From Candidatus Thermoflexus tengchongensis (GTDB taxonomy: Bacteria > Chloroflexota > Anaerolineae > Thermoflexales > Thermoflexaceae), in NCBI GenBank assembly GCA_016842085.1, contig JAEVEX010000015.1, forward strand, positions 1 through 64,000: a stretch of 64,000 bases of DNA, in the 5' to 3' direction. Positions 1-64,000 of the stretch are shown here, piece after piece. The position numbers and the translations under genes were made by a program. How positions within the stretch are numbered: position 1 is the first letter of the stretch; each line of letters begins with the position of its first letter. The notes beneath the pieces are model-generated. The model was not told the DNA's origin. It saw only the letters and a list, made by a program, of their open reading frames with translations, and searched no databases.

Positions 1-587
1 GGAATGGGATCGCGCACCGTGAAGACATAGAGCAAAGCCCGGGGGCGCTGCTCCCAGCGGCTGATCAGGATCCGGTAATGCCCATCCCGCCCGTCCCCCA
101 GCACCGGCATGGGCTCCCCCGCCCGCAACAGGTCGATCTCCACCAGATGCACCCGGCTGCCCAGCAGCAGGGTCCGTTTCTGCTCGTAGAGCCGGCGCGC
201 CTCTCCCGGCCGCTTGTTGGTCGGCGAGAGGATCTCCACGACCGTAATGACCTCCCCTGTGCCGGCAGCCCGCACCTCCAGATAGGTCTCCCGGAGACTC
301 TCCGGGATGGGCACTTCCACCACGCGCGCCCCCCAGGCGGGGGAAGCCGGCCGACCGGTCTCGGGAAGGGCCTCCGGCGTGAGGGTGACGGCGAGGTCAG
401 CCCGGATCGGCCATCCGGCCCCCTCCAGGGTAATCAGGTAGACGCGCTCCTCGATGGCCACGATGTAGCGCGGGCGCAGCCGCGGGGCCAGCTCATCCCG
501 CAGGGCCGCGATCAGGCTGTTATGCACATCCGGCCACAGAGCCGGATGTTCCAGATATGGATCCATCCCGGGAAACGGCGAGGGCAT
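1..587 (-). CDS. DUF4058 family protein, 3' end cut by the window
   Basis: The protein begins MPSPFPGMDPYLEHPALW, the typical opening of DUF4058 proteins, which are common in Cyanobacteria and Chloroflexota and have no firm function. Later stretches such as VVEILSPTNKRPGE also match the family. ATG at 587 follows AGGGAGCTGGAG, a plausible ribosome-binding site. The C-terminus lies beyond base 1. It is the second of two tandem DUF4058 genes, 36 bases after the stop of the first, and probably shares a transcript with it and with the SHMT-GcvT gene upstream. Parts of its DNA are almost identical to the neighbouring copy. Family assignment is confident; function is unknown. Confidence 0.8.
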   Translation of the reverse strand, partial: MPSPFPGMDPYLEHPALWPDVHNSLIAALRDELAPRLRPRYIVAIEERVYLITLEGAGWPIRADLAVTLTPEALPETGRPASPAWGARVVEVPIPESLRETYLEVRAAGTGEVITVVEILSPTNKRPGEARRLYEQKRTLLLGSRVHLVEIDLLRAGEPMPVLGDGRDGHYRILISRWEQRPRALLYVFTVRDPI

Positions 588-623
588 CTCCAGCTCCCTT
601 TCGGTTTGAATGCTCTCCTTTCC

Positions 624-1409
624 TTAGCCCGATCGCAACCCCCTTTCCCGGAGCAGGGCGGCGGCCCATTCAGCGAAGGGGGGCTCCAGGGGCGGAACCG
701 GATCCTCCTCATAGCGAACCCGAAGATCGTAAGCCGCCCGTTCATAAACCGTTTGAAGCAGGCGCCCCAGATCCACCTCCGGCTCCTCATCCCCAGGCAG
801 GAGGGGAAGACGAAAGGTGGGAATGGGATCGCGCACCGTGAAGACATAGAGCAAAGCCCGGGGGCGCTGCTCCCAGCGGCTGATCAGGATCCGGTAATGC
901 CCATCCCGCCCGTCCCCCAGCACCGGCATGGGCTCCCCCGCCCGCAGCAGATCGATCTCCACCAGATGCACCCGGCTCCGCAGCACCTCCTCTCGCTTCC
1001 GGAGATATGCTTGCCGGCCTTCCCCGGGGATCTTGTTCGCCGGGGAGAGGATCTCCAGCCAGGTCACCACCTGGTGGGTCCCCGCCTCCCGCACCACCAG
1101 ATAGCGTTCCCGGACCTCCTCCGGGATGGGGATCTCCACGATGCGCACGCCGCCGGCCGGGATCGAGAGCGCGCGGGCGGAAGGTCCGACGCCCGGGGCA
1201 GTCGCAACCATCACATCAGGACGGGCCGGGAAGGGAAAGATCCCCTCGGGGGAGAGAAGATACACCCGCTCTTCCACCTCCACGTAGTAGCGGGGGCGCA
1301 GGAGTGGCCCCAGATGATCCGCCAGCCCGACGATCAGCCGGCTGTGAAGCCCGGGCCACAGGGCGGGGTGTTCCAGATATGGATCCATCCCGGGAAACGG
1401 CGAGGGCAT
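624..1409 (-). CDS. DUF4058 family protein
   Basis: A 261-residue protein with the DUF4058 opening MPSPFPGMDPYLEHPALW and the mid-protein stretch VTWLEILSPANKIPGEGR. This is near the usual family length, so it looks complete. The ATG at 1409 follows AAGGAGCCGGGG and lies 11 bases after the stop of the SHMT-GcvT gene, so the two are very likely co-transcribed. Its paralogue follows directly downstream. No catalytic function can be read from the sequence. Some authors see a nuclease-like fold in related families, but nothing here proves activity. Confidence 0.85.
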   Translation of the reverse strand: MPSPFPGMDPYLEHPALWPGLHSRLIVGLADHLGPLLRPRYYVEVEERVYLLSPEGIFPFPARPDVMVATAPGVGPSARALSIPAGGVRIVEIPIPEEVRERYLVVREAGTHQVVTWLEILSPANKIPGEGRQAYLRKREEVLRSRVHLVEIDLLRAGEPMPVLGDGRDGHYRILISRWEQRPRALLYVFTVRDPIPTFRLPLLPGDEEPEVDLGRLLQTVYERAAYDLRVRYEEDPVPPLEPPFAEWAAALLRERGLRSG

Positions 1410-1420
1410 CCCCGGCTCCT

Positions 1421-4400
1421 TCAGCGGCTCATGAAGCGGCTTACCACCTCGGCGGGGATCGGCACGGTCAGCCGATCGCCGACCTTCGGTCGCTCCGGCA
1501 GGCTTCCGCTTCCCACCACGATCCCGATGGGCGTCCCCTCCGCCTGATATGCCCGCTCGATCCAGGCCATGCCGGTGAGGAGCCCCTCTGTATCCATCGC
1601 GCAGCTGGTGACGTAGCCGATCACCCGCCCCCGGCGATCCACCACCGCGTCCCCCAGTTTGGGCAGCCGCACTCCTTTCTCAACGATCCGGAAGCGAACG
1701 ATTTCCATCGTTCGCTTCGCCTCGCGGGCCATGTAAGCCTTCCGCCCGATGAAGAACGGCTTGTAGAGCTTCACGAAGGAAGCGAAGCCGGCGTCGCCCG
1801 GGGTGAGATCGAAAGGTCCGGCCAGCTCGTGACCATAAAGCGGAAGCCCTGCCTCGGTGCGGGTGCTGTCGCGAGCGCCCAGGCCGCATGGCCTGAGCCC
1901 GAAGGGCTTCCCGGCATCCAGCAGCAGCTCGAACAGCGCAGGGGCCCGATCCGGGTGAACGAAGAGCTCATAACCGATGCGCTCGCCGGTGTAGCCGGTG
2001 CGGGAGATGATCAGGTCGAAGCCCTGGATCTCCGCGCGCATCACCTGACCCCGCTGAAGGGCGGCCAGCTGATCCCTGACCGAACCATCCGCCAGGCTCT
2101 GAAGGATCTTCAACGCCTGAGGGCCCTGCAAAGCGAGGTCGACCCGGCAATCATCCCCCCAGCGGCGATCCCGCAGATCCCGCAGGACCACCTCATCGGT
2201 GAGCATCGCCCACGGGCGATCCCGGTCGATCTGGACCTCGCCCCGGGCCACCGCGGTCAGCCAGGCCCAGTCCCGGTCGTTGTTGGCCGCGTTGACCACC
2301 AGCATGTAGCGGTCCGGCGCCAGGGCGTAGATGATCAGGTCGTCCAGCACATGCCCCTCGGGATCCAGGAGATACGTATACTGGGATTCCCCGACCCGAA
2401 GCGCCATCACGTCGTTGGTGGTCACCCGCTCCAGGAACGCACGGGCGCCGGGCCCGCTGATCTCCAGGACGCCCATATGGGAGACGTCGAAGAGGCCAGC
2501 GGCGGTGCGCACCGCCCGGTGTTCCTCGCTCACGCTGGTATACCAGACCGGCATCTCCCAGCCGGCGAAGGGGATCATCTTCGCCCCCAGCTCCCGGTGC
2601 AGCTCATAGAGAGACGTGCGCTTGAGGGGCGCGCCCTCCGGCTCCGAATAGGAGAAAACCGGCAATGATGGCAGGCGGTCACGGTGCACCCGGTCCACCG
2701 CCCGATAGCCGACGAAGAAGGGCTTGTGGGGCGCCACGGCGGCCGGGTCGACCAGATCCTTCGGGAAGCGCGCCTGCGAGCGCGCCGAGGCCGCCCGCGG
2801 ATCCTCCGCGGGGATCTCCCGCACCCGCAACGGGCCGGGGAGCTTCGCCCAGATATCCTCATCGAAACGCACGTAACCATCCGAGAGATCCCGCAGCCAT
2901 GCGGCGACCCGCCCCGCCCGCTCTTCGGGGATCACCAGCCGGAAGGCGTCCGGGCCATCCCGGATCACATAGGCCGGGCTCATGATCCGGCCGTCCGCTT
3001 CCAGCACGAACGTGGGAGCCCCCTCGCCGATCTTCAAGCCCACCGCCCGCTGCGTCAGGGCGGCGTCCAGGAACTCCGCCGCCCGATCCCCCCGGATCTC
3101 CAGCACGGCCTTCCCTTCCGCCGCGGGGAGGCGATCGGTGATGAACCAGTAATGGGGATAGCCGCTCTTCGGCAGCTCCACATCGATGCCCGCCCGGGCG
3201 GCCAGCTCCGCCACCCGGAGTTTCGCTTCCTCCAGGACGTCAAACTCCACCTTGGTCCGGTAGACCAGGTCGCGGCCCACATAGTAGCGGTGCGGCTTGC
3301 AGGCCCACAGCACATCGGCAATGATGTCCGCCAGGGCTTCCACCTCCGGCTCCCGGAACCCGCGCTGGGTGATCCATGGGGTTCCCAGGCGGATCCCGCT
3401 GGCCGCCCCGGCACCCGTATCCCCAGGGATCGTGTTGCGGTTCACCACGATCCCGGCCAGATCCAGCACCCGGGCGGCCGGATCGCCCATGAGGGGCGTT
3501 CCATCCGGACCGCGCACCGACTTGCAGTCTACCAGGAGCAGGTGGGTGTTGGTGCCCCCATAAGGGATCCGCAGGCCGCGCTCGGCCAGGCGTCGGGCCA
3601 TGGCCTGGGCGTTGCGCACGATCTGATGCTGCAACTCGCGGAACGCCTCCGTGCGGGCCAGCTTGAAGGCCACCGCCAGGGCCGCGAAGACGTTCACGTG
3701 CGGCCCGCCCTGTTCGCCGGGGAACACCGCCCGATCGATCTTCTTCGCCAGATCGGGATCCGTGGTGAGGATGCAGGCCCCGCGCGGGCCCATGATGGTC
3801 TTATGGGTGGTAAAGGTGACGACATGAGCGTAGCCCAGGGGGTTGGGATAAGCGCCCGCGATCACCATCCCGGCGGTGTGAGCGATGTCGGCCAGGAGAT
3901 AGGCCCCCACCTCATCCGCAATCTCCCGGAAACGCTTCCAGTCGGGCGCCCACGGATACGAGGTGTAGCCGGCGATGATCATCTTCGGCCGGTGCTGTCG
4001 GGCCAGCTCACGGATCTGATCGTAATCCAGGAGCTCCGTCTGAGGATCGACCGTATACCAGACAATGCGATAATGCTTGCCCGAGCGGTTGACCGGCGAG
4101 CCGTGGGTCAGATGGCCGCCGTGGACCAGGGACATGCCCATCACCGTGTCGCCGGGCTGAAGCAGCGCCTCGTAGACCGCGTTATTCGCGGGGGCGCCGG
4201 AAAGGGGCTGGACGTTGACGAAGATGCGCTCAGGGGGGATCTCCGGGGTGGCGAAGGCCTCAGCGCAGCGGCGCCGGGCCAGAGCCTCCACGATGTCTGC
4301 GTATTCCACGCCCTTGTAATACCGCTGATCGCTGTATCGCCGGTAGAACCCCAGCTGGTCCTCATAATCCAGCAGCTCAGCTTCCGTCTGGGTTCGGGTG

Positions 4401-4594
4401 CGTTCATGGGGGTAGCCTTCGGCATAGATGTTCTGGAACACGGAGCCCAGCGCTTCGCGGACGGCCGCCGGGGCGTAGGATTCCGAGGGGATGAGGATCA
4501 GCTTACGGATCTGGCGTTCATGCTCATAGCGGATCAGGGCGGCCACATCCGGATCCACTTCCGCCAGCGAACCCCGAAACAGGAAATCCGACAT
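1421..4594 (-). CDS. glyA: Serine hydroxymethyltransferase fused to glycine-cleavage aminomethyltransferase (GcvT)
   Basis: A 1057-residue fusion. Residues about 1-470 are serine hydroxymethyltransferase (serine + THF to glycine + methylene-THF), with the PLP lysine at K265 in TTHKTIMGPRG. Residues about 660-1057 are a full GcvT aminomethyltransferase (LYELHRELGAKMIPFAGWEMP, then LGARDSTRTEAGLPLYGHEL, then YKPFFIGRKAY), which takes methylene from the lipoyl H-protein to THF. The segment between them, about 480-640, resembles a shortened GcvT: VLEIRGDRAAEFL aligns with VLEISGPGARAFL of the true GcvT, and KPFFVGYR with KPFFIGRK. ATG 4594 follows GGAG 6 bases upstream; an in-frame extension to 5080 has no such support. 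A strong promoter lies just upstream. The two joined activities share the THF and glycine pools. No gcvH or gcvP is visible nearby. Confidence 0.9.
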   Translation of the reverse strand: MSDFLFRGSLAEVDPDVAALIRYEHERQIRKLILIPSESYAPAAVREALGSVFQNIYAEGYPHERTRTQTEAELLDYEDQLGFYRRYSDQRYYKGVEYADIVEALARRRCAEAFATPEIPPERIFVNVQPLSGAPANNAVYEALLQPGDTVMGMSLVHGGHLTHGSPVNRSGKHYRIVWYTVDPQTELLDYDQIRELARQHRPKMIIAGYTSYPWAPDWKRFREIADEVGAYLLADIAHTAGMVIAGAYPNPLGYAHVVTFTTHKTIMGPRGACILTTDPDLAKKIDRAVFPGEQGGPHVNVFAALAVAFKLARTEAFRELQHQIVRNAQAMARRLAERGLRIPYGGTNTHLLLVDCKSVRGPDGTPLMGDPAARVLDLAGIVVNRNTIPGDTGAGAASGIRLGTPWITQRGFREPEVEALADIIADVLWACKPHRYYVGRDLVYRTKVEFDVLEEAKLRVAELAARAGIDVELPKSGYPHYWFITDRLPAAEGKAVLEIRGDRAAEFLDAALTQRAVGLKIGEGAPTFVLEADGRIMSPAYVIRDGPDAFRLVIPEERAGRVAAWLRDLSDGYVRFDEDIWAKLPGPLRVREIPAEDPRAASARSQARFPKDLVDPAAVAPHKPFFVGYRAVDRVHRDRLPSLPVFSYSEPEGAPLKRTSLYELHRELGAKMIPFAGWEMPVWYTSVSEEHRAVRTAAGLFDVSHMGVLEISGPGARAFLERVTTNDVMALRVGESQYTYLLDPEGHVLDDLIIYALAPDRYMLVVNAANNDRDWAWLTAVARGEVQIDRDRPWAMLTDEVVLRDLRDRRWGDDCRVDLALQGPQALKILQSLADGSVRDQLAALQRGQVMRAEIQGFDLIISRTGYTGERIGYELFVHPDRAPALFELLLDAGKPFGLRPCGLGARDSTRTEAGLPLYGHELAGPFDLTPGDAGFASFVKLYKPFFIGRKAYMAREAKRTMEIVRFRIVEKGVRLPKLGDAVVDRRGRVIGYVTSCAMDTEGLLTGMAWIERAYQAEGTPIGIVVGSGSLPERPKVGDRLTVPIPAEVVSRFMSR

Positions 4595-4658
4595 AGGTTT
4601 CTCCTTCGCTACGTGTTTACTCGAAATCCAGGGGATGGAGAGGGGAGCTTTCGCCTCT

Positions 4659-4687
4659 ATCTTACGGAGGAGAGACGAGGACGTCAA
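4659..4687 (-). promoter_or_regulatory. Sigma-70-type promoter of the SHMT-GcvT gene
   Basis: Read on the minus strand: -35 TTGACG (4687-4682), 17-base spacer, -10 TAAGAT (4664-4659). The predicted transcript start is near 4652, leaving a leader of about 55 bases before ATG 4594. Confidence 0.7.
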
Positions 4688-4961
4688 GGTCACTGCTTGG
4701 ACGTTCCCTCCTTGTATGATCATCCCCAGGCAGGCAACAGCCCGATTTCCCCTCCCCATGGCCTTTGGAGCCACCGGGAAGGAGGAGAACCCATCCTTCG
4801 GAGGCTGGGGGCGCTTCTCCCCTTGTCCGGCGCTCAAGGCCCCCAGGGAGAGATCTACAGCGGTGGGGAGGTGAGCGGCAGGAGAAAAGCCGCCTTCCGT
4901 CATGTTGTGACAAAAATAACAATATAGTGCCATTAGGAACAAGATTTCAGGGCGGAAAAGC
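4688..4961. other. Intergenic region between divergent promoters, with a strong hairpin
   Basis: This 270-base stretch separates the two divergent promoters and has no supported gene. It contains an 8-base perfect stem (CTGGGGGC at 4805-4812 with GCCCCCAG at 4839-4846), with a second smaller CTTG/CAAG stem inside. The hairpin lies upstream of the mapped SHMT-GcvT promoter, so it is not in that leader unless a second promoter exists. It does not match the glycine or ZTP riboswitch pattern that I can recall. Confidence 0.4.
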
Positions 4962-4989
4962 TTGACATGGACAGTAGAGATGTTATAAT
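4962..4989 (+). promoter_or_regulatory. Near-perfect sigma-70 promoter
   Basis: Perfect hexamers TTGACA (4962-4967) and TATAAT (4984-4989) with a 16-base spacer. It points at the small CxxC protein starting at 5105, giving a leader of about 110 bases. Confidence 0.8.
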
Positions 4990-5104
4990 GGAATCGATTA
5001 TCGTTCCATCCGTGTGGGTCTCCTGAAGTGTTTTGTGGGCGCGCATCCCCTTTAGATTCACCTTTCCGGATGAGGCGCATACCTGGAGGTATGGAGGGCC
5101 TTCG

Positions 5105-5491
5105 ATGAAGCGGCCCTTACAGATTGAGATCATCGCTTACGCGCCCACCGCCTTCTATCATTGTCTCCACTGCGAACTGGTCTGGCAGCAGGCTGGCGTC
5201 GGTCAGGCCCTGCATGCGGAACAGCTTGCCTCCGGCCTGCCGGAGGATCTCCAGAAGGCTTATCAGGATCTCGCGGCCTGGATCGCCCGGCTGCTGGCGA
5301 CTTACTGTGACCGGATCGCGGTGAAGGTGATCGATGCCGTCTCGATGGAAGGCTGGTGGAAATCCCTTCGGTATGGTGCCCGCCGCTATCCGGCCGTGAT
5401 CGTGGATGGTCAGGTGTTCACCGGCGGCGATTTCGCGGCGGCTGAGGCGGCCATCGCCCAGCGATTGGGAGTCCCCCAGGCGACAGCCTGA
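5105..5491 (+). CDS. Small thioredoxin-fold-like protein with a CxxC motif
   Basis: A 128-residue cytoplasmic protein with no signal peptide. It has C20-L-H-C23 in FYHCLHCELVW near the N-terminus and ends with YPAVIVDGQVFTGGDF, the proline-strand-glycine pattern seen at the end of thioredoxin folds. A dithiol redox or metal-binding role is inferred, not shown. ATG 5105 follows GGAGGG by about 6 bases; the frame is open upstream to a TTG at 5033 but without a matching site. It has its own strong promoter and its own terminator, so it is a separate unit from cstA downstream. I do not recognise a named family. Confidence 0.7.
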   Translation: MKRPLQIEIIAYAPTAFYHCLHCELVWQQAGVGQALHAEQLASGLPEDLQKAYQDLAAWIARLLATYCDRIAVKVIDAVSMEGWWKSLRYGARRYPAVIVDGQVFTGGDFAAAEAAIAQRLGVPQATA

Positions 5492-5516
5492 GATGCCGGC
5501 TGTCGCCTGTTTTTTT
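5478..5516 (+). terminator. Intrinsic terminator overlapping the stop codon
   Basis: An 11-base perfect stem (5478-5488 with 5498-5508) and 9-base loop, followed by a run of T. The left arm encodes the last residues of the CxxC protein, and the TGA stop (5489-5491) sits in the loop. Confidence 0.9.
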
Positions 5517-5684
5517 CGGGGAGCGATCGGCGCACCGCATTGCCCCAAACTTCCCCTCATAGAAAGGAGGTGAACCGAAAAGGGCGAGACAATTTCGACA
5601 CGCGGGTCCTGGATCGCCGCGCTCTCCAGCGCGTGCTCGCGGGCGAGGTTCATCACCTTCTGATCTCATCCTGGAGGGAAAGCC

Positions 5685-7511
5685 ATGAGCGCCTTCTGGG
5701 TTATTATCATCGGTATCCTCGTCCAGTTGTTGATCTGGAACCTCTACGCCAAGCGGATCGACCGGGAGATCATCCAGTCGGATCCGAAGCGGGCGACCCC
5801 GGCCCGGATGTATATGGATGGCGTCGATTTCGTCCCCACCAGCCGCAACATCCTCATCGGCTATCACTTCAAATCTATCGCCGCGGCAGGCCCGATCGTG
5901 GGGCCGATCACGGCGGGGGTGCTCTGGGGCTGGCTGCCCTCCCTCCTCTGGCTGATCCTGGGGGTCTCCTTCATCGGGTGGGCCAGCGACTACAGCGCCA
6001 TCATGCTCTCCGTGCGCAATGACGGTAACTCCCTCAGCGCCGTCGCCTATCGTCTGATCAGCCCCCGCACCCGCACCCTCCTCTTCGTATTCATCTTCTT
6101 CTACCTGCTGCTGATCGCTGGGGCCTTCGTGAACCTGATCGCTGGCGTTTTGATGGATCCCCGCGTCCCGCTGGGCATTATCACCCTGGCGGTGATGGGG
6201 TTGTTGATGGGTCAGATGCTTTACCGGTGGAAGATGGATCTGATTGTGGTCACCGCCATCACGCTGATCATCACCCTGATCGCCATCGGGTTAGGTCCGT
6301 GGGGGGCCGTGGTAGGAGAGGGGGGCAGGATCACGCAGCAAGGACCGGTGGGCCAGCTGTTCGCCAGCCTGAACGCCGCCATCGGCGAGCAGCCGCTTTA
6401 TCAATATTTTGATCCGACGGCCCAGCAGTTCAAAGGCGGCACGGCCAGCGTGACCCCGGCTTATATCTTCTGGATGCTGTTCACTTTCGTTTTCTGCTAT
6501 CTCGGAGCCAACCTTCCGATCTGGCGCTTCGCACAGCCGGTCAACTATCTGGGGTTCTGGATCACGGCGATCGTGATTGTGCTTTCCTATCTGGGCGGCA
6601 TCGTCGGATTCTTCACGAACCCCAGCGCGGTGTCGTTCAAGCTCCCCGCCTTCACCGGCTTCGTGGCTCCCAACCGCGTGGATCTGCAACCGCTCTGGCC
6701 GATGCTCTTCGTGACCATTGCCTGCGGGGCGATCTCCGGCTGGCATGCGCTTTTCGGCTCGGTGGGCACGGCCCGGCAGCTGGAGTATGAGACGGATGCC
6801 CTCCCGGTCGGCGGCGGGGCCATGCTCTTCGGCGAGAACACCCTGGGGCTCCTCTCCCTCATCGCGATCTCCATCCCGGGGAAGGGAGCGGGGGCAGCCG
6901 CCTTCGCCAGCGGCGTGGGCACGCTGCTCTCCCAGCTCTTCGGATCCGCCTTCCTGCCTTACGGAACCGCCCTGGGCTTTGCGGCCTTCGTGGTCATCGT
7001 CATCACCGTGGTCCAGCTGGTCTTCCGGCTGATGCGGGTGACCCTGGGCGAGTGGGTCGGGGAGGCCCAGCCGGTCTTCAAGAACCCGCACGTGGCCAGC
7101 CTGATCTCCATGGCCCTGGCGGCCTTCCTGGTGCTCACCGGAACGTGGATCTACCTCTGGCAGCTGTTCGGCGCGGCCAACCAGCTGATGGCCGGCCTGG
7201 CCCTGCTCATTGTCACTGTCTGGCTGGTCTCAGAGCGTCGGCCGGCCTGGTATGCGGGGGTGCCCGGGGTCTTTATGTATATCACGACCATGGCGGCGAT
7301 TCTGGTGACCCTGTGGAACCAGCGCCTCGCCCTCCAGACCTCCATCGCCAACAACCAGCCGGTGGCGATCGTGGGTTCCATCGTGATGCTGATCTTCGCC
7401 GCCCTGCTCTTCATCGCCGCTGCCTTTATCGGCTATGAAGGGTGGGTTGCCTTCAACCGCTGGCGCGCGGCCCCGGCGCGCCCGGCTCCGGCCGGCGGGG
7501 GCGGGGAGTAA
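5685..7511 (+). CDS. cstA: Carbon starvation protein CstA family transporter
   Basis: A 608-residue polytopic membrane protein. The N-terminal helix is followed by a conserved stretch with TSRNILIGYHFKSIAAAGPI, then GPITAGVLWGW and SDYSAIMLSVRNDG, all typical of CstA. CstA proteins import pyruvate or peptides in enterobacteria; the substrate here is unknown. ATG 5685 follows GGAGGG by about 7 bases. The upstream gene ends with a terminator, so transcription must start in 5517-5684. No convincing hexamers were seen there, although the stretch contains a strong AGGAGGTGA motif at about 5564. A bidirectional terminator closes the unit. Confidence 0.9.
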   Translation: MSAFWVIIIGILVQLLIWNLYAKRIDREIIQSDPKRATPARMYMDGVDFVPTSRNILIGYHFKSIAAAGPIVGPITAGVLWGWLPSLLWLILGVSFIGWASDYSAIMLSVRNDGNSLSAVAYRLISPRTRTLLFVFIFFYLLLIAGAFVNLIAGVLMDPRVPLGIITLAVMGLLMGQMLYRWKMDLIVVTAITLIITLIAIGLGPWGAVVGEGGRITQQGPVGQLFASLNAAIGEQPLYQYFDPTAQQFKGGTASVTPAYIFWMLFTFVFCYLGANLPIWRFAQPVNYLGFWITAIVIVLSYLGGIVGFFTNPSAVSFKLPAFTGFVAPNRVDLQPLWPMLFVTIACGAISGWHALFGSVGTARQLEYETDALPVGGGAMLFGENTLGLLSLIAISIPGKGAGAAAFASGVGTLLSQLFGSAFLPYGTALGFAAFVVIVITVVQLVFRLMRVTLGEWVGEAQPVFKNPHVASLISMALAAFLVLTGTWIYLWQLFGAANQLMAGLALLIVTVWLVSERRPAWYAGVPGVFMYITTMAAILVTLWNQRLALQTSIANNQPVAIVGSIVMLIFAALLFIAAAFIGYEGWVAFNRWRAAPARPAPAGGGGE

Positions 7512-7528
7512 GGCCCTATCGTATCCAC

Positions 7529-7567
7529 AAAAAAGCGGGGGCGCCCATCGGGCGCCCCCGCTTTTTT
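7529..7567. terminator. Bidirectional intrinsic terminator
   Basis: A perfect 18-base inverted repeat with a 3-base loop, flanked by AAAAAA on one side and TTTTTT on the other. It sits between convergent cstA (plus) and the oxidase cluster (minus) and can stop transcription both ways. Confidence 0.95.
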
Positions 7568-7575
7568 ACCCTCCT

Positions 7576-7851
7576 TTACGCTCGGAACCCGAAATACACC
7601 CAGATCAGCATCCCCACCAGCAGAAGCGCCAGCGGCCATGGATAAGCGAAGAGCACGGCATAGAGCCGGGAGTCGAATTTCAGATGCATGAAATACATCA
7701 GGATGAGGAGGGCCTTGGCGATGGCGAACCCCAGCAGGAAGGGCAACTGGGGCACCGGCAGGGAGATCACGCTCACCTCCAGGATGGTGAGGACGATCAG
7801 CACGATCCCCACCAGGACGTAATTGGGATGTTTGTGCGCTTTCGCCTCCAT
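7576..7851 (-). CDS. Cytochrome c oxidase subunit IV-like small membrane protein
   Basis: A 91-residue protein with three predicted membrane helices. The stretch ALLILMYFMHLKFDSR is characteristic of the prokaryotic COX4/CyoD-like family, which helps assemble or stabilise the oxidase. It is the last gene of the minus-strand oxidase cluster, 64 bases after ctaE, and ends just before the bidirectional terminator. Small size and context support subunit IV rather than an independent transporter. Confidence 0.85.
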   Translation of the reverse strand: MEAKAHKHPNYVLVGIVLIVLTILEVSVISLPVPQLPFLLGFAIAKALLILMYFMHLKFDSRLYAVLFAYPWPLALLLVGMLIWVYFGFRA

Positions 7852-7915
7852 CGCGTTCCTCCTTGGGGAGGGAAAACAGGCTCAGGATTTATTTCCAAAA
7901 TCGAGGGTCTGGCCC

Positions 7916-8497
7916 TCAGCGCAAAAGATACACCACCATGAAGATCGCCACCCACACCAGATCCACAAAGTGCCAGTAAAGCCCCACCGTCTCCACCAGG
8001 ACGTCGTTCTGGGGTGAGAGGCGGCGGCGGAGCCCCAGGGCCACGCTCAGGATCCAGATCACCCCTACCGCCACGTGAGCGGCGTGGAAGCCGGTGACCG
8101 TGTAGTAGGCGGAGCCGAAGACGTTGACGCTGGGCGTAAGGCCCTCATGGAGATGCTGGCTGTATTCCACCGCCTTGAGGATCAGGAAGCAGATCCCCAG
8201 CCAAGCGGTGGTGAGCAGCCAGGCGATGGAGGCCCGGCGGTTGCCGTCCCGCAGGTGGGCCAGGGCCAGCACCATGGCCACGCTGCTGGTGAGCAGGATC
8301 ATCGTGTTGATGGTGGGGATCGTCAGGGTGAGGGCCTCATGGGCGGTGGGGCCGCTGGTCACCCGATTGTGCAACACCAGATAGGAGACGATCAGGGAGG
8401 CGAAGAAGATCACCTCCGAAGCCAGGAAGACCCAGACCCCCAGTTTGCGGCTATCCACAGCGATTTCAGCGCTGGCAACGGGATGGTGGCTCGCCAT
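7916..8497 (-). CDS. ctaE: Cytochrome c oxidase subunit III
   Basis: A 193-residue, five-helix subunit III of the type found in many bacteria lacking the first two helices. Motifs are LGVWVFLASEVIFFASLI, KAVEYSQHL, GFHAAHVAVG and YWHFVDLVWV, where the glutamate and histidines match the family. ATG 8497 follows AGGAG by 8 bases; a GTG three codons earlier is too close to that site. Together with subunits I and II it forms the terminal oxidase that reduces oxygen at the cytoplasmic membrane. A 160-base gap with a hairpin separates it from ctaD. Confidence 0.9.
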   Translation of the reverse strand: MASHHPVASAEIAVDSRKLGVWVFLASEVIFFASLIVSYLVLHNRVTSGPTAHEALTLTIPTINTMILLTSSVAMVLALAHLRDGNRRASIAWLLTTAWLGICFLILKAVEYSQHLHEGLTPSVNVFGSAYYTVTGFHAAHVAVGVIWILSVALGLRRRLSPQNDVLVETVGLYWHFVDLVWVAIFMVVYLLR

Positions 8498-8584
8498 CGG
8501 GCTCACTCCTCTCCTTTATAGAATCCAGGAGACGTGTTTCACCATTCTCTCCTTTTACCGGGATAGGGATAAAGACATTTTAGA

Positions 8585-8617
8585 GCCGGGCAGGGCGCTG
8601 GAGACGCCTCGCCCGGC
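8585..8617 (-). promoter_or_regulatory. Hairpin between ctaD and ctaE
   Basis: Arms GCCGGGC/GCCCGGC enclose a second GGCG/CGCC stem. There is no T tract after it on the minus strand, so it is more likely an RNA processing or stability hairpin than a terminator. It lies in the 170-base gap between ctaD and ctaE and could allow different levels of the two subunits. Confidence 0.45.
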
Positions 8618-8666
8618 CCCAAACCTCAACGAACATCATCGAGCCTGCACCCGGCATGGTAAAGCC

Positions 8667-10535
8667 TTAGGAGTGAGAGGCCGCTTCCGGGAAGAGCGGC
8701 TGGGTCGCCCAACGGGCCAGCCCCACGGCAAACAGAAGGATACCGATCGGGATGAAGAGCCAGTGGGTGACCAGCCCCAGGGCGAAGACGGTCAATCCGG
8801 CGGCGATGACCAGCGGCCATATGCTGGGCGCGGGCAGATGGATGGGCTTCTCCGGTGCATCCTCCCCTTCCTGTCGATCGTTCTCCCCGGCGATCTCCGC
8901 GACCGGCCGCGCGTGCGGGTTCCCCGTATATTTCCGATCCCAGGCCGGCCGGCGGCTGTGAACCACCGGGATGCGCGCGAAATTGTAGGGGGGCGGAGGC
9001 GATGAGGTCAGCCACTCCAGGGTGTGCCCATCCCACGGATCGTCGGGGGCGCGCTCCCCGGCGACCAGGCTGCGGGCGATGTTGGCAAAGAAGACCACGA
9101 AGCCCAGGGCCAGGATGAAAGCGCCGATGGTCGCCAGGAGGTTCAGGCTTTCCCAGCCCAGGCCGGGGGCATAGGTGTAGATCCGCCGGGGCATCCCCAT
9201 CAGGCCCAGGAAGTGCATCGGGAAGAACGTCAGGTTGAAGCCGATGAACTGGAGGGCGAAATGCAGACGGCCCAGCCGCTCGTCCAGGAAACGGCCGGTG
9301 ATCTTGGGGAACCAGTAGTAGATCCCGGCCACGATGGCGAACATCGAGCCGCCGAAGAGCGTGTAATGGAAGTGCGCGACCACGAAATAGGTGTCCGTCA
9401 CCTGCCAGTCCACCGGGACGGCGGCCAGGAACAGGCCGCTCAGCCCCCCGATGACGAAGAGGGCAACGAAGGCCGCGGCGAAGAGGAAGGGCGTGCGATA
9501 CCGCACCGCACCGCCCCAGATGGTGGCGATCCAGTTGAAGACCTTGATCGCGGTGGGCACGGCCACCAGCATGCTGGCGGCGGAGAAGAACGCGTTGACC
9601 ACATCCGGCAGCCCCACCGCGAACATGTGGTGGGCCCACACGGTGAACCCGATGAAGCCGATGGCCACGCTGGAATAGGCCACCGCCGTGTAGCCGAAGA
9701 GCGGCTTGCGGGAGAAGACCGGCAGCACCTCCGAGACGATCCCCATGGCCGGCAGGATCATGATGTAAACCTCCGGGTGCCCGAAGAACCAGAAGAGGTG
9801 CTGCCAGAGCAGGGGATCCCCGCCCGCCGCCGGGTTGAAGAAGTGCGTCCCCAGATGGCGATCCAGGAACAGGAGGAACAGGGCTGCCGAGATGCTGGGC
9901 ATCGCAAAGAGAATGAGGAAGGCGGTCACCAGTGTGGTCCAGGCGAAGAGCGGCAGGCGATTCAGGGTGAGGCCAGGCGCCCGCAACAGCAGGATCGTGG
10001 ACACGAAGTTGATGGAGGAGGTGATCGAAGAGATCCCCAGCAGCTGCAGGCCCAGGATCCAGAAATCGATGCCCGTGCCTTTGGAGAAAGTTTTCGCCGT
10101 CAACGGCGCGTAGCCGAACCATCCCGCGTCGGGCGCCCCGCCCAGCAGGAAGCTCAGGTTCAGGAAGAGCCCGCCCAGCAGGAACATCCACACCCCAAAG
10201 GCGTTGAGGCGAGGGTAGGCCATATCCCGGGCGCCGATCATCAGGGGGACCACGTAGTTCCCCAGCCCGGCCAGCACCGGCATCACCACCAGGAAGACCA
10301 TGGTAGTGCCGTGCATGGTCAGGACCTGGTTATAAGCTTCTCCTACCAGCACCTGGTTGTTGGGGACCGCCAGCTGCGTCCGGATGAACAGGGCCTCCAG
10401 GCCGCCGATCAGGGCGAAGAACCCGGCGCCCAGGATATACAGGATGCCGATCCGCTTATGGTCCACCGTGGTCAACCAGGAGAGAAGCCCCCGCTCTTCA
10501 TACACGCGGGGGAGTGCAACCGCCGAACTGGCCAT
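8667..10535 (-). CDS. ctaD: Cytochrome c oxidase subunit I (aa3-type)
   Basis: A 622-residue, multi-helix subunit I holding heme a, heme a3 and CuB. Diagnostic stretches: WLTTVDHKRIGILY at the N-terminus, FWFFGHPEVYIMILPAMG (CuB histidine and cross-linked tyrosine), YSSVAIGFIGFTVWAHHMF (YS motif of A2-type oxidases) and VVAHFHYTLFGG (heme ligands). The C-terminus carries an extra soluble stretch and two further helices, as in longer Chloroflexota forms. Start at 10535, 12 bases after the ctaC stop, so the genes are co-transcribed. Confidence 0.95.
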   Translation of the reverse strand: MASSAVALPRVYEERGLLSWLTTVDHKRIGILYILGAGFFALIGGLEALFIRTQLAVPNNQVLVGEAYNQVLTMHGTTMVFLVVMPVLAGLGNYVVPLMIGARDMAYPRLNAFGVWMFLLGGLFLNLSFLLGGAPDAGWFGYAPLTAKTFSKGTGIDFWILGLQLLGISSITSSINFVSTILLLRAPGLTLNRLPLFAWTTLVTAFLILFAMPSISAALFLLFLDRHLGTHFFNPAAGGDPLLWQHLFWFFGHPEVYIMILPAMGIVSEVLPVFSRKPLFGYTAVAYSSVAIGFIGFTVWAHHMFAVGLPDVVNAFFSAASMLVAVPTAIKVFNWIATIWGGAVRYRTPFLFAAAFVALFVIGGLSGLFLAAVPVDWQVTDTYFVVAHFHYTLFGGSMFAIVAGIYYWFPKITGRFLDERLGRLHFALQFIGFNLTFFPMHFLGLMGMPRRIYTYAPGLGWESLNLLATIGAFILALGFVVFFANIARSLVAGERAPDDPWDGHTLEWLTSSPPPPYNFARIPVVHSRRPAWDRKYTGNPHARPVAEIAGENDRQEGEDAPEKPIHLPAPSIWPLVIAAGLTVFALGLVTHWLFIPIGILLFAVGLARWATQPLFPEAASHS

Positions 10536-10547
10536 CGCTGCCTCCCT

Positions 10548-11567
10548 TCACTTCAGGGAAGAAAGATAAGCCACCAGGGCCTGGATTTCTTCGGGGGTCA
10601 GGCCCAGGCGGGGCATCAGCGAGCCCGGCTTGATCGCCGGAGGGTTATCCAGCCAGCGGGCCAGGTTCTCCGGGGTGTTCTCCAGCAGGCCCGCCGCAAT
10701 CGTCGTCCGGCTCCCCACGTGGGTGAGGTTCGGCCCTACCTTCCCCTGGGCCGGCGTGCCGTTGATGGTGTGGCAGCCCACGCAGGCCTTGCTCATGAAA
10801 ACCTGATAGCCCTGCTGCGCGAGGGGTTCCACGGGCTGAGCCGCAGGCGCCCGCTGGGCTTCCACCCATCGCTGGAAATCCGCATCCGACACCACACGGA
10901 CCCGCAGGCGCATGTTCGCGTGGGAAACGCCACACAGCTCCGCACACTGTCCGTGATAGACGCCCTCCACATCCGCCTGAAGCCAGAGCGTGTTCTCCCG
11001 TCCCGGGATCGCATCCATTTTCCCACCCAGCTGGGGCACCCAGAAGCTGTGGATCACATCTGCCGACGTCACCGTCAATCGGACGGGCCGGCCGACCGGG
11101 ATGACCAGTTCGTTCGCCGTGGTGATCCCCAGGGTGGGGTATTCAAATTCCCACCACCACTGATGACCGGTCACCTTCACCGGCATCGCATCGGCGGGAG
11201 GGGCGGACGTCGCCGCCATGGTCCGCCACGTCATCGCGAAGATCACCGCCAGCCCCAGCGCCGTCGCCGTGGTCCAGGAGATCTCCAGGGCGTTGTTCCC
11301 ATGGATCTGCGGGGGCACCGTATGGGGATCCCGGGCTCGGAACCGGAGGACCGCATATAGAAGAAGGGTCTCCACCAGGACGAAGACCCCGGCGGTGATC
11401 AGGAAGATGAACCAGAACAGCTCCGCTTCCGCCCGCCCCTTAGGGGACACCGGGGCCAGGATGGAAGGGCTCTGGGCGGCACATCCCGTGAGCCAGACGC
11501 CTGGGATCAGAAGTCCCACTGCTCCCCACCTGGCCCATCCCCGGGCCGCGCCTCGTATTCGCGCCAT
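10548..11567 (-). CDS. ctaC: Cytochrome c oxidase subunit II with fused cytochrome c domain
   Basis: A 339-residue lipoprotein: basic N-terminus, hydrophobic core and lipobox LTGC with Cys29, then two transmembrane helices, a CuA cupredoxin domain (HQWWWEFEYP and CAELCGVSHANM) and a C-terminal heme c domain (CVGCH, with Met in KPGSLMPRLG as likely axial ligand). It is the caa3-type arrangement, which takes electrons from cytochrome c or a membrane donor. First gene of the oxidase operon; a candidate promoter lies about 270 bases upstream. Confidence 0.95.
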   Translation of the reverse strand: MARIRGAARGWARWGAVGLLIPGVWLTGCAAQSPSILAPVSPKGRAEAELFWFIFLITAGVFVLVETLLLYAVLRFRARDPHTVPPQIHGNNALEISWTTATALGLAVIFAMTWRTMAATSAPPADAMPVKVTGHQWWWEFEYPTLGITTANELVIPVGRPVRLTVTSADVIHSFWVPQLGGKMDAIPGRENTLWLQADVEGVYHGQCAELCGVSHANMRLRVRVVSDADFQRWVEAQRAPAAQPVEPLAQQGYQVFMSKACVGCHTINGTPAQGKVGPNLTHVGSRTTIAAGLLENTPENLARWLDNPPAIKPGSLMPRLGLTPEEIQALVAYLSSLK

Positions 11568-11835
11568 TCACCTGCCTCCATGGTTTCAAGATCAGGAATT
11601 CCGCAACCCGTCTCCTCCTGGGGTTCGGGGGCCGGCTCCAGCGAGCCTTCTTCATTTCCGCTTTTCCGCGCCCCTTTGGGCCACAGGAAGAGAAACAAAG
11701 GAGAAGGGGGACCCCTACGCTCCCCATCCAGAGTCCCATCCCATAGGCCCTGACGATCAGGAGGCACGCGGGGCGCCTTCGATACCCCGCGCTCCAAAGC
11801 CTCCGGAGGGAAAGCAGCCGTGGAAATTCTTATTA
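11568..11835. other. Intergenic stretch upstream of ctaC, no gene supported
   Basis: This GC-rich stretch becomes the untranslated leader if the promoter at 11836-11864 is used, about 260 bases. No clear hairpin-plus-T terminator or known riboswitch was seen, and the short reading frames here lack family features. Confidence 0.4.
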
Positions 11836-11864
11836 ATGATGAACCCACTTACTCAAATTGTCAA
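11836..11864 (-). promoter_or_regulatory. Candidate promoter of the oxidase operon
   Basis: On the minus strand: perfect -35 TTGACA (11864-11859), 17-base spacer, weak -10 CATCAT (11841-11836). It lies in an AT-rich patch within a GC-rich gap, which supports it. The weak -10 suggests help from an activator. Confidence 0.5.
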
Positions 11865-12085
11865 GGCCGATCTTCATTTTTGAGTTATTTTCTGGACTCG
11901 CTGGTCTATTTTTTGATTACGCGGGCAGACTCAGCGTCCATCAGAACCAGATCCGGGCGATGCGCGCCGTTCGATACCCCTGTGCCCCCCGCGCCGGGGG
12001 AAGGAGGATCGGAGAGGATAGGGGGACGAAGGAACGAAGTGGCCCGCTCCACGCCCCCAAGTCCCATCCACGCGCGAGCCATTTT

Positions 12086-12114
12086 TTGACAGAGGAGGGC
12101 GAGCCGAATATAAT
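12086..12114 (+). promoter_or_regulatory. Perfect-consensus promoter of the MarR gene
   Basis: TTGACA (12086-12091), 17-base spacer, TATAAT (12109-12114). Transcription should start near 12121, inside the palindrome at 12120-12136. Confidence 0.9.
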
Positions 12115-12119
12115 GCGCC

Positions 12120-12136
12120 ATGCTAAATTTTAGCAT
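12120..12136. promoter_or_regulatory. Palindromic operator, likely for the adjacent MarR regulator
   Basis: ATGCTAAATTTTAGCAT is a perfect inverted repeat of 8-base arms around one base. Its size fits MarR-family operators. It covers the predicted transcript start, so binding would block the promoter; autorepression is inferred. Confidence 0.8.
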
Positions 12137-12150
12137 AGGCAAAAATCCAG

Positions 12151-12618
12151 ATGGAGTCCCGGGATTGGATCTCCGAACGCGTCCTGGCCCACCGGATCCT
12201 GGAAACCCTTCACCTGGTGATGCGGAAGATCTGGGCGGAGGTGAAGGGGGATCATCGGGAAGGGTTTCCGGCGCAATCCTATCGGCTCCTGGGGATGCTG
12301 GCGCAGCGTTCGTACACCCTGACGGAGCTGGCCCGCGCGCAGGCGGTGCGTCCCTCCACGGTTTCCCGGGCCATTCGTTCCCTTTCCGTTCAGGGATGGG
12401 TGGCGGTGGAACGGGATCCCGCAGACCGACGGCGCGTGTGGATCCGGATCACCCCAAAGGGGCGAAGGACGCTGCGCCGGCTTCAGCTGCGGGCAGCCGC
12501 CCGTCTGGGACGGCGGCTGGCCTCCCTCAACCCGGAGGAACGCATGGTTCTGGCCCGGGCGATGGATCTCCTGCAGCGAACGCTGGGGAGCGGCCCGGGG
12601 CCTCCTTCGACCCGATGA
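12151..12618 (+). CDS. MarR family transcriptional regulator
   Basis: A 155-residue winged-helix regulator. The recognition part reads LTELARAQAVRPSTVSRAIRSL and continues with the wing DPADRRRVWIRITPKGR, both typical of MarR. The family binds palindromic DNA as a dimer and lets go when it binds a small ligand. Start ATG 12151 is about 30 bases after the predicted transcript start and has only a weak ribosome-binding site. It lies directly upstream of an ABC exporter (gap 132 bases), so control of that exporter in response to a toxic compound is the natural inference. Confidence 0.9.
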   Translation: MESRDWISERVLAHRILETLHLVMRKIWAEVKGDHREGFPAQSYRLLGMLAQRSYTLTELARAQAVRPSTVSRAIRSLSVQGWVAVERDPADRRRVWIRITPKGRRTLRRLQLRAAARLGRRLASLNPEERMVLARAMDLLQRTLGSGPGPPSTR

Positions 12619-12750
12619 TCTGTGCTCGGCATCCCTCCATCTCCGGCGGAGCTTTCGTGGAGTGCGGGCCGCCGGAGGCAGCCTGCTTTCATAAAGTCAT
12701 ATCGATCACTCTCGCTTCTCAGAGGGACTATGGATCCGGAGGAGGAAAGC

Positions 12751-13743
12751 ATGAACGCCATTGAGGCGGAGCGCCTGACCCGGCGGTTTGGCGACTTCGT
12801 GGCGGTTCGAGAGGTTTCTTTTACGGTGCGAGAAGGGGAGCTCTTTGCCTTCCTGGGCCCCAACGGGGCCGGCAAGACGACGACCATCAATATGCTCTGC
12901 ACGCTGCTGCGGCCGACGTCCGGCACGGCCCGGGTGGGGGGGCACGATATCGTAAAGGAGCCCCATGAAGTGCGCCGGCGCATCGGGCTGGTGTTCCAGG
13001 ATCCCAGTCTGGATGATCGGCTGACGGCGTGGCAGAATCTCCAGTTCCACGCCCGGCTGTATGATGTCCCCCGTCGGGCCTTCGAGGAACGGGCGAAGCG
13101 CCTGCTGGAGCTGGTGGATCTCCTGGACCACGCCCACCAGGAGGTGCGCACCTTCTCCGGCGGGATGAAGCGCCGGCTGGAGCTCGCCCGCGGCCTGCTC
13201 CACCAGCCCCGGGTCCTCTTCCTGGACGAACCCACCCTGGGGCTGGACCCTCAAACGCGACGTCACATCTGGGACTACATCATGCGCCTGCGCGATACCG
13301 AGGGAACCACGGTCTTCTTCACCACCCATTACATGGATGAGGCGGAACGGGCGGATCGCATCGCGATCATCGACCACGGGCGCATTATCGCCCTGGATAC
13401 CCCGGACAACCTGAAAGCCATGATCGGCGGGGATGTGATCCTGATGCAGACCACGGATGATGCGCGCGCGGCTGAGCGGTTGCGCGAGGCACTGGCGCTG
13501 GAACCCCGTCTGACCGAAGAAGGGTTGCTCATCGAAGCCGCGCGGGGCGATCAGCTCATCCCCCGTCTGCTGGGGGTCCTGCAGAACGGCCTGGAGCCCC
13601 CGTTGACCGTTCACCGCATCAGCCTGCGGCGGCCCAGCCTGGAAGATGTGTTCATCAAACTGACCGGCCGCGCCATCCGGGAGGAGGAAGCCTCCCCCCT
13701 GGACATGATGCGTCTGCGCCATCGACTATGGAGCCGGAGGTGA
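12751..13743 (+). CDS. ABC transporter ATP-binding protein (DrrA-like exporter type)
   Basis: A 330-residue ATPase: Walker [10 protein letters not shown] at 36-44, signature FSGGMKRRLELARGLL, Walker B VLFLDEPTLGLDP and switch histidine in FFTTHYMDEAE. The C-terminal ~90 residues form the extra domain of the daunorubicin-resistance DrrA group. ATG 12751 follows GGAGGAGGAAAGC; the upstream extension of the frame lacks support. The partner permease starts 5 bases after the stop. Probable role: drug, lipid or toxin efflux under MarR control. The substrate cannot be read from sequence. Confidence 0.93.
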   Translation: MNAIEAERLTRRFGDFVAVREVSFTVREGELFAFLGPNGAGKTTTINMLCTLLRPTSGTARVGGHDIVKEPHEVRRRIGLVFQDPSLDDRLTAWQNLQFHARLYDVPRRAFEERAKRLLELVDLLDHAHQEVRTFSGGMKRRLELARGLLHQPRVLFLDEPTLGLDPQTRRHIWDYIMRLRDTEGTTVFFTTHYMDEAERADRIAIIDHGRIIALDTPDNLKAMIGGDVILMQTTDDARAAERLREALALEPRLTEEGLLIEAARGDQLIPRLLGVLQNGLEPPLTVHRISLRRPSLEDVFIKLTGRAIREEEASPLDMMRLRHRLWSRR

Positions 13744-13748
13744 ACAGC

Positions 13749-14531
13749 ATGGCATTCCTGAAGACGGTGTACACCATCTGGTATCGGGATCTGCTGCGCT
13801 TTCTGCGGGATCGCACCCGGATCTTCAGCTCCCTGGGCCAGCCCCTGCTCTTCCTGGTGGTGTTCGGGAACGGGCTGGCTCCGGCGGTAGCCGCCGGGAT
13901 GGGCGGGGTGGATTTCCGCACCTTTCTGTTCCCGGGGATCCTGAGCATGGCGGTGCTCTTTACGGCAGTTTTCTCCGCCGTTTCCATCGTCTGGGACCGG
14001 GAATTCGGATTTCTGAAGGAAGTGCTGGTGGCCCCCGTCTCGCGAGCGGCGGTCGCCCTGGGGAAGGTGGCGGGCGGCAGCACCACCGCGCTGATCCAGG
14101 GCCTTCTGATCATGATCCTGGCCCCTCTGGTGGGCGTGCGATTCAGCGTCCCCCAGATCCTTACGCTGATCGTGATGATGATCCTGGTGGCGGCGACCAT
14201 GACTTCGTTCGGGATCCTCATCGCCGCCCGCATGCGGTCGATGGAAGGTTTCCATATGATGATGAACTTCCTGCTGATGCCCATGTTCTTCGTGAGCGGC
14301 GCCTTCTTCCCGCTCCGGAATGTGCCCCTCTGGATGGAATGGCTGGCCCGGGTGGATCCGGTGACCTACGGGGTAGACGCCATGCGCCAGACGGCGCTGC
14401 GCGGGATGATCCCCGAGCCGATCCTTAAAGCGCTGATCCTTCACCCGCTGGAAGTCAACCTGATCGCCCTGATCGCCTTCTGGATGCTGTTCCTGATCCC
14501 GGCGGTGTGGCTGTTCAGCAAGACGGAATAG
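13749..14531 (+). CDS. ABC-2 type exporter permease
   Basis: A 260-residue, six-helix permease of the ABC-2/DrrB type. It opens with a cytoplasmic stretch rich in Arg (YRDLLRFLRDRTRIF), followed by GQPLLFLVVFGNGLAP. The hallmark MSGAFFP-like segment appears as FVSGAFFPLRNVPLWM. ATG 13749 follows GGAGGTGA by 5 bases; an earlier ATG at 13728 overlaps the ATPase gene and lacks a site. It forms the membrane part of the exporter with the preceding ATPase. Confidence 0.92.
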   Translation: MAFLKTVYTIWYRDLLRFLRDRTRIFSSLGQPLLFLVVFGNGLAPAVAAGMGGVDFRTFLFPGILSMAVLFTAVFSAVSIVWDREFGFLKEVLVAPVSRAAVALGKVAGGSTTALIQGLLIMILAPLVGVRFSVPQILTLIVMMILVAATMTSFGILIAARMRSMEGFHMMMNFLLMPMFFVSGAFFPLRNVPLWMEWLARVDPVTYGVDAMRQTALRGMIPEPILKALILHPLEVNLIALIAFWMLFLIPAVWLFSKTE

Positions 14532-14609
14532 CGCCCGAGGAAAGCCATGGAGATGGGGCAGGTGGGCAGTGCCTGCCCCTCACCCGGAAACCGGGGTGCG
14601 ACAGGCCAG

Positions 14610-14638
14610 TTGACACCCGGGGAAGGCTTCGCTATAGT
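14610..14638 (+). promoter_or_regulatory. Promoter of the T-box / alaX / ileS unit
   Basis: TTGACA (14610-14615), 17-base spacer, TATAGT (14633-14638). The transcript would start near 14645 and carry a leader of about 480 bases. Confidence 0.8.
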
Positions 14639-14668
14639 TTTTATTAACAGTAGTCCTTCAGGCCATGC

Positions 14669-14721
14669 GTAGGGCAACTGCAAGCGGTTGCCCTACGGGG
14701 AATGATCTGCGGTTGTCGTAT
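14669..14721 (+). repeat. REP-like dispersed repeat (hairpin unit plus 18-base tail unit)
   Basis: A 28-base palindrome (arms GTAGGGCAAC / GTTGCCCTAC, 14669-14696) is followed at 14704-14721 by GATCTGCGGTTGTCGTAT. Both parts recur in opposite orientation at 44110-44180, and the palindrome again at 52431-52458. It lies in the transcribed leader between the promoter and the T-box. Confidence 0.8.
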
Positions 14722-14744
14722 TAAAGCCAAACCGAATCATTCCG

Positions 14745-15074
14745 GAACGGCGATGACGGAGACGAGTAGGCCCGAGCCGTCGCGCCCAGCGAGTCCGGGT
14801 ATGGTGGAAGCCGGATGCCGACGTCGGGCTGAAGATCCCTCCCGAGCCGGTGACCGAACGCCCCTTCTGAACGGGCCAGTAGGCTCACCCGGGATTCGCC
14901 CTCCCGTTATCCAGGGCGCGGGGATCGGAAGAGGCGGCCCGAACCCATTCCGGGCTCGGATCCGCCGGGCCAGGTTCCTGTCCCCGTGAGGAGTGGCCCG
15001 GTTGAACCGGGAAGCAGGGTGGTACCGCGGGAGCGATCGGCTCTCGTCCCTCTGGGGCGAGAGCCGATTTTTTT
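14745..15074 (+). ncRNA. T-box leader RNA, isoleucine type
   Basis: The conserved T-box sequence AGCAGGGTGGTACCGCGG lies at 15013-15030, and its TGGT can pair with an ACCA tRNA end. Stem I shows GCCCGA paired with TCGGGC and the conserved AGCGAG and GGTGGAAGCC loop elements. The specifier position after GAAG is ATC (14835-14837), an isoleucine codon, which agrees with ileS downstream. Uncharged tRNA-Ile should stabilise the antiterminator and allow transcription. The 5' boundary is approximate. Confidence 0.9.
15036..15074 (+). terminator. T-box attenuator terminator
   Basis: An 11-base perfect stem (15036-15046 with 15058-15068) and a run of seven T. The antiterminator formed by the upstream T-box sequence would compete with it. 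Confidence 0.92.
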
Positions 15075-15126
15075 AGCCGGACACCTGGAAATCCGGTCAT
15101 AGCGCCATATGGAGGGAGCATCGATC

Positions 15127-15843
15127 ATGGAGACCGAACTGCTGTATCAGACCGATGCCTACCGGCGGAGCTTTGAGGCGACGGTGGTGGCGGTGGAAGG
15201 GCGAGCGGTGGCGCTGGATGCGACGGCCTTCTACCCCGGCGGCGGGGGACAACCCCACGACCTGGGATGGCTCACGGATGGCGTGCGCACGTGGCGGGTG
15301 ATCGCCGTTCGCCGCCAGGGGCCCCTGGTCTGGCATGAAGTGGAAGGAGAGCCTCCTGCACCGGGACAGCGGGTGCAGGGGGAGATCGACTGGGAGCGTC
15401 GCTACGCCCTGATGCGCACCCACACCGCCCTGCACATTTTGTGCGGGGTGGTCTGGCGGGATTACGGGGCCAAGGTGACCGGAGGAAACATGGAACCCCT
15501 GCGAGGGCGCATGGATTTCGAGTTTGAGACCCTGCGGGGGGAGCTGGTGCGGGAGATCGAGGAGAAGATCAACGCGGAGGTCGCGGCCGCCCGCCCGGTG
15601 CGCGTCCACTTCCTCCCCCGCGAGGAGGCCGATCGCCATCCCGATCTGATCCGCACCAAGGTCAATCTCCTCCCGCCGGATATCCGGGTGGTCCGGGTGG
15701 TGGAGATCGAGGGGCTGGATCTTCAGGCCGACGGCGGCACACACGTGGCGAACACCCGTGAGGTCGGCCGGATCCGCATCGTCGATTACAAGAGCAAAGG
15801 ACGGATCAATAAGCGGATCGAGATCGCGCTCTCGGACGGATAG
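15127..15843 (+). CDS. alaX: AlaX-like tRNA-Ala editing domain protein
   Basis: A 238-residue free-standing homologue of the AlaRS editing domain, which removes Ser or Gly from mischarged tRNA-Ala. Fold markers: ATAFYPGGGGQPHDLG, zinc motif HTALH (H99, H103) and GGTHVANTREVG (H206). The residue where AlaRS has Cys (CGGTH) is Asp202 here. ATG 15127 follows GGAGGGAG by 8 bases; a start at 15109 would put that site inside the frame. It lies between an Ile T-box and ileS, so its expression should follow isoleucine supply, which is odd for an alanine editing protein. Confidence 0.88.
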   Translation: METELLYQTDAYRRSFEATVVAVEGRAVALDATAFYPGGGGQPHDLGWLTDGVRTWRVIAVRRQGPLVWHEVEGEPPAPGQRVQGEIDWERRYALMRTHTALHILCGVVWRDYGAKVTGGNMEPLRGRMDFEFETLRGELVREIEEKINAEVAAARPVRVHFLPREEADRHPDLIRTKVNLLPPDIRVVRVVEIEGLDLQADGGTHVANTREVGRIRIVDYKSKGRINKRIEIALSDG

Positions 15844-15966
15844 GCGCTACGCCGCTGGCCCCTTCCTGGGGGCTTCTGGGAGGCAGGACCCGGAACGCCG
15901 CCCCTCACCCCTGGAACCCTATCCGCGAGGGGAAGCGAAGTTCATGAACCGGATAAGGAGGCGACC

Positions 15967-18900
15967 ATGTTTGAACCGGTTCCTGCACGGGTCAATTTCC
16001 CACAGCTGGAAGAAGAAATTTTGAAGTTCTGGAAAGAACGACGGATCTTTGAGCGCTCCATGGAGCAGACGAAGGGAGGGCCCCGCTATGTGTTCTATGA
16101 GGGGCCGCCGACGGCCAACGGCCTGCCGGGCATCCATCACGTCCTGGCCCGCGCGTTCAAGGATCTGTTCCCCCGTTACAAGACCATGCGGGGATATTAC
16201 TGCCTCCGGCGAGGCGGATGGGACACCCACGGGCTCCCGGTGGAGCTGGAGGTGGAAAAGGAGCTGGGCTTCACCTCCAAAGCCGATATCGAGCGCTACG
16301 GGGTCGCGGAGTTCAACCGTCGCTGTCGGGAAAGCGTGTTCCGTTATGTGAAGGAATGGGAAACCCTGACCGAGCGGATCGCGTTCTGGATCGACCTGCA
16401 GAACGCTTACATCACGTTGAGCAATGAATACATCGAGTCGGTGTGGTGGATCCTGCGTCAGTTCTGGGACCGGGGCTTGCTCTATCAAAGCTACAAGGTG
16501 GTGCCCTACTGCCCTCGCTGCGGCACGCCCCTCTCCGATCATGAGGTCGCCCTGGGCTACCGGGAGGACACCGAGGACCCATCGGTGTATGTGAAGTTCC
16601 CCCTTCGGGATGAGGAAGGGACCTACTTCCTGGTCTGGACCACCACGCCCTGGACATTGCCCGGGAACGCTGCCCTGGCCGTCCATCCGGAGGCGACCTA
16701 TGTGATGGTGGAACAGGAGCTTGATGGAACGACCGAACGCCTGATCCTGGCGGAGGCCCTCCTGGAGAAGGCGCTGAAAGGAGAATACCGGGTGGTGGCC
16801 CGGATGCCCGGACGGGAGCTGGCCGGATTGCGTTACCGGCCGCTCTATACGTTCCTGCCCCTGGAGAAGGAAGCGCACTACGTGGTCACCGCGCCCTTCG
16901 TCAGCCTGGACGAGGGGACGGGCATTGTGCACATCGCCCCCGCCTTCGGCGCGGAAGATATGCAGCTCGGCCGGGAACACGATCTCCCGATCCTGGTGAC
17001 CGTGGATCCGCGGGGGCGTTTTGTGGATGAAGTGACGCCGTGGCGCGGGATGTTCGTAAAGGACGCGGATCCCCTGATCATTGAGGATCTCCGACGACGC
17101 GGGCTGCTGTATTTCGCCGGCACGTATTTGCATACCTATCCGTTCTGCTGGCGCTGCGGAACACCTCTCCTCTACTACGCCCGCGCCTCCTGGTTCATCG
17201 AGACCACCCGCTTCAAGGACCGGCTGGTGGCGCTCAACAAAACCATCCACTGGTATCCGCCGCAGATCGGCGAGGGACGCTTCGGTAACTGGCTGGAGAA
17301 CAACGTGGACTGGGCCCTCAGCCGGGAGCGCTACTGGGGGATCCCGTTGCCCATCTGGGAGTGTGGGCGCTGTGGCCACCGGGAGTGCATCGGATCCTAC
17401 GCCGAGCTACGACAGAAAGTGGAGGCTGCAGGCCTCCGATGGCCGGACCCCTGGGATCCGCACAAGCCGTATGTGGATGAGGTGCGTTATCGCTGCGAGC
17501 GATGCGGCGACTGGATGCAGCGGGTGCCGGAGGTCGTCGACGTCTGGTTCGATTCCGGGGCGATGCCGGTGGCCCAGTGGCATTATCCCTTTGAGAACCA
17601 GGAGCTCTTCCGGGAACAGTTCCCGGCGGACTTCATCTGCGAAGGGGTGGACCAGACCCGGGGCTGGTTCTATTCCCTGCATGCCATCGCCACGCTGCTC
17701 TTCGATTCGGTGGCCTTCAAGAACGTGATCTCCCTGGGGCTGGTCCTGGATGAGAAGGGCCAGAAGATGTCCAAATCCCGGGGCAATGTGGTGGATCCCT
17801 GGGAAGTCATCAACGTCCACGGGGCGGATGCCCTTCGCTGGTATTTCTATACCGTCTCTCCCCCAGGCCAGGAGCGGCGCATTTCGGTGAACCTGGTCGG
17901 GGATGTGGTGCGCACCTTCCTCCTGACCCTGTGGAACACCTATCGGTTTTTCGTCACCTACGCCCGCCTGGACGGCTTCGATCCTCGGACAATCCCGGCA
18001 CCTCCGGTAGCAGAGCGCCCGCCGCTGGACCGCTGGATCCTGGCGGAGCTTCACGCGCTGATCCATGAGGTCACAGAGGCGCTGGAAGATTACGATCCGA
18101 CGACCGCAGGGCGGCGGATCGCTGCCTTTGTGGACGATCTGTCGAACTGGTATGTGCGTCGCAGCCGGCGCCGGTTCTGGAAGAACGAGAACGACGCGGA
18201 CAAGGCGGCTGTGTATCATACGCTGTATGAATGTCTGGTCACGCTGAGCCGCCTGCTGGCACCCTTCATCCCCTTCACCGCTGAGGCCCTTTACCGTAAC
18301 CTGGTGGCCCGGGTCGATCCGGAGGCTCCGGAGAGCGTCCATCTCTCCCGCTGGCCGGAGCCGGACCCCGCACGGATCGATGAGCGGCTGCGGGAGGAGA
18401 TGCGCCTGGCCATGCGGCTGGCCAGCCTGGGCCTGGCCGCCCGGAACGCGGCCCGGATCCGGGTCCGCCAGCCCCTGGCTCAGATTGCCTTCCGGGTGCG
18501 CGGCCCGGAGGAGGAAGAAGCGGTCCGACGCCTCGCGGATATCCTCCTGGATGAGCTGAACATCAAGCGTTTGACGTTCATCCGGGAGCTCACCGAGGTC
18601 GCGGATCCGGAGCTCCATCTCCGGCCGGAACGGCTGGGACCGCGTCTGGGGGCCCGGCTTCCTCTGGTCCGGGAGGCCCTCCACGGGCTTCCCGTCGCGG
18701 CGATCATCCGGGCGTTGCACCGGGGGGAGACCGTCGCCGTGCAGGTGGACGGGGAGATCGTGGAGATTGGCCCGGAGGATGTGGAGATCCGCTACCGGCC
18801 GAAACCCGGATGGGTCTTCGTGGAGGAAAACGACTACGTAGCGGCGGTGTGGACGGAGCTCACCGACGAGCTGCGCAAGGAGGGTCTGGCCCGGGAGGTT

Positions 18901-19146
18901 GTGCGGCGGATCCAGGAGCTGCGCAAGCGGGCGGATTTCGATGTGGCCGATCGCATCGTCACCTACTACCAGGCGGATCCGGGGCTGGCGGAGGCGATCG
19001 CCGCCCACGCCGCTTATATCCAGGCGGAAACACTCTCTGAGCAGCTCCTGGCCATGACCCCACCTCCCACCGTGGAGGCCATCGAACGGGCAACCATCGA
19101 TGGCATGACGCTCCTTCTGGGGGTGCTTCGGGTAGCCAAGGGGTAA
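15967..19146 (+). CDS. ileS: Isoleucyl-tRNA synthetase
   Basis: A 1059-residue class I synthetase that charges tRNA-Ile. The HIGH-type motif appears as PGIHH (about residues 55-59), typical of the eukaryal-like IleS group; KMSKS is at 600-604 in GQKMSKSRGN. The CP1 editing domain is present (VWTTTPWTLPGN, and DEGTGIVHIAPAFG). Zinc-binding pairs appear as CWRCGTPL and CGRCGHREC. ATG 15967 follows AAGGAG. It is 123 bases after alaX and within reach of the T-box control. The eukaryal-like type often confers pseudomonic acid resistance; that is family knowledge only. Confidence 0.97.
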   Translation: MFEPVPARVNFPQLEEEILKFWKERRIFERSMEQTKGGPRYVFYEGPPTANGLPGIHHVLARAFKDLFPRYKTMRGYYCLRRGGWDTHGLPVELEVEKELGFTSKADIERYGVAEFNRRCRESVFRYVKEWETLTERIAFWIDLQNAYITLSNEYIESVWWILRQFWDRGLLYQSYKVVPYCPRCGTPLSDHEVALGYREDTEDPSVYVKFPLRDEEGTYFLVWTTTPWTLPGNAALAVHPEATYVMVEQELDGTTERLILAEALLEKALKGEYRVVARMPGRELAGLRYRPLYTFLPLEKEAHYVVTAPFVSLDEGTGIVHIAPAFGAEDMQLGREHDLPILVTVDPRGRFVDEVTPWRGMFVKDADPLIIEDLRRRGLLYFAGTYLHTYPFCWRCGTPLLYYARASWFIETTRFKDRLVALNKTIHWYPPQIGEGRFGNWLENNVDWALSRERYWGIPLPIWECGRCGHRECIGSYAELRQKVEAAGLRWPDPWDPHKPYVDEVRYRCERCGDWMQRVPEVVDVWFDSGAMPVAQWHYPFENQELFREQFPADFICEGVDQTRGWFYSLHAIATLLFDSVAFKNVISLGLVLDEKGQKMSKSRGNVVDPWEVINVHGADALRWYFYTVSPPGQERRISVNLVGDVVRTFLLTLWNTYRFFVTYARLDGFDPRTIPAPPVAERPPLDRWILAELHALIHEVTEALEDYDPTTAGRRIAAFVDDLSNWYVRRSRRRFWKNENDADKAAVYHTLYECLVTLSRLLAPFIPFTAEALYRNLVARVDPEAPESVHLSRWPEPDPARIDERLREEMRLAMRLASLGLAARNAARIRVRQPLAQIAFRVRGPEEEEAVRRLADILLDELNIKRLTFIRELTEVADPELHLRPERLGPRLGARLPLVREALHGLPVAAIIRALHRGETVAVQVDGEIVEIGPEDVEIRYRPKPGWVFVEENDYVAAVWTELTDELRKEGLAREVVRRIQELRKRADFDVADRIVTYYQADPGLAEAIAAHAAYIQAETLSEQLLAMTPPPTVEAIERATIDGMTLLLGVLRVAKG

Positions 19147-19152
19147 AGGGTG

Positions 19153-19185
19153 GGGAGGGCGGGCTTCCAGAACGCCCGCCCTCCC
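19153..19185 (+). terminator. Hairpin after ileS
   Basis: A perfect 12-base GC-rich stem with a 9-base loop directly after the ileS stop. There is no T tract, so termination may be partial; it may simply stabilise the 3' end. Confidence 0.55.
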
Positions 19186-19265
19186 ATATCCGGAAGCAGT
19201 TCGCTGCGTAATGACTCCCCGGAAAGCGTTCAGCAAAGCCTTCAAGGAAAAGGGGACGTCCAGCG

Positions 19266-20438
19266 ATGCCGTTGCGATTTCTGACCGCTGGAGAATCCCA
19301 TGGCCCGGCTCTCGTAGCCATCCTGGAGGGCCTTCCAGCCGGGCTTCCGGTGGACCTGGAAGCTGTGAATCGGGACCTGGCCCGACGCCAGCGGGGTCTG
19401 GGAGCAGGACCCCGGATGAGGATCGAAGCGGATCGGGTGGTGATTTTAAGCGGGGTCCTGGAGGGGGTCACCACGGGAGCCCCCATTGCTCTCCAGATCG
19501 AGAACCGGGACCACGCCAAATGGCGGGGTCGGGCGGTAGAGCCCATGACCGTGCCCCGACCCGGCCATGTCGACCTGGCGGCCGCGCTGAAATACGGCTA
19601 CCGGGATCTCCGGCCCGGCCTGGAGCGGGCCTCCGCCCGGGAAACGGCCGCCCGGGTGGCGGTGGGAGCTCTGTGCAAGCAGTTCCTGCAGGCCTTCGGG
19701 ATCACCGTCGGCAGCTACGTTATACAGATCGGGCCGGTCCGCGCCGAGCTTCCCGAAGATCTTCCCTATCTGCTCCGCTTCGAGCGAGCCGAGGGAGATC
19801 CCGTTCGGTGCCCGGATCCGGAAGCCTCAGCCCGCATGCAGGCCGCGATTGAGCAGGTCGTCCGGGAAAAGGATACCCTGGGCGGGGTGATCGAAGGGGT
19901 GGCCCTGGGGGTGCCACCCGGCCTGGGCTCCCATGTGCACTGGGATCGGCGGCTCAACGCCCGGCTGATGATGGCCCTGGGGAGCATCCCGGCTGTCAAA
20001 GGCGTGGAGATCGGGGAAGGGTTCGATCTCGCCCGCCGCCGGGGCACCGAGGCGCAGGATGGGATCTTCCGGGAAGGCGGGGCCCTGATCCGGCGCACCA
20101 ACCGGGCGGGCGGGATCGAGGGCGGGATCTCTAATGGGGCCCCCATCGTGGTCCGGGTGGCCTTGAAACCTATTGCGACAACCCTCACCCCCCAGCCTTC
20201 CGTGGATCTTCGAACCGGCGAGCCCGCAGAGACCCGCTACGAACGCTCCGATTTCTGTCCGGTTCCCCGCGCCTGCCCCATCGTTGAGGCCATGATGGCC
20301 TTTGTCCTGGCGGATGCCCTGCTGGAGAAGCTGGGGGGCGATACGATGGAAGAGTGCCAGCGCCGCTTCGAAACCCTCCGGAGGGCCCGGCTGGAGGATC
20401 TCCCCATGGATGACCGGCCCCACGATTTCTGGCCCTGA
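19266..20438 (+). CDS. aroC: Chorismate synthase
   Basis: A 390-residue protein. The N-terminus MPLRFLTAGESHGPALVAIL and the downstream GRGAIEPMTVPR-like stretch (GRAVEPMTVPRPGHVD) are typical. The conserved RSSARETA-like motif appears as ERASARETAARVAVG, and RTNRAGGIEGGISNG matches the FMN and substrate region. It makes chorismate from EPSP with reduced FMN. ATG 19266 follows AAGGAAAAGGGG at some distance. Other shikimate genes in the window (aroK, aroQ) are separate. Confidence 0.97.
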   Translation: MPLRFLTAGESHGPALVAILEGLPAGLPVDLEAVNRDLARRQRGLGAGPRMRIEADRVVILSGVLEGVTTGAPIALQIENRDHAKWRGRAVEPMTVPRPGHVDLAAALKYGYRDLRPGLERASARETAARVAVGALCKQFLQAFGITVGSYVIQIGPVRAELPEDLPYLLRFERAEGDPVRCPDPEASARMQAAIEQVVREKDTLGGVIEGVALGVPPGLGSHVHWDRRLNARLMMALGSIPAVKGVEIGEGFDLARRRGTEAQDGIFREGGALIRRTNRAGGIEGGISNGAPIVVRVALKPIATTLTPQPSVDLRTGEPAETRYERSDFCPVPRACPIVEAMMAFVLADALLEKLGGDTMEECQRRFETLRRARLEDLPMDDRPHDFWP

Positions 20439-20440
20439 CC

Positions 20441-20464
20441 GGGATGTTTCACGTGAAACATCCC
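20441..20464. promoter_or_regulatory. parS-type ParB binding site
   Basis: The core TGTTTCACGTGAAACA at 20445-20460 matches the chromosomal parS consensus (TGTTNCACGTGAAACA) and is embedded in a perfect 24-base palindrome. It sits three bases after the aroC stop, in the gap between convergent aroC and the ABC permease. ParB would nucleate here to help separate the replicated origins. parA and parB are not in the window. Confidence 0.9.
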
Positions 20465-20520
20465 CAGCGCGACTTCAGGCGTGTCTGGGGCCTCCCTCTT
20501 CCCGCGTCGCGATAGCCCGG

Positions 20521-21315
20521 CTATCGCCACCGGGTCAGAATCGTCTCCCGCTCAAAGAGCGTGACGGCCAGGGCGATCAGGAGCACATCCATCCCCAGCA
20601 GGAAGAGCGCGATGAGGAGGAGGAGCGTGCCGCTTAGCCAGAGGAGCCCAAAGCTCTGAGCCAGGATGAGCCCGAGCAGCGGGAGGATCACCACCATGCC
20701 GATCTGCTCCGCCAGGCGGGGATCGTTCACCCGGGAGGAGACGATCAGACCGGTGAGGGTCGCCAGCAGGGTGATCAGAGGACCCAGAGCGAAGATCTGG
20801 ACCCAGGCGGTGGGGCCCCATAGGGTTTCCAGGGCGGGCGGGGAGAGACGGATCCCGTGGGCAGCGGCGACCACCAGGAGGTAAGCCGCCCAGCTGAGAG
20901 TGATCCCCGGGCATGCGGCGGCGAGCGCCTTCCCTGTGAGCAGCTCCCCCGTGGTCACCGGCGTGGCCAGCAGGGGCTCCAGGGCCTTCTCCCGCTTCTC
21001 CCCCACGACGCTGTAGGTGGCGATCGTCATGGGGATCGCCAGCGGGGCGATCCAGAAGAGCAGCATAAACTGAGAGACCAGGAATACCTCCAGCTGGACC
21101 TGAGGCGGCAGTCCGGCCAGCCGGCGGGCCAGAGCCGGAGGCAGCTCTCCCGATGACTCGCGAGAAGGCGGGATCTGACGGATGCTGGACAGGCTGATGA
21201 GCGGGATGGCTGCGAAGACGATGGGCAGCATGATCATCAGCATCACGATATAGCGGTTCCGCAGGGCGTCATGGATCTCTTTATCGATCACCGCAGCGAT
21301 TCGATGCGGGCTCAT
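20521..21315 (-). CDS. ABC-2 permease, NatB-like
   Basis: A 264-residue integral membrane protein with about six helices. The N-terminal MSPHRIAAVIDKEIHDALRN and YSVVGEKREKALEPLLATPV are typical of the NatB/ABC-2 group, whose EKE..LE.LL.TP motif marks the coupling region. With the ATPase upstream it should form an exporter. NatAB exports sodium in Bacillus; other members export drugs or peptides, so the substrate is not known. It follows the ATPase by 126 bases and converges on aroC across parS. Confidence 0.88.
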   Translation of the reverse strand: MSPHRIAAVIDKEIHDALRNRYIVMLMIMLPIVFAAIPLISLSSIRQIPPSRESSGELPPALARRLAGLPPQVQLEVFLVSQFMLLFWIAPLAIPMTIATYSVVGEKREKALEPLLATPVTTGELLTGKALAAACPGITLSWAAYLLVVAAAHGIRLSPPALETLWGPTAWVQIFALGPLITLLATLTGLIVSSRVNDPRLAEQIGMVVILPLLGLILAQSFGLLWLSGTLLLLIALFLLGMDVLLIALAVTLFERETILTRWR

Positions 21316-21441
21316 CCGTATCTCTCCTTTAGCAACATGACCTGTGCGGCAGGGTTGGGCTCAAGCAAAGAAGCGCTTTTCTCTCCCGGGCATTCCGCTG
21401 TGGGGTGTTCCCCCAAAGGAAAAACCAGCGCGCAACTTCTA

Positions 21442-22371
21442 CTACCCGGATTCTGCAGGCCCGTGGCCCTCCCGGATGATCTGCAAATAGAGCTCCTCCA
21501 GGGAGGCTTTCACCGGCGTCACGCTCAGGATCGGCGCGCCCGCCTCCACGAGGCGGCGGACCAGCTCCGGGGTTACCCTTCGCAGGTCCGCCACCTGGAT
21601 CTCCAGGCGACCGTTCCGGGGAGCCGCCTGGATCACCCCAGGCTGTTCCTGGACCCCAGCCAGATAAGGCTCGGGATCTCCATCGATCTCAATGGCGACC
21701 ATCACCCCAAACCGCTGGGCCCGCAGCTGATCCGGGGTGTCCAGGGCCAGCAAACGGGTGCGCAGGATCGCCACCCGATCCCCCAGGCGCTCGGCCTCCT
21801 CCAGATCGTGGGTGCACAGCAGAATGGTTCGCCCCTGGCCCTTCAGGGAGCGCAAGCGTTCCCGGACCTCCAGCGCCGCTTCCGGATCCAGACCAGCGGT
21901 GGGCTCATCCAGCAGGAGGATCGGCGGGTCGTGAATCAGGGCCCGCGCCAGGGCCAGGCGCTGACGCATTCCTTTCGAAAAGGTGGCCACCGGATCCCGG
22001 GCTCGATCCGCCAGGCCGAACTGCTCCAGAAGATCCCAAACCCGGGAGCGAGGAGCCGGGACTCCATACAGGCGCGCATAGATCTCCAGGTTCTTCCACG
22101 CCGGGAGGCGCTCCCAGAACCCCGGGGTTTCCGGTAGATACCCGATCCGCCGGCGCAACCCGTGAGATTCAGGGGTCATGGGCTCCCCCGCGATCCAGAC
22201 CCTCCCGGATGTTGGAGAAATCAAACCCATGAGGAGACGGAGGGTGGTCGTTTTGCCGGCACCGTTGGGACCCAGGAGAGCGAGCAATTCCCCCTCGTGG
22301 ACCTCGAAGGTGAGCCCGTCCAGGGCCAGCGTGCCGTCGTAGCGTTTGGTCAGGTTCTCGGCGCGGATCAT
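21442..22371 (-). CDS. ABC transporter ATP-binding protein (NatA-like)
   Basis: A 309-residue ATPase. Walker [10 protein letters not shown] at 34-42, signature TFSKGMRQRLALARAL, Walker B ILLLDEPTAGLDP and switch H in LLCTHDLEEAE. ATG 22371 opens MIRAENLTKRYDG, the normal start of the family. The frame stays open for about 200 more bases upstream, but the promoter -10 at 22421-22426 lies inside that extension. The site before the ATG is weak (AGGGA). The partner permease follows on the same strand. Confidence 0.92.
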   Translation of the reverse strand: MIRAENLTKRYDGTLALDGLTFEVHEGELLALLGPNGAGKTTTLRLLMGLISPTSGRVWIAGEPMTPESHGLRRRIGYLPETPGFWERLPAWKNLEIYARLYGVPAPRSRVWDLLEQFGLADRARDPVATFSKGMRQRLALARALIHDPPILLLDEPTAGLDPEAALEVRERLRSLKGQGRTILLCTHDLEEAERLGDRVAILRTRLLALDTPDQLRAQRFGVMVAIEIDGDPEPYLAGVQEQPGVIQAAPRNGRLEIQVADLRRVTPELVRRLVEAGAPILSVTPVKASLEELYLQIIREGHGPAESG

Positions 22372-22420
22372 TCCGATGTCCCTGTAAGCTTGTGTGATAA
22401 AATTCCTTTCCTCTAAGGAG

Positions 22421-22449
22421 ATTATACCCATGATGCCCACCTCTTTCCA
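22421..22449 (-). promoter_or_regulatory. Promoter of the NatAB-like exporter
   Basis: On the minus strand: -35 TGGAAA (22449-22444), 17-base spacer, perfect -10 TATAAT (22426-22421). The predicted start is about 45 bases before ATG 22371. Confidence 0.65.
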
Positions 22450-22499
22450 GCCATTCACACGCTTCCCATGAAATCTGTCCGTTAGGGAAGAGCCGAATT

Positions 22500-22711
22500 C
22501 AATGTCCATCGTTCTGCGTTCAACCGTCATCCGACAGGGGAATCTGGTCAGGAGTTGTGACAATTGGGAGGTGGGCACTGCTGCGTCCTCTCACCCAAAT
22601 CCCAGCTCCCGCAGGCGTCTCGCCCAGCGTTTGGTGTACTTCACGGGATAGAGGACCGTTAAGGCCTCTCAGACAGCGCCGCACCACACTCTTATCGAGG
22701 AGGTAACGCAT
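22500..22711 (-). pseudogene. Possible remnant of a PIN-domain toxin gene
   Basis: From ATG 22711 the minus strand reads MRYLLDKSVVRRCLRGL, close to the usual start of VapC-like PIN toxins (MRYLLDTSVV). The homology is then lost; a second frame contains a basic stretch KYTKRWARRLRELG. No complete nuclease domain follows. It is best seen as a decayed fragment, with low certainty. Confidence 0.3.
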
Positions 22712-23059
22712 CAGGGCCGGCCTCAGCAACGATGTGGCCTACCTGCCGGTCCGCTTCTGCTCGCACGCTTGTTCCATCCGCGCGAAGAGATGCTCCAATC
22801 GGGCGTTTACGGCGTCGGCAGCGGACGAGACAGCGACGTGGGTGGGGATGGAACGACGGGCCCTGGAATCCCTGCGCAAACGCCATCCGCTGGAGATCTG
22901 GGGGGCTTCGCCCGGGGGCTGTGGCGGATGGTGCAGGAGGCCGGGCCGCCAGGGGAGGGGAACGGGCCTTATGGGCCTATCCCGGGCGGAGGTTGCCGCT
23001 GGCGTTGAGCGAGCAAGCGCCGCAGGCCGCCGGAGGGGCGAACCACCGCACCGAACAGC
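22712..23059. other. Stretch without a supported gene
   Basis: Several short frames exist on both strands but none has family motifs, a ribosome-binding site or a consistent start. It may hold further decayed sequence next to the PIN-like fragment. Confidence 0.4.
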
Positions 23060-23602
23060 TCATTTGTTCCCTGCTTCCCTTTCAAGCAACCTGTAGCGCC
23101 GGAGGATTTCTTCGATCACCTCATCGAGGGATCGTCCGGTGGTATCGATCCAGTGAGGGATCTCCCGATAAGCGGCTTCCCGGGCCTGCCAGAGGCTCTT
23201 CAAGCGTTCCAGGAGGGTTTCCCCAGGATGAAGGCGGAGGAGCGGCCGATCCACCGCTCCCGTCAACCGCCGGGCGATTTCCTCCAGATCCGCATAGAGG
23301 AAGAACAGATAGCCTCCGGCCTGCAAGGCCGCCCGATTGGCCGGGCTCACACAGGTGCCTCCGCCGGTGGCCAGCACCCATCCCCGGGGGTGGGACCATT
23401 CCTGACAGAGGGCAGCTTCCATCGCCCGGAACACCTCCTCGCCCTCGTGCTCAAAGATCTCCGGGATCGATCGCCCGGCCCGCCGGACGATCTCCTCGTC
23501 GAAGTCCAGGAACGGCCATCCCAGTCGGGCCGCGAGCTGTCGCCCAATCGTCGTTTTCCCGGTTCCCACAAAACCGGTAATCACCAGGTTCCGTCGCGGC
23601 AT
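23060..23602 (-). CDS. aroK: Shikimate kinase
   Basis: A 180-residue kinase that makes shikimate 3-phosphate. P-loop GFVGTGKTT lies near residue 10, the shikimate-binding D and R lie in FLDFDEEIVRRAGRSIPEIF, followed by FRAMEA and the substrate-binding GGGT in LATGGGTCVSP. RPLLR of the lid matches. ATG 23602 gives MPRRNLVITGF; an earlier start at 23635 adds residues the family lacks. Little ribosome-binding sequence precedes it. A GC-rich repeat lies just upstream. Confidence 0.95.
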   Translation of the reverse strand: MPRRNLVITGFVGTGKTTIGRQLAARLGWPFLDFDEEIVRRAGRSIPEIFEHEGEEVFRAMEAALCQEWSHPRGWVLATGGGTCVSPANRAALQAGGYLFFLYADLEEIARRLTGAVDRPLLRLHPGETLLERLKSLWQAREAAYREIPHWIDTTGRSLDEVIEEILRRYRLLEREAGNK

Positions 23603-23640
23603 GAGAGATTTTGATCTAATAAGGAATAGGAGCACCCGAT

Positions 23641-23765
23641 CGAAGGGGCTTCAGCCCCGACCGTTGTCGCCGCTCAAGCGGCTCTACAGGCGGCTCCTAC
23701 CGGTTACGGCCTGCACCCCCGCAGGGCAACCCGGTTGGAGGAGCTTCAGCTCTGACTTTCAGGAA
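23641..23765 (+). repeat. REP-like repeat cluster (CAGCCCCGACCGTTGTCGCC type)
   Basis: A 32-base segment at 23647-23678 recurs with full identity, inverted, at 43994-44025. It is followed by related palindromic units ending in GGCGGCTCCTACC and GGAGCTTCAGCTCTGAC. The arrangement of short self-complementary units is typical of dispersed intergenic repeats. It lies between the divergent-facing ends of aroK and the cupin gene. Confidence 0.75.
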
Positions 23766-23769
23766 GAGG

Positions 23770-24231
23770 CTATCGGATTGGCGGCGGCGCCAGCCAGTCG
23801 TAGCCGATCGTCGGATCATTGTGAGGGATGCGCCCCTCATCGGCGGGATCATAGGTCCTGGAGGTAATATAAAACAGGTGCACCGGCGTGGGGCTAACCA
23901 CTTTGCATCCATGGGCCACGCCGGGCGGGATCTTCAATACCCGTGGTGGCGCATGATCGCCCAGGTAGAGCTCCATCGTCTGCCGATACGTCGGCGAATC
24001 CGGCCGGAGATCGTGCAGGGCCACCTTCAGCGTCCCGATCGCCACATACCACCAGTCGGTCTGCTTCCAGTGAATATGCCAGGCCTTGATCACGCCGGGA
24101 TACATCAGCGAGTGGCTCCATTGCGCGAACCCTTCGGTGAAGATCGGATCGGTGACCCGCAGGATCTCCCGAAAGAACCCCCGATCATCCACGTGAGTGA
24201 TGAGCTCCTTGAGCTCCACGCCGGCGATCAT
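23770..24231 (-). CDS. RmlC-like cupin (dTDP-4-dehydrorhamnose 3,5-epimerase family)
   Basis: A 153-residue single-domain protein of the RmlC/RfbC superfamily, which epimerises dTDP-4-keto-6-deoxyglucose in dTDP-rhamnose synthesis. Matching stretches: HVDDRGFFREILR, SLMYPGVIKAWHIH (active-site histidine region), LYLGDHAPPRVLKIPPGVAHGCKV. ATG 24231 follows AGGAGGTTGTC. It is shorter than a full RmlC (about 180 residues), and rmlA and rmlB are not here, so a related sugar epimerase or cupin is possible. An rfbD-like gene lies 10 kb away. Confidence 0.8.
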   Translation of the reverse strand: MIAGVELKELITHVDDRGFFREILRVTDPIFTEGFAQWSHSLMYPGVIKAWHIHWKQTDWWYVAIGTLKVALHDLRPDSPTYRQTMELYLGDHAPPRVLKIPPGVAHGCKVVSPTPVHLFYITSRTYDPADEGRIPHNDPTIGYDWLAPPPIR

Positions 24232-24548
24232 GACAACCTCCTGGTGACAAAGATAAGAATTACCCGGCTGGCCTCCTCCTGGAGGCTTTTGACGTTGCGG
24301 GGATGCCTTCAGCATCCCCACAACCCCACATCGAGCGAAGGAACCTTCGTCGCCTTCCGGAATGGAAACCTGACGGCGTAACTCATAAGGGACCGCTGGG
24401 GTCGATTCATCTCCAGAACCCCTGGAGGCCATGCGGCATCCGCATCGGAATCCCTTGCCCTCCGGCATTCCTTGTGTTAGTCTTTGATTACCTGTTCGGA
24501 TGTAAAGAAAACAGCTGCCCTTGTGACAGATCCTTGCAGGAGGTGCTC
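24232..24548. other. Intergenic stretch with small hairpins
   Basis: Perfect small hairpins occur at 24271-24286 (GCCTCC/GGAGGC followed by TTTT on the plus strand) and 24299-24319 (GGGGATGC/GCATCCCC). No gene is supported. The LysM gene promoter should lie in the AT-richer part after 24470, but no clear hexamer pair was found. Confidence 0.4.
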
Positions 24549-25172
24549 ATGGCTCGTAATCGCTGGATCCATGCCCTGCCCTGGCTGGGCCTGATCTTCC
24601 TGATCCTCCTCACAGGGTGTCGCCCCACGCGCTCCCGCTCCGGTCCTGCGCCGACGGCAACCCCCCAGGGATTGCTCCTGGGTCAGCCGACGCCGACCTC
24701 GCTGCTTGCGCCCACCTGGACGCCGCTCCCGGTGACCCCACAGGGTGCCCCCACGCCGACGCCGTTCTTCTCCCCGCTCCCAACGCCGACGATGCCCCCC
24801 CTGGCCCCGGCGCCGACTTCCGCGCCGCCCCCCTCATCGCCTTCGGGGATCACCCACGTGGTCCAGCCCGGGGAAACCCTCTTCCGCATCGCGCTCCGCT
24901 ATGGGACCACGGTGGAGGCCATCGTCCAGGCGAACAACCTCATCAACCCTGACTTCATTGTGCCCGGGCAACGACTGGTGATCCCCACCGCGGGGACGCC
25001 CACCGAAACCCCTGCTGGCGGCGAGCGGATCTACATCGTGCAGCCCGGGGACAACCTGTTCCGCATCGGTTTGAAGTTTAACATGCTCTGGACGGTCATC
25101 GCAGCGCGCAACGGGATCACGAACCCGAACGCGATCTATCCGGGCCAGCGTCTGATCATCCCGAGCCCGTGA
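24549..25172 (+). CDS. Lipoprotein with two LysM domains
   Basis: A 207-residue exported lipoprotein. Lipobox LLTGC with Cys24 is followed by a Pro/Thr/Ala-rich linker (about 30-98) and two LysM repeats that bind peptidoglycan or other GlcNAc polymers: HVVQPGETLFRIALRYGTTV (about 102-145) and YIVQPGDNLFRIGLKFNMLW (about 160-205). ATG 24549 follows AGGAGG by 6 bases. No catalytic domain is attached, so a structural or anchoring role at the cell envelope is likely. The following genes (NUDIX, VanW) also touch the envelope. Confidence 0.9.
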   Translation: MARNRWIHALPWLGLIFLILLTGCRPTRSRSGPAPTATPQGLLLGQPTPTSLLAPTWTPLPVTPQGAPTPTPFFSPLPTPTMPPLAPAPTSAPPPSSPSGITHVVQPGETLFRIALRYGTTVEAIVQANNLINPDFIVPGQRLVIPTAGTPTETPAGGERIYIVQPGDNLFRIGLKFNMLWTVIAARNGITNPNAIYPGQRLIIPSP

Positions 25173-25474
25173 TCCCATGGAACACGAGGGGCCTTGCCTG
25201 TCCATGACAACCGCTTTTGATAAGTCGAGCGGACGCTTTTGCCTGAGATGAGGGAAATGGTTTTCGCGGAGGGATGGGCCGCCTTCGGTAGCCTGTCCCC
25301 TGGGAAGGCGTCTTCAGAACAAGCATCCCGACCGAATGGGGGACTACCCAGCTTTCCTCTCGAGACGCTTTGAGCCCCCGTGAGGAACGTTGGAGGGAAG
25401 AGGCGATTGCACGGGCCGCCGATCCGTTGTCCGCAGCGAAACCCCATTGGTGATCCCGGTGGAGCGAGGCCCTG
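25173..25474. other. Intergenic stretch, nothing supported
   Basis: No gene, terminator or clear promoter was recognised. Short frames overlap on both strands without family features. Confidence 0.4.
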
Positions 25475-26023
25475 ATGTCTGACCCTGTCATGGAAGAGAT
25501 CCCGCTGGAGAGCCGGCGGGTCTACGAGGGCCGAATCCTGAACCTGCGGGTGGATACGGTTCGCCTGCCTTCTGGGGGGACGGCGCTGCGGGAGATCGTG
25601 GAGCACCGCGGGGCCGTGGCGATCGTCCCCATCCTGGCGGATGGACGGGTGGTGCTGGTGCGCCAGTTTCGCTACGCCATCGGCCAGGTCTCCCTGGAGA
25701 TCCCGGCCGGCACTCTGGAGCCCGGGGAAGAGCCCCTGGCCTGTGCCCGCCGGGAGCTGGAGGAGGAAACCGGCTATCAGGCGATCCGCTGGGAACGGCT
25801 GGGGACGATCTGGCCAACGCCCGGTTACAGCACGGAGGAGATCATTCTCTTTATCGCCCGCGATCTGACGCCGGGCCCTGCACGGCCGGAGTTCGACGAG
25901 GCGCTCAGCGTGACCATCATGTCCTGGTCGGAGATCTGGGAGGCGATCGAGGAAGGCCGCCTGCGGGATGCGAAGAGCATGGTAGCCCTCACCTGGGCCG
26001 CCCGTCGCCTGGGAGGACAATAA
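25475..26023 (+). CDS. NUDIX hydrolase, ADP-ribose pyrophosphatase-like
   Basis: A 182-residue NUDIX enzyme. The Nudix box reads GTLEPGEEPLACARRELEEE, followed by TGY, and is preceded by VRQFRYAIGQVSLEIPAG, which is typical of the ADP-ribose pyrophosphatase (NudF/YjhB-like) group. These enzymes cleave ADP-ribose into AMP and ribose 5-phosphate. The VanW gene starts at the base after its stop, so the two are co-transcribed and probably translationally coupled. Whether the pairing has functional meaning is unknown. Confidence 0.92.
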   Translation: MSDPVMEEIPLESRRVYEGRILNLRVDTVRLPSGGTALREIVEHRGAVAIVPILADGRVVLVRQFRYAIGQVSLEIPAGTLEPGEEPLACARRELEEETGYQAIRWERLGTIWPTPGYSTEEIILFIARDLTPGPARPEFDEALSVTIMSWSEIWEAIEEGRLRDAKSMVALTWAARRLGGQ

Positions 26024-27838
26024 ATGGCTGGCGAAGCGACCTCGATCCGCTCCACCCGATGGACGCTCTCTTATATCCCGGCCCTCCTGCTCTTCATAGC
26101 CGGGCTTGGGCTTCTGACGGCCGGCGCCCTGGAGTGGATTTATGCCGACCGGATCTGGCCGGGGGTTTTCATCGGCGGCGTGGACGTGGGGGGATTGACC
26201 GAGGCGGAAGCCCGGGCCCGGTGGGAGGCTGCGCTGCCCGATCCCCGGCGCCCCCTTTTCACCCTTCGGGGATCGGGGTTCGAGCAAACGGTTTCCCTGG
26301 CCGACCTGGGGGCTCATGTGGACATCCCGGGGACGCTTCATGAGGCCATGCAGGCCGGCCGCGGGAAGGGCATTGCCGACGGGCTCGATCGGATCTGGAT
26401 CTGGTGGTTCGGACGGACCGTGTCTCCGCGGGTGGAAGTCGATGCGGCGCTCCTGGAGGCGCGACTCGATGCGATCGCGGCGGCCATCGATCGCGCTCCC
26501 CGGGACGCCTCCCTGGAAATCCGGGGGGATCAGGTGATCGTTCACCCGGCGGAGCCCGGAGCCCGTCTGAACCGGGCAGCGCTTCGGACGCGTCTGCTGG
26601 AGGCATTGTCCACCCTGCAGCCTCAGACCATCGACCTGCCGGTGGAGACCGTGCCGCCCGCGGTGACCGAGGTGGAGCCGGCGCGGACGCAGTTGAGCCA
26701 GTGGCTCCAGGCGCCGATCCGCCTCATCGTGCCCACCGAAACCCTCACCGTTCCCCTCTCCCTCCCCGAAGCCGGTCCCTGGGAGCTCTCCCCCCTGGAT
26801 CTGGCCCGGATGATCACCGTGGTCCGGGTGGATTCCCCGGTGCCGCATCTGGAGGCCCGGCTGGAGGAAGCCCGCCTGCTGGAATGGTTGACCCCGATCA
26901 CCGGGACGCTTCAGGCGGACCCGGTGGATGCCCGGTTTATCTTTGATGAAACGCAACAGCGGCTGGTCCCCATCGGGCCTTCCCGGTGGGGCTATCGGGT
27001 GGAGATCCCCACCACCGTGGCCCGTATCCGGGAAAGCCTTTCCAGGCCGAACCGGGAGGTCCCGATCGCCCTGACGCTGATCCCCCCTCGCTACCCGGAA
27101 ACGGCCACGGCGGAGACGCTGGGGATCACCGGGCTCATCGCGCAGGCGACCACGAATTTCAAGGGCTCGCCGCCCCCACGGGTGCGGAACATCACCCTGG
27201 GGGCCTCCCGGATGCACGGCGTGGTGGTTCCGCCCGGAGAGGTGTTTTCCTTTAACGCCCACCTGGGCGACGTCAGTGTAGACACCGGGTTCGAGGAGGC
27301 GTTGATCATCTTCAATGGGCGGACCGTTCGAGGAGTGGGCGGGGGGCTCTGTCAGGTTTCCACCACGCTGTTCCGGGCAGCCTTCTTTGGAGGCTTCCCC
27401 ATCGAGGAGCGCTGGCCCCACGCTTATCGGGTGGGATGGTATGAGCGAACCTTTGGGCCCGGGCTGGATGCCGCCATCTTCTCCCCTTATGCGGATTTCA
27501 AGTTCCGGAACGATCGCCAGACACCTATCCTCATCGTTGCGGAAGTCGATCCGGAAGCGGGGACACTGACGTTCAAGATCTACGGCGCCAGCGATGGGCG
27601 AAAGGTGACTGTGGAGGGCCCCTTCGTTTCCAATATCGTCCCCCACGGCCCTCCCATCTATGAAGAAGATCCCACCTTGCCGAAAGGAAAGGTGGTCCAG
27701 GTGGATTGGGCAGTCGATGGGGCCGATGTGCTGGTGAAACGGAAGGTGGAGAAAGACGGGCAGATCCTCTATGAGGATCGGGTGTTCACCCGTTATCAGC
27801 CCTGGCAGGCCGTCTTCAAGGTGGGCACGGGGGAATAA
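26024..27838 (+). CDS. VanW family protein with peptidoglycan-binding-like repeats
   Basis: A 604-residue protein with one N-terminal membrane helix (about 15-40) and an extracytoplasmic body. Early repeats of the PG_binding_4 type (GVFIGGVDVGGLTEAEARAR) occur in the first half. The VanW domain spans about 370-510: HGVVVPPGEVFSFNAHLGD, GGGLCQVSTTLFRAAFFGG and ERWPHAYRV. A C-terminal G5-like or beta domain follows. VanW is associated with vancomycin-resistance clusters but its activity is unknown. It lies with LysM and kinase genes, which suggests a cell-wall role. No NUDIX domain is fused to it. Confidence 0.9.
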   Translation: MAGEATSIRSTRWTLSYIPALLLFIAGLGLLTAGALEWIYADRIWPGVFIGGVDVGGLTEAEARARWEAALPDPRRPLFTLRGSGFEQTVSLADLGAHVDIPGTLHEAMQAGRGKGIADGLDRIWIWWFGRTVSPRVEVDAALLEARLDAIAAAIDRAPRDASLEIRGDQVIVHPAEPGARLNRAALRTRLLEALSTLQPQTIDLPVETVPPAVTEVEPARTQLSQWLQAPIRLIVPTETLTVPLSLPEAGPWELSPLDLARMITVVRVDSPVPHLEARLEEARLLEWLTPITGTLQADPVDARFIFDETQQRLVPIGPSRWGYRVEIPTTVARIRESLSRPNREVPIALTLIPPRYPETATAETLGITGLIAQATTNFKGSPPPRVRNITLGASRMHGVVVPPGEVFSFNAHLGDVSVDTGFEEALIIFNGRTVRGVGGGLCQVSTTLFRAAFFGGFPIEERWPHAYRVGWYERTFGPGLDAAIFSPYADFKFRNDRQTPILIVAEVDPEAGTLTFKIYGASDGRKVTVEGPFVSNIVPHGPPIYEEDPTLPKGKVVQVDWAVDGADVLVKRKVEKDGQILYEDRVFTRYQPWQAVFKVGTGE

Positions 27839-28044
27839 GAACATGGCCCGCCGGGCTCCCTCCATCGTTTCGACTGGCCAGACCATGAGCCGGGCTTCAA
27901 CCCGAAAGGCGAGCGCAGCCTTCCCCCTTCGCGACCCGAAGGGCCGCAGGGGGAGAGCTCCGCAACGGCCCTGCCCTCTCCACGCGGGCCCCATCGCCGC
28001 CTCCGGGCGAGGAGGTCCGTAGCGGGATTTCCGCCTCTTTGACT

Positions 28045-29925
28045 TCACGGGCGCACCGTCAGCTCGCTGATCAGCACACTGTTGTTGACGGCGCTGGAAT
28101 ACCCGGGGCTCAGGACGACCACCCGGGCGGCCGGATTCCCATCGGGATACAGACCGGTTCGGAGCTGATAGATCCCGGGTGGGGCTCCGCCCGGGATGGG
28201 CAGAGCCAGCGGATCCCGCACGATCTGCCCGGGCTGCCAGGCCGGGATCGGCGGGTTCGGTTGCGCATCCCGCTGGGCGATCAGCTGGCCATTCGGACCG
28301 ATCAGATGGACGAAGATCACCAGCGGCTGATCCACCCGCTGCAGGGAGCGCCACTCCAGGGTGGCGACAATGGTTTCCCCGGGCCGGAAAGCCCGCTGGG
28401 GCAGATCCACCGCATCCAGCACCACCCAGTTGGCGAAGTTCGCCCCGATCTCAACCCGCGTCCCCGCACTCACTGTCAGCGTCAGAGGCTGGCCCACGCC
28501 CAGAAGGGCCCCGGGTGGAGGGATCTGCTCCAGGATCCGCCCGGGAGGTTCCGGGCTCCACACCCGTTCCACCCGGACATCCCACCCATACGAGCGCAGG
28601 CCGTTCAGGATGTTTTCATCCAGGGTATATCCCAGGACGTTGACGACCGGGAAGGCCGGCGCGCCGCGGTTGACCGTGACCTGGATGGTTTCGCCCGGAT
28701 GCAGCGTCGCTCCGGGTGAGGGTTCCTGAGCGATTACCACGCCGGCCGGCTGCTGGGGATCTTCCACCTCGCGGACAACCGAGAGCCCCAGCCCCAGTCC
28801 CAGCGCCCGCGCCTGCGCATCGACAATGGGCAATCCCCGGAGATCCGGAACCTGGATCGCTGGCGCGATGGTCGGCGGCGGGGTGGGGGTCGGAAGGCCC
28901 GCCGGGCCGCCCAGCCATGCCCGGTAGACCAGCAGCCAGAGCGGGATCAGACCCAGGACGGCCAGGGCAGCCAGAGCCCCCAGGAGCCAGACCATCCAGT
29001 CGCGCTCTTCTGGGATGGGAGCGGATATCGAGGGCGATGGGTGAGCCGGAGCAGGAGTGGAAACGGCCGGCGTGGTCGGCCCGACGGATAATTCCGGGAG
29101 GTCAGAGGAAGCCGGCATGGGATGATGCTGGAGCAGCACCCGGGCCAGCTGATCCGCGTTCCGATAACGACGGGCGGGCTCCTTCTCCAGACAGGTGAGA
29201 AGGATCTCGACCAGATCGTCCGGCAACGACGGCTGGAAGGTCTTTGGGGAAGGCGGGACCTGCGTCCGATGGGCTTGAAGCCATTCCGCGGGAGTAGAAG
29301 CCTCGAAAGGAAGACGCCCGGTGAACATTTCATAAAGAATGAGGCCCAGGCTGTAAACATCGGAAGCCGGGGTGGGCGGCTGGCCTGCGGCCTGCTCCGG
29401 AGAGAGATACTGCGGGGTGGCCCAGGTGGTGCGATCGGGATCCCGGGACCACAGGGTGGCCGCGATGCCGAAGTCCACCACCTTGACCTCGCCGGACCGG
29501 GATACCAGGACGTTCTGGGGCTTGAGATTGCCATGCACGATATTGTTCCGGTGAGCATAGCCTACCCCGGCGCAGATCTGAAGGAAGAGTTCCAGCGCCC
29601 GGTTCACCGGGAGAGGAGCACCGTGACGGATCAGCGTCTTCAGGTCCCACCCGTCCACATATTCCATCACAAAGTAAGGCTGGTCGTTCTCCCAGCCGAA
29701 ATCATAGACGGTCACCAGGTTCGGATGGGACAGGCTGGCCAGCAGGCGAGCCTCGGCCTCCAGCCGCTGGCGCAGTGCCGGATCCTGCAGGCGATCGCTG
29801 CGGAGGACCTTAATGGCCACGGTGCGCAGGAGAACCGTGTCGAACGCCCGATAAACCACGGTGGACCCGCTGCGCCCCAGCGTGCCCAGGATGCGATATC
29901 GTCCCGCCAGTAGCGTTTCCGCCAT
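28045..29925 (-). CDS. Serine/threonine kinase-like protein with PASTA domains, altered catalytic loop
   Basis: A 626-residue membrane protein: kinase domain (about 9-270), linker, one membrane helix (WMVWLLGALAALAVLGLIPL, about 310-330), two PASTA domains (starting VPDLRGLPIVDAQARALGLG and VVNVLGYTLDENILNG) and a C-terminal beta domain. K39 (VAIKV) and DFG (151-153) are kept, but the catalytic loop reads HGNLKPQN: Asn133 replaces the catalytic Asp. It may be a weak kinase or a pseudokinase sensing muropeptides or lipid II. Start at 29925. It converges with the VanW gene. Confidence 0.92.
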   Translation of the reverse strand: MAETLLAGRYRILGTLGRSGSTVVYRAFDTVLLRTVAIKVLRSDRLQDPALRQRLEAEARLLASLSHPNLVTVYDFGWENDQPYFVMEYVDGWDLKTLIRHGAPLPVNRALELFLQICAGVGYAHRNNIVHGNLKPQNVLVSRSGEVKVVDFGIAATLWSRDPDRTTWATPQYLSPEQAAGQPPTPASDVYSLGLILYEMFTGRLPFEASTPAEWLQAHRTQVPPSPKTFQPSLPDDLVEILLTCLEKEPARRYRNADQLARVLLQHHPMPASSDLPELSVGPTTPAVSTPAPAHPSPSISAPIPEERDWMVWLLGALAALAVLGLIPLWLLVYRAWLGGPAGLPTPTPPPTIAPAIQVPDLRGLPIVDAQARALGLGLGLSVVREVEDPQQPAGVVIAQEPSPGATLHPGETIQVTVNRGAPAFPVVNVLGYTLDENILNGLRSYGWDVRVERVWSPEPPGRILEQIPPPGALLGVGQPLTLTVSAGTRVEIGANFANWVVLDAVDLPQRAFRPGETIVATLEWRSLQRVDQPLVIFVHLIGPNGQLIAQRDAQPNPPIPAWQPGQIVRDPLALPIPGGAPPGIYQLRTGLYPDGNPAARVVVLSPGYSSAVNNSVLISELTVRP

Positions 29926-30236
29926 CGTTCCCTCAGCGTTTCAGGATAGGGCATCCACTGCTGGACTTCCATCTGAGAAGGCATGCTGCCCCGGAAGCCC
30001 CCCGAAGGGGCCGGCGGCGTGACTTCCACCGGCCAGGACCGGCGCGATGCGCGGGGAAGGGAAAAACATCACCGGGCCCCTTCCCTCCGCAACCCCGGCT
30101 CCCATTATATCGAAGGACCGGTTATGCTTCCCCCCATCATGTTCTTAAGGGCGGGCCGGCTCCCTCCGGCGGCCCGCCCGTCCGAATCGTTCCCGGGAAG
30201 GGCATGCGAGGCGTTCCCCCGGGCCGATTCCTCCCA
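29926..30236. other. Intergenic region upstream of the PASTA kinase, with a candidate -10
   Basis: On the minus strand a perfect -10 TATAAT lies at 30119-30114, about 190 bases before the kinase start, with no good -35. A 9-base GC stem (30149-30157 with 30171-30179) lies downstream of aroQ and may end its transcript, but has no T tract. Confidence 0.4.
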
Positions 30237-30683
30237 TCAACCGCCCTTCGCCTCCTGGAGCAGCGCATAAAGCCCCTCGAGCCCCAGGATATAGCTCCGC
30301 CAGCCGAAGCCCAGCACCACGCCACGGCAAACGGGAGCGATCACCGAGACGCGCCGCCATTCCTCCCGGGCCTGCGTGTTGGAGAGATGGACCTCCACAG
30401 CCGGCAGGTTCACCGCGGCGATGGCGTCGCGTAAGGCATAGCCGTAGATGTGCAGGGCGCCGGGATTAATGAGGATCCCATCCGCCCATCCCCGGGCCTC
30501 ATGGAGGGCATCGATCAGAGCCCCCTCATGGTTCGACTGGATGATGCGCAGGGTGACATTGCGGGCTGCCGCCCACTCTTCCATCCGGGCGTTGATCTCC
30601 TCCAGGGTCATCGTCCCATAAATATGGGGCTCTCGGGTTCCGAGCAGATTCAGGTTCGGGCCATGCAACACCAGGATGTTCAT
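30237..30683 (-). CDS. aroQ: Type II 3-dehydroquinate dehydratase
   Basis: A 148-residue enzyme that converts 3-dehydroquinate to 3-dehydroshikimate. It begins [20 protein letters not shown] with the conserved NLNLLG region and lid Arg, then [33 protein letters not shown], and [15 protein letters not shown], where the conserved His-Leu-Ser is present. ATG 30683 follows GGAGGTCGCTG. It is divergent from manC across a 150-base gap. With aroC and aroK it shows the shikimate route is complete except for parts outside the window. Confidence 0.96.
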
Positions 30684-30747
30684 CAGCGACCTCCCGGAGC
30701 ATTGAAAGTGGATCGGCCAGATGGAGGTCCACCCGGTCCGTTGGAAG

Positions 30748-30776
30748 TTGCGAAACCGACGGGTTCTGCGTATCGT
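30748..30776 (+). promoter_or_regulatory. Candidate promoter of manC
   Basis: TTGCGA (30748-30753), 17-base spacer, TATCGT (30771-30776); four of six consensus bases in each. The manC start lies about 60 bases downstream. Confidence 0.45.
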
Positions 30777-30836
30777 TATTTTCCGCCAGGACCGTTGCAG
30801 CGGGAAGCGGGATCTCGGAGGCCGGGAGGTGGGACG

Positions 30837-31919
30837 ATGGGCGGGGAGACTTTCGCCGTGATCCTGGCGGGAGGGAGTGGGACGCGCCTGTGGCCGCTGA
30901 GCCGGCAGAGCCGCCCCAAGCAGATGCTCCGGCTGCTGGGGGAGCGGACCATGTTTCAACTGACGGTGGATCGCCTGCTTCCGATGTTCCGGCCGGAGCA
31001 GATCCTGGTCGTCACCGGCCAGGAGCACGCGGAGGAATTGATCCAGCAGGCTCCAGAGATCCCCCGGGAGAACTTCCTGGTGGAGCCCGTGGGCCGCAAC
31101 ACAGCGCCCGCCATCGGCCTCGCCGCCCTGCATCTGCGCCGGCGGGCGCCGCAGGCCCTCATGGCCGTCCTGCCCGCGGATCATTACATCCGGGATGAAG
31201 CCCGCTTCCGGGCCGTGCTCCGGGCCGCCTTCCAGGTGGCGGAGAGAGGGTTCCTGGTCACCCTGGGCATCCGTCCCACTTACCCCGCCACCGGGTTTGG
31301 CTACATCGAGCGCGGAGAGCCCCTGGGCCGTTTCGGTGGCTTCATAGCCTACCGCGTCCTGGCCTTCCGGGAGAAGCCGGACCTGACGACCGCCGAACGC
31401 TTTGTGGCCGACGGCCGCCATTCCTGGAACAGCGGCATGTTCATCTGGCGGGCGGATCGCATCCTGGAGGAGATCGAACGGAATATGCCGGATCTCGCCG
31501 CCGGGCTTCGGGCGCTGGAGGCGGCCCTCGGGACGCCCGAGGAGGCGACGACCCTGCGCCGGGTATGGCCAGGGATGCCGAACACCAGCATCGATTACGG
31601 GGTGATGGAGAAGGCGCAGGAGGTCGCCGTGATCCCGGCGGAGTTCGGCTGGAACGATATCGGCAGCTGGGCGGCGCTGCTGGACATCCTGGCCGCGGAT
31701 GATCAGAGCAATGTGGTTCTGGGGGCTGAGCACCTGGGCCTGGATACCTCCGGGTCATTGATCTTCGGGAACGGCCGGCTGGTGGCCACCGTGGGGATCC
31801 AGGATCTCATCATCGTGGACACTGAAGATGTCCTCCTGGTCTGCCATCGCGAGCGCGCCCAGGATGTCCGTCTGCTGGTGGAAACCCTGAAGCGGGAGGG
31901 GCGGCAGGAGTATCTGTAG
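30837..31919 (+). CDS. manC: Mannose-1-phosphate guanylyltransferase
   Basis: A 360-residue nucleotidyltransferase that makes GDP-mannose from mannose-1-phosphate and GTP. The signature [17 protein letters not shown] is followed by PKQ, then [41 protein letters not shown] and [10 protein letters not shown], all typical. It lacks the C-terminal phosphomannose isomerase domain of two-domain forms. ATG 30837 follows GGGAGGTGG. It supplies precursor for surface polysaccharide or glycosylation, in line with the rfbD-like and RmlC-like genes nearby. Confidence 0.94.
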
Positions 31920-31984
31920 CGTTCCGCCCGGACGAACAGTCCCTATCCCCTTTACCTGCAGGGATGATGTCTGGAGGGAAGAAA

Positions 31985-34165
31985 ATGCCGGAGAAAGGCA
32001 CACGGCTGGTCATTGTGGAATCCCCTGCGAAGGCCCGCACGGTAGGCCGCATCCTGGGTCGGGGTTTCGTGGTGAAGGCGTCCATCGGGCACGTGCGGGA
32101 CCTGCTGAAATCCCAGCTGGCGGTGGACATCGAGAACGACTTCAAGCCCACCTACCGGGTGCCGAAGGAGAAGCAGGCGGTGGTGCGGGAGCTGCGGGAG
32201 GCCGTGAAGGAGGCGGCAGAGGTCTATCTGGCCACCGACCCCGACCGCGAGGGAGAGGCCATCGCCTGGCATCTGACCGAGGTGGCGAACATCCCGGCCT
32301 CGAAGCTGCGTCGGGTGGTCTTCCACGAGATCACGGAGCCGGCGATCAAAGAGGCCTTCGCCCACCCTCGAGGCATCGATATGCAACTGGTGAACGCCCA
32401 GCAGGCCCGGCGCATCCTGGATCGCCTGGTGGGCTACAAGCTGAGCCCGCTGCTCTGGGAGAAGGTGCGCGGGCGCCTTTCCGCCGGCCGGGTGCAGTCG
32501 GTCGCCCTGCGCCTGATCGTCGAGCGGGAGCGGGAGATCCAGGCCTTCGTCCCGGAGGAATACTGGACCATCGCCGTGGAGCTCTCCAAACTCGATGAGG
32601 ATCGGACCTTCCGCGCCCGCCTGGTTCGCTATCTGGGGGCCGAGCCCGAGCTCAAGAACGAAGAGCAGGTGCGCCCGCTGGTGGAGGAGCTGGAGGACGC
32701 TCTCTATGTGGTGATCAACGTCAAGAAAGGCGAGCGGCGGCGGCGGCCGGCCGCCCCCTTCACCACCAGCACGATGCAGCAGGAGGCCTCCCGCCGCCTG
32801 GGCTTCACGGCCCGGCGCACTATGGCCGTCGCCCAGCAGCTTTACGAGGGTTTGCCGCTGGGCGAGGAAGGCTCCGTCGGGCTCATCACCTACATGCGTA
32901 CGGACTCCACGAACATCTCCCCGCTGGCCCAGGAAGAGGCCCGGCGTTTCATCGCCCAGACCTATGGAGAGCAGCTCCTCCCTCCAGAACCTCCGGTTTA
33001 CAAGACCCGGGCCCGGATCGCCCAGGAGGCCCACGAGGCCATCCGACCCACTTCGGTCTTCCGGACGCCGGAGTCGGTGAAGCCTTACCTGGATCGCGAT
33101 CAGTATCGCCTCTACGAGCTGATCTGGAAGCGGTTCGTAGCCAGCCAGATGGCCCCCGCCATCCTGGATACCATGACGGTGGAGATCGTGGCGGTGCCCC
33201 GTTCGCTGATCGCCAACGGGGAGATCCCCCTGGAAGCCCTGGAGAACCCGCGCTATCTCTTCCGGGCCACCGGCTCCGCGATCCGCTTCCCGGGCTTCCT
33301 GGTGGTCTACGAGGAGACGCGGGAGGAAGACGTCCGGCCTGAAGAGGAAGAGGAAGGCGGCGGGCTTCTGCCGCCGCTGGAGCCCAACGAGCGGTTGCGG
33401 CTCTGGCAGGTGCTCCCGGAACAGCACTTCACCCAGCCGCCGCCGCGCTACACGGAGGCCTCGCTGATCAAGGCGCTGGAGGAATACGGCATCGGCCGGC
33501 CCAGCACGTATGCCCCGATCATCTCCACCCTCTTCCAGCGAGGGTATGTGGAACGGGTGGATAAACGCCTGGTGCCCACCCCGCTGGGGATCACGGTGAC
33601 GGATCTCCTGGTCCAGCACTTCCCGGACATCATGGATGTGAACTTCACGGCGCGGATGGAGGAGGATCTGGACCGCATCGCCGCCGGCGAGGTGGACTGG
33701 GTGGAGGTGCTGCGAGGGTTCTACGGGCCCTTCGAGCAACGGCTCCAGGCCGCCTTAGCCGGGATCCAGAAGATCTCCCTGGACCACGAGATCCTGGACG
33801 AGCAGTGCCCGGAATGCGGCGCGCCGTTGCAGATCCGCTACGGCCGGTTCGGGAAGTTCGTGGGCTGCACGCGCTTCCCGGAGTGCCGTTACACCCGCCC
33901 CTTCTACAACAAGCTGGGCGTCCCATGTCCCCAGTGCGGGGGCGAGCTCCTGGAAAAGAAGAGCCGGCGAGGCCGCACCTTCTACGGATGCAGCAACTGG
34001 CCCACGTGCAACTTCACCACCTGGAAGCGGCCATTGACCGTGCGTTGCCCGCACTGCGGCGGCATCCTGGTGCAGGATGATCGGGAGAACGCCCGCTGCC
34101 TGAAATGTGAGGCGATCGTGCCCATCGCGGAGCTGGAGCTGGAGGAAGCCAGCGAAGGGGCATAA
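31985..34165 (+). CDS. topA: DNA topoisomerase I
   Basis: A 726-residue type IA topoisomerase that relaxes negative supercoils. Toprim region LVIVESPAKARTVGRIL, then DPDREGEAIAWHL, catalytic Tyr303 in LITYMRTDST, and HEAIRPT. The C-terminus has three zinc ribbons: CPECGAPL, CPQCGGEL and CPHCGGIL, each with its cysteine partners. ATG 31985 follows GGAGGGAAGAAA; an upstream ATG at 31964 would put the ribosome-binding site inside the frame. An acidic stretch EEEEGGG near residue 460 is an insertion. Confidence 0.97.
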   Translation: MPEKGTRLVIVESPAKARTVGRILGRGFVVKASIGHVRDLLKSQLAVDIENDFKPTYRVPKEKQAVVRELREAVKEAAEVYLATDPDREGEAIAWHLTEVANIPASKLRRVVFHEITEPAIKEAFAHPRGIDMQLVNAQQARRILDRLVGYKLSPLLWEKVRGRLSAGRVQSVALRLIVEREREIQAFVPEEYWTIAVELSKLDEDRTFRARLVRYLGAEPELKNEEQVRPLVEELEDALYVVINVKKGERRRRPAAPFTTSTMQQEASRRLGFTARRTMAVAQQLYEGLPLGEEGSVGLITYMRTDSTNISPLAQEEARRFIAQTYGEQLLPPEPPVYKTRARIAQEAHEAIRPTSVFRTPESVKPYLDRDQYRLYELIWKRFVASQMAPAILDTMTVEIVAVPRSLIANGEIPLEALENPRYLFRATGSAIRFPGFLVVYEETREEDVRPEEEEEGGGLLPPLEPNERLRLWQVLPEQHFTQPPPRYTEASLIKALEEYGIGRPSTYAPIISTLFQRGYVERVDKRLVPTPLGITVTDLLVQHFPDIMDVNFTARMEEDLDRIAAGEVDWVEVLRGFYGPFEQRLQAALAGIQKISLDHEILDEQCPECGAPLQIRYGRFGKFVGCTRFPECRYTRPFYNKLGVPCPQCGGELLEKKSRRGRTFYGCSNWPTCNFTTWKRPLTVRCPHCGGILVQDDRENARCLKCEAIVPIAELELEEASEGA

Positions 34166-34174
34166 CACCGACCC

Positions 34175-35026
34175 TCAAGGAACGACAGGCAGCCCCATCC
34201 GCTCCAGACACTCCGCCAGGGCCTCCGTCCAGGGTCGCATGGGGTCACGGCCCTGCAGCTCCAGCACGTAGTTCCGCAGCGGTGTCCGGTCCGGCCGTGG
34301 GGCGCGCCGGCCGGACACCGCGGACAGGCGGATGGCTTCCTCCGGGTTCCGCCCCAGCATCGACAGGATCACCCGGGCCATCTCATAGCGAGAGGCCGCG
34401 CCGTGATTCACCAGGTGATAGACCCCATAGGCGGGATACTCCAGAAGGCGCAGAAGGCCCCGGGCAAGGTCCAGCACGGAAGTGGGCGAGCTGGTCTGGG
34501 CAATCCCCCCCACCGGTTCCCCTCGCTGGATGCGTTCCACGGTTTGGGTCACGAAATGACGGCCCCATGGGGCGAAAAGCCACGCCGTCCGCACGATGAA
34601 ATGCCGCGGGCAGAGGGTCCGCACGGCCTCCTCAGCCATCCATTTGCTCCGCCCGTAGATATTGATCGGGTTGGGGGAGTCGAATTCGGTATAGGGGGTT
34701 CCTTTGGTGCCATCGAACACATAATCCGTGCTGATGAAGATCATGGTAGCTCCGATCTCATAAGCGGCCGCGGCCAGGCAGGCGGTGCCCACCGTGTTCA
34801 CCCGGAACGCGAGATCCGGATCCGACTCGCAACGGTCCACGTCCGCAATCGCGGCCGCGTGGAGGATGACCTGCGGACGGATCTGCCGGACCGCCTCGAA
34901 AATCTGGGGCGGCCGGGCGAGATCCAGCTCCGCATGGGGTGGCGCGATCACTTCATGCTGCGAGCTCCAGATTTCCAGAACGGCTCGCCCCAGCATCCCG
35001 GTCCCACCGGTGAGCAGCACCCGCAT
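34175..35026 (-). CDS. rfbD: dTDP-4-dehydrorhamnose reductase-like protein
   Basis: A 283-residue short-chain dehydrogenase of the RfbD/RmlD family, which uses NAD(P)H to reduce dTDP-4-keto-rhamnose. It begins MRVLLTGGTGMLGRAV (dinucleotide-binding loop), followed by HAAAIADVDRCESDPDLAFR, ISTDYVFDGTKGTPYTE (catalytic Ser-Tyr region) and YGRSKWMAEE with the YxxxK motif. ATG 35026 follows GGAGGAGG. It converges with topA, the two stops only 10 bases apart. Other rml genes are absent from the window, apart from the RmlC-like cupin. Confidence 0.9.
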   Translation of the reverse strand: MRVLLTGGTGMLGRAVLEIWSSQHEVIAPPHAELDLARPPQIFEAVRQIRPQVILHAAAIADVDRCESDPDLAFRVNTVGTACLAAAAYEIGATMIFISTDYVFDGTKGTPYTEFDSPNPINIYGRSKWMAEEAVRTLCPRHFIVRTAWLFAPWGRHFVTQTVERIQRGEPVGGIAQTSSPTSVLDLARGLLRLLEYPAYGVYHLVNHGAASRYEMARVILSMLGRNPEEAIRLSAVSGRRAPRPDRTPLRNYVLELQGRDPMRPWTEALAECLERMGLPVVP

Positions 35027-35163
35027 CGCGCCTCCTCCACGAAAGATCACGATCGCGCTCGTTCCTTTTCGAGAGGGGCAGACTGCCTTCGGCGGCCTCC
35101 AACTCCCGAACGATTCCTCCCTTCTCCCTCGCTGGCCCGGGAGGGCCGGCGGCTGCCTCGGGC

Positions 35164-36807
35164 CTAAAAATACCGGGCCGACAGGATGCCCGGCGGCAGC
35201 GGCTGGGTGCGGACGTTCAGGCAGGCCGGTCGCCCCGCCGCGGCCATCCGGGCCAGGGCAGGCCGGATGTCCTCCGGGCGCTCCACCAGCTCCCCGTACC
35301 CCCCGAATGCTTCGACGATCCGATCATAACGGGTAGGGGCCAGGGCGGTCGCCACAGCGCGAGCTTCCCCCACCATTTCGATCTGGGGCCGACGGATCTG
35401 GCTCCAGGCCGCATCATTGGCCACCACGCTCATGATGGGAAGGCGAAAGCGTACCGCCGTATCGAACTCAAAACCGTTAAACCCGAAGGCCCCATCCCCG
35501 AAGAGCACCAGGACCCGCCGATCCGGATACGCCAGCTGCGCCGCGATCGCGAACGGAACCCCGATCCCCAGACATCCAAAGGGCCCGGGATCCATCCAGT
35601 TCTCCGGCTGATAAACGGGGAGGATACGGGAAGCGGCCGCTACGATATCTCCCCCGTCGCCGATGACGATGGTCCGATCGTCTATGAAATGGGCCAGCTC
35701 ATGGCACAACCGCAGCGGATGGATGGGGATATCCGCGGCGTCCTTCCCCTGGGCCCAGAAGGCCGCCTCGGTTTCCTCGATCTCCCGCAGCGCCTCCCGC
35801 CACGCCGTCCACCGCCGGCCCGGATGGCGGGCCTGCATCGCCTGCCGCCACTCCTCCAGGATGATCCCGATATCCCCCACCAGCCCCAGGTCCACCGGCC
35901 GGTTGTGCCCGATCACCGTGGGCTCCAGATCCACGTGGATGATCCGCGCCGTTGAGGCGATCTCCTGCCCGAATTTCAGCCGGAAATCAAACTCCCCACC
36001 GACCAGGATGAGGAGGTCCGTCTGAGCGAAAGCCTTGCGCCGGGCGTGCTGGAAGAACTGCGGCGAATCCGGCGGCAGGGTTCCCCGGGCCATTCCATTT
36101 GTAAACAGAGGAAGATCCAGCTCCTCCACAAACCGGGCGAGGGCTCCATAGGCATTGCACCAGCGGATGGCACTTCCCGCCATCACCACCGGCCGTTCGG
36201 CTTCGGAGAGCATGGCCGCCGCGTGCTCCAGCGCCGGCTTCGCCGGGCCGGGCCGCGGGACATTTCGTTCGAAGCGCGGAAAAGCCACATGGCGCTCATC
36301 GACAAACCGGAAGAGGACATCCAGGGGGATCTCCAGGAAGACGGGGCCGGGGCGGCCGCTTAGCGCATGGCGGAGGGCGACCTCGATGAACTCCGGGATC
36401 CGCTCGGTCTCATAGACGGCCCCGGCCCACTTGGTGATCGGCCGCATGACCGCCACATGATCCATCTCCTGCAGAGAGCCCCGGCCGAGCTGGGCGAAGG
36501 GCCCCTGGCCGCCGATGACCAGCACCGGGCTGCTGGCCCGGAAGGCGTTGGCCACCCCGGTGACGCTGTCGGTGACCCCGGGGCCGGCGGTCACCACCGC
36601 CACCCCAGGCCGGCCGGTCAGGCGAGCCCATGCATCGGCAGCGTGAACGGCAGCCTGCTCATGGCGGACATCGATGATGCGGATCCCTTCATCGAGGCAC
36701 CCGTCGTAGATGGGCAAGATGTGGCCGCCACACAGGGTGAAAACCACCTCCACCCCTGCGGCCTTCAGGGCCTTTGCGACCAGCCGCCCTCCGTGCACGC
36801 TCGACAT
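35164..36807 (-). CDS. Thiamine pyrophosphate-dependent enzyme, acetolactate synthase-like
   Basis: A 547-residue ThDP enzyme with the usual three domains. Cofactor-activating Glu lies in [18 protein letters not shown], the PP domain shows [15 protein letters not shown] followed by ANDAAW, and the central domain contains a Rossmann-like fold. The sequence resembles acetolactate synthase large subunits and 2-hydroxyacyl-CoA lyases ([10 protein letters not shown]). No small regulatory subunit gene is adjacent, so the specific reaction is uncertain. A possible -10 (TAAAAT, 36863-36858) lies about 55 bases upstream. ATG 36807 follows AGGAGGGAAGG. Confidence 0.85.
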
Positions 36808-37118
36808 CTCCTTCCCTCCTCTCAGGATCCGGATCGATGCGTGATCTGCACAGCCTCATTTTAACGCAACCGGGGATCTGCCTCGAAGGAGAAATCGCGA
36901 AAACCATCCGGCTTTGTCTCCCGGCGATCAGAGAGGAGCACGGCCAGCGACCCGATCATGAGGGGAGAGAAGCCAGATATCCTCAGGAGTTGCGCAGCCG
37001 GCCTCTTCCGGGGGCCATCCCGCCTTCCTGATATCGGAGCCCAACCGGGTAAGTTGTAATGCTCCAGACTCCAGCGCCAGGCCGGCCTCAAAAGCTCCCA
37101 TGGAGAACCGCTAACGAT
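36808..37118. other. Intergenic region between the TPP enzyme and the metal transporter operon
   Basis: The region separates divergent genes. Apart from the TPP-enzyme -10 at 36858-36863 and the metal-operon promoter starting at 37119, nothing firm was seen. Confidence 0.4.
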
Positions 37119-37147
37119 TTGACATCGTTTTTAGGCTTGGCTAAATT
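37119..37147 (+). promoter_or_regulatory. Promoter of the metal ABC transporter operon
   Basis: TTGACA (37119-37124), 17-base spacer, TAAATT (37142-37147). The spacer and -10 are covered by a palindrome, which points to repression. Confidence 0.8.
37130..37145. promoter_or_regulatory. DtxR/MntR-like operator
   Basis: TTTAGGCTTGGCTAAA is an imperfect dyad (TTTAG.C and G.CTAAA), close to DtxR/MntR-type sites. It overlaps the spacer and -10 of the promoter, so a metal-loaded repressor bound here would shut the operon. Confidence 0.65.
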
Positions 37148-37200
37148 TATGAGAGGATAAACCCAACCTGCTCGTAAGGCTATCCTTTGAGGAGATGCCC

Positions 37201-38160
37201 GTGCGCGATCGGACCCGGTGGGGATGGGGATGGCGGATCCTGCTGATCGCTGCCGCCCTGTGGGGGCTGAGCTCCTGCGCGCCCACGGAGCGGCGGGCTC
37301 AGGCGGCCGAGCTGGCGAACCGCCGCATCCGGGTGACCGCCACGACCACCCTGGTGGCGGACCTGGTCCGCCAGATCGGTGGCGATCGGGTGGAAGTGAC
37401 CTCCCTGATGGGGCCGGGCGTGGATCCCCATCTTTATAAAGCCCGGGAGAGCGATGTCTGGAAACTGATGCGGGCGGACCTCATCGTCTATCACGGCCTG
37501 CATCTGGAGGCTCGCATGGCCGATGTGCTGGCCGGCATGGCCCGCTGGGTCCCGGTGGTGGCGGTGGGCGAGGCGATCCCCCCCGAACAACTTCGTTATC
37601 CCCCCGGGGAGAAGATCCCGGACCCCCACATCTGGTTCGACGTCCGTCTCTGGAAACGGGCGGCGGAGCCGGTGGCTCAGGCGCTGAGCCGTCTGGATCC
37701 GACCCACGCCCCCCTGTATCAGGCCCGTCTTCTCGCCTACCAGCAGGAGCTGGATGCGCTGGATGCCTGGATCCGGAGGGAGGTGCAGCGAATCCCTTCG
37801 GAACAGCGGGTGCTGGTAACTTCCCATGACGCCTTTGGATACTTCGGCCAGGCTTACGGGTTCGAGGTCAGGGGTCTGCTGGGGATCAGCACGGCCTCGG
37901 AGGCCGGGCTGGCGGATGTGCAGGCCCTGGCGGATTTCCTGGCCCAACGGCGAATCCGGGCGATCTTCGTGGAGACCAGCGTTCCCACCCGATACCTGGA
38001 GGCCGTGCAGGAGGCCACGCGCGCCCGGGGGTGGAGGGTGCGCGTCAGCGGCCCGCTCTTCTCCGATGCCCTGGGCGAACCGGACTCTCCGGAAGGCACC
38101 TACACCGGCATGATCCGTTACAACGTCCGAACGATCGTTCAGGCCCTGCAGGGAGAGTAG
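37201..38160 (+). CDS. Metal-binding lipoprotein of an ABC importer (TroA/ZnuA family)
   Basis: A 319-residue exported substrate-binding protein with lipobox LSSC (Cys26). Candidate metal ligands: His in GVDPHLY, His in DPHIWFDV, His in SHDAFGYFG and Asp in LFSDALG. This His-His-His-Asp set is the TroA type, seen in Zn/Mn importers. GTG 37201 has GAGGAG 6 bases upstream; an ATG at 37195 is too close to that site. It is the first gene of the metal operon. Zinc or manganese is likely; the sequence cannot decide. Confidence 0.9.
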   Translation: MRDRTRWGWGWRILLIAAALWGLSSCAPTERRAQAAELANRRIRVTATTTLVADLVRQIGGDRVEVTSLMGPGVDPHLYKARESDVWKLMRADLIVYHGLHLEARMADVLAGMARWVPVVAVGEAIPPEQLRYPPGEKIPDPHIWFDVRLWKRAAEPVAQALSRLDPTHAPLYQARLLAYQQELDALDAWIRREVQRIPSEQRVLVTSHDAFGYFGQAYGFEVRGLLGISTASEAGLADVQALADFLAQRRIRAIFVETSVPTRYLEAVQEATRARGWRVRVSGPLFSDALGEPDSPEGTYTGMIRYNVRTIVQALQGE

Positions 38161-38163
38161 AGG

Positions 38164-38937
38164 ATGGCTACCTTTCTGTCTGCCCGCCACGAACCCCCAG
38201 CGCCCGGCGATGGACCGGTGATCAAGGTGACGGACCTGACTGTGATGTATGGGGACCGTCCGGTGCTCTGGGATGTGGACTGGGAAGTCCCCGCCGGGGT
38301 GTTGATGGCCGTCGTGGGCCCCAACGGGGCCGGGAAGACCACCATGCTCCGGACGATCCTGGGCCTGGTCCGACCCGTTGCGGGCTCGATCACGGTTTTC
38401 GGACGCCCGCCGGCGGAGGCCCGACGGTGGATCGCTTACGTTCCCCAGCGGACCGCCGTGGATTGGGATTTCCCGGCCACGGTGCTGGATGTGGTGCTGA
38501 TGGGGCGCTATAGCCATCTGGGCTGGGTGCGTCGTCCGGGGGCCCAGGATCGGGAGCGAGCACTGGAGGCCCTCGCCCAGGTGGGGATGGTCCACCTGGC
38601 CCATCGCCAGATCGGACAGCTCTCCGTGGGCCAGCAGCAACGGGTCTTTGTGGCCCGGGCTCTGGCTCAGGACGCGTGGCTTTACCTGATGGATGAACCC
38701 TTTGCGGGAGTGGATGCGACCACGGAGCAGGCCCTGATCGAGGTGCTTCGGGGCCTGAAGGCTGCGGGGCGCACCGTGATCGTCGTGCATCACGATCTCC
38801 AGACCGTCCCCCTCTACTTCGACTGGGTGACCCTTCTGAATGTGCGCTGCGTGGCATGGGGGCCGGTGACGACCGTATTCACCGCCGATTATCTCCGTCA
38901 GACCTACGGGGAGCGAGCCGGCATCCTCTCCGGATAG
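38164..38937 (+). CDS. Metal ABC transporter ATP-binding protein (TroB/ZnuC family)
   Basis: A 257-residue ATPase. Walker [10 protein letters not shown] at about 52-60, signature [16 protein letters not shown], Walker [12 protein letters not shown] and switch His in VVHHDLQTV. The Q-loop region reads [20 protein letters not shown], typical of Mn/Zn importers (WDFP motif). It starts 3 bases after the stop of the binding protein, so translational coupling is likely. Confidence 0.94.
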
Positions 38938-39070
38938 GGCTTTACGCTGCCGGGTTCGAATGGAGGGACGGGATGGCCTCTTCCCCCGGGAAGAGCCATC
39001 GGCGTAACTCCGAGCCTGTTCGGGACATGGGTCAGGCGGCTGATCTTTCTCAGCATGGAGATCCCACCCG

Positions 39071-39961
39071 ATGGGGTTCGTTTTCCTGATGGATCCAACT
39101 TTCCGTCTGGTTGCAACCGGCTCCGCCCTGATCGGAGCGGTCGGGGGGGTCCTGGGGACCTTCGCGCTGCTCCGCCGCCAGAGCTTGCTGGGGGATGCCA
39201 TGAGCCATGCGGCGTTACCCGGGATCGTCCTGGCTTTCCTGCTGACGGGGAGCCGGGATCTTCCCCTCCTGCTGGTCGGGGCCTCCCTCAGCGCGTGGCT
39301 GGGGGCGCTCCTCGTGGTTCTGATCACCCACCGTTCCCGGATCCGGCCGGATGCCGCCCTGGGCCTGGTGCTCTCGGTCTTTTTCGGGATCGGGATGGCG
39401 CTCCTGACCGTGGCCCAGCGGCGGCCCACGGCGGCGCAGGCCGGTCTGGAGCGTTTCCTGTTCGGGCAGGCGGCCCTGATGCTTCCGCAGGATGTCGAGT
39501 GGATCGCGCGGACGGCGGCCCTGATCTTTCTCCTGATCTTCCTGTTCTGGAAGGAATTCAAGGTCCTGGCCTTCGATCCGGCCTTCGCCGCTGCGATGGG
39601 CCTTCCGGTGATGGCGCTGGATATCCTGCTCACGACGCTGACCGTTCTCGCGATCGCCCTGGGGCTCCAGGCGGTGGGGGTGGTGCTGACGAGCGCGGTG
39701 CTGGTCGCCCCGGCCGCCGCCGCCCGCCAATGGACGAACCGGCTGGAACGGATGGTGGTCCTGGCCGGAGGGTTCGGAGCCCTGGCGGGGGTTCTGGGAA
39801 CCCTCCTGAGCACCTGGATCGGCCGGCTTCCGACCGGCCCGGTGATCGCCCTGTGCGCATCGGGGATCGCCCTGTTTTCCCTTTTGTTCGCACCGCGCCG
39901 TGGACTGGCATGGACCGTGAAATCTCCCGGAGGGAAGCGTCGTGCTGGCCCCTCAGGTTGA
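39071..39961 (+). CDS. Metal ABC transporter permease (TroC/ZnuB family)
   Basis: A 296-residue permease with about eight or nine helices. The family stretch GVLGTFALLRRQSLLGDAMS followed by HAALPG is present, as is FKEFKVLAFDPAFAAAMG-like sequence (FWKEFKVLAFDPAFA). ATG 39071 follows GGAG at about 10 bases; an in-frame ATG at 39089 is possible. A 133-base gap separates it from the ATPase. Its end overlaps the start of a second permease by 20 bases, implying coupled translation. Confidence 0.92.
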   Translation: MGFVFLMDPTFRLVATGSALIGAVGGVLGTFALLRRQSLLGDAMSHAALPGIVLAFLLTGSRDLPLLLVGASLSAWLGALLVVLITHRSRIRPDAALGLVLSVFFGIGMALLTVAQRRPTAAQAGLERFLFGQAALMLPQDVEWIARTAALIFLLIFLFWKEFKVLAFDPAFAAAMGLPVMALDILLTTLTVLAIALGLQAVGVVLTSAVLVAPAAAARQWTNRLERMVVLAGGFGALAGVLGTLLSTWIGRLPTGPVIALCASGIALFSLLFAPRRGLAWTVKSPGGKRRAGPSG

Positions 39962-41081
39962 GATCATGCTGGTCGCCGCCCTGGCGGGGGCGGCGTGCGC
40001 GCTGCCCGGCGTCTTCCTGTTCCTGCGGCGGATGTCCCTGGTCGGGGATGCCATCAGCCATGCCATCCTGTTCGGGATCGTGGCCGCTTTCCTGATCGTC
40101 CGGGATCTCCGCTCCCCCTGGCTGATGATCGGCGCGGCCGGGACCGGGGTGCTCACCGCGGTGGCGGTGGATGCTTTGCGCCGGACGGGCCGGGTGAAAG
40201 AGGACGCGGCCCTGGGGCTGGTGTTCCCCGCCCTGTTCAGCCTGGGCGTGGTGGGGATCGCCCGGGGGGTGGGCAACATCCACCTGGATCTCGACGCCGT
40301 GCTTCTGGGGGAACTGGCGTTTGCGCCCTTCGATCGTCTGACCTGGGGTGGATGGGACCTGGGGCCTCGGGGAGCCTGGGTTATGGGTGGGTTACTGCTC
40401 CTGAATCTGGTTCTGATCCTCGCTTTCTACAAAGAATTCATGCTCTCGGCGTTCGATCCCGACCTGGCAACGATTTTCGGCTTTCAGCCGGCGGTGTTAC
40501 ATAACGTGTTGATGGGGATGACCGCCCTGACGGTGGTCGCCGCCTTCGACGTGGTCGGCGTGGTGCTGGTGGTGGCGATGCTGGTGGTTCCTGCTGCAAC
40601 CGCCGCCCTTCTCACCGATCGTCTGGCCCCTATGCTGGGGCTATCGGTCCTCCTGGGCCTCCTCATGGCTCTGGGCGGTTACGGCCTGGCCTACGCCCTG
40701 GATCTCTCCATCGCGGGCTCCATGGCCACCGTTGGCGGAATCCTGTTTGCCCTCGCCTTCCTGGGGGCGCCCGCCCATGGGCTCATTGCCCAGGCTCGCC
40801 AAGCCGCGCGGCAGCGGGAACGGCTGGCCCAGCAGATGCTGGTCATCCACCTGCTGAGCCATGAGGGGACCGAAGCGGAGCGGGAGGAGAATTGCATTCG
40901 GACGCTGCCGGCGCATCTGCGCTGGGATCCCGCTTTCGCGGAGCGGGTGATCGTTCGGGCAGAACGAGCGGGATGGGTAGTGCGGGAGGGCGATCTGCTC
41001 CGGGTGACCGAAGCCGGGCGTCAGGCGGCGCAGGAGATCCTGGGCGCGAATGGTGGAGCGCCCTCCCACCCTCCATCATAG
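39942..41081 (+). CDS. Metal ABC transporter permease fused to a C-terminal winged-helix domain
   Basis: A 379-residue protein. Residues about 1-285 are a second Mn/Zn-type permease (RRMSLVGDAISHAILFG and FYKEFMLSAFDPDLAT). From about 290 the sequence leaves the membrane and forms a winged helix: QQMLVIHLLSHEG, then RAERAGWVVREGDLLRVTEA, the pattern of DtxR/MntR-type wings. The metal-binding second domain of DtxR is absent. In Chlamydia a homologous permease is fused to the repressor YtgR. GTG 39942 follows GGAGGG by 7 bases. It might sense metal or bind the operator at 37130-37145. Confidence 0.85.
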   Translation: MLAPQVEIMLVAALAGAACALPGVFLFLRRMSLVGDAISHAILFGIVAAFLIVRDLRSPWLMIGAAGTGVLTAVAVDALRRTGRVKEDAALGLVFPALFSLGVVGIARGVGNIHLDLDAVLLGELAFAPFDRLTWGGWDLGPRGAWVMGGLLLLNLVLILAFYKEFMLSAFDPDLATIFGFQPAVLHNVLMGMTALTVVAAFDVVGVVLVVAMLVVPAATAALLTDRLAPMLGLSVLLGLLMALGGYGLAYALDLSIAGSMATVGGILFALAFLGAPAHGLIAQARQAARQRERLAQQMLVIHLLSHEGTEAEREENCIRTLPAHLRWDPAFAERVIVRAERAGWVVREGDLLRVTEAGRQAAQEILGANGGAPSHPPS

Positions 41082-41201
41082 CGGAACCGGGCGACCCCAA
41101 CCGCTCCCGTCCGAGGCCGTTTCATCCTTCGCGGGCTTGCATGCCCTTGCTCCGAAAAATAGCGAAGATAGGCGGAAGAGCAAGCCATCATGGGGGCCTC
41201 C

Positions 41202-41413
41202 TTTTGGAGTGCGGCGGCTCGACGCTTTTGGAGTGCGGCGGCTCGACGCCGCTCTGGTATGAAAGCGGCACCCAGGCGCCGCACCCCCAAATAGGCGGCG
41301 GCTCGACGCCGCTCTGGTATGAAAGCGGCACCCAGGTGCCGCACTCCCAAATGGGCGGCGGCTCGACGCCGCTCTGACGAAAGCGGCACCAAGGTGCCGC
41401 ACCCCCAAATAGG
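41202..41413. repeat. Tandem repeat, 60-base period
   Basis: Units beginning at about 41241, 41301 and 41361 repeat at exactly 60 bases, with two partial copies before them. Each holds palindromes of the GGCGGCTCGACGCCGC type and GGCACCCAGGTGCC type. There are no unique spacers, so it is not CRISPR. It lies between the metal operon and hppA. Confidence 0.85.
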
Positions 41414-41435
41414 CGTCCCTCCCATCCTGTTCCCC

Positions 41436-41465
41436 TTGACCCTTCCTTCCGGTATCCTGTAGAAT
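41436..41465 (+). promoter_or_regulatory. Promoter of hppA
   Basis: TTGACC (41436-41441), 18-base spacer, TAGAAT (41460-41465). It lies immediately after the repeat block; the gene begins about 55 bases downstream after AGGGAGGTG. Confidence 0.75.
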
Positions 41466-41524
41466 GAGTTTGCGTCTTTCCTCACATTCCCCCACTCTTC
41501 CGAAACCCTTAGGGAGGTGCGCGG

Positions 41525-43837
41525 ATGACCTGGCATGGGCTCACGCCGTTTGAGTTCTACGCGGTGCTGGCCGTGCTCGGGGTGGCCGTGGTGAGCCTGA
41601 TCTTCGCCTGGATCCTCCGGACGGAGGTCATGCGCCACCCGAAGGGCACGCCGAAGATGCAGGAGGTCTGGGAGGCCATTCGGGAGGGAGCCGAGGCCTA
41701 TCTGCGCCGGCAGCTCATGAGCATCCTGCCGTTCATGGGCCTCCTGAGTGTGTTGCTGTTCCTCAGCGTTTACATCGTTCCCCCCTCACCGGAAGCGCGG
41801 GAGGTCTTTCCGCAGCTGGATGAGAACACCCTGCGGCTGGTGATGGGGCTGGGCCGGGCGGTCGCTTTCCTTCTGGGTGCCGGGTTCTCCCTGGCGGTCG
41901 GCCAGCTGGGGATGCGAATGGCGGTCCAGGGGAACATCCGGGTGGCCGAGGCCGCGCGGACCCGCGGGTATGAAGCGGCCCTGCGCCTGGCCTACCGGGC
42001 TGGCACCATCACCGGGATGCTGACCAACGGCCTGGGGTTGCTGGGCGGCTCCATCATCTTCCTGATTTTCGGGATCGCCGCGCCGGACGCCCTCCTGGGC
42101 TTTGGATTCGGCGGGACGCTGCTGGCCCTGTTCATGCGGGTGGGCGGTGGCATCTACACCAAAGCCGCCGATGTGGGGGCGGACCTGGTCGGCAAGGTGG
42201 AGATGGATGTCCCGGAGGATGACCCCCGCAACGCGGCGGTGGTGGCCGATCTGGTGGGCGACAACGTGGGCGACTGCGCCGGGATGGCCGCGGACATCTT
42301 TGAGTCCTATGAGGTCACCATGGTCTCGGCCATGATCCTGGGCCTGGCGGTCCGCGCGGTCGACCCGAACCACTCGATGGTCTGGATCATCTTCCCGCTG
42401 CTGGCCCGGGCGGTGGGGGTGATCGCCTCGATCCTCAGCACATACACCGTGGGCGGCGTGGCCGGCCGCCGGGGGGACGCGCTGCGGGCCATCAGCCGGG
42501 GCTTCTTCATCGGGGCCGTTCTCTCCTTCCTGGGCTTCGGGACGATCGGCCTGCTCTACGCGAAGGACTGGCGGGTCGTGGCCTCGACGACCGTGGGGCT
42601 GATCCTTTCCATTATCATTGAGCGGCTGACCGATTACTTCACCAGTACGGAGCGGGCTCCGGTGGGCGAGATCGAGAAGGCCACCCGCGCCGGCCCGGCC
42701 ACCACGATCCTCAGCGGCCTGGCCGTGGGCTATGAATCCACGGTGTGGGCCATCGTGGTCATCGCCCTCACCATCGCCACCTCCACGCTGATCTACTGGG
42801 GCCTGCCGCCGGTTTACGTGCTTTACGGGGTCTCCCTCACCGGCATCGGGCTGCTGATGCTCACTGGCAACGTGGTGGGGATGGACTCCTACGGGCCGGT
42901 GACCGACAACGCAGGGGGGATCGCGGAGATGGCCGGGCTGGAGGAATCAGCCCAGGAAGTGCTGGCGGATCTGGATGCGGTGGGCAACACCACGAAGGCC
43001 ACCACCAAGGGCCTGGCCATCGCGACCGCCGTGATCGCTGCCGTGGCCCTCTTCGGCTCTTACCTTACGGATGTGAGCAAGGTTCAGGCCCAGCTCGGGC
43101 AGGTGCCCACCCTGCAGGACGTCGGGATCCGGATCGACCACCCGCTGGTGTTCGTGGGCCTGCTGCTGGGTGGGGCGCTGCCGTGGCTCTTTTCCTCCTT
43201 CGCCATCCGGGCCGTGAGCCGTGCCGCCACCCTGATCGTGGAGGAAGTGCGGCGCCAGTTCCGCATCCCGGGGGTTCTGGAGGGAACGGTCAAGCCGGAC
43301 TACGCCCGGGTGGTTTCGATCTGCACCCTGGCCGCCCAGAAGGAACTCCTCTCCCTGGCGCTGCTGTCGGTCGCCACCCCGCTGGTGGTGGGCCTGGTGC
43401 TCCAGGTGGAGGCCCTGGGCGCCTTCCTGGCGGGGTCCATCCTGGTCGGGCAGCTGCTGGCGGTCTTTATGGCCAACGCCGGGGCGGCATGGGATAACGC
43501 CAAGAAGCGGGTGGAGAACGAGCCCCGGGATCCCGCCCGCAACCTGGGCAAAGGAAGTGAGCGCCACAAGGCCAGCGTGGTCGGCGACACCGTCGGTGAT
43601 CCGTTGAAGGATACCGCCGGTCCGGCCATCAACCCGATGATCAAGGCCGTGAACCTCGTCTCTGTGCTGGCCGCGCCGATCATCGTTCAGTTCCGGGGCG
43701 TGCTCACCCTGGGAACCCTGCTGGCCATCGGCGCCGCCGTGGTGGTGCTCCTCGTGGTGCTCCTCTGGGTGGTCTGGCAGAGCAAGCGGGAGGTGCCGGA
43801 GCTGGCTGGGGCTCCGGCTTCCGGGTCGGGACAGTGA
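41525..43837 (+). CDS. hppA: Membrane-bound proton-pumping pyrophosphatase
   Basis: A 770-residue protein with about 16 helices that uses PPi hydrolysis to pump protons (or sodium). The catalytic stretch reads DLVGKVEMDVPEDDPRNAAV, then VGDNVGDCAGMAADIFESYE, and a later KGSERHKASVVGDTVGDPLK region. At the potassium-dependence site the sequence is GNTTKATTKG: lysine at position 491, the pattern of K+-independent enzymes. ATG 41525 follows GGGAGGTG. It is a single-gene unit. Na+ or H+ specificity cannot be decided from what I can see. Confidence 0.96.
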   Translation: MTWHGLTPFEFYAVLAVLGVAVVSLIFAWILRTEVMRHPKGTPKMQEVWEAIREGAEAYLRRQLMSILPFMGLLSVLLFLSVYIVPPSPEAREVFPQLDENTLRLVMGLGRAVAFLLGAGFSLAVGQLGMRMAVQGNIRVAEAARTRGYEAALRLAYRAGTITGMLTNGLGLLGGSIIFLIFGIAAPDALLGFGFGGTLLALFMRVGGGIYTKAADVGADLVGKVEMDVPEDDPRNAAVVADLVGDNVGDCAGMAADIFESYEVTMVSAMILGLAVRAVDPNHSMVWIIFPLLARAVGVIASILSTYTVGGVAGRRGDALRAISRGFFIGAVLSFLGFGTIGLLYAKDWRVVASTTVGLILSIIIERLTDYFTSTERAPVGEIEKATRAGPATTILSGLAVGYESTVWAIVVIALTIATSTLIYWGLPPVYVLYGVSLTGIGLLMLTGNVVGMDSYGPVTDNAGGIAEMAGLEESAQEVLADLDAVGNTTKATTKGLAIATAVIAAVALFGSYLTDVSKVQAQLGQVPTLQDVGIRIDHPLVFVGLLLGGALPWLFSSFAIRAVSRAATLIVEEVRRQFRIPGVLEGTVKPDYARVVSICTLAAQKELLSLALLSVATPLVVGLVLQVEALGAFLAGSILVGQLLAVFMANAGAAWDNAKKRVENEPRDPARNLGKGSERHKASVVGDTVGDPLKDTAGPAINPMIKAVNLVSVLAAPIIVQFRGVLTLGTLLAIGAAVVVLLVVLLWVVWQSKREVPELAGAPASGSGQ

Positions 43838-43880
43838 AGGGGGAGCTCCGGGAGCCGAGGGGGCGTCCCATCTTCCACGG

Positions 43881-43925
43881 GGCTGGATCGGTGGCCTCGG
43901 GCCATCCGGTCCAGCCTCTTTATTT
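43881..43925 (+). terminator. Probable terminator after hppA
   Basis: A hairpin with outer arms GGCTGGA/TCCAGCC and inner TGGCC/GGCCA, followed by TCTTTATTT. The stem is interrupted, so strength is uncertain. Confidence 0.65.
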
Positions 43926-43974
43926 GAGATCTGCGTCATCCACCGATGTAGAGAACCGTGAATGGCCCTCGTGG

Positions 43975-44187
43975 GAGCCGCTCGCAGGACCCGCTTGAGC
44001 GGCGACAACGGTCGGGGCTGAAGCCTCCCTCCTACCGGCTTTCGGCAGGTGGTCGATTGTAAGCCGGCAGGAACCGCTTCAGCGGCGACATCCACGTCCA
44101 TTCCCGCTGATACGACAACCGCAGATCGTTGAGCGGAGCCTCCCCGTTCCCCGTAGGGCAACTGCTTGCAGTTGCCCTGCGCCTACT
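43975..44187 (-). repeat. Cluster of REP-like repeats
   Basis: Contains an inverted full-identity copy (43994-44025) of the 32-base segment at 23647-23678, the reverse copy of the 18-base unit at 14704-14721 (44110-44127) and a 28-base GTAGGGCAAC palindrome (44153-44180). Related units such as GCTTCAGCGGCGACATCC lie between. It is a nested assembly of the families seen elsewhere. Confidence 0.8.
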
Positions 44188-44255
44188 CTGGATGCTCTGA
44201 ATGAGCCTCCAGGTGGGGTGGTGGCCCCACCGGAAGGCCCGATGCGGCTGGAGTA

Positions 44256-45050
44256 TTAAGCCGAAAACGTGCGCAAAATCCATGCGGTGAGGACCAGCGC
44301 GAGGGCCCACAGGATCCCCTGCATGCGGCAGGAGCGAGAGCCTCGATTTTCCCGGAGCAGCAGGCCGACCAGCGCCAGGCCATAGGCTCCAGGGCCATGG
44401 CCGAGGGCCACAGCCCAGGCAACCCACAGGGGCCAGGCCACCCATCCGACCGCCGGGTGTTGAAACCCCACCCAGGCCAGACCGATCGGGATCCCCGCCA
44501 GAAGAGCAGGCACCGAGGATCCCCCTCCGGCGAGCCCCAACCACCAGGGAAAGGCACCAGAGACCCACCGCCAGATCCCTTCCCCGATCCCCGGATGGGC
44601 CAGGCGCCGCCCCAGGAGGAGAGCTACCCCGACTCCAAGGGTGAGCCAGACCCCGATGCCGCCGATCAGCCCGATTCCCAACCCCAGGGCGATGAGCGCC
44701 GTCGCCAGGGCGCCTGGAAATTCCGGAGCCTCCCGGGCCCGTGCGATGATCCCCCTGGCCAGCCGCCAGATAGCTCGAAGAAGGGCATCGGCTGGACTGT
44801 CGGACTGAAGATAGGGCAGGGGTAGCGAGGGAGGAAGCCCCGGAGAGGGAGACCTCTCATCCCTGGGGAGCTCCAGCAACAGCCAGCGCAGCGCCGGCCA
44901 TCCGGCTTCCGCCAGCAGCCACGCCCCCATCAGCCAGGATCCGGAGGGTAGGCTGCCGCTGGCCATCCATGCTGCCGCCAGGATCAGCGTGGCTTCCCCT
45001 TTGCCGAATAAGAGGAGGAACGGGAATCCTCTGCGCTCGCCCGACCGCAT
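44256..45050 (-). CDS. Membrane protein of unknown function
   Basis: A 264-residue protein, very rich in Leu, Ala, Gly and Trp, with about six predicted membrane helices. No catalytic motif or known family could be recognised. It starts 13 bases after the stop of the Mut7-C protein gene on the same strand, so the two are probably one operon. The ATG at 45050 has only a weak site (AGGTCTCCG). Composition and length are coherent with a real gene, but the role is unknown. Confidence 0.65.
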   Translation of the reverse strand: MRSGERRGFPFLLLFGKGEATLILAAAWMASGSLPSGSWLMGAWLLAEAGWPALRWLLLELPRDERSPSPGLPPSLPLPYLQSDSPADALLRAIWRLARGIIARAREAPEFPGALATALIALGLGIGLIGGIGVWLTLGVGVALLLGRRLAHPGIGEGIWRWVSGAFPWWLGLAGGGSSVPALLAGIPIGLAWVGFQHPAVGWVAWPLWVAWAVALGHGPGAYGLALVGLLLRENRGSRSCRMQGILWALALVLTAWILRTFSA

Positions 45051-45063
45051 CGGAGACCTTCAA

Positions 45064-45576
45064 TCAGGCTCTGAGACCCTGGCCATCATCGAGCCCAAGG
45101 TCATGGATCTCCAGGGCCTTCAGCACGGACCGCATCCGCTCAAAATGCGTGCCGGGCCAGTAGATGCGGCCGCACTCCGGGCAACGGTGGAAGCGTTCAT
45201 ACTGCCGCCAGACGAAAGCGGGGACATGGGAGGCCACCGCTTCCCGCGGGACAGGGGTCAGGCGGGCGTTACATACCGGGCAGCGGGAGAATGGGACATC
45301 CGCAGGCTCCCCGAAGCGCTCCCGGACGGCCCGCAGCTGCTGGATGAGGTCCTCGTGGTCCACCAGGAAAGCGTGGGGCCCTCCCCGGCGAGCCAGGGCG
45401 TGATCCCGGGTCAGCAGGATGCGATCCTCGGCCCGGGCGATGCGCAGCAGGGCGTCATCATCGAGGGAAGGATCGTAGTGGGTATCGTAACCCAGAATCC
45501 GCAACCACTTCGCCAGGCGGCCGAGCATGGTGTCGGCCACAAAGCGGGCGGAACGATGGTTCTCCAGCGGAGTCAT
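45064..45576 (-). CDS. Mut7-C RNase domain protein
   Basis: A 170-residue protein with the Mut7-C architecture: a PIN-like N-terminal part (RFVADTMLGRLAKWLRILGY, then DDALLRIARAEDRILLTRD) with conserved Asp residues, and a C-terminal zinc ribbon with two CxxC pairs (CPVCNARL and CPECGRIYW). The family is predicted to cleave RNA. It lies upstream of a membrane protein gene. No toxin-antitoxin partner is visible. Confidence 0.9.
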   Translation of the reverse strand: MTPLENHRSARFVADTMLGRLAKWLRILGYDTHYDPSLDDDALLRIARAEDRILLTRDHALARRGGPHAFLVDHEDLIQQLRAVRERFGEPADVPFSRCPVCNARLTPVPREAVASHVPAFVWRQYERFHRCPECGRIYWPGTHFERMRSVLKALEIHDLGLDDGQGLRA

Positions 45577-45697
45577 CGCGGCCCCCTCATGATCGGCGGC
45601 ACATCTTTGCGGCAGACCAGCCTCTTCCCTTACCCCACAAACCCATCGTGAGGCAGGACAACACGAGCTGCTGCCCTGCCAGGAAGTTACGCGGTGG

Positions 45698-45717
45698 ATC
45701 TCCCATGGGAGATTTTA
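45698..45717 (-). promoter_or_regulatory. Palindrome overlapping a candidate -10
   Basis: A perfect 16-base palindrome ATCTCCCATGGGAGAT (45698-45713) touches a minus-strand -10 TAAAAT (45717-45712). No good -35 is present. It lies upstream of the Mut7-C gene and may be an operator. Confidence 0.35.
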
Positions 45718-45807
45718 GACAGGAATCATCTCGCCTTCCGGATTCAGGGCCAACGGCGCAAGGCATGCTGCGGATCACAGCAAGCTCCGGAAACGGCGTC
45801 CGGTGCG

Positions 45808-47325
45808 CTAACCTTCCGCCAGCTCCTCCAGCTCGGCTTCCTCCTGACGGCGCTCCCGGGGCCGAAGGTGCGGGAACAGGATCACCTCCCGGATGGAGCG
45901 CCGGTCGGTGAAGAGCATGGTCAGGCGATCGATCCCCAGCCCCAGGCCCCCGTTCGGAGGCATTCCATAGCGCATCGCATCCAGATAGTCCTCATCCATC
46001 GGATGCGCCTCTTCATCTCCGGCCTCTCGTGCCCGCCCCTGTTCCAGGAACCGCTGCTCCTGATCCAGCGGGTCGTTCAGCTCTGTGAAGGCATTGCAGA
46101 TCTCCATGCCTCCGATGAATCCCTCGAAACGTTCCACCGTCCCCGGATCGTCCGGGCGGGCCTTGGCCAGAGGCGAGATCTCCCGAGGATAATCATAAAC
46201 GAAAGTCGGCTGGATGAGATGGGGCTCCACGAACTTCGAGATCAGGTCATCGATCAGCTTGCCCCGGCTGGCGCGAGGGTCAACCTCGATCCCACGGGCC
46301 GCCATCGCGGTGGCCAGGGATTCCTGGGTGGGATGCTGGGCGATATCGATTCCCGCGAACTCCAGGATGGCCTCCCGGAGGGGGATACGGCGCCATGGCG
46401 GATTGAGATCGATCTCATGGCCCTGGTAAACCAGGGTACGGCGCCCCAGCACCCGATCGGCGGCGAAGGCGATCAGCTCCTCGGTCAGCCGCATCATCTC
46501 CTGATAATCGGCGTAGGCCACGTAGCATTCCATCTGCGTGAATTCCGGATTGTGCTTGAAGGAAATCCCCTCGTTGCGGAAATCGCGGCCGATCTCATAT
46601 ACCCGTTCGAACATCCCCACCAGCAGACGCTTGAGGTAGAGCTCGAAGCTGATCCGCAGGTAGAGTTGCTGCTTCAGCTCGTTGTGATAGGTCACGAAGG
46701 GGCGAGCGGAGGCCCCGCCGTAAATCGGCTGCAGGATCGGCGTCTCCACCTCGATGAACCCCCGCTCGTCCAGGAAGGCCCGGATGGCCCGGACGAGGGC
46801 CGCGCGGGTGCGGAAGACCTCCCGAACCTCCGGGTTCATCATCAGATCCAGATAGCGACGCCGGTAACGGGTCTCCACATCCTTCAGGCCGTGCCAGCGG
46901 GAAGGGGGCGGGTAGATCGCCTTGGCCAGCATCCGAAAATCCCGGACCCGAAGGGAGATCTCCCCGGTCCGGGTGCGCATCATCGTTCCTTCCGCTTCAA
47001 TGAAATCGCCCAGGTCAAAAAACTCCTGGAAGAAACGATAACGCTCCTCGCCCAGGTCATCATAGCGGAGGAACAGCTGGAGACGACCGTCACCGTCGTG
47101 GAGGTCTGCGAAGGTCACCTTCCCCATCCCACGGATCGCCGTCAGGCGCCCGGCGACCACTGCCTCCACGGTTTCCTCGCGGCCCTCGGCGGCCTGGAAC
47201 GCCTGAATCGCCTGCGCGCTGGTGTGGGTGCGCCGGGAACGCGGTGGATACGGATCGACGCCCTGGGCGCGCAGGCGCGCGACCTTTTCCAGACGACGGC
47301 GGACGATCTCTCGAAAGAGGGCCAT
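45808..47325 (-). CDS. lysS: Lysyl-tRNA synthetase, class II
   Basis: A 505-residue class II LysRS. It has an N-terminal anticodon-binding OB fold (about 50-150: VAGRLTAIRGMGKVTFADLH), motif 1 in FLDERGFIEVETPILQP, motif 2 FRNEGISFKHNPEFTQME, and motif 3 GLGIDRLTMLFTDRRSI. ATG 47325 lies 10 bases after the greA stop, so the two genes form an operon. The pair greA-lysS is common in several bacterial groups. Confidence 0.96.
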   Translation of the reverse strand: MALFREIVRRRLEKVARLRAQGVDPYPPRSRRTHTSAQAIQAFQAAEGREETVEAVVAGRLTAIRGMGKVTFADLHDGDGRLQLFLRYDDLGEERYRFFQEFFDLGDFIEAEGTMMRTRTGEISLRVRDFRMLAKAIYPPPSRWHGLKDVETRYRRRYLDLMMNPEVREVFRTRAALVRAIRAFLDERGFIEVETPILQPIYGGASARPFVTYHNELKQQLYLRISFELYLKRLLVGMFERVYEIGRDFRNEGISFKHNPEFTQMECYVAYADYQEMMRLTEELIAFAADRVLGRRTLVYQGHEIDLNPPWRRIPLREAILEFAGIDIAQHPTQESLATAMAARGIEVDPRASRGKLIDDLISKFVEPHLIQPTFVYDYPREISPLAKARPDDPGTVERFEGFIGGMEICNAFTELNDPLDQEQRFLEQGRAREAGDEEAHPMDEDYLDAMRYGMPPNGGLGLGIDRLTMLFTDRRSIREVILFPHLRPRERRQEEAELEELAEG

Positions 47326-47334
47326 CGCTGGAAC

Positions 47335-47808
47335 CTATTCGATGTGAAGGATGCGGAAACGCAGGACACCGTCCGGGGCGTTCACCGTGATCACATCGCC
47401 CACCTGACGCCCCAGAAGGGCCTGCCCCAGCGGGGACTCATTGGAGATCCGACCGTGAACCGGGTCCGCCTCAGCCGAGCCGACCACCTGATAGCGCTCC
47501 GGCGTGGAGCTGCCCTCCTCCTGGATGGTCACCCAGCTCCCCAGGGTGACGAAGGTCTTGGGGCCGGCGCTTTCCTCGATGATCACCGCCCGGCGAAGCA
47601 TGGACTCCAGCGTCATGATACGGCCTTCCACAAACGCCTGTTCGATCTTGGCGGCCTCGTATTCGGCGTTTTCATCATAATTGCCTTCATCCATCGCCAG
47701 GTTCAACCGCTTCGCGACCTCCTGGCGCCGGACGGTGCGGAGATACTCCAGCTCTTCGAGGAGTTTCTGATAACCCTCACGGGTCAGATAGATCGGCTGC
47801 TCGCTCAT
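47335..47808 (-). CDS. greA: Transcription elongation factor GreA
   Basis: A 157-residue protein of the standard GreA length. An N-terminal coiled coil (about 1-75) carries the tip acid residues D40 and E43-E45 in DEGNYDENAEYEAAK, which place Mg in the RNA polymerase active site and trigger cleavage of backtracked RNA. The C-terminal FKBP-like domain follows (VGSAEADPVHGRISNESPLG). It is cotranscribed with lysS. The leader of about 170 bases contains a terminator hairpin that may control it. Confidence 0.96.
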   Translation of the reverse strand: MSEQPIYLTREGYQKLLEELEYLRTVRRQEVAKRLNLAMDEGNYDENAEYEAAKIEQAFVEGRIMTLESMLRRAVIIEESAGPKTFVTLGSWVTIQEEGSSTPERYQVVGSAEADPVHGRISNESPLGQALLGRQVGDVITVNAPDGVLRFRILHIE

Positions 47809-47890
47809 AGATCCTCACAGGAATCAGGTTCGGATGACGAATTGTTTCCTCATAAAATGCGAAAGATCGGCGGCAACATCCGCATGCCGA

Positions 47891-47915
47891 ATAAAAAGAG
47901 CGCCTGCAGAGGCGC
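47891..47915 (-). terminator. Intrinsic terminator in the greA leader (attenuator)
   Basis: On the minus strand: a 6-base stem (GCGCCT, 4-base loop, AGGCGC) followed by TCTTTTT. It lies between the greA promoter and gene, so it should cut short part of the transcripts. Confidence 0.7.
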
Positions 47916-47979
47916 CCTGTTCTCAAGACCTGACCATCCCGCACCGAAGCAAGAGGCCATCGGCTTTCAGTGCCTCTTC

Positions 47980-48008
47980 ATTATAGCATGCCCCTGATGC
48001 CCCAACAA
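47980..48008 (-). promoter_or_regulatory. Promoter of greA-lysS
   Basis: On the minus strand: perfect -10 TATAAT (47985-47980), 17-base spacer, weak -35 TTGTTG (48008-48003). The leader is about 165 bases. Confidence 0.65.
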
Positions 48009-48087
48009 GTGAGGAAGAGGTCCCAGCCCACCATGGGCTATCGCGAGGGGAGCCCGGTTGGAAAAACAGAATACCCGGATTCCAGGG

Positions 48088-49272
48088 TCAGCGCTCATCT
48101 CCCTCCAGCTTCTCGCTCTCGTCTGAAGTCAGCGCATGCGGGAGCCGCGGCATCTCCCCAATCGGCTCCAGGGGCTGTGTCTCATCGGGAAGACCCTGAA
48201 GCTCCTGAATCCGGCGGAGCGCTGGACGCACCCGGTGTTCAAAGGAGCCCACTATTTTGTTGTATTTCTCGACCGTTTGTTTCAATTCTTTTCCGAGCTC
48301 TGAAAGATGATCTACAAACACAGACATACGCCTGGAGAGCTCATGGCTCTGGCGGATGATATCTTGGGCGTTCTCCAGCGTCTGCTGCTGTTGCCATCCG
48401 TAGGCAATTGCTTTGAGGAGCGCCAAGAGGATAATCGGAGTGGCCGGCAGCACCCGCTGCTGGAAGGCATACTCGAGAAGCTCCCCGTCCGCCTCAAACG
48501 CCGCGCTCAGGATCGCTTCCCCCGGAAGATACATCACCACGAGCTCGGGACTGGAGTTGCTTAGAGCTCGCCAATATTCCTTCCCACCCAGCGTTCGAAT
48601 CCGTTCCCTCAGGGAGCGGGCATGGGCTGCCAAGTGTTTTCGACGTTCCCGCTCATCCGTTTCCTTCAGTGCCCTGAAATAAGCATCCATGGGGGCCTTG
48701 GCGTCCACCACAATGCATCTCTTGTTGGGCAAACGGATGATCATGTCGGGCCGTTCTCCTTCGCCCACAGACCCTTGAGTCTCGAAGTCGATGTATTTCT
48801 GCAACCCGGCCAGTTCCACCAAGCGCTGAAGCTGGATTTCCGCCCATTGTCCCCGGGGGCCCGAGGCTTTCAACGCCCCGCTCAATTCGAGGGTGCTTTT
48901 CTGCAACTCAACAATGGTCTGGGAGAGCTGATCAAGTTCTTTCTTCAGGGAGCCCTGCTCTTGCGCCTGGTTTCGCTCCAACTCACGAAGCCGCTGCTCC
49001 AGGCGCTCCTGCATCTCCCGCAGGGGCTTCGTCAATCCCTCAAACTGCTGGTAGGCGATCTGAAGCAGGTTCTGCACGGCATCACCGGTGAAGGCCCGCA
49101 GGCTTTCCTTCACGGTCTCTGGCGCGACCTGTTCTTTGAGCCTCTGAAGCTCTGCGCGCAACTCCACCTCTTGGAGACGCCGCCAGAGGAACATGAGCAG
49201 AGCCCCCAGCATAACTCCAAGAATGAACCCGATCACGGCTCCCATGAGGGCCCACCCGATAAAGGGTCCCAT
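48088..49272 (-). CDS. rmuC: RmuC family DNA recombination protein
   Basis: A 394-residue protein with an N-terminal membrane helix (WALMGAVIGFILGVMLGALL), a long coiled-coil region (about 35-150), then the RmuC nuclease-like domain: GPRGQWAEIQLQRLVELAGL, RPDMIIRLPNKRCIVVDAKA, and PELVVMYLPGEA. The family limits inversions between repeats; its biochemical activity is uncertain. ATG 49272 follows AGGAGGGATCAGC; a longer frame up to 49347 lacks such a site. It lies 133 bases after infB. Confidence 0.92.
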   Translation of the reverse strand: MGPFIGWALMGAVIGFILGVMLGALLMFLWRRLQEVELRAELQRLKEQVAPETVKESLRAFTGDAVQNLLQIAYQQFEGLTKPLREMQERLEQRLRELERNQAQEQGSLKKELDQLSQTIVELQKSTLELSGALKASGPRGQWAEIQLQRLVELAGLQKYIDFETQGSVGEGERPDMIIRLPNKRCIVVDAKAPMDAYFRALKETDERERRKHLAAHARSLRERIRTLGGKEYWRALSNSSPELVVMYLPGEAILSAAFEADGELLEYAFQQRVLPATPIILLALLKAIAYGWQQQQTLENAQDIIRQSHELSRRMSVFVDHLSELGKELKQTVEKYNKIVGSFEHRVRPALRRIQELQGLPDETQPLEPIGEMPRLPHALTSDESEKLEGDER

Positions 49273-49404
49273 GCTGATCCCTCCTATCGATGGACTCCTG
49301 GTGAAATGGACGGACCATACAGACCATATGGGGAGCGAGCTCTGCACGCCCCCGTCTTAGGACCACAGTCTGAAGTCCAATAGGAGCAAAGCCGCGTGGA
49401 GCCT

Positions 49405-51192
49405 TCAGGCGGCCGCCACCTCCTCCCGGACGAAGCACTCCAGGATATCCCCCACGACGAAATCGTGGAATCCCTCCAGCCCGACCCCGCATTCATAGCC
49501 GGCGCGGACCTCCGGGACGTCGTCTTTATACCGCTTCAGGGAGGCGATGCGGCCTTCGTGGATCTTCTGGCCGCCCCGCAGGACCCGCACCATGGCGTTG
49601 CGGCGGATCTCCCCATCCCGAACGTAACACCCCGCCACCTGGCCGCCCCGCACCTTGAAGACCTGGCGGACCTCCGCGTGGCCCAGGATCCGCTCCTGGA
49701 TCGTGGGGGCCAGCATGCCCTTCAGGGCCTTCTCCAGATCCTCCTCAATGTGATAGATCACGTTGTAAAGCCGGATGTCCACCCCCTCGGTCTCGGCCAG
49801 CCGCTTCGCCGCCGCATCCACCGGGACGTTGAACCCGATGATGATGGCATCGGAGGCCGCCGCCAGGGTGACGTCCGAGACGCTGACCTCGCCCGCATCG
49901 GCATGCAGGACGTTCAGCTGGAGCTGATCCCCGGCGTGCTTCTCCACCAGCCGCTGCAGGAGGCCGATGATCGGCTCGATGGATCCCTGGACATCCGTCT
50001 TGACGATGACATTGAACTCGCGAACCTTGCCCGCCTGCATGCGGCGGTAAAGGTCTTCCAGGCTCATCCGCCGGACCTGGCGCTGGCGCTGGCGCTCGGC
50101 CGCCCGCCGCTCCGCCAGCTCCCGGGCCTGGCGCTCGCTCTCCACCACCTCAAAGAGATCCCCCGCCTCCGGCACATCCGAGAGCCCCAGGACCTCCACC
50201 GGCGTGGAGGGTGGTGCTTTCTTCAGTGGACGACCCCGGTCGTCGAACATGGCGCGGACCCGACCGTAGGTGGCGCCGGCGACGATGATGTCTCCCTGTT
50301 TGAGGGTGCCGTTCTGCACGAGCAGAGTGGCTACCGGGCCGCGCTTATCCACCCGCGCGTCGATTACCGTGCCCACCGCCGGGCGATCCGGATTGGCCTT
50401 GATCTCCCGGGTCTCTGCCACCAGCAGGATCGCCTCCAGGAGATCCTCGATGCCAATGCGCTGCTTGGCCGAGACCTTGACCACGATGGTGTCACCCCCG
50501 TATTCCTGAGGAACCAGGCCGAGCTCCGAGAGCTGGCTCATCACGCGCTCGACGTTCGCGGTGGGCTTGTCGATCTTGTTGAGGGCCACGATCACCGGCA
50601 GGCGGGCGGCCCGGGCGTGGGCCAGCGCCTCGCGGGTCTGGGGCATCACCCCATCATCGGCCGCCACCACCAGGACGGCAATATCGGTGACCTGAGCACC
50701 CCGGGCCCGCATCTGGGTGAACGCCTCGTGGCCCGGCGTATCCAGGAAGGTGATCTTGCGCCCGTTGTATTCCACCTGATAGGCGCCGATCCGCTGGGTG
50801 ATCTGCCCTACCTCCTGAGCCGCCACGTTCGTGCGGCGGATGGCGTCCAGCAGGGTGGTCTTCCCGTGATCCACATGGCCGAGGACCACCACCACGGGCG
50901 GCCGCGGCTTCAGCTTGGAAGGATCCTCTCCCGCATAGAGGCGCTCCCAGAGCAACGAAGGGCCTTCCTCTTCCGCGGCCTCCGGCGGCCGTTGTTCCCG
51001 GGGTTCGAAGCCGAACTCATGGGCCACCAGGGCCGCTGTTTCATAATCGATGCGCTGGTTGATGCTGGCCATAATGCCGTTGTGCATGAGGACCTTGATG
51101 ACATCGATGGGGCTCACCGACATCAGCGCGGCCAGCTCGCGCACCGTAATGCTCGCCGGGATCTCGATTTCTTTCCGCCCGTTTTGTCGCAT
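49405..51192 (-). CDS. infB: Translation initiation factor IF-2 (short form)
   Basis: A 595-residue IF-2. A short N-terminal domain is followed by the GTPase: G1 GHVDHGKTT at 105-113, G3 DTPGHEAF, G4 NKID, then domains II to IV that bind initiator fMet-tRNA. The absence of a long N-terminal region matches the short forms seen in Thermus and others. ATG 51192 follows AAGGAGG. It follows ylxR on the same strand with a terminator hairpin between them, so it may be controlled apart from the nusA group. Confidence 0.96.
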
Positions 51193-51245
51193 CCTGCGCC
51201 TCCTTCTTCAAGCTTATGGTTCAGGGAACAGGGCCGTCTTTGAAC

Positions 51246-51284
51246 AACAAAAACCGGCACGGCGGCCCAGGCCGACCGTGCCGG
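51246..51284 (-). terminator. Intrinsic terminator between ylxR and infB
   Basis: On the minus strand: a strong stem (CCGGCACGG with CCGTGCCGG, plus inner CGGCC/GGCCG) followed by TTTTTGTTGTT. It lies within the leader of infB, about 50 bases before its ATG, and no other promoter is visible in that stretch. Confidence 0.8.
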
Positions 51285-51360
51285 CGGATCTCCCAGGCGT
51301 TTCCCCCAGCCCGCTTGCGCGGGCCGGAGAAGGGTTTTCGCGAGCCCGTTCAGGGTCGCA

Positions 51361-51645
51361 TCACGCCTCATCCTCCGGCAGGGTCGCGGCATAGGCCACC
51401 AGCGCCATGCGGTCCTCCTCCCGCAGCGCCTCGATCCGCAGGGCATATTCCAGGCGTCCATCCTTCAGGGCCCGCTCCCAGCAGGAGCGCCGGGGATGCA
51501 GGTAGGCCCCCCGACCCGACTTCTTCCCTGTCGGATCAATCTCCACCCGGCCCTCCGGCGTGCGGACGATGCGGATCATCTCCCGCTTCGCCTGCACCTG
51601 CCGGCAGCCCACGCACGTGCGTTGAGGGATATGCTTCCGCGCCAT
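51361..51645 (-). CDS. ylxR: YlxR family RNA-binding protein (RnpM)
   Basis: A 94-residue protein with the YlxR motif: PQRTCVGCRQVQAKREMIRI and GRGAYLHPRRSCWERAL. It lies between nusA and infB in most bacteria and is now linked to RNase P modulation. ATG 51645 gives the canonical opening MARKHIPQRTCVGCR. The upstream ribosome-binding site is weak. Two Uma2 genes lie between it and nusA. Confidence 0.92.
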   Translation of the reverse strand: MARKHIPQRTCVGCRQVQAKREMIRIVRTPEGRVEIDPTGKKSGRGAYLHPRRSCWERALKDGRLEYALRIEALREEDRMALVAYAATLPEDEA

Positions 51646-51789
51646 CTGGGTTCCATGCTCGCAGGACTTATCTCGTAGACTGGACGGCCCGATTCGCCCG
51701 GGATCCTGTAGGGAACGGCCCAGTCTTAAAAGTTCCCCAGGAAGCCCGCTGCGCAACCCGCGCTCCACGCCGAATCGGATGACGAGCCT

Positions 51790-52380
51790 TCATCCGAAGA
51801 TCCGGTCCACCTCCACGGTGAAACCGACGAGGAGCGCGGAATGGGCCGTCTGGCCCATACCCCACTTGCCGATCAGCTCATAGGCTCCGCCCTTCAGCTC
51901 ATACACCTCGACCGTTTGCGCTTCCGGATCAACAATCCAGTATTCCAGCACCCCTGCCCGGGCATATTCCGCAAACTTCTCGACCCGATCTGTCCTCCGG
52001 GTATCCGGCGAGGTGACCTCAACGACGAGGTCCGGAACACCGCATACCCGCTCGCCAATGCGATCCAGATGCTCGCGGGCAATAAAGAAAATATCCGGTT
52101 CGCGGATCTTGCCCGCCCACAGGCGGACGGGGAGAGGAGCAAAGCGAACCACCCCCAGTTTGTGCCGCTCGATAAACGCGTGAAGCGCCAGAAACAGGTT
52201 TTGAAGGGCCGTCTGATGCGTGCAGGTGGGATGCGGCGGCACCAGCAGCCTCCCCTCCGAGAGCTCGACGATTCGATTCCGATCCGGCAGGGCAAAGAAG
52301 TCCTCCTCCGTCCACTGTCCCTGAGGAGGGTAAAGTTCCGCCACCTCCACCGCTCGTCCTCCCCGGGTTCGAGCTCCCAT
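51790..52380 (-). CDS. Uma2 family endonuclease-like protein
   Basis: A 196-residue protein of the Uma2 (DUF820) family of the PD-(D/E)XK fold. Visible motif elements: PDIFFIAREH and PDLVVEVTSPDTRRTDRVEK, followed by EYARAGVLEYWIVDPE, where Asp, Glu and Lys of the active centre lie. Function in the cell is unknown; many members are thought to be nucleases. It lies between another Uma2 gene and ylxR. Its start at 52380 has a plausible GTTCGAGCTCC-type context without a strong site. Confidence 0.9.
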   Translation of the reverse strand: MGARTRGGRAVEVAELYPPQGQWTEEDFFALPDRNRIVELSEGRLLVPPHPTCTHQTALQNLFLALHAFIERHKLGVVRFAPLPVRLWAGKIREPDIFFIAREHLDRIGERVCGVPDLVVEVTSPDTRRTDRVEKFAEYARAGVLEYWIVDPEAQTVEVYELKGGAYELIGKWGMGQTAHSALLVGFTVEVDRIFG

Positions 52381-52430
52381 GCGTTCCTCCCCCCACAGGT
52401 CATGCCCTGTCCAGGCCCCCTCCTTTTAGT

Positions 52431-52458
52431 GTAGGGCAACCGCGAGCAGTTGCCCTAC
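52431..52458 (+). repeat. REP-like hairpin repeat, third copy
   Basis: A 28-base palindrome with arms GTAGGGCAAC and GTTGCCCTAC, related to 14669-14696 and 44153-44180. Small hairpins CCCCCGCGAGGGGG and CCTGCACGATGCAGG follow it up to about 52500. It lies in the 148-base gap between the two Uma2 genes. Confidence 0.8.
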
Positions 52459-52528
52459 GCCGCGCCGAGCCCCCGCGAGGGGGCCTGCACGATGCAGGCG
52501 AACAGCCTGCGCTACGCCAAAAACTGCC

Positions 52529-53197
52529 TCATTTCTCGTGAACTGCGTAAGTCATGCCCAGGACGCGACGCAGGCACGGTTCGACCGGAGGCAGGGGCCT
52601 CTGGAACAGCCATCCCACCTCCAGCCAGAACCCTGGCACCCCCTGGCTGACCAGCTGCCCTTCCCGCATCCGCACCACCTCTGCCTCTCCGCTCCCCATC
52701 CGGTGTACGACCATCTCCTCCCGCTCCAGGTCCACCACCCAATACTCCGGGATCCCCGCCTCGCGATACTCCAGTGCCTTCTCCCCCAGATCCATCCCCC
52801 GGGTGGCGGGGCTGGTCACCTCCACCACCAGGACAGGCCGCACAGTCAGGGGCATCCCCCGGGCCCGAGAGACCTCCTCCGGCGGCACTACGAAGAGATC
52901 CGGCTCCCGCACCACATCCGGGAGCACCTGAAGGGCTGCGGGGCCCGCCAGGACTTTCCCCCACCCCCGGGCTTCACAATACCCGCCCAGAAGCCGTATG
53001 AGGAAGATCACGACATCTTGATGTTCGGCGGTGGCCGGCGAGTGCATAACGACCTCCCCGCGCACGAACTCCCAGACCGGGCTCTCGGGAGCCTCCGCCA
53101 GATAGCGCTCCAGCGTCCAGCCCCCCATCCGCACCACATACGGACCCGGGATGGGCTCCTTCCGCTCATCCACCACCATCACATGCATGGCCCTCAT
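52529..53197 (-). CDS. Uma2 family endonuclease-like protein, coupled to nusA
   Basis: A 222-residue Uma2/DUF820 protein: REPDLFVVPPEEV, then VLVVEVTSPATRGMDLGEKA and EYREAGIPEYWVVDLE hold the expected Asp-Glu-Lys set. Its ATG overlaps the nusA TGA by four bases (ATGA at 53194-53197), so translation is coupled to nusA. A start two codons later is possible but would lose the overlap. Why a Uma2 gene is coupled to an elongation factor is unknown. Confidence 0.9.
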   Translation of the reverse strand: MRAMHVMVVDERKEPIPGPYVVRMGGWTLERYLAEAPESPVWEFVRGEVVMHSPATAEHQDVVIFLIRLLGGYCEARGWGKVLAGPAALQVLPDVVREPDLFVVPPEEVSRARGMPLTVRPVLVVEVTSPATRGMDLGEKALEYREAGIPEYWVVDLEREEMVVHRMGSGEAEVVRMREGQLVSQGVPGFWLEVGWLFQRPLPPVEPCLRRVLGMTYAVHEK

Positions 53198-54960
53198 TCC
53201 TCCAGCCAGTCGCGCACCCGCCCGCCACGCATCCGTCGCAGCCAGGTTTCGTCCTCATAATCGATCTCATAACGGACCCGCCGGCGCTCCTTCCCCTTGC
53301 CCGCCTTCTTGCGCCGTCGGAGCTCCTCTTCTTCCTCTTCCTCTTCCTCGTCTTCGTCTTCGGTTTCCCCGATCCCCACGGGTTCCGGCTCCGGGATCGG
53401 GAGGGGAACTTCCAGAGGCTCCCGTGTCGGCTCCGGAAGGGGAGCCTCTACCGGAGCCTGAACCTCCTGGTGGGGTTCCCCGCCCCGGGGGCTCTCCATC
53501 TCCACGGCCTCCGACGCAACCGGCTCCAGAACGGCTGCCGAAATCGATGGGGCCGGCTCCACAGCCGCTACCGGCTCGGGAGCGGGAACTTCCTCCACCG
53601 CCGGGGTCGGCTCTGTCACTGGAGGAGCAGGCTCCGGCGGCTCCACCGGGATCTCCGGGGCCTCCACCCGCGCGGCTTTCTGCGCCTTACGCCGGGCCCG
53701 TTCGGCCTCCCGCCGCGCCATATAGGCCTGATAAGCTGCCTCCAGGAACGTCCGGGCATCCCGGAGCTCATCGGCGCTCCATGGCAGGCCGGGCTGGCTC
53801 TTATGACGGGCCAGCGCCTCCTGCATGGCCGGGATCAGGCGGGCGGCCTCCCCCATTCGCTCCTGCAGTTCAGAATCCTGCACGCGGGGGAGCCACTGCT
53901 CCAACGCCTCCGTCAGGCTGTGGATGTCGATCCGCCATCCCGTCAGGCGCGCTGCCAGCCGGGCGTTCAAGCCCTCCCGGCCGATGGCCAGGGAGAGCTG
54001 ATCATCCGGCACCACCACCTGGGCGGTCCGCTCCGAGCGCTTCTCCTCAAACAAATGCACCGTGAGCACCCGGGCCGGGCTCAGGGCTTTCGCGATGAAG
54101 ATCGCAGGGTCCGGATGCCACTCGATCACATCGATTTTCTCGCCGCCCAGCTCGTGGACCAGGTTCTGAATCCGCATGCCGCGCTGGCCGATGCATGCCC
54201 CCACCGCATCGATATTGGGCTGGGTGGCGGCCACGGCCACCTTGGTGCGCTGGCCAGGCTCCCGCGCGATCGCCTTGATCTCCACCAGGCCGTTGTAGAT
54301 CTCCGGCACCTCTGTCTCCAGCAGGCGCCGGATCATGTTCTTATGGGTTCGAGAGAGAATCAGCTGCGGGCCCCGGGGCGTCTGCCGGACCTCCGCCAGA
54401 TAGGCGCGGATCCGCTGGTGGGGCTGGAGCCGCTCCCCCGGCACCATCTGGTTGCGGGGCAGAATCGCCTCCGCCCGCCCCTGGGCCAGCAGCACGGTCG
54501 CTCCCTGAGGGGTGACGGCCTGAACCACCCCGTGGACGATCTCGCCTTCCTGTTCGGAGAAGTAACGATAAAGATACTCCCGCTCCGCCTCGCGGATGCG
54601 TTGCAGGATAATCTGTCGCACATTCTGCGCCGCGATCCGCTGCGCGAAATTCGCCGGCGTGACATCCACCCGGATCGTCTCCCCCACCCGGACGTCGGGG
54701 CGGATCCGTCGGGCTTCCTCCAGAGAGATCTCATGATGCGGATCCTTAACGGTTTCCACCACCGTCTTCTGGAGGAAGATCCGGACCTGGCCGTTTTCGA
54801 GATCGATCTCCACATCGACGGCCTGGGTGCCCCCCACATCCGTCATACGGCGGAACACGGTGGCCAGGGCCCCTTTCAGGACCTCCAGGACCACCTCACG
54901 GGGAAGGTTCCGCTCGGCGGCGATCTGATTCACGGCCAGCAGGAGCTCGCTCTTCGCCAT
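53194..54960 (-). CDS. nusA: Transcription termination/antitermination factor NusA with long acidic C-terminal extension
   Basis: A 588-residue NusA. N-terminal RNA polymerase-binding domain (about 1-125), S1 domain (YFSEQEGEIVHGVVQAVTPQ), two KH domains with GACIGQRGMRIQN, and then, from about residue 400, a long low-complexity stretch rich in Pro, Glu and Ala that ends with an unbroken acid run, a basic patch (RRRKKAGKGKERRR) and a tail DYEDETWLRRMRGG. Standard NusA is about 350-500 residues; the extension is unusual. ATG 54960. No rimP gene precedes it. The operon continues into Uma2 by a 4-base overlap. Confidence 0.93.
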   Translation of the reverse strand: MAKSELLLAVNQIAAERNLPREVVLEVLKGALATVFRRMTDVGGTQAVDVEIDLENGQVRIFLQKTVVETVKDPHHEISLEEARRIRPDVRVGETIRVDVTPANFAQRIAAQNVRQIILQRIREAEREYLYRYFSEQEGEIVHGVVQAVTPQGATVLLAQGRAEAILPRNQMVPGERLQPHQRIRAYLAEVRQTPRGPQLILSRTHKNMIRRLLETEVPEIYNGLVEIKAIAREPGQRTKVAVAATQPNIDAVGACIGQRGMRIQNLVHELGGEKIDVIEWHPDPAIFIAKALSPARVLTVHLFEEKRSERTAQVVVPDDQLSLAIGREGLNARLAARLTGWRIDIHSLTEALEQWLPRVQDSELQERMGEAARLIPAMQEALARHKSQPGLPWSADELRDARTFLEAAYQAYMARREAERARRKAQKAARVEAPEIPVEPPEPAPPVTEPTPAVEEVPAPEPVAAVEPAPSISAAVLEPVASEAVEMESPRGGEPHQEVQAPVEAPLPEPTREPLEVPLPIPEPEPVGIGETEDEDEEEEEEEEELRRRKKAGKGKERRRVRYEIDYEDETWLRRMRGGRVRDWLEE

Positions 54961-55081
54961 TCGATCGCTCCTCTTCCTGCATATTCACAGAACAGCACGG
55001 TGGATCCTGCCCGGGTTCAGGGAGCTCGACAGACTGCCTTCAGCAGCCTGTTCCGCATCCTCATATCCCCATATGAACAAC

Positions 55082-55107
55082 ACAGGGGCGCCTGATCGCG
55101 CCCCTGT
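55082..55107 (-). promoter_or_regulatory. Hairpin in the nusA leader
   Basis: A perfect 10-base stem (ACAGGGGCGC with GCGCCCCTGT) and a 6-base loop, followed on the minus strand by GTTGTTC rather than a clean T run. It could attenuate or protect the leader, which runs about 260 bases from promoter to ATG. Confidence 0.5.
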
Positions 55108-55225
55108 TCATCCCAAGGGATCCTCCGACGATGAAACCCGCCATGAAAAGTTGACAGGCACCCCGGGAGAGCCCGCCTGCCCTCTCGAACTCCAGGCACA
55201 GATTCATCAAGCCACTCTGTTTTAC

Positions 55226-55254
55226 ATTTTAAACATAATCCCCTGAAACGTCAA
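55226..55254 (-). promoter_or_regulatory. Promoter of the nusA operon
   Basis: On the minus strand: -35 TTGACG (55254-55249), 17-base spacer, -10 TAAAAT (55231-55226), in a distinct AT-rich patch. Confidence 0.75.
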
Positions 55255-55591
55255 GGAAATCGATCCGGAGGCCCACCTCTCGCCCTCCGGCTTCCTGACG
55301 CCGCGCCGCATCCTCACACCGTTCCCAAAGCCAATAGAGCTGGCGGTCCAGAACGGTCAGCCCTCGCAGAGACCCATAGGCCAGCCAGAGGACTCCCTGG
55401 CAGTTCCCTTCCCAGGGGCCAGCACCCCCCACAGGCCATGGAGCGGCCTGTCCCCGGAGCTTGCTGCGGACAAAGAGATGGGCAAAACGAGCGTCGCACA
55501 AACGAGGACGTCAGCGGGGTGGCGGCGCTGGTCCAGAAACCCGCCCGGCGGCGCGCCCTCGCCCAAAACCCACACGTGGGATGCCGGCCTT
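55255..55591. other. Stretch between ftsK and the nusA promoter, gene doubtful
   Basis: A minus-strand frame of about 90 codons (55229-55501) ends inside the nusA promoter. It has no ribosome-binding site, recognised family or good start, and I treat it as unlikely. Nothing else was seen. Confidence 0.35.
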
Positions 55592-57853
55592 CTATCGCCG
55601 GAACCAGTCCGGCGGCGGTTCCCAGTTGTCCGGGATGAGAAGCGGGCGCAGGCGGCCGCTGGGCTCCGGCGGGCCGATGATCCCCAATTCCTCCAGGCGA
55701 TCGATCAGGCGAGCGGCCTTGGGGTAGCCAATGCGCAGCTTCCGCTGAAGCAGAGAGGTCGACGCCCCGCGATGACGCTTGATGATCTCGATCGCCTCCC
55801 GCAGAAGGGCCTCTTCATCCTCCTCCTCGAACTCGCCACGGCTCACCGAACGGCCGCTCCCCACTTCCAGAGGGGTCACCATTCCCTCCCAGGGGGCCGG
55901 CTCCGGGCGCTCGTCGGCATAACGCTCCTGCCAGAACCGCACCACCCGCTCCACTTCCTCATCCGAAACATATGCGCCCTGAACCCGGACGGGTTTCCCC
56001 AGATCCGGCGGCAGGAAGAGCATATCCCCGCGGCCCAGCAGGGTCTCCGCCCCCGGCATATCCAGGATCACCCGGGAGTCCACCGAGGAGGCCACCGCGA
56101 AGGCGATGCGGGCCGGGAAGTTGGCCTTGATCAACCCCGTCACCACATCCACGCTGGGGCGCTGGGTGGCGATCACCAGATGGATCCCCGTCGCCCGCGC
56201 CATCTGCGCCAGCCGGGTGATGGTCCGCTCCACATCCACCGGCGCGGCCATCATCAGGTCCGCCAGCTCATCGATGAACAGCACTATGTAAGGCAACCGG
56301 GTTTCCCCGGCCTCCTCAGCCCGGGCGTTGAAATCCGCGAGGTTTCGCGCCCCTACCGCCGCAAATTGCCGGTAGCGCTCCTCCATCTGACGGGTGAGCC
56401 AGCGCAGAACTCCCACGATGCGCTCGATCTCGAATTCCACCTTCCCATAGAGGTGCGGCAGCCCGTTCCACCGCACCAGCTCCACCATCTTGGGGTCGAT
56501 CAGCACCAGGCGGAGCTCCTCGGGGGTGTTGTTATAAACCAGGCATGTGATCAGCGCATGGATGCAGACGGACTTCCCCGAGCCCGTGGTCCCGGCGATC
56601 AGCAGATGAGGCATGGACGCCAGATCGGCCACCACCGGCCGGCCCGCCACATCCCGGCCCAGGGCGATGGCCAGGGGCGACCCGACCTTCCGGAACTCCG
56701 GGGAGGCCAGCAGACCCCGCAGGCGGACCATATGGATCCGCTGGTTGGGAACCTCGATGCCGATGAGGCCACGGCCAGGGACCGGGGCTTCGATCCGGAG
56801 CGAGGGGGCCGCCAGGGCCAGCGCCAGATCGTTGGCCAGAGCGGCGATCTGAGCCACCCGGACCTTCTGACGCCGCACCTCTCCTTCCGGCCCGGGGCGC
56901 TCGATGTAACCCGGCAGCAATCCGAACTGGGTCACCGCCGGGCCCTGGGTGGCTTCCACCACCCGAGCCTCCAGCCCGAACTGCCGGAGGGTTTCCTCGA
57001 TGATCGCTGCTTTCTGGCGGATCTCCTCCGACGAGACCGCCGGGGGCTCCTCTTCCTCCAGGAGATCCAGCGGCGGCAGGCGGCGATCCCGCTTGACCCG
57101 GACGGAACGCGGAGGCGATGCCGTCACGATCTTCAGATCCCCAGAGGCCGGTCGTGGAGATGGCCGGGTGGGTTTCGGGGGCTGCGGCGGGCGGACCGGC
57201 GGGGCCGGTGCGGGGGCCGGCGGGGCCACCCTGGGGGCAGGAGAGGGAGGAGCCCAGCGCGCCAGGGCAAACCATCCCCCGATCCCCGCCATCAACGTCA
57301 GCAGGATCGCCCCCACGCCAGGCCCCAGTGGGGCAGATGCAGCGGTCCAGATCAGCCAGCCCAGTGTTCCACCCCCTTCCCCCCGCTCAATGATCTCCCA
57401 GGGGGTCTCAACGAAGAGCAGGGCCAGCCCGTGGGCCAGGCCGAAAAGCCCCAGCAGAGCGCCCTCGAAGGCCAGGAGCCGCCAGCTGTTCAGCGCCGGG
57501 GCCAGGCCCATCGTCCGCAGGAACATCCATAGCCCGAGCCCTGCCCAGCCCGCGGCGATCAGGAGGCTTCCCCATCCGAAGAGGCTTCGCAACAACCCGG
57601 CCCATGCATCGCTCCACCGCCCCGGACTGAGGCCCAGCAACACCAGGCCGGAAAACACGCCCAGGCCCATCAGCCCCAGGGCGATCACCTGGCGCTCCCG
57701 CCGCCCGAAAGCCGGCGTGCCATACCATCGGGGTGGACCCAGACGTCGGATCCACTCCGGGAGGCCGGAAGACGCCGAAGGCCTGCTGGGCCCGGTACGG
57801 GCGGGCTCGCTGCGAGCCGGACGGGCATGGACCGTTCGAACACGCCGTTTCAT
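55592..57853 (-). CDS. ftsK: FtsK/SpoIIIE family DNA translocase, copy 1
   Basis: A 753-residue protein with about four N-terminal membrane helices (from around residue 50 to 190), a linker, an FtsK alpha domain and a RecA-like motor. Walker A lies in LIAGTTGSGKSVCIH, Walker B in VLFIDELADLM and the characteristic AVASSVDSRVILD follows. A C-terminal gamma winged helix (SLLQRKLRIGYPKAARLID) reads KOPS-like sites. It pumps chromosome DNA at division. ATG 57853 follows a weak site; the upstream TTG at 57901 is less likely. The S1 gene ends just upstream. Confidence 0.93.
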   Translation of the reverse strand: MKRRVRTVHARPARSEPARTGPSRPSASSGLPEWIRRLGPPRWYGTPAFGRRERQVIALGLMGLGVFSGLVLLGLSPGRWSDAWAGLLRSLFGWGSLLIAAGWAGLGLWMFLRTMGLAPALNSWRLLAFEGALLGLFGLAHGLALLFVETPWEIIERGEGGGTLGWLIWTAASAPLGPGVGAILLTLMAGIGGWFALARWAPPSPAPRVAPPAPAPAPPVRPPQPPKPTRPSPRPASGDLKIVTASPPRSVRVKRDRRLPPLDLLEEEEPPAVSSEEIRQKAAIIEETLRQFGLEARVVEATQGPAVTQFGLLPGYIERPGPEGEVRRQKVRVAQIAALANDLALALAAPSLRIEAPVPGRGLIGIEVPNQRIHMVRLRGLLASPEFRKVGSPLAIALGRDVAGRPVVADLASMPHLLIAGTTGSGKSVCIHALITCLVYNNTPEELRLVLIDPKMVELVRWNGLPHLYGKVEFEIERIVGVLRWLTRQMEERYRQFAAVGARNLADFNARAEEAGETRLPYIVLFIDELADLMMAAPVDVERTITRLAQMARATGIHLVIATQRPSVDVVTGLIKANFPARIAFAVASSVDSRVILDMPGAETLLGRGDMLFLPPDLGKPVRVQGAYVSDEEVERVVRFWQERYADERPEPAPWEGMVTPLEVGSGRSVSRGEFEEEDEEALLREAIEIIKRHRGASTSLLQRKLRIGYPKAARLIDRLEELGIIGPPEPSGRLRPLLIPDNWEPPPDWFRR
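56014..56221. repeat. Near-identical tract shared with the second ftsK gene
   Basis: This 208-base part of ftsK copy 1 (Walker B to the VDSRVILD region) matches 60859-61066 of copy 2 with about two differences, including silent positions. The rest of the two genes is far less alike, so a recent gene-conversion event is likely. Confidence 0.8.
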
Positions 57854-57901
57854 CGTTCCCCATCTGATCAGAGCGCTGGAGAAATCCGGGGGAAACACCA
57901 A

Positions 57902-58882
57902 TTAACGGAGCCCTCGCCGGCTGAGCCCGATCCGTCGGGCCGCCGGATCGATGCTCACGATGCGGACCTGGATCGGCTCCCCCTCGCGCACGCTTTCGCG
58001 GGGGTGATCCCCTCCCGCGTCACCGAATTCGGAAACATGCAACAGCCCCTCCACTCCTTCCTCCAGGCGAACGAAGGCCCCGAAGTGGGTCACCGTGGTC
58101 ACCACCCCCTCCACCACCTGACCCACGTGGTAGCGCTGGGCCACGGTCTCCCATGGATCCGGTTTCAGCCGTTTGAGAGAGAGCTGAACCCGACGCTCCT
58201 CGGGGAGGACATCCAGGATCAGGACCTCCAGCTCCTGGCCGACCTGGACGATGGCTCCGGGATCCGTCACCCGGCTCCATGACATCTCTGAAATATGGAG
58301 CAGTCCCTCGAAGCCGCCCAGATCGACGAACGCGCCAAAGGGGGCCACCTTCGTTACCGTTCCCCGGCGAACCTCTCCAGGCCGCAGCTCGGCGAGCAAC
58401 GCTTCAATGCGCGCCTCATCCTGATGGGCCAGCCGCTCGGAGAGCACAAAACGCCCGCCCACCTCATCCACTTCGATAACCCGGGCCTGAAGGGTCTGGC
58501 CCACATAGCGGGCCAGCGCGGACTTCCGGGACGGGCCGTTCAGTGCGTTCGGGAACTGAAGGAGATGGGAGGCGGGGATGAACCCTCTGGGCAATCCCTC
58601 GGCCTGAACGATCAATCCGCCCCGGTTATAGCCCACCACGGTGACGGTAAGCGGCTGGCCGGATTCCATCAGCGCCCGCGCCTGTCGCCAGTCCGGCTCT
58701 CCGCTCTCCAGATCCCACAGGCTGGGCATGGGGATCGGATGGCCGCGGCCCATTCCCAGACCTTCCCAGATTTCCTCCGGCTCGGCTTCCGGAGCCGGGC
58801 AAGCGGCGAACTCGCCCTGGGTCATCAGGGCCATCCAGTACTCCTCCGAAGGAGGCACGTAGCCGGGCTCCGTGACACGCAT
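57902..58882 (-). CDS. S1 RNA-binding domain protein (RpsA-like)
   Basis: A 326-residue protein with three S1 domains, at about 77-150, 168-237 and 252-322. The last two carry the clear pattern VTKVAPFGAFVDLGGFEGLLHISE and VTTVTHFGAFVRLEEGVEGLLHVSE; the first is degenerate. It is shorter than the six-domain E. coli S1 and resembles the short S1 proteins of Firmicutes and Chloroflexota. ATG 58882 follows GGGAGGGATCATCGG; the frame extends to 59020 without support. It lies directly upstream of ftsK copy 1. Confidence 0.85.
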   Translation of the reverse strand: MRVTEPGYVPPSEEYWMALMTQGEFAACPAPEAEPEEIWEGLGMGRGHPIPMPSLWDLESGEPDWRQARALMESGQPLTVTVVGYNRGGLIVQAEGLPRGFIPASHLLQFPNALNGPSRKSALARYVGQTLQARVIEVDEVGGRFVLSERLAHQDEARIEALLAELRPGEVRRGTVTKVAPFGAFVDLGGFEGLLHISEMSWSRVTDPGAIVQVGQELEVLILDVLPEERRVQLSLKRLKPDPWETVAQRYHVGQVVEGVVTTVTHFGAFVRLEEGVEGLLHVSEFGDAGGDHPRESVREGEPIQVRIVSIDPAARRIGLSRRGLR

Positions 58883-59089
58883 CCGATGATCCCTCCCTGA
58901 GTCATCTTTGATTCTGAAAGCCATCCCTTCAGGACTTGCGCGGCTGGACTTCTCATTCGAGAGACAGGTGATCCCCGACCGATCCAGGCCGTGACGGCAG
59001 ATCCCATCGCCGCCTGACATTATAGCCAGAGGCGGAAGAGGAGCAAACGGAGGTTGAGGAACCAGACCGGGGACATTCCCTCCATGGCG

Positions 59090-60196
59090 TTATCCCCGCC
59101 ACAGAAGGATCAGCGGCACGCACAGGAACGCGATCAGAAAGAAGCCCGCGAGGGCGCGGCGCTCCGTCATGATTTCGAAAACCCGGATCAGCAGACCTCG
59201 ATACCACCGATAGCCTGCAAACAGGATCCCGACGGAGATCGCGGTGACACTGATCATCTCGGTGAGCACCACCCCAACGGCGGCCGGATTCCCCAGGGCC
59301 AGCGCGGCCAGCAACGTATCGATGAAGGTGCTGATATTGGCTCCCATCACATAGGGGATCAGTTGCTCCCGACGGATCCACCCCCGTGTCACCGAAGGCA
59401 CCAGCAATCCGATGGAGAGGGACACTGACATGGTGAGGGCCGTCACGGCCAGCCCGAGGCCAAAGATCGGCCATGGGGAATCCGGCAGAGGATCCGCCTC
59501 CGGGCGCGTCAGGCGGGGGAGGGGGATGGCCCGGTCGAGGGCCTGGAGCGCGAGGCCGATTAAGAAAAAGCCCAGGAGGAACAGGGAGATCCCCATCACG
59601 CTCTCGAGCGCAGGTTTTCCGAGCCATCGGCTCACCCCGCTGCGCAGGATCCCTTCCACCGCCTGAACGAGCGCCCGAAAGGGTTCCAGAAGGGCAGGGA
59701 GAAAAGGAGGTCGCCACCGGGCCATCGAGGAAACCGGAACATATGGCAGCAGAAAGAGGCCCAGGGCTGTGGCCGGAAAATAGGTCGTGGCGGTCACCCA
59801 GAAGGTGACAAATCCCGCGGTCAGGCTGTTCCATGGATGTCCGCGGCGCCATGCGTAGCTTAACCCGATGACAAACAGGACGAACGAAGCGCCCAGGCGG
59901 GATCCGGTGAGCATGGTGAGGGTAGCCGCGGGGGAAAGGACCTGGGCGTCCTGGAGGCTGACTGCCGCTGCCGCCACCGGGGAACCGCTGAGCGCCAGAC
60001 AGGCCATCAGCCATCCTAACCCCAGGCTATGCCATGGGGAGGGAAGTTTGCCTGCCTCCGCCAGCGTGGGGGTTAGATGGGCTGCCCCCGCGCGCATCAG
60101 CAACAATGCGAACAGGAAGAGCGCCAGCCCCCCAGCTCCCCATATTCCACGCTGGACTCCAGCCCTGAGAGATCCGATCATGGCCGGTCGCTTCAT
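59090..60196 (-). CDS. Na/Pi cotransporter-like membrane protein
   Basis: A 368-residue protein with about eight to ten helices. Stretches such as GANISTFIDTLLAALALGNP and the mirrored LSGSPVAAAAVSLQDAQVLS look like the repeated halves of the Na+/phosphate cotransporter family (PF02690). The typical QSSSA motif is not fully kept, so the substrate is uncertain. ATG 60196 has no strong ribosome-binding site; 60181 is an alternative. It lies between the S1-domain and second ftsK genes on the same strand. Confidence 0.7.
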   Translation of the reverse strand: MKRPAMIGSLRAGVQRGIWGAGGLALFLFALLLMRAGAAHLTPTLAEAGKLPSPWHSLGLGWLMACLALSGSPVAAAAVSLQDAQVLSPAATLTMLTGSRLGASFVLFVIGLSYAWRRGHPWNSLTAGFVTFWVTATTYFPATALGLFLLPYVPVSSMARWRPPFLPALLEPFRALVQAVEGILRSGVSRWLGKPALESVMGISLFLLGFFLIGLALQALDRAIPLPRLTRPEADPLPDSPWPIFGLGLAVTALTMSVSLSIGLLVPSVTRGWIRREQLIPYVMGANISTFIDTLLAALALGNPAAVGVVLTEMISVTAISVGILFAGYRWYRGLLIRVFEIMTERRALAGFFLIAFLCVPLILLWRG

Positions 60197-60253
60197 CAGG
60201 GATGGGGCTTGCGGGGAAACCGGTTCAGGAATGACGCGGCGGGCCTCCTCCCG

Positions 60254-60285
60254 GGGCTTTCAGGGCCGGGCCGGCCCTAAAGCCC
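60254..60285 (+). terminator. Strong hairpin with T tract on the plus strand
   Basis: Arms GGGCTTT/AAAGCCC and AGGGCC/GGCCCT with one bulged base, followed by ATTTTTC on the plus strand. No plus-strand gene ends here, so it may block antisense transcription or lie as a stable hairpin between the minus-strand ftsK copy 2 and the transporter. Confidence 0.4.
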
Positions 60286-60397
60286 ATTTTTCTCCTCCTC
60301 CAGCCGAAGGGCCACAGGGAGGGGATGTCCGGCCTTCCCGCCCGGAGCCGAACTGCGCAAATCCCAGCAGGTTTTCCCGCTTTGTCCGGATGATCCA

Positions 60398-62722
60398 TCA
60401 ATCCGGCACCGGCGGAGAACCCGGGGAGGAATCCAGCCCTTCCAGGCCACGCCACCGGCTGCCCTCCTCCGGCGGGCCGATCAGCCCTCGAGCCTCCATG
60501 AGATCGATCAGGCGGGCCGCCCGGTTGTAGCCGATGCGGAGCTTCCGCTGCAGCAGCGAGATCGAAGCCCGCCGGTGCAGACGCACGACCTCAATCGCCC
60601 GCTGCAACAGAACCTCATCGGGTTCCTCCTCAACCTCCCATGCCCGCCCTCCAGCCGGGACTGGCGCCCGGGATATCGTCTCCTCTTCGGGCCTCGATCG
60701 AGCGGAAGGAGGCGCGGAGAGCGCTCCCTGGCGTTCGCGCCCCGGGGCCGGGCGGGGGAGACCCCGGATGCCCTTCCAGTAGGTGACGATGCGCCGGATC
60801 TCTTCATCGGAGACAAAGCAACCCTGAGCCCGGATGGGCTGGCCCTGGTCCGGGGCGAGGAAGAGCATATCCCCGCGGCCCAGCAGGGTCTCCGCCCCCG
60901 GCATATCCAGGATCACCCGCGAGTCCACCGAGGAGGCCACCGCGAAGGCGATGCGGGCCGGGAAGTTGGCCTTGATCAACCCCGTCACCACATCCACGCT
61001 GGGGCGCTGGGTGGCGATCACCAGATGGATCCCCGTCGCCCGCGCCATCTGCGCCAGACGGGTGATCCGCCGCTCGGTTTCCTCCGGTGCGGTGATCATC
61101 AGATCCGCCAGCTCATCCACCACGATCACCAGATACGGCATGCGGGGCTCGCCCCGCTCTTCCGCCCGCCGGTTGTAATCCGCGATATGGCGCACACCGA
61201 CGGCGGCGAAGAGGCGATATCGGCGCTCCATCTCCCGCATGGCCTCCTGGAGCACCCGGGGCACTTTCTCGATCTCCACCACCACGGGGGTCCAGAGATG
61301 CGGGATGCCGTTATAGGGCGTCAGCTCCACCCGCTTGGGATCGATCAGGATCAGCCGCAGATCATCCGGCGTGCACGTGCACAGCAACGAGACCAGGATC
61401 GCATTCAGGGCCACGGATTTCCCGGATCCGGTCGCTCCCGCGATCAGGAGGTGCGGCATGGCCGTTAGATCGGCCACCAGGGGCTCGCCGGAGACGGTCT
61501 GCCCGAGGGGCAGCCGCAGGGGAGAGGCCATGGCGCGATAGGCCTCGCTCTCCATCACCTCCCGCAACCGAACCCGGGCGGCCCGCTCGTTGGGAACCTC
61601 GATCCCCACCAGGCCCCGGCCCGGGATGGGGGCCAGAACCCGGACCGCGCGGGCGGAGAGGGCCAGGGCCAGGTCATCGGCCAGGGCCGCGATCTGCCCT
61701 ACCTTCACCCGGGTGGAACGGCCGCCCCGGGAGATCTGCCCGGGTTCCAGGCCGAAGAGGGTCACCGTAGGCCCGCGCTGGACCTCCACCACCCGGGCCT
61801 CGACCCCCAGGCTGCGCAACGTTTCTTCGATGATATGCGCCTTCTCCCGAAGATCCGCCTCGTCGATCTCCACTTCCTCTTCGGGATCCAGGATCTCCTC
61901 CAGACGGGGAAGCGTCCATTTCGGCCCTTCCGGGGCGATTTGCAGCGGAGCCTCCATTTCCTCCTGATCCTCCAGGGGCTCCGCGATCTCCGGTGCCTCT
62001 GGAGCCTGGTGGATCTCTGTTTCCCCAAGGATTCGCGGGGATCGATCCGCAGGGGGTGGGGAAGCGATGGGCTCCGCCTGCCGGGGAAGGTGGATCGGAA
62101 AGCCCGCTCCAGCGGAGCGGCTGGGCTGAAAGCTTCGAAGCCGGCGAAGCCCTCGAATCGCCCACTCCAGAGGCCGTTCCGGTGAGAGCTGGAATGCCCC
62201 CATCAGGCCCGCCCAGATCATCCCCAGCAGGATCAGCCACGCCCCAATGGGGCCCAGGTTCTCCGTCAAACCCTGAACCAGCGCAGCGCCGATCGCCCCA
62301 CCGAGCCCCCCCAGCCGATCCAGGGCCATTAACAGCGATCCGTAGAGCAAAAGGAGCCCGAAAAGGAACGATGGGCGGGGTCGGGGAACCTGCTCAAATC
62401 GCCGAACCAGCAGCCAGGCTCCACCCGCGATCAGCCCCAGGGGGAACGCGAAGACCCCACCCCCTAACCCATGGATCAGGCTCAGAAGGAAGGAGCCCAG
62501 CCCGGGCATTCGATGGGGGGCGAGCAAACCCAGGGCCACCAGGATCCCGCCCAGAAACAGGATCAGACCCAGCAGATCCAGCTGCTGATCCAGCGTGAGG
62601 ACAGGCCTCCAGCGAGGATGACCTTTCGGGGAAGTCGTCCGGCGGGCACCGGACGTTCTCTCCCGGGCCCCTCCTTTCGTTCGCCGACGCTCCCCGACGG
62701 CACGCTTTTTCGAACGGCTCAC
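60398..62722 (-). CDS. ftsK: FtsK/SpoIIIE family DNA translocase, copy 2
   Basis: A 774-residue protein. A basic N-terminus is followed by about four membrane helices (LDLLGLILFLGGILVALGLL and later ones), an acidic linker with repeated Glu-rich stretches, and the motor domain: LIAGATGSGKSVALNAILVS, IVVDELADLMI, and AVASSVDSRVILDMPGAE. A gamma winged helix (SLLQRKLRIGYNRAARLID) ends it. GTG 62722 follows GGGGAGCGCGGACC; the frame runs on into the amrS region without support. It is a paralogue of copy 1, 2.5 kb away, and shares a nearly identical tract. Confidence 0.9.
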   Translation of the reverse strand: MSRSKKRAVGERRRTKGGARERTSGARRTTSPKGHPRWRPVLTLDQQLDLLGLILFLGGILVALGLLAPHRMPGLGSFLLSLIHGLGGGVFAFPLGLIAGGAWLLVRRFEQVPRPRPSFLFGLLLLYGSLLMALDRLGGLGGAIGAALVQGLTENLGPIGAWLILLGMIWAGLMGAFQLSPERPLEWAIRGLRRLRSFQPSRSAGAGFPIHLPRQAEPIASPPPADRSPRILGETEIHQAPEAPEIAEPLEDQEEMEAPLQIAPEGPKWTLPRLEEILDPEEEVEIDEADLREKAHIIEETLRSLGVEARVVEVQRGPTVTLFGLEPGQISRGGRSTRVKVGQIAALADDLALALSARAVRVLAPIPGRGLVGIEVPNERAARVRLREVMESEAYRAMASPLRLPLGQTVSGEPLVADLTAMPHLLIAGATGSGKSVALNAILVSLLCTCTPDDLRLILIDPKRVELTPYNGIPHLWTPVVVEIEKVPRVLQEAMREMERRYRLFAAVGVRHIADYNRRAEERGEPRMPYLVIVVDELADLMITAPEETERRITRLAQMARATGIHLVIATQRPSVDVVTGLIKANFPARIAFAVASSVDSRVILDMPGAETLLGRGDMLFLAPDQGQPIRAQGCFVSDEEIRRIVTYWKGIRGLPRPAPGRERQGALSAPPSARSRPEEETISRAPVPAGGRAWEVEEEPDEVLLQRAIEVVRLHRRASISLLQRKLRIGYNRAARLIDLMEARGLIGPPEEGSRWRGLEGLDSSPGSPPVPD
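60859..61066. repeat. Near-identical tract shared with the first ftsK gene
   Basis: Counterpart of 56014-56221, about 208 bases with about two differences. It encodes the GDMLFL to ARATGIHLVIATQRPS region of the motor. Confidence 0.8.
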
Positions 62723-62819
62723 GGTCCGCGCTCCCCTGGTTTCCAGGAAGAATTTACAAATTCGGAGGGATTTCCTCGCCGGCCGGGCCGTCTTCGGTAA
62801 TCCAACCGGCGAGGCGTTC

Positions 62820-63884
62820 TCACTGCCAGATGCCCGGGATCGCCGTCCCACACCGGTAGCAGGTCCCTCGCCCGCTGAGATGATCCACCAGGATCCGGAA
62901 ACCGTGGCGGGCGATGAGGAGGGCATCACAATTCGGACAGTAGGTGTTCTCGAAGGGTCCCACCCGGCCCGGGAGATTGCCCGCGTAAACATAGCGCAGG
63001 CCGGCGGCCTTCCCGATCTCCGCCGCCCGGATCAGCGTCTTCGCTGGCGTCCAGTCCCGATCGGTCATCTTGTAATCCGGATGGAAGGCCGTCACGTGCC
63101 AGGGGATATCCGGTGAGATGGAAGCCAGGAACTCCGCCGCATCCCGCAGCTCCTCATCGGAATCGTTGAAGCCCGGCACCACCAGGGTGACCACCTCCAG
63201 CCACAGGCCGCTCTCATAGACCATGCGGATGCCCTCCAGGACGTTCTTGAGAGGCATCCCGAGGGCCCGATAGTTCTTATCGCGCATGCTCTTGAGATCG
63301 ATCTTGTAGCCCACCAGGTAGGGGCGCAGATATTCCAGGACCTCCCGGGTGAGGTTGCCGTTCGAGACGTAGACGCAGCGCAGGCCCTGGGCGATGGCCT
63401 CCTTAAAGATCGCCACCGCCCATTCCGAGGTGATCAGCGGCTCGTTATAGGAGCTCCCCACCAGCTGCGCCCCATACCGCTTCGCCAGCGCCACCAGCTG
63501 GGCAGGGGTGACCGGAACAGGACGAACCCCTGCCTCTTCATCCCGCAAAGCCTGAGAAACCTGCCAGTTTTGACAGTAACTGCAATGCAGATCGCAACCC
63601 AGCATCCCGAAGGTCAGGGTATAGGAGCCGGGGAGGATGTGAAAGAACGGCTTCTTCTCCGTGGGGTCCACCTGGAGGGCGGCTACATATCCCCACGGGA
63701 CGTAGAGGGTGCCGTCCCGGTTGAAGCGCACCTGGCAGATCCCCCGGCGGCCCGGACGGATCAGACAGCGGTGACCGCAGGCGTAACAGCGCACGGATCC
63801 ATCCGGAAGCCGTTCGTAGAGCTCGCCCGGCCGTGTCAGCGCATCCAGCACCTCCGCCAGTGTTCGAACCTCCGCCATCGCCAT
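62820..63884 (-). CDS. amrS: AmmeMemoRadiSam system radical SAM enzyme AmrS
   Basis: A 354-residue radical SAM protein. The 4Fe-4S motif CDLHCSYC has Cys97, Cys101 and Cys104 in GMLGCDLHCSYCQNWQ. N-terminal CYACGHRCLIRPGRRGIC and C-terminal CPNCDALL and CYRCGTAIPG are further cysteine pairs typical of AmrS. In the three-part AMMECR1/MEMO/radical SAM system its chemistry is unknown; partner genes are not visible here. ATG 63884 or the ATG two codons later (63878) follow GGGGGAAAGGGGGA. The 116 bases after it, to the window end, hold no gene I can support. Confidence 0.93.
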   Translation of the reverse strand: MAMAEVRTLAEVLDALTRPGELYERLPDGSVRCYACGHRCLIRPGRRGICQVRFNRDGTLYVPWGYVAALQVDPTEKKPFFHILPGSYTLTFGMLGCDLHCSYCQNWQVSQALRDEEAGVRPVPVTPAQLVALAKRYGAQLVGSSYNEPLITSEWAVAIFKEAIAQGLRCVYVSNGNLTREVLEYLRPYLVGYKIDLKSMRDKNYRALGMPLKNVLEGIRMVYESGLWLEVVTLVVPGFNDSDEELRDAAEFLASISPDIPWHVTAFHPDYKMTDRDWTPAKTLIRAAEIGKAAGLRYVYAGNLPGRVGPFENTYCPNCDALLIARHGFRILVDHLSGRGTCYRCGTAIPGIWQ

Positions 63885-64000
63885 TCCCCCTTTCCCCCAT
63901 CAGGTCGGCAGCCGCTGTCCATTGAGGAGTTCCGGATAGGGACCATCTGGATTCCCAGGGAAACAATGGTCCTCCTCCCCAGGCCGCAAAGCGGCGCAGG

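Follow-up and report, generated by a model that had tools for sequence, protein, structure and literature searches.

A winged-helix tail of probable DtxR descent on a metal importer permease of Thermoflexus, and a promoter dyad that probably serves another protein

Mn and Zn ABC importers are normally discussed as being under the control of separate repressors. The DNA analysed here, a stretch of 64,000 nucleotides from the hot-spring Chloroflexota bacterium Candidatus Thermoflexus tengchongensis (the window; close relatives of this genome include Ca. Thermoflexus japonica), raises the question of whether such a transporter could instead regulate itself. It contains a four-gene metal ABC importer operon (37195-41081) whose last permease ends in a predicted winged helix and whose promoter is covered by a DtxR-like dyad. 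From these features the original prediction had proposed a transporter that controls its own genes, as a variant of the fusion of Chlamydia trachomatis, in which YtgR still has the residues that coordinate metal in DtxR and acts as a repressor once cleavage has released it (PMC5599777, PMC7755916). Our results suggest that the tail and the operator dyad are probably not partners. We give about even chances to the reading that a standalone DtxR represses the operon and that the tail is a repurposed winged helix, possibly a metal-responsive brake.

The nature of the operon was confirmed by Pfam matches, which identified the binding protein, the ATPase and the two ABC-3 permeases (Table 1). The ATPase also matched the NCBIfam MntA-like model (4.2e-68, below that model's cut-off). 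In permease B the PF00950 match covers residues 8-274 of 379, a full-length ABC-3 membrane domain, which the protein exceeds by about 100 residues. Its membrane part has the same fold as PsaC in PsaBC of Streptococcus pneumoniae (Foldseek against 7kyp, 2.6e-13); residues 19-270 of the PsaC chain, which has 290 residues in 7kyp, are matched by the permease part, and no room is left there for a winged-helix tail. Note that another contig of this genome carries a separate znu-like operon with a Fur/Zur-like gene (named from the sequence by eye). For this reason the window operon is more likely a Mn2+/Fe2+-type importer. Just 3' of the operon lies a 60-bp tandem repeat (41235-41415; 3 copies, 92% matches).

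Table 1. Features of the importer operon and its promoter (positions in the window).
Feature	Position	Strand	Basis
Sigma-70-like operon promoter, TTGACA-17-TAAATT	37119..37147	+	Promoter search; block kept in seven loci
DtxR/MntR-type operator dyad (predicted)	37130..37145	+	Motif; cross-species conservation
ZnuA-family metal-binding lipoprotein of the importer	37195..38160	+	PF01297 1.9e-81
ABC transporter ATPase, MntA/ZnuC-like	38164..38937	+	PF00005 2.6e-28
ABC-3 permease A, without tail in Thermoflexus	39071..39961	+	PF00950 7.2e-69
ABC-3 permease B, 379 aa, C-terminal winged-helix tail	39942..41081	+	PF00950 9.5e-46
Winged-helix tail of permease B, residues 281-369	40782..41048	+	AlphaFold2; 33-sequence alignment; profile

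The operon promoter is the single sigma-70-like promoter in 36700-41400 (0.4 expected), with its -35 element at 37119-37124, a 17-nt spacer and its -10 element at 37142-37147. The dyad TTTAGGCTTGGCTAAA, which the original prediction had correctly placed over the promoter, sits between the two elements and overlaps it; its half-site TTAGG is that of the operators of DtxR, IdeR and MntR. Four other Thermoflexus loci and two sister species keep it as a block, with diverging flanks, and TTGAC together with the promoter-operator block is common to the seven loci. Moreover, dyads with at least 10 of 12 matches were found upstream of 20 of the 34 related operons, where shuffles expect 0.38. In a strict search of the window genome itself, dyad counts were not above those of the reversed-pattern control, and the significance of the dyad therefore rests on its conservation across species. 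A match to TTTAGG in a paper on Treponema TroR was discarded, being part of a primer only; no Chloroflexi MntR operator was described in the limited library searched.

Which protein would use this site? In five related loci (L066, L067, L068, L069 and L073) the dyad precedes a standalone dtxR gene, and in two others (L075 and L081) a dyad with a spacer of 5 stands before the standalone dtxR and another dyad before the binding-protein gene. The dyad also precedes a dtxR gene that is unlinked to the operon (genome G166). Four loci of family f21 conserve the tail, but no such dyad was found in them, and a search of this family for an alternative shared dyad found none; the recognition helix of the f21 standalone DtxR differs. 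The dyad is also absent upstream of the operon in L065, L076, L079 and L080. The window genome has a second copy, kept in a sister species between two other genes (G000:C20:163633, in L091:1501, and G208:C1:3096985, in L098:1501); it is flanked by genes for a Lys/Ala-rich protein and a multi-span membrane protein, an arrangement conserved in the genus. Because the genus has kept this second dyad away from the operon, the dyad is probably used by a factor acting in trans. Thus, the site is distributed as one would expect of an operator used by a diffusible DtxR (at dtxR promoters, not found in f21, present in a second copy), and the promoter looks like a DtxR/MntR-regulated one in that its dyad overlaps it and is common to the dtxR genes of relatives. 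As a counterpoint, the dyad occurs beyond the loci with a nearby dtxR: a Myxococcota locus with full fused DtxR tails (L007) has a very similar one, and no dtxR was seen beside that operon. The fused domain there may bind such sites; the same genome also encodes standalone DtxR-like genes.

Standalone repressors are available. The window genome encodes two full-length DtxR proteins (DtxR1 on C20 and DtxR2 on C45), and at least one was present in each of the 53 other tail-bearing genomes checked (54 of 54 with the window genome); in 9 of 28 loci a dtxR gene lies near the operon. In the tree DtxR1 falls in a broad clade with the operon-linked DtxRs, the exact branching being unsettled, and DtxR2 in a group of its own. 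The gene of DtxR1 (C20:138631) is not linked to the operon, and its own promoter lacks the dyad. Of the two, DtxR1 is most likely the operon repressor, and we infer with good support that a standalone DtxR represses the operon. When metal is plentiful such a protein, likeliest DtxR1, would bind the dyad between -35 and -10 and block RNA polymerase. Some Chloroflexota also encode membrane-anchored DtxR proteins, with one N-terminal hydrophobic helix followed by a complete DtxR and further domains (L066:1968-2987 and L099:423-1490, both on the minus strand). The first lies directly 3' of a tail-bearing permease, and the second has a dyad, TTTAGGAATGCCTAAA, in its promoter region.

The structural model that the original prediction had called for agrees with it on the fold: with 33 relatives, AlphaFold2 predicted the tail to be a winged helix at high confidence (pLDDT ~97 over the core). 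The full-length model shows the last membrane helix (257-275) leading, almost without a linker, into a long helix (281-307); short helices come next, and the domain is completed by the recognition helix (330-342), a wing of two strands and a final helix. A helix runs without interruption from the membrane part into the tail and leaves no flexible linker between them, which in this model argues against proteolytic release of a repressor. The metal-binding and dimer domain of DtxR is indeed missing, as had been noticed: there is no PF02742 match, and the protein ends after the winged helix.

The tail resembles DtxR/MntR only weakly. Its top Foldseek matches were mostly DtxR, IdeR and MntR, although weak (E 0.012 and up), and VIA-align placed E. 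coli MntR first (Z 11.6, rmsd 4.7 over 94 residues), tied with MarR-type regulators. By sequence, the tail alone matched nothing significantly in Pfam (no match above cut-off), NCBIfam or the PDB; a PDB profile search gave IdeR at E 0.65, not significant alone. A HemN_C match (0.003) was set aside as a weak generic winged-helix match below its cut-off. Profile comparisons went further. With hhalign the tail profile matched standalone DtxR at 1.2e-5 and the DtxR domains fused to Myxococcota permeases at 1.3e-7, and the permease-B tail matched the permease-A tails of other Chloroflexota at 3.6e-7. The Myxococcota domains are clearly DtxR (PF02742 1.8e-26, hhalign 5.8e-24). Their permeases (L006 and L007) are 53-54% identical to the window protein in the permease part and carry a complete DtxR domain at the position of the tail, with the winged helix in the same place; they keep Fe_dep_repr_C (PF02742) after it, whereas the window tail ends there. 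In these two loci both permeases of one operon have complete DtxR domains, a double YtgCR-like arrangement. The best reading of these comparisons is that the tail descends from a DtxR-type winged helix, mainly because of its position and of these intermediates, and not because of strong direct similarity.

The tail is widespread. Besides the window genome, 53 genomes match over permease and tail (301 Chloroflexota genomes, counted by eye), and with the tail profile alone 97 of 399 Chloroflexota genomes gave a match; the fusion variant is present in about a quarter of those sampled. Strong matches to the profile lie in frames of permease length, except for two partial ones in short frames. Winged-helix-like tails with two invariant His were also seen on permease A, in L061, L063, L066, L067, L069, L071, L073, L080, L082 and L086. 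The dN/dS of the tail (0.14-0.23, compared with 0.10-0.12 for the permease part) indicates purifying selection.

Over the 33 aligned tail sequences (alignment numbering from residue 282), L300, H303, H307, E316, W328, L353 and G359 are invariant, and 32 of the 33 have His or Glu at position 325. The recognition helix starts with a nearly invariant Phe; its DNA-facing positions vary, with entropies of 2-3 bits. P39 and Q43 are DNA-contact positions in IdeR/DtxR, and titles of PDB entries include variants of both. The standalone DtxRs conserve the DNA-facing positions better, mostly as [PA]-[AST]-V-T-x-M, and in the tail no conserved recognition-helix contacts of the DtxR/MntR type were found. 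Since the His and Glu residues are invariant while the DNA face varies, the alignment suggests that the tail works through its helix-1/helix-2 side, where a metal site may lie, rather than through the side facing DNA. H303, H307 and E316 fit a putative metal site, different from that of DtxR, and are compatible with a substrate-binding cytosolic regulatory domain of a transinhibited importer; the cluster could instead be structural.

How, then, might the tail work? That it binds the operator, cleaved or tethered, and represses the operon in a metal-dependent manner is improbable. The winged-helix fold, for which DtxR is one of the best structural matches, the DtxR-type dyad at the promoter and the YtgCR precedent (PMC7755916, PMC5599777) all speak for it, and tethered DNA binding is not absurd, because membrane-anchored DtxR proteins exist in relatives. 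However, the dimer domain and the DtxR metal domain are absent, the DNA-facing residues variable and the model without a linker; every genome checked has a standalone DtxR, and the dyad stands before dtxR genes and was not found in f21 despite the conserved tail. Self-control by the tail, the central claim of the original prediction, is thus not borne out: the fold it foresaw is predicted, but separate DtxRs exist and most likely control the site. Its kinship to YtgCR-type fusions stands, both being ABC-3-type metal permeases from a similar operon that end in a winged helix probably derived from DtxR; unlike YtgCR, the window permease has lost the metal/dimer domain, shows no linker in its model and shares its genome with standalone DtxRs. 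Very improbable is a role independent of DNA, in which the tail would bind or release a standalone DtxR at the membrane through a winged-helix contact and so couple transport to repression. The probable common ancestry of the two winged helices and the dtxR neighbours of the operon would suit such a role, but the tail lacks the DtxR dimer surface, and its contact with DtxR is putative. Least of all do we expect a functionless, decaying remnant of a DtxR fusion: the resemblance to DtxR is partial and the second domain lost, yet residues are invariant across diverse sequences and the dN/dS is low.

The likeliest job of the tail is that of a metal-responsive brake, and a purely structural role comes next. 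The latter, in which the tail packs on the ATPase or stabilises the permease pair without sensing metal and the operator belongs to a standalone DtxR, is somewhat unlikely in our judgement. It would explain why the tail is almost confined to the permease, why Trp/Phe and a hydrophobic core are conserved in it, and why its helix runs on from the membrane part without a break; two invariant His and an invariant Glu around a turn, together with the His/Glu swap at 325, would be unusual for it. As for the metal-responsive brake, an ancestral permease would have gained a DtxR-type DNA-binding domain by fusion, and this domain would then have lost its metal/dimer domain and its DNA-contact residues, and with them probably DNA binding. 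The tail would persist as an extension of the last membrane helix, fixed in place in the cytosol and selected for a job on the transporter. Surplus cytosolic metal would bind the His303-x3-His307...Glu316 cluster, and the metal-bound tail may then shift against the ATPase or the partner permease. Such transinhibition is known from MetNI and ModBC, where the cycle is halted by an additional cytosolic domain that detects the imported substrate (PMC10710835). The likeness is one of proposed working principle only: the domain of MetNI and ModBC is on the ATPase and has other folds, whereas in the window operon a winged helix on the permease would have that role. A metal-sensing brake in the permease that does not bind DNA and uses a new His-x3-His...Glu site, with a similar tail on both permeases in some Chloroflexota, is for us a tentative proposal.

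Permease-DtxR fusions are already known. What we did not find described is a fusion that keeps the winged helix alone, has an invariant His/Glu set of its own and occurs across the Chloroflexota; the limited library searched contained no description of a winged helix on a Chloroflexota permease. The Myxococcota fusions with full DtxR, the Chloroflexota permeases with the winged helix only and the membrane-anchored DtxR of some Chloroflexota form a contrast series. If our reading is correct, a repressor-derived domain in the permease would mean that about a quarter of the sampled Chloroflexota exert control at the level of the protein, and the tail would be a case in which the domain of a transcription factor was reused once another protein carried the control of the genes.
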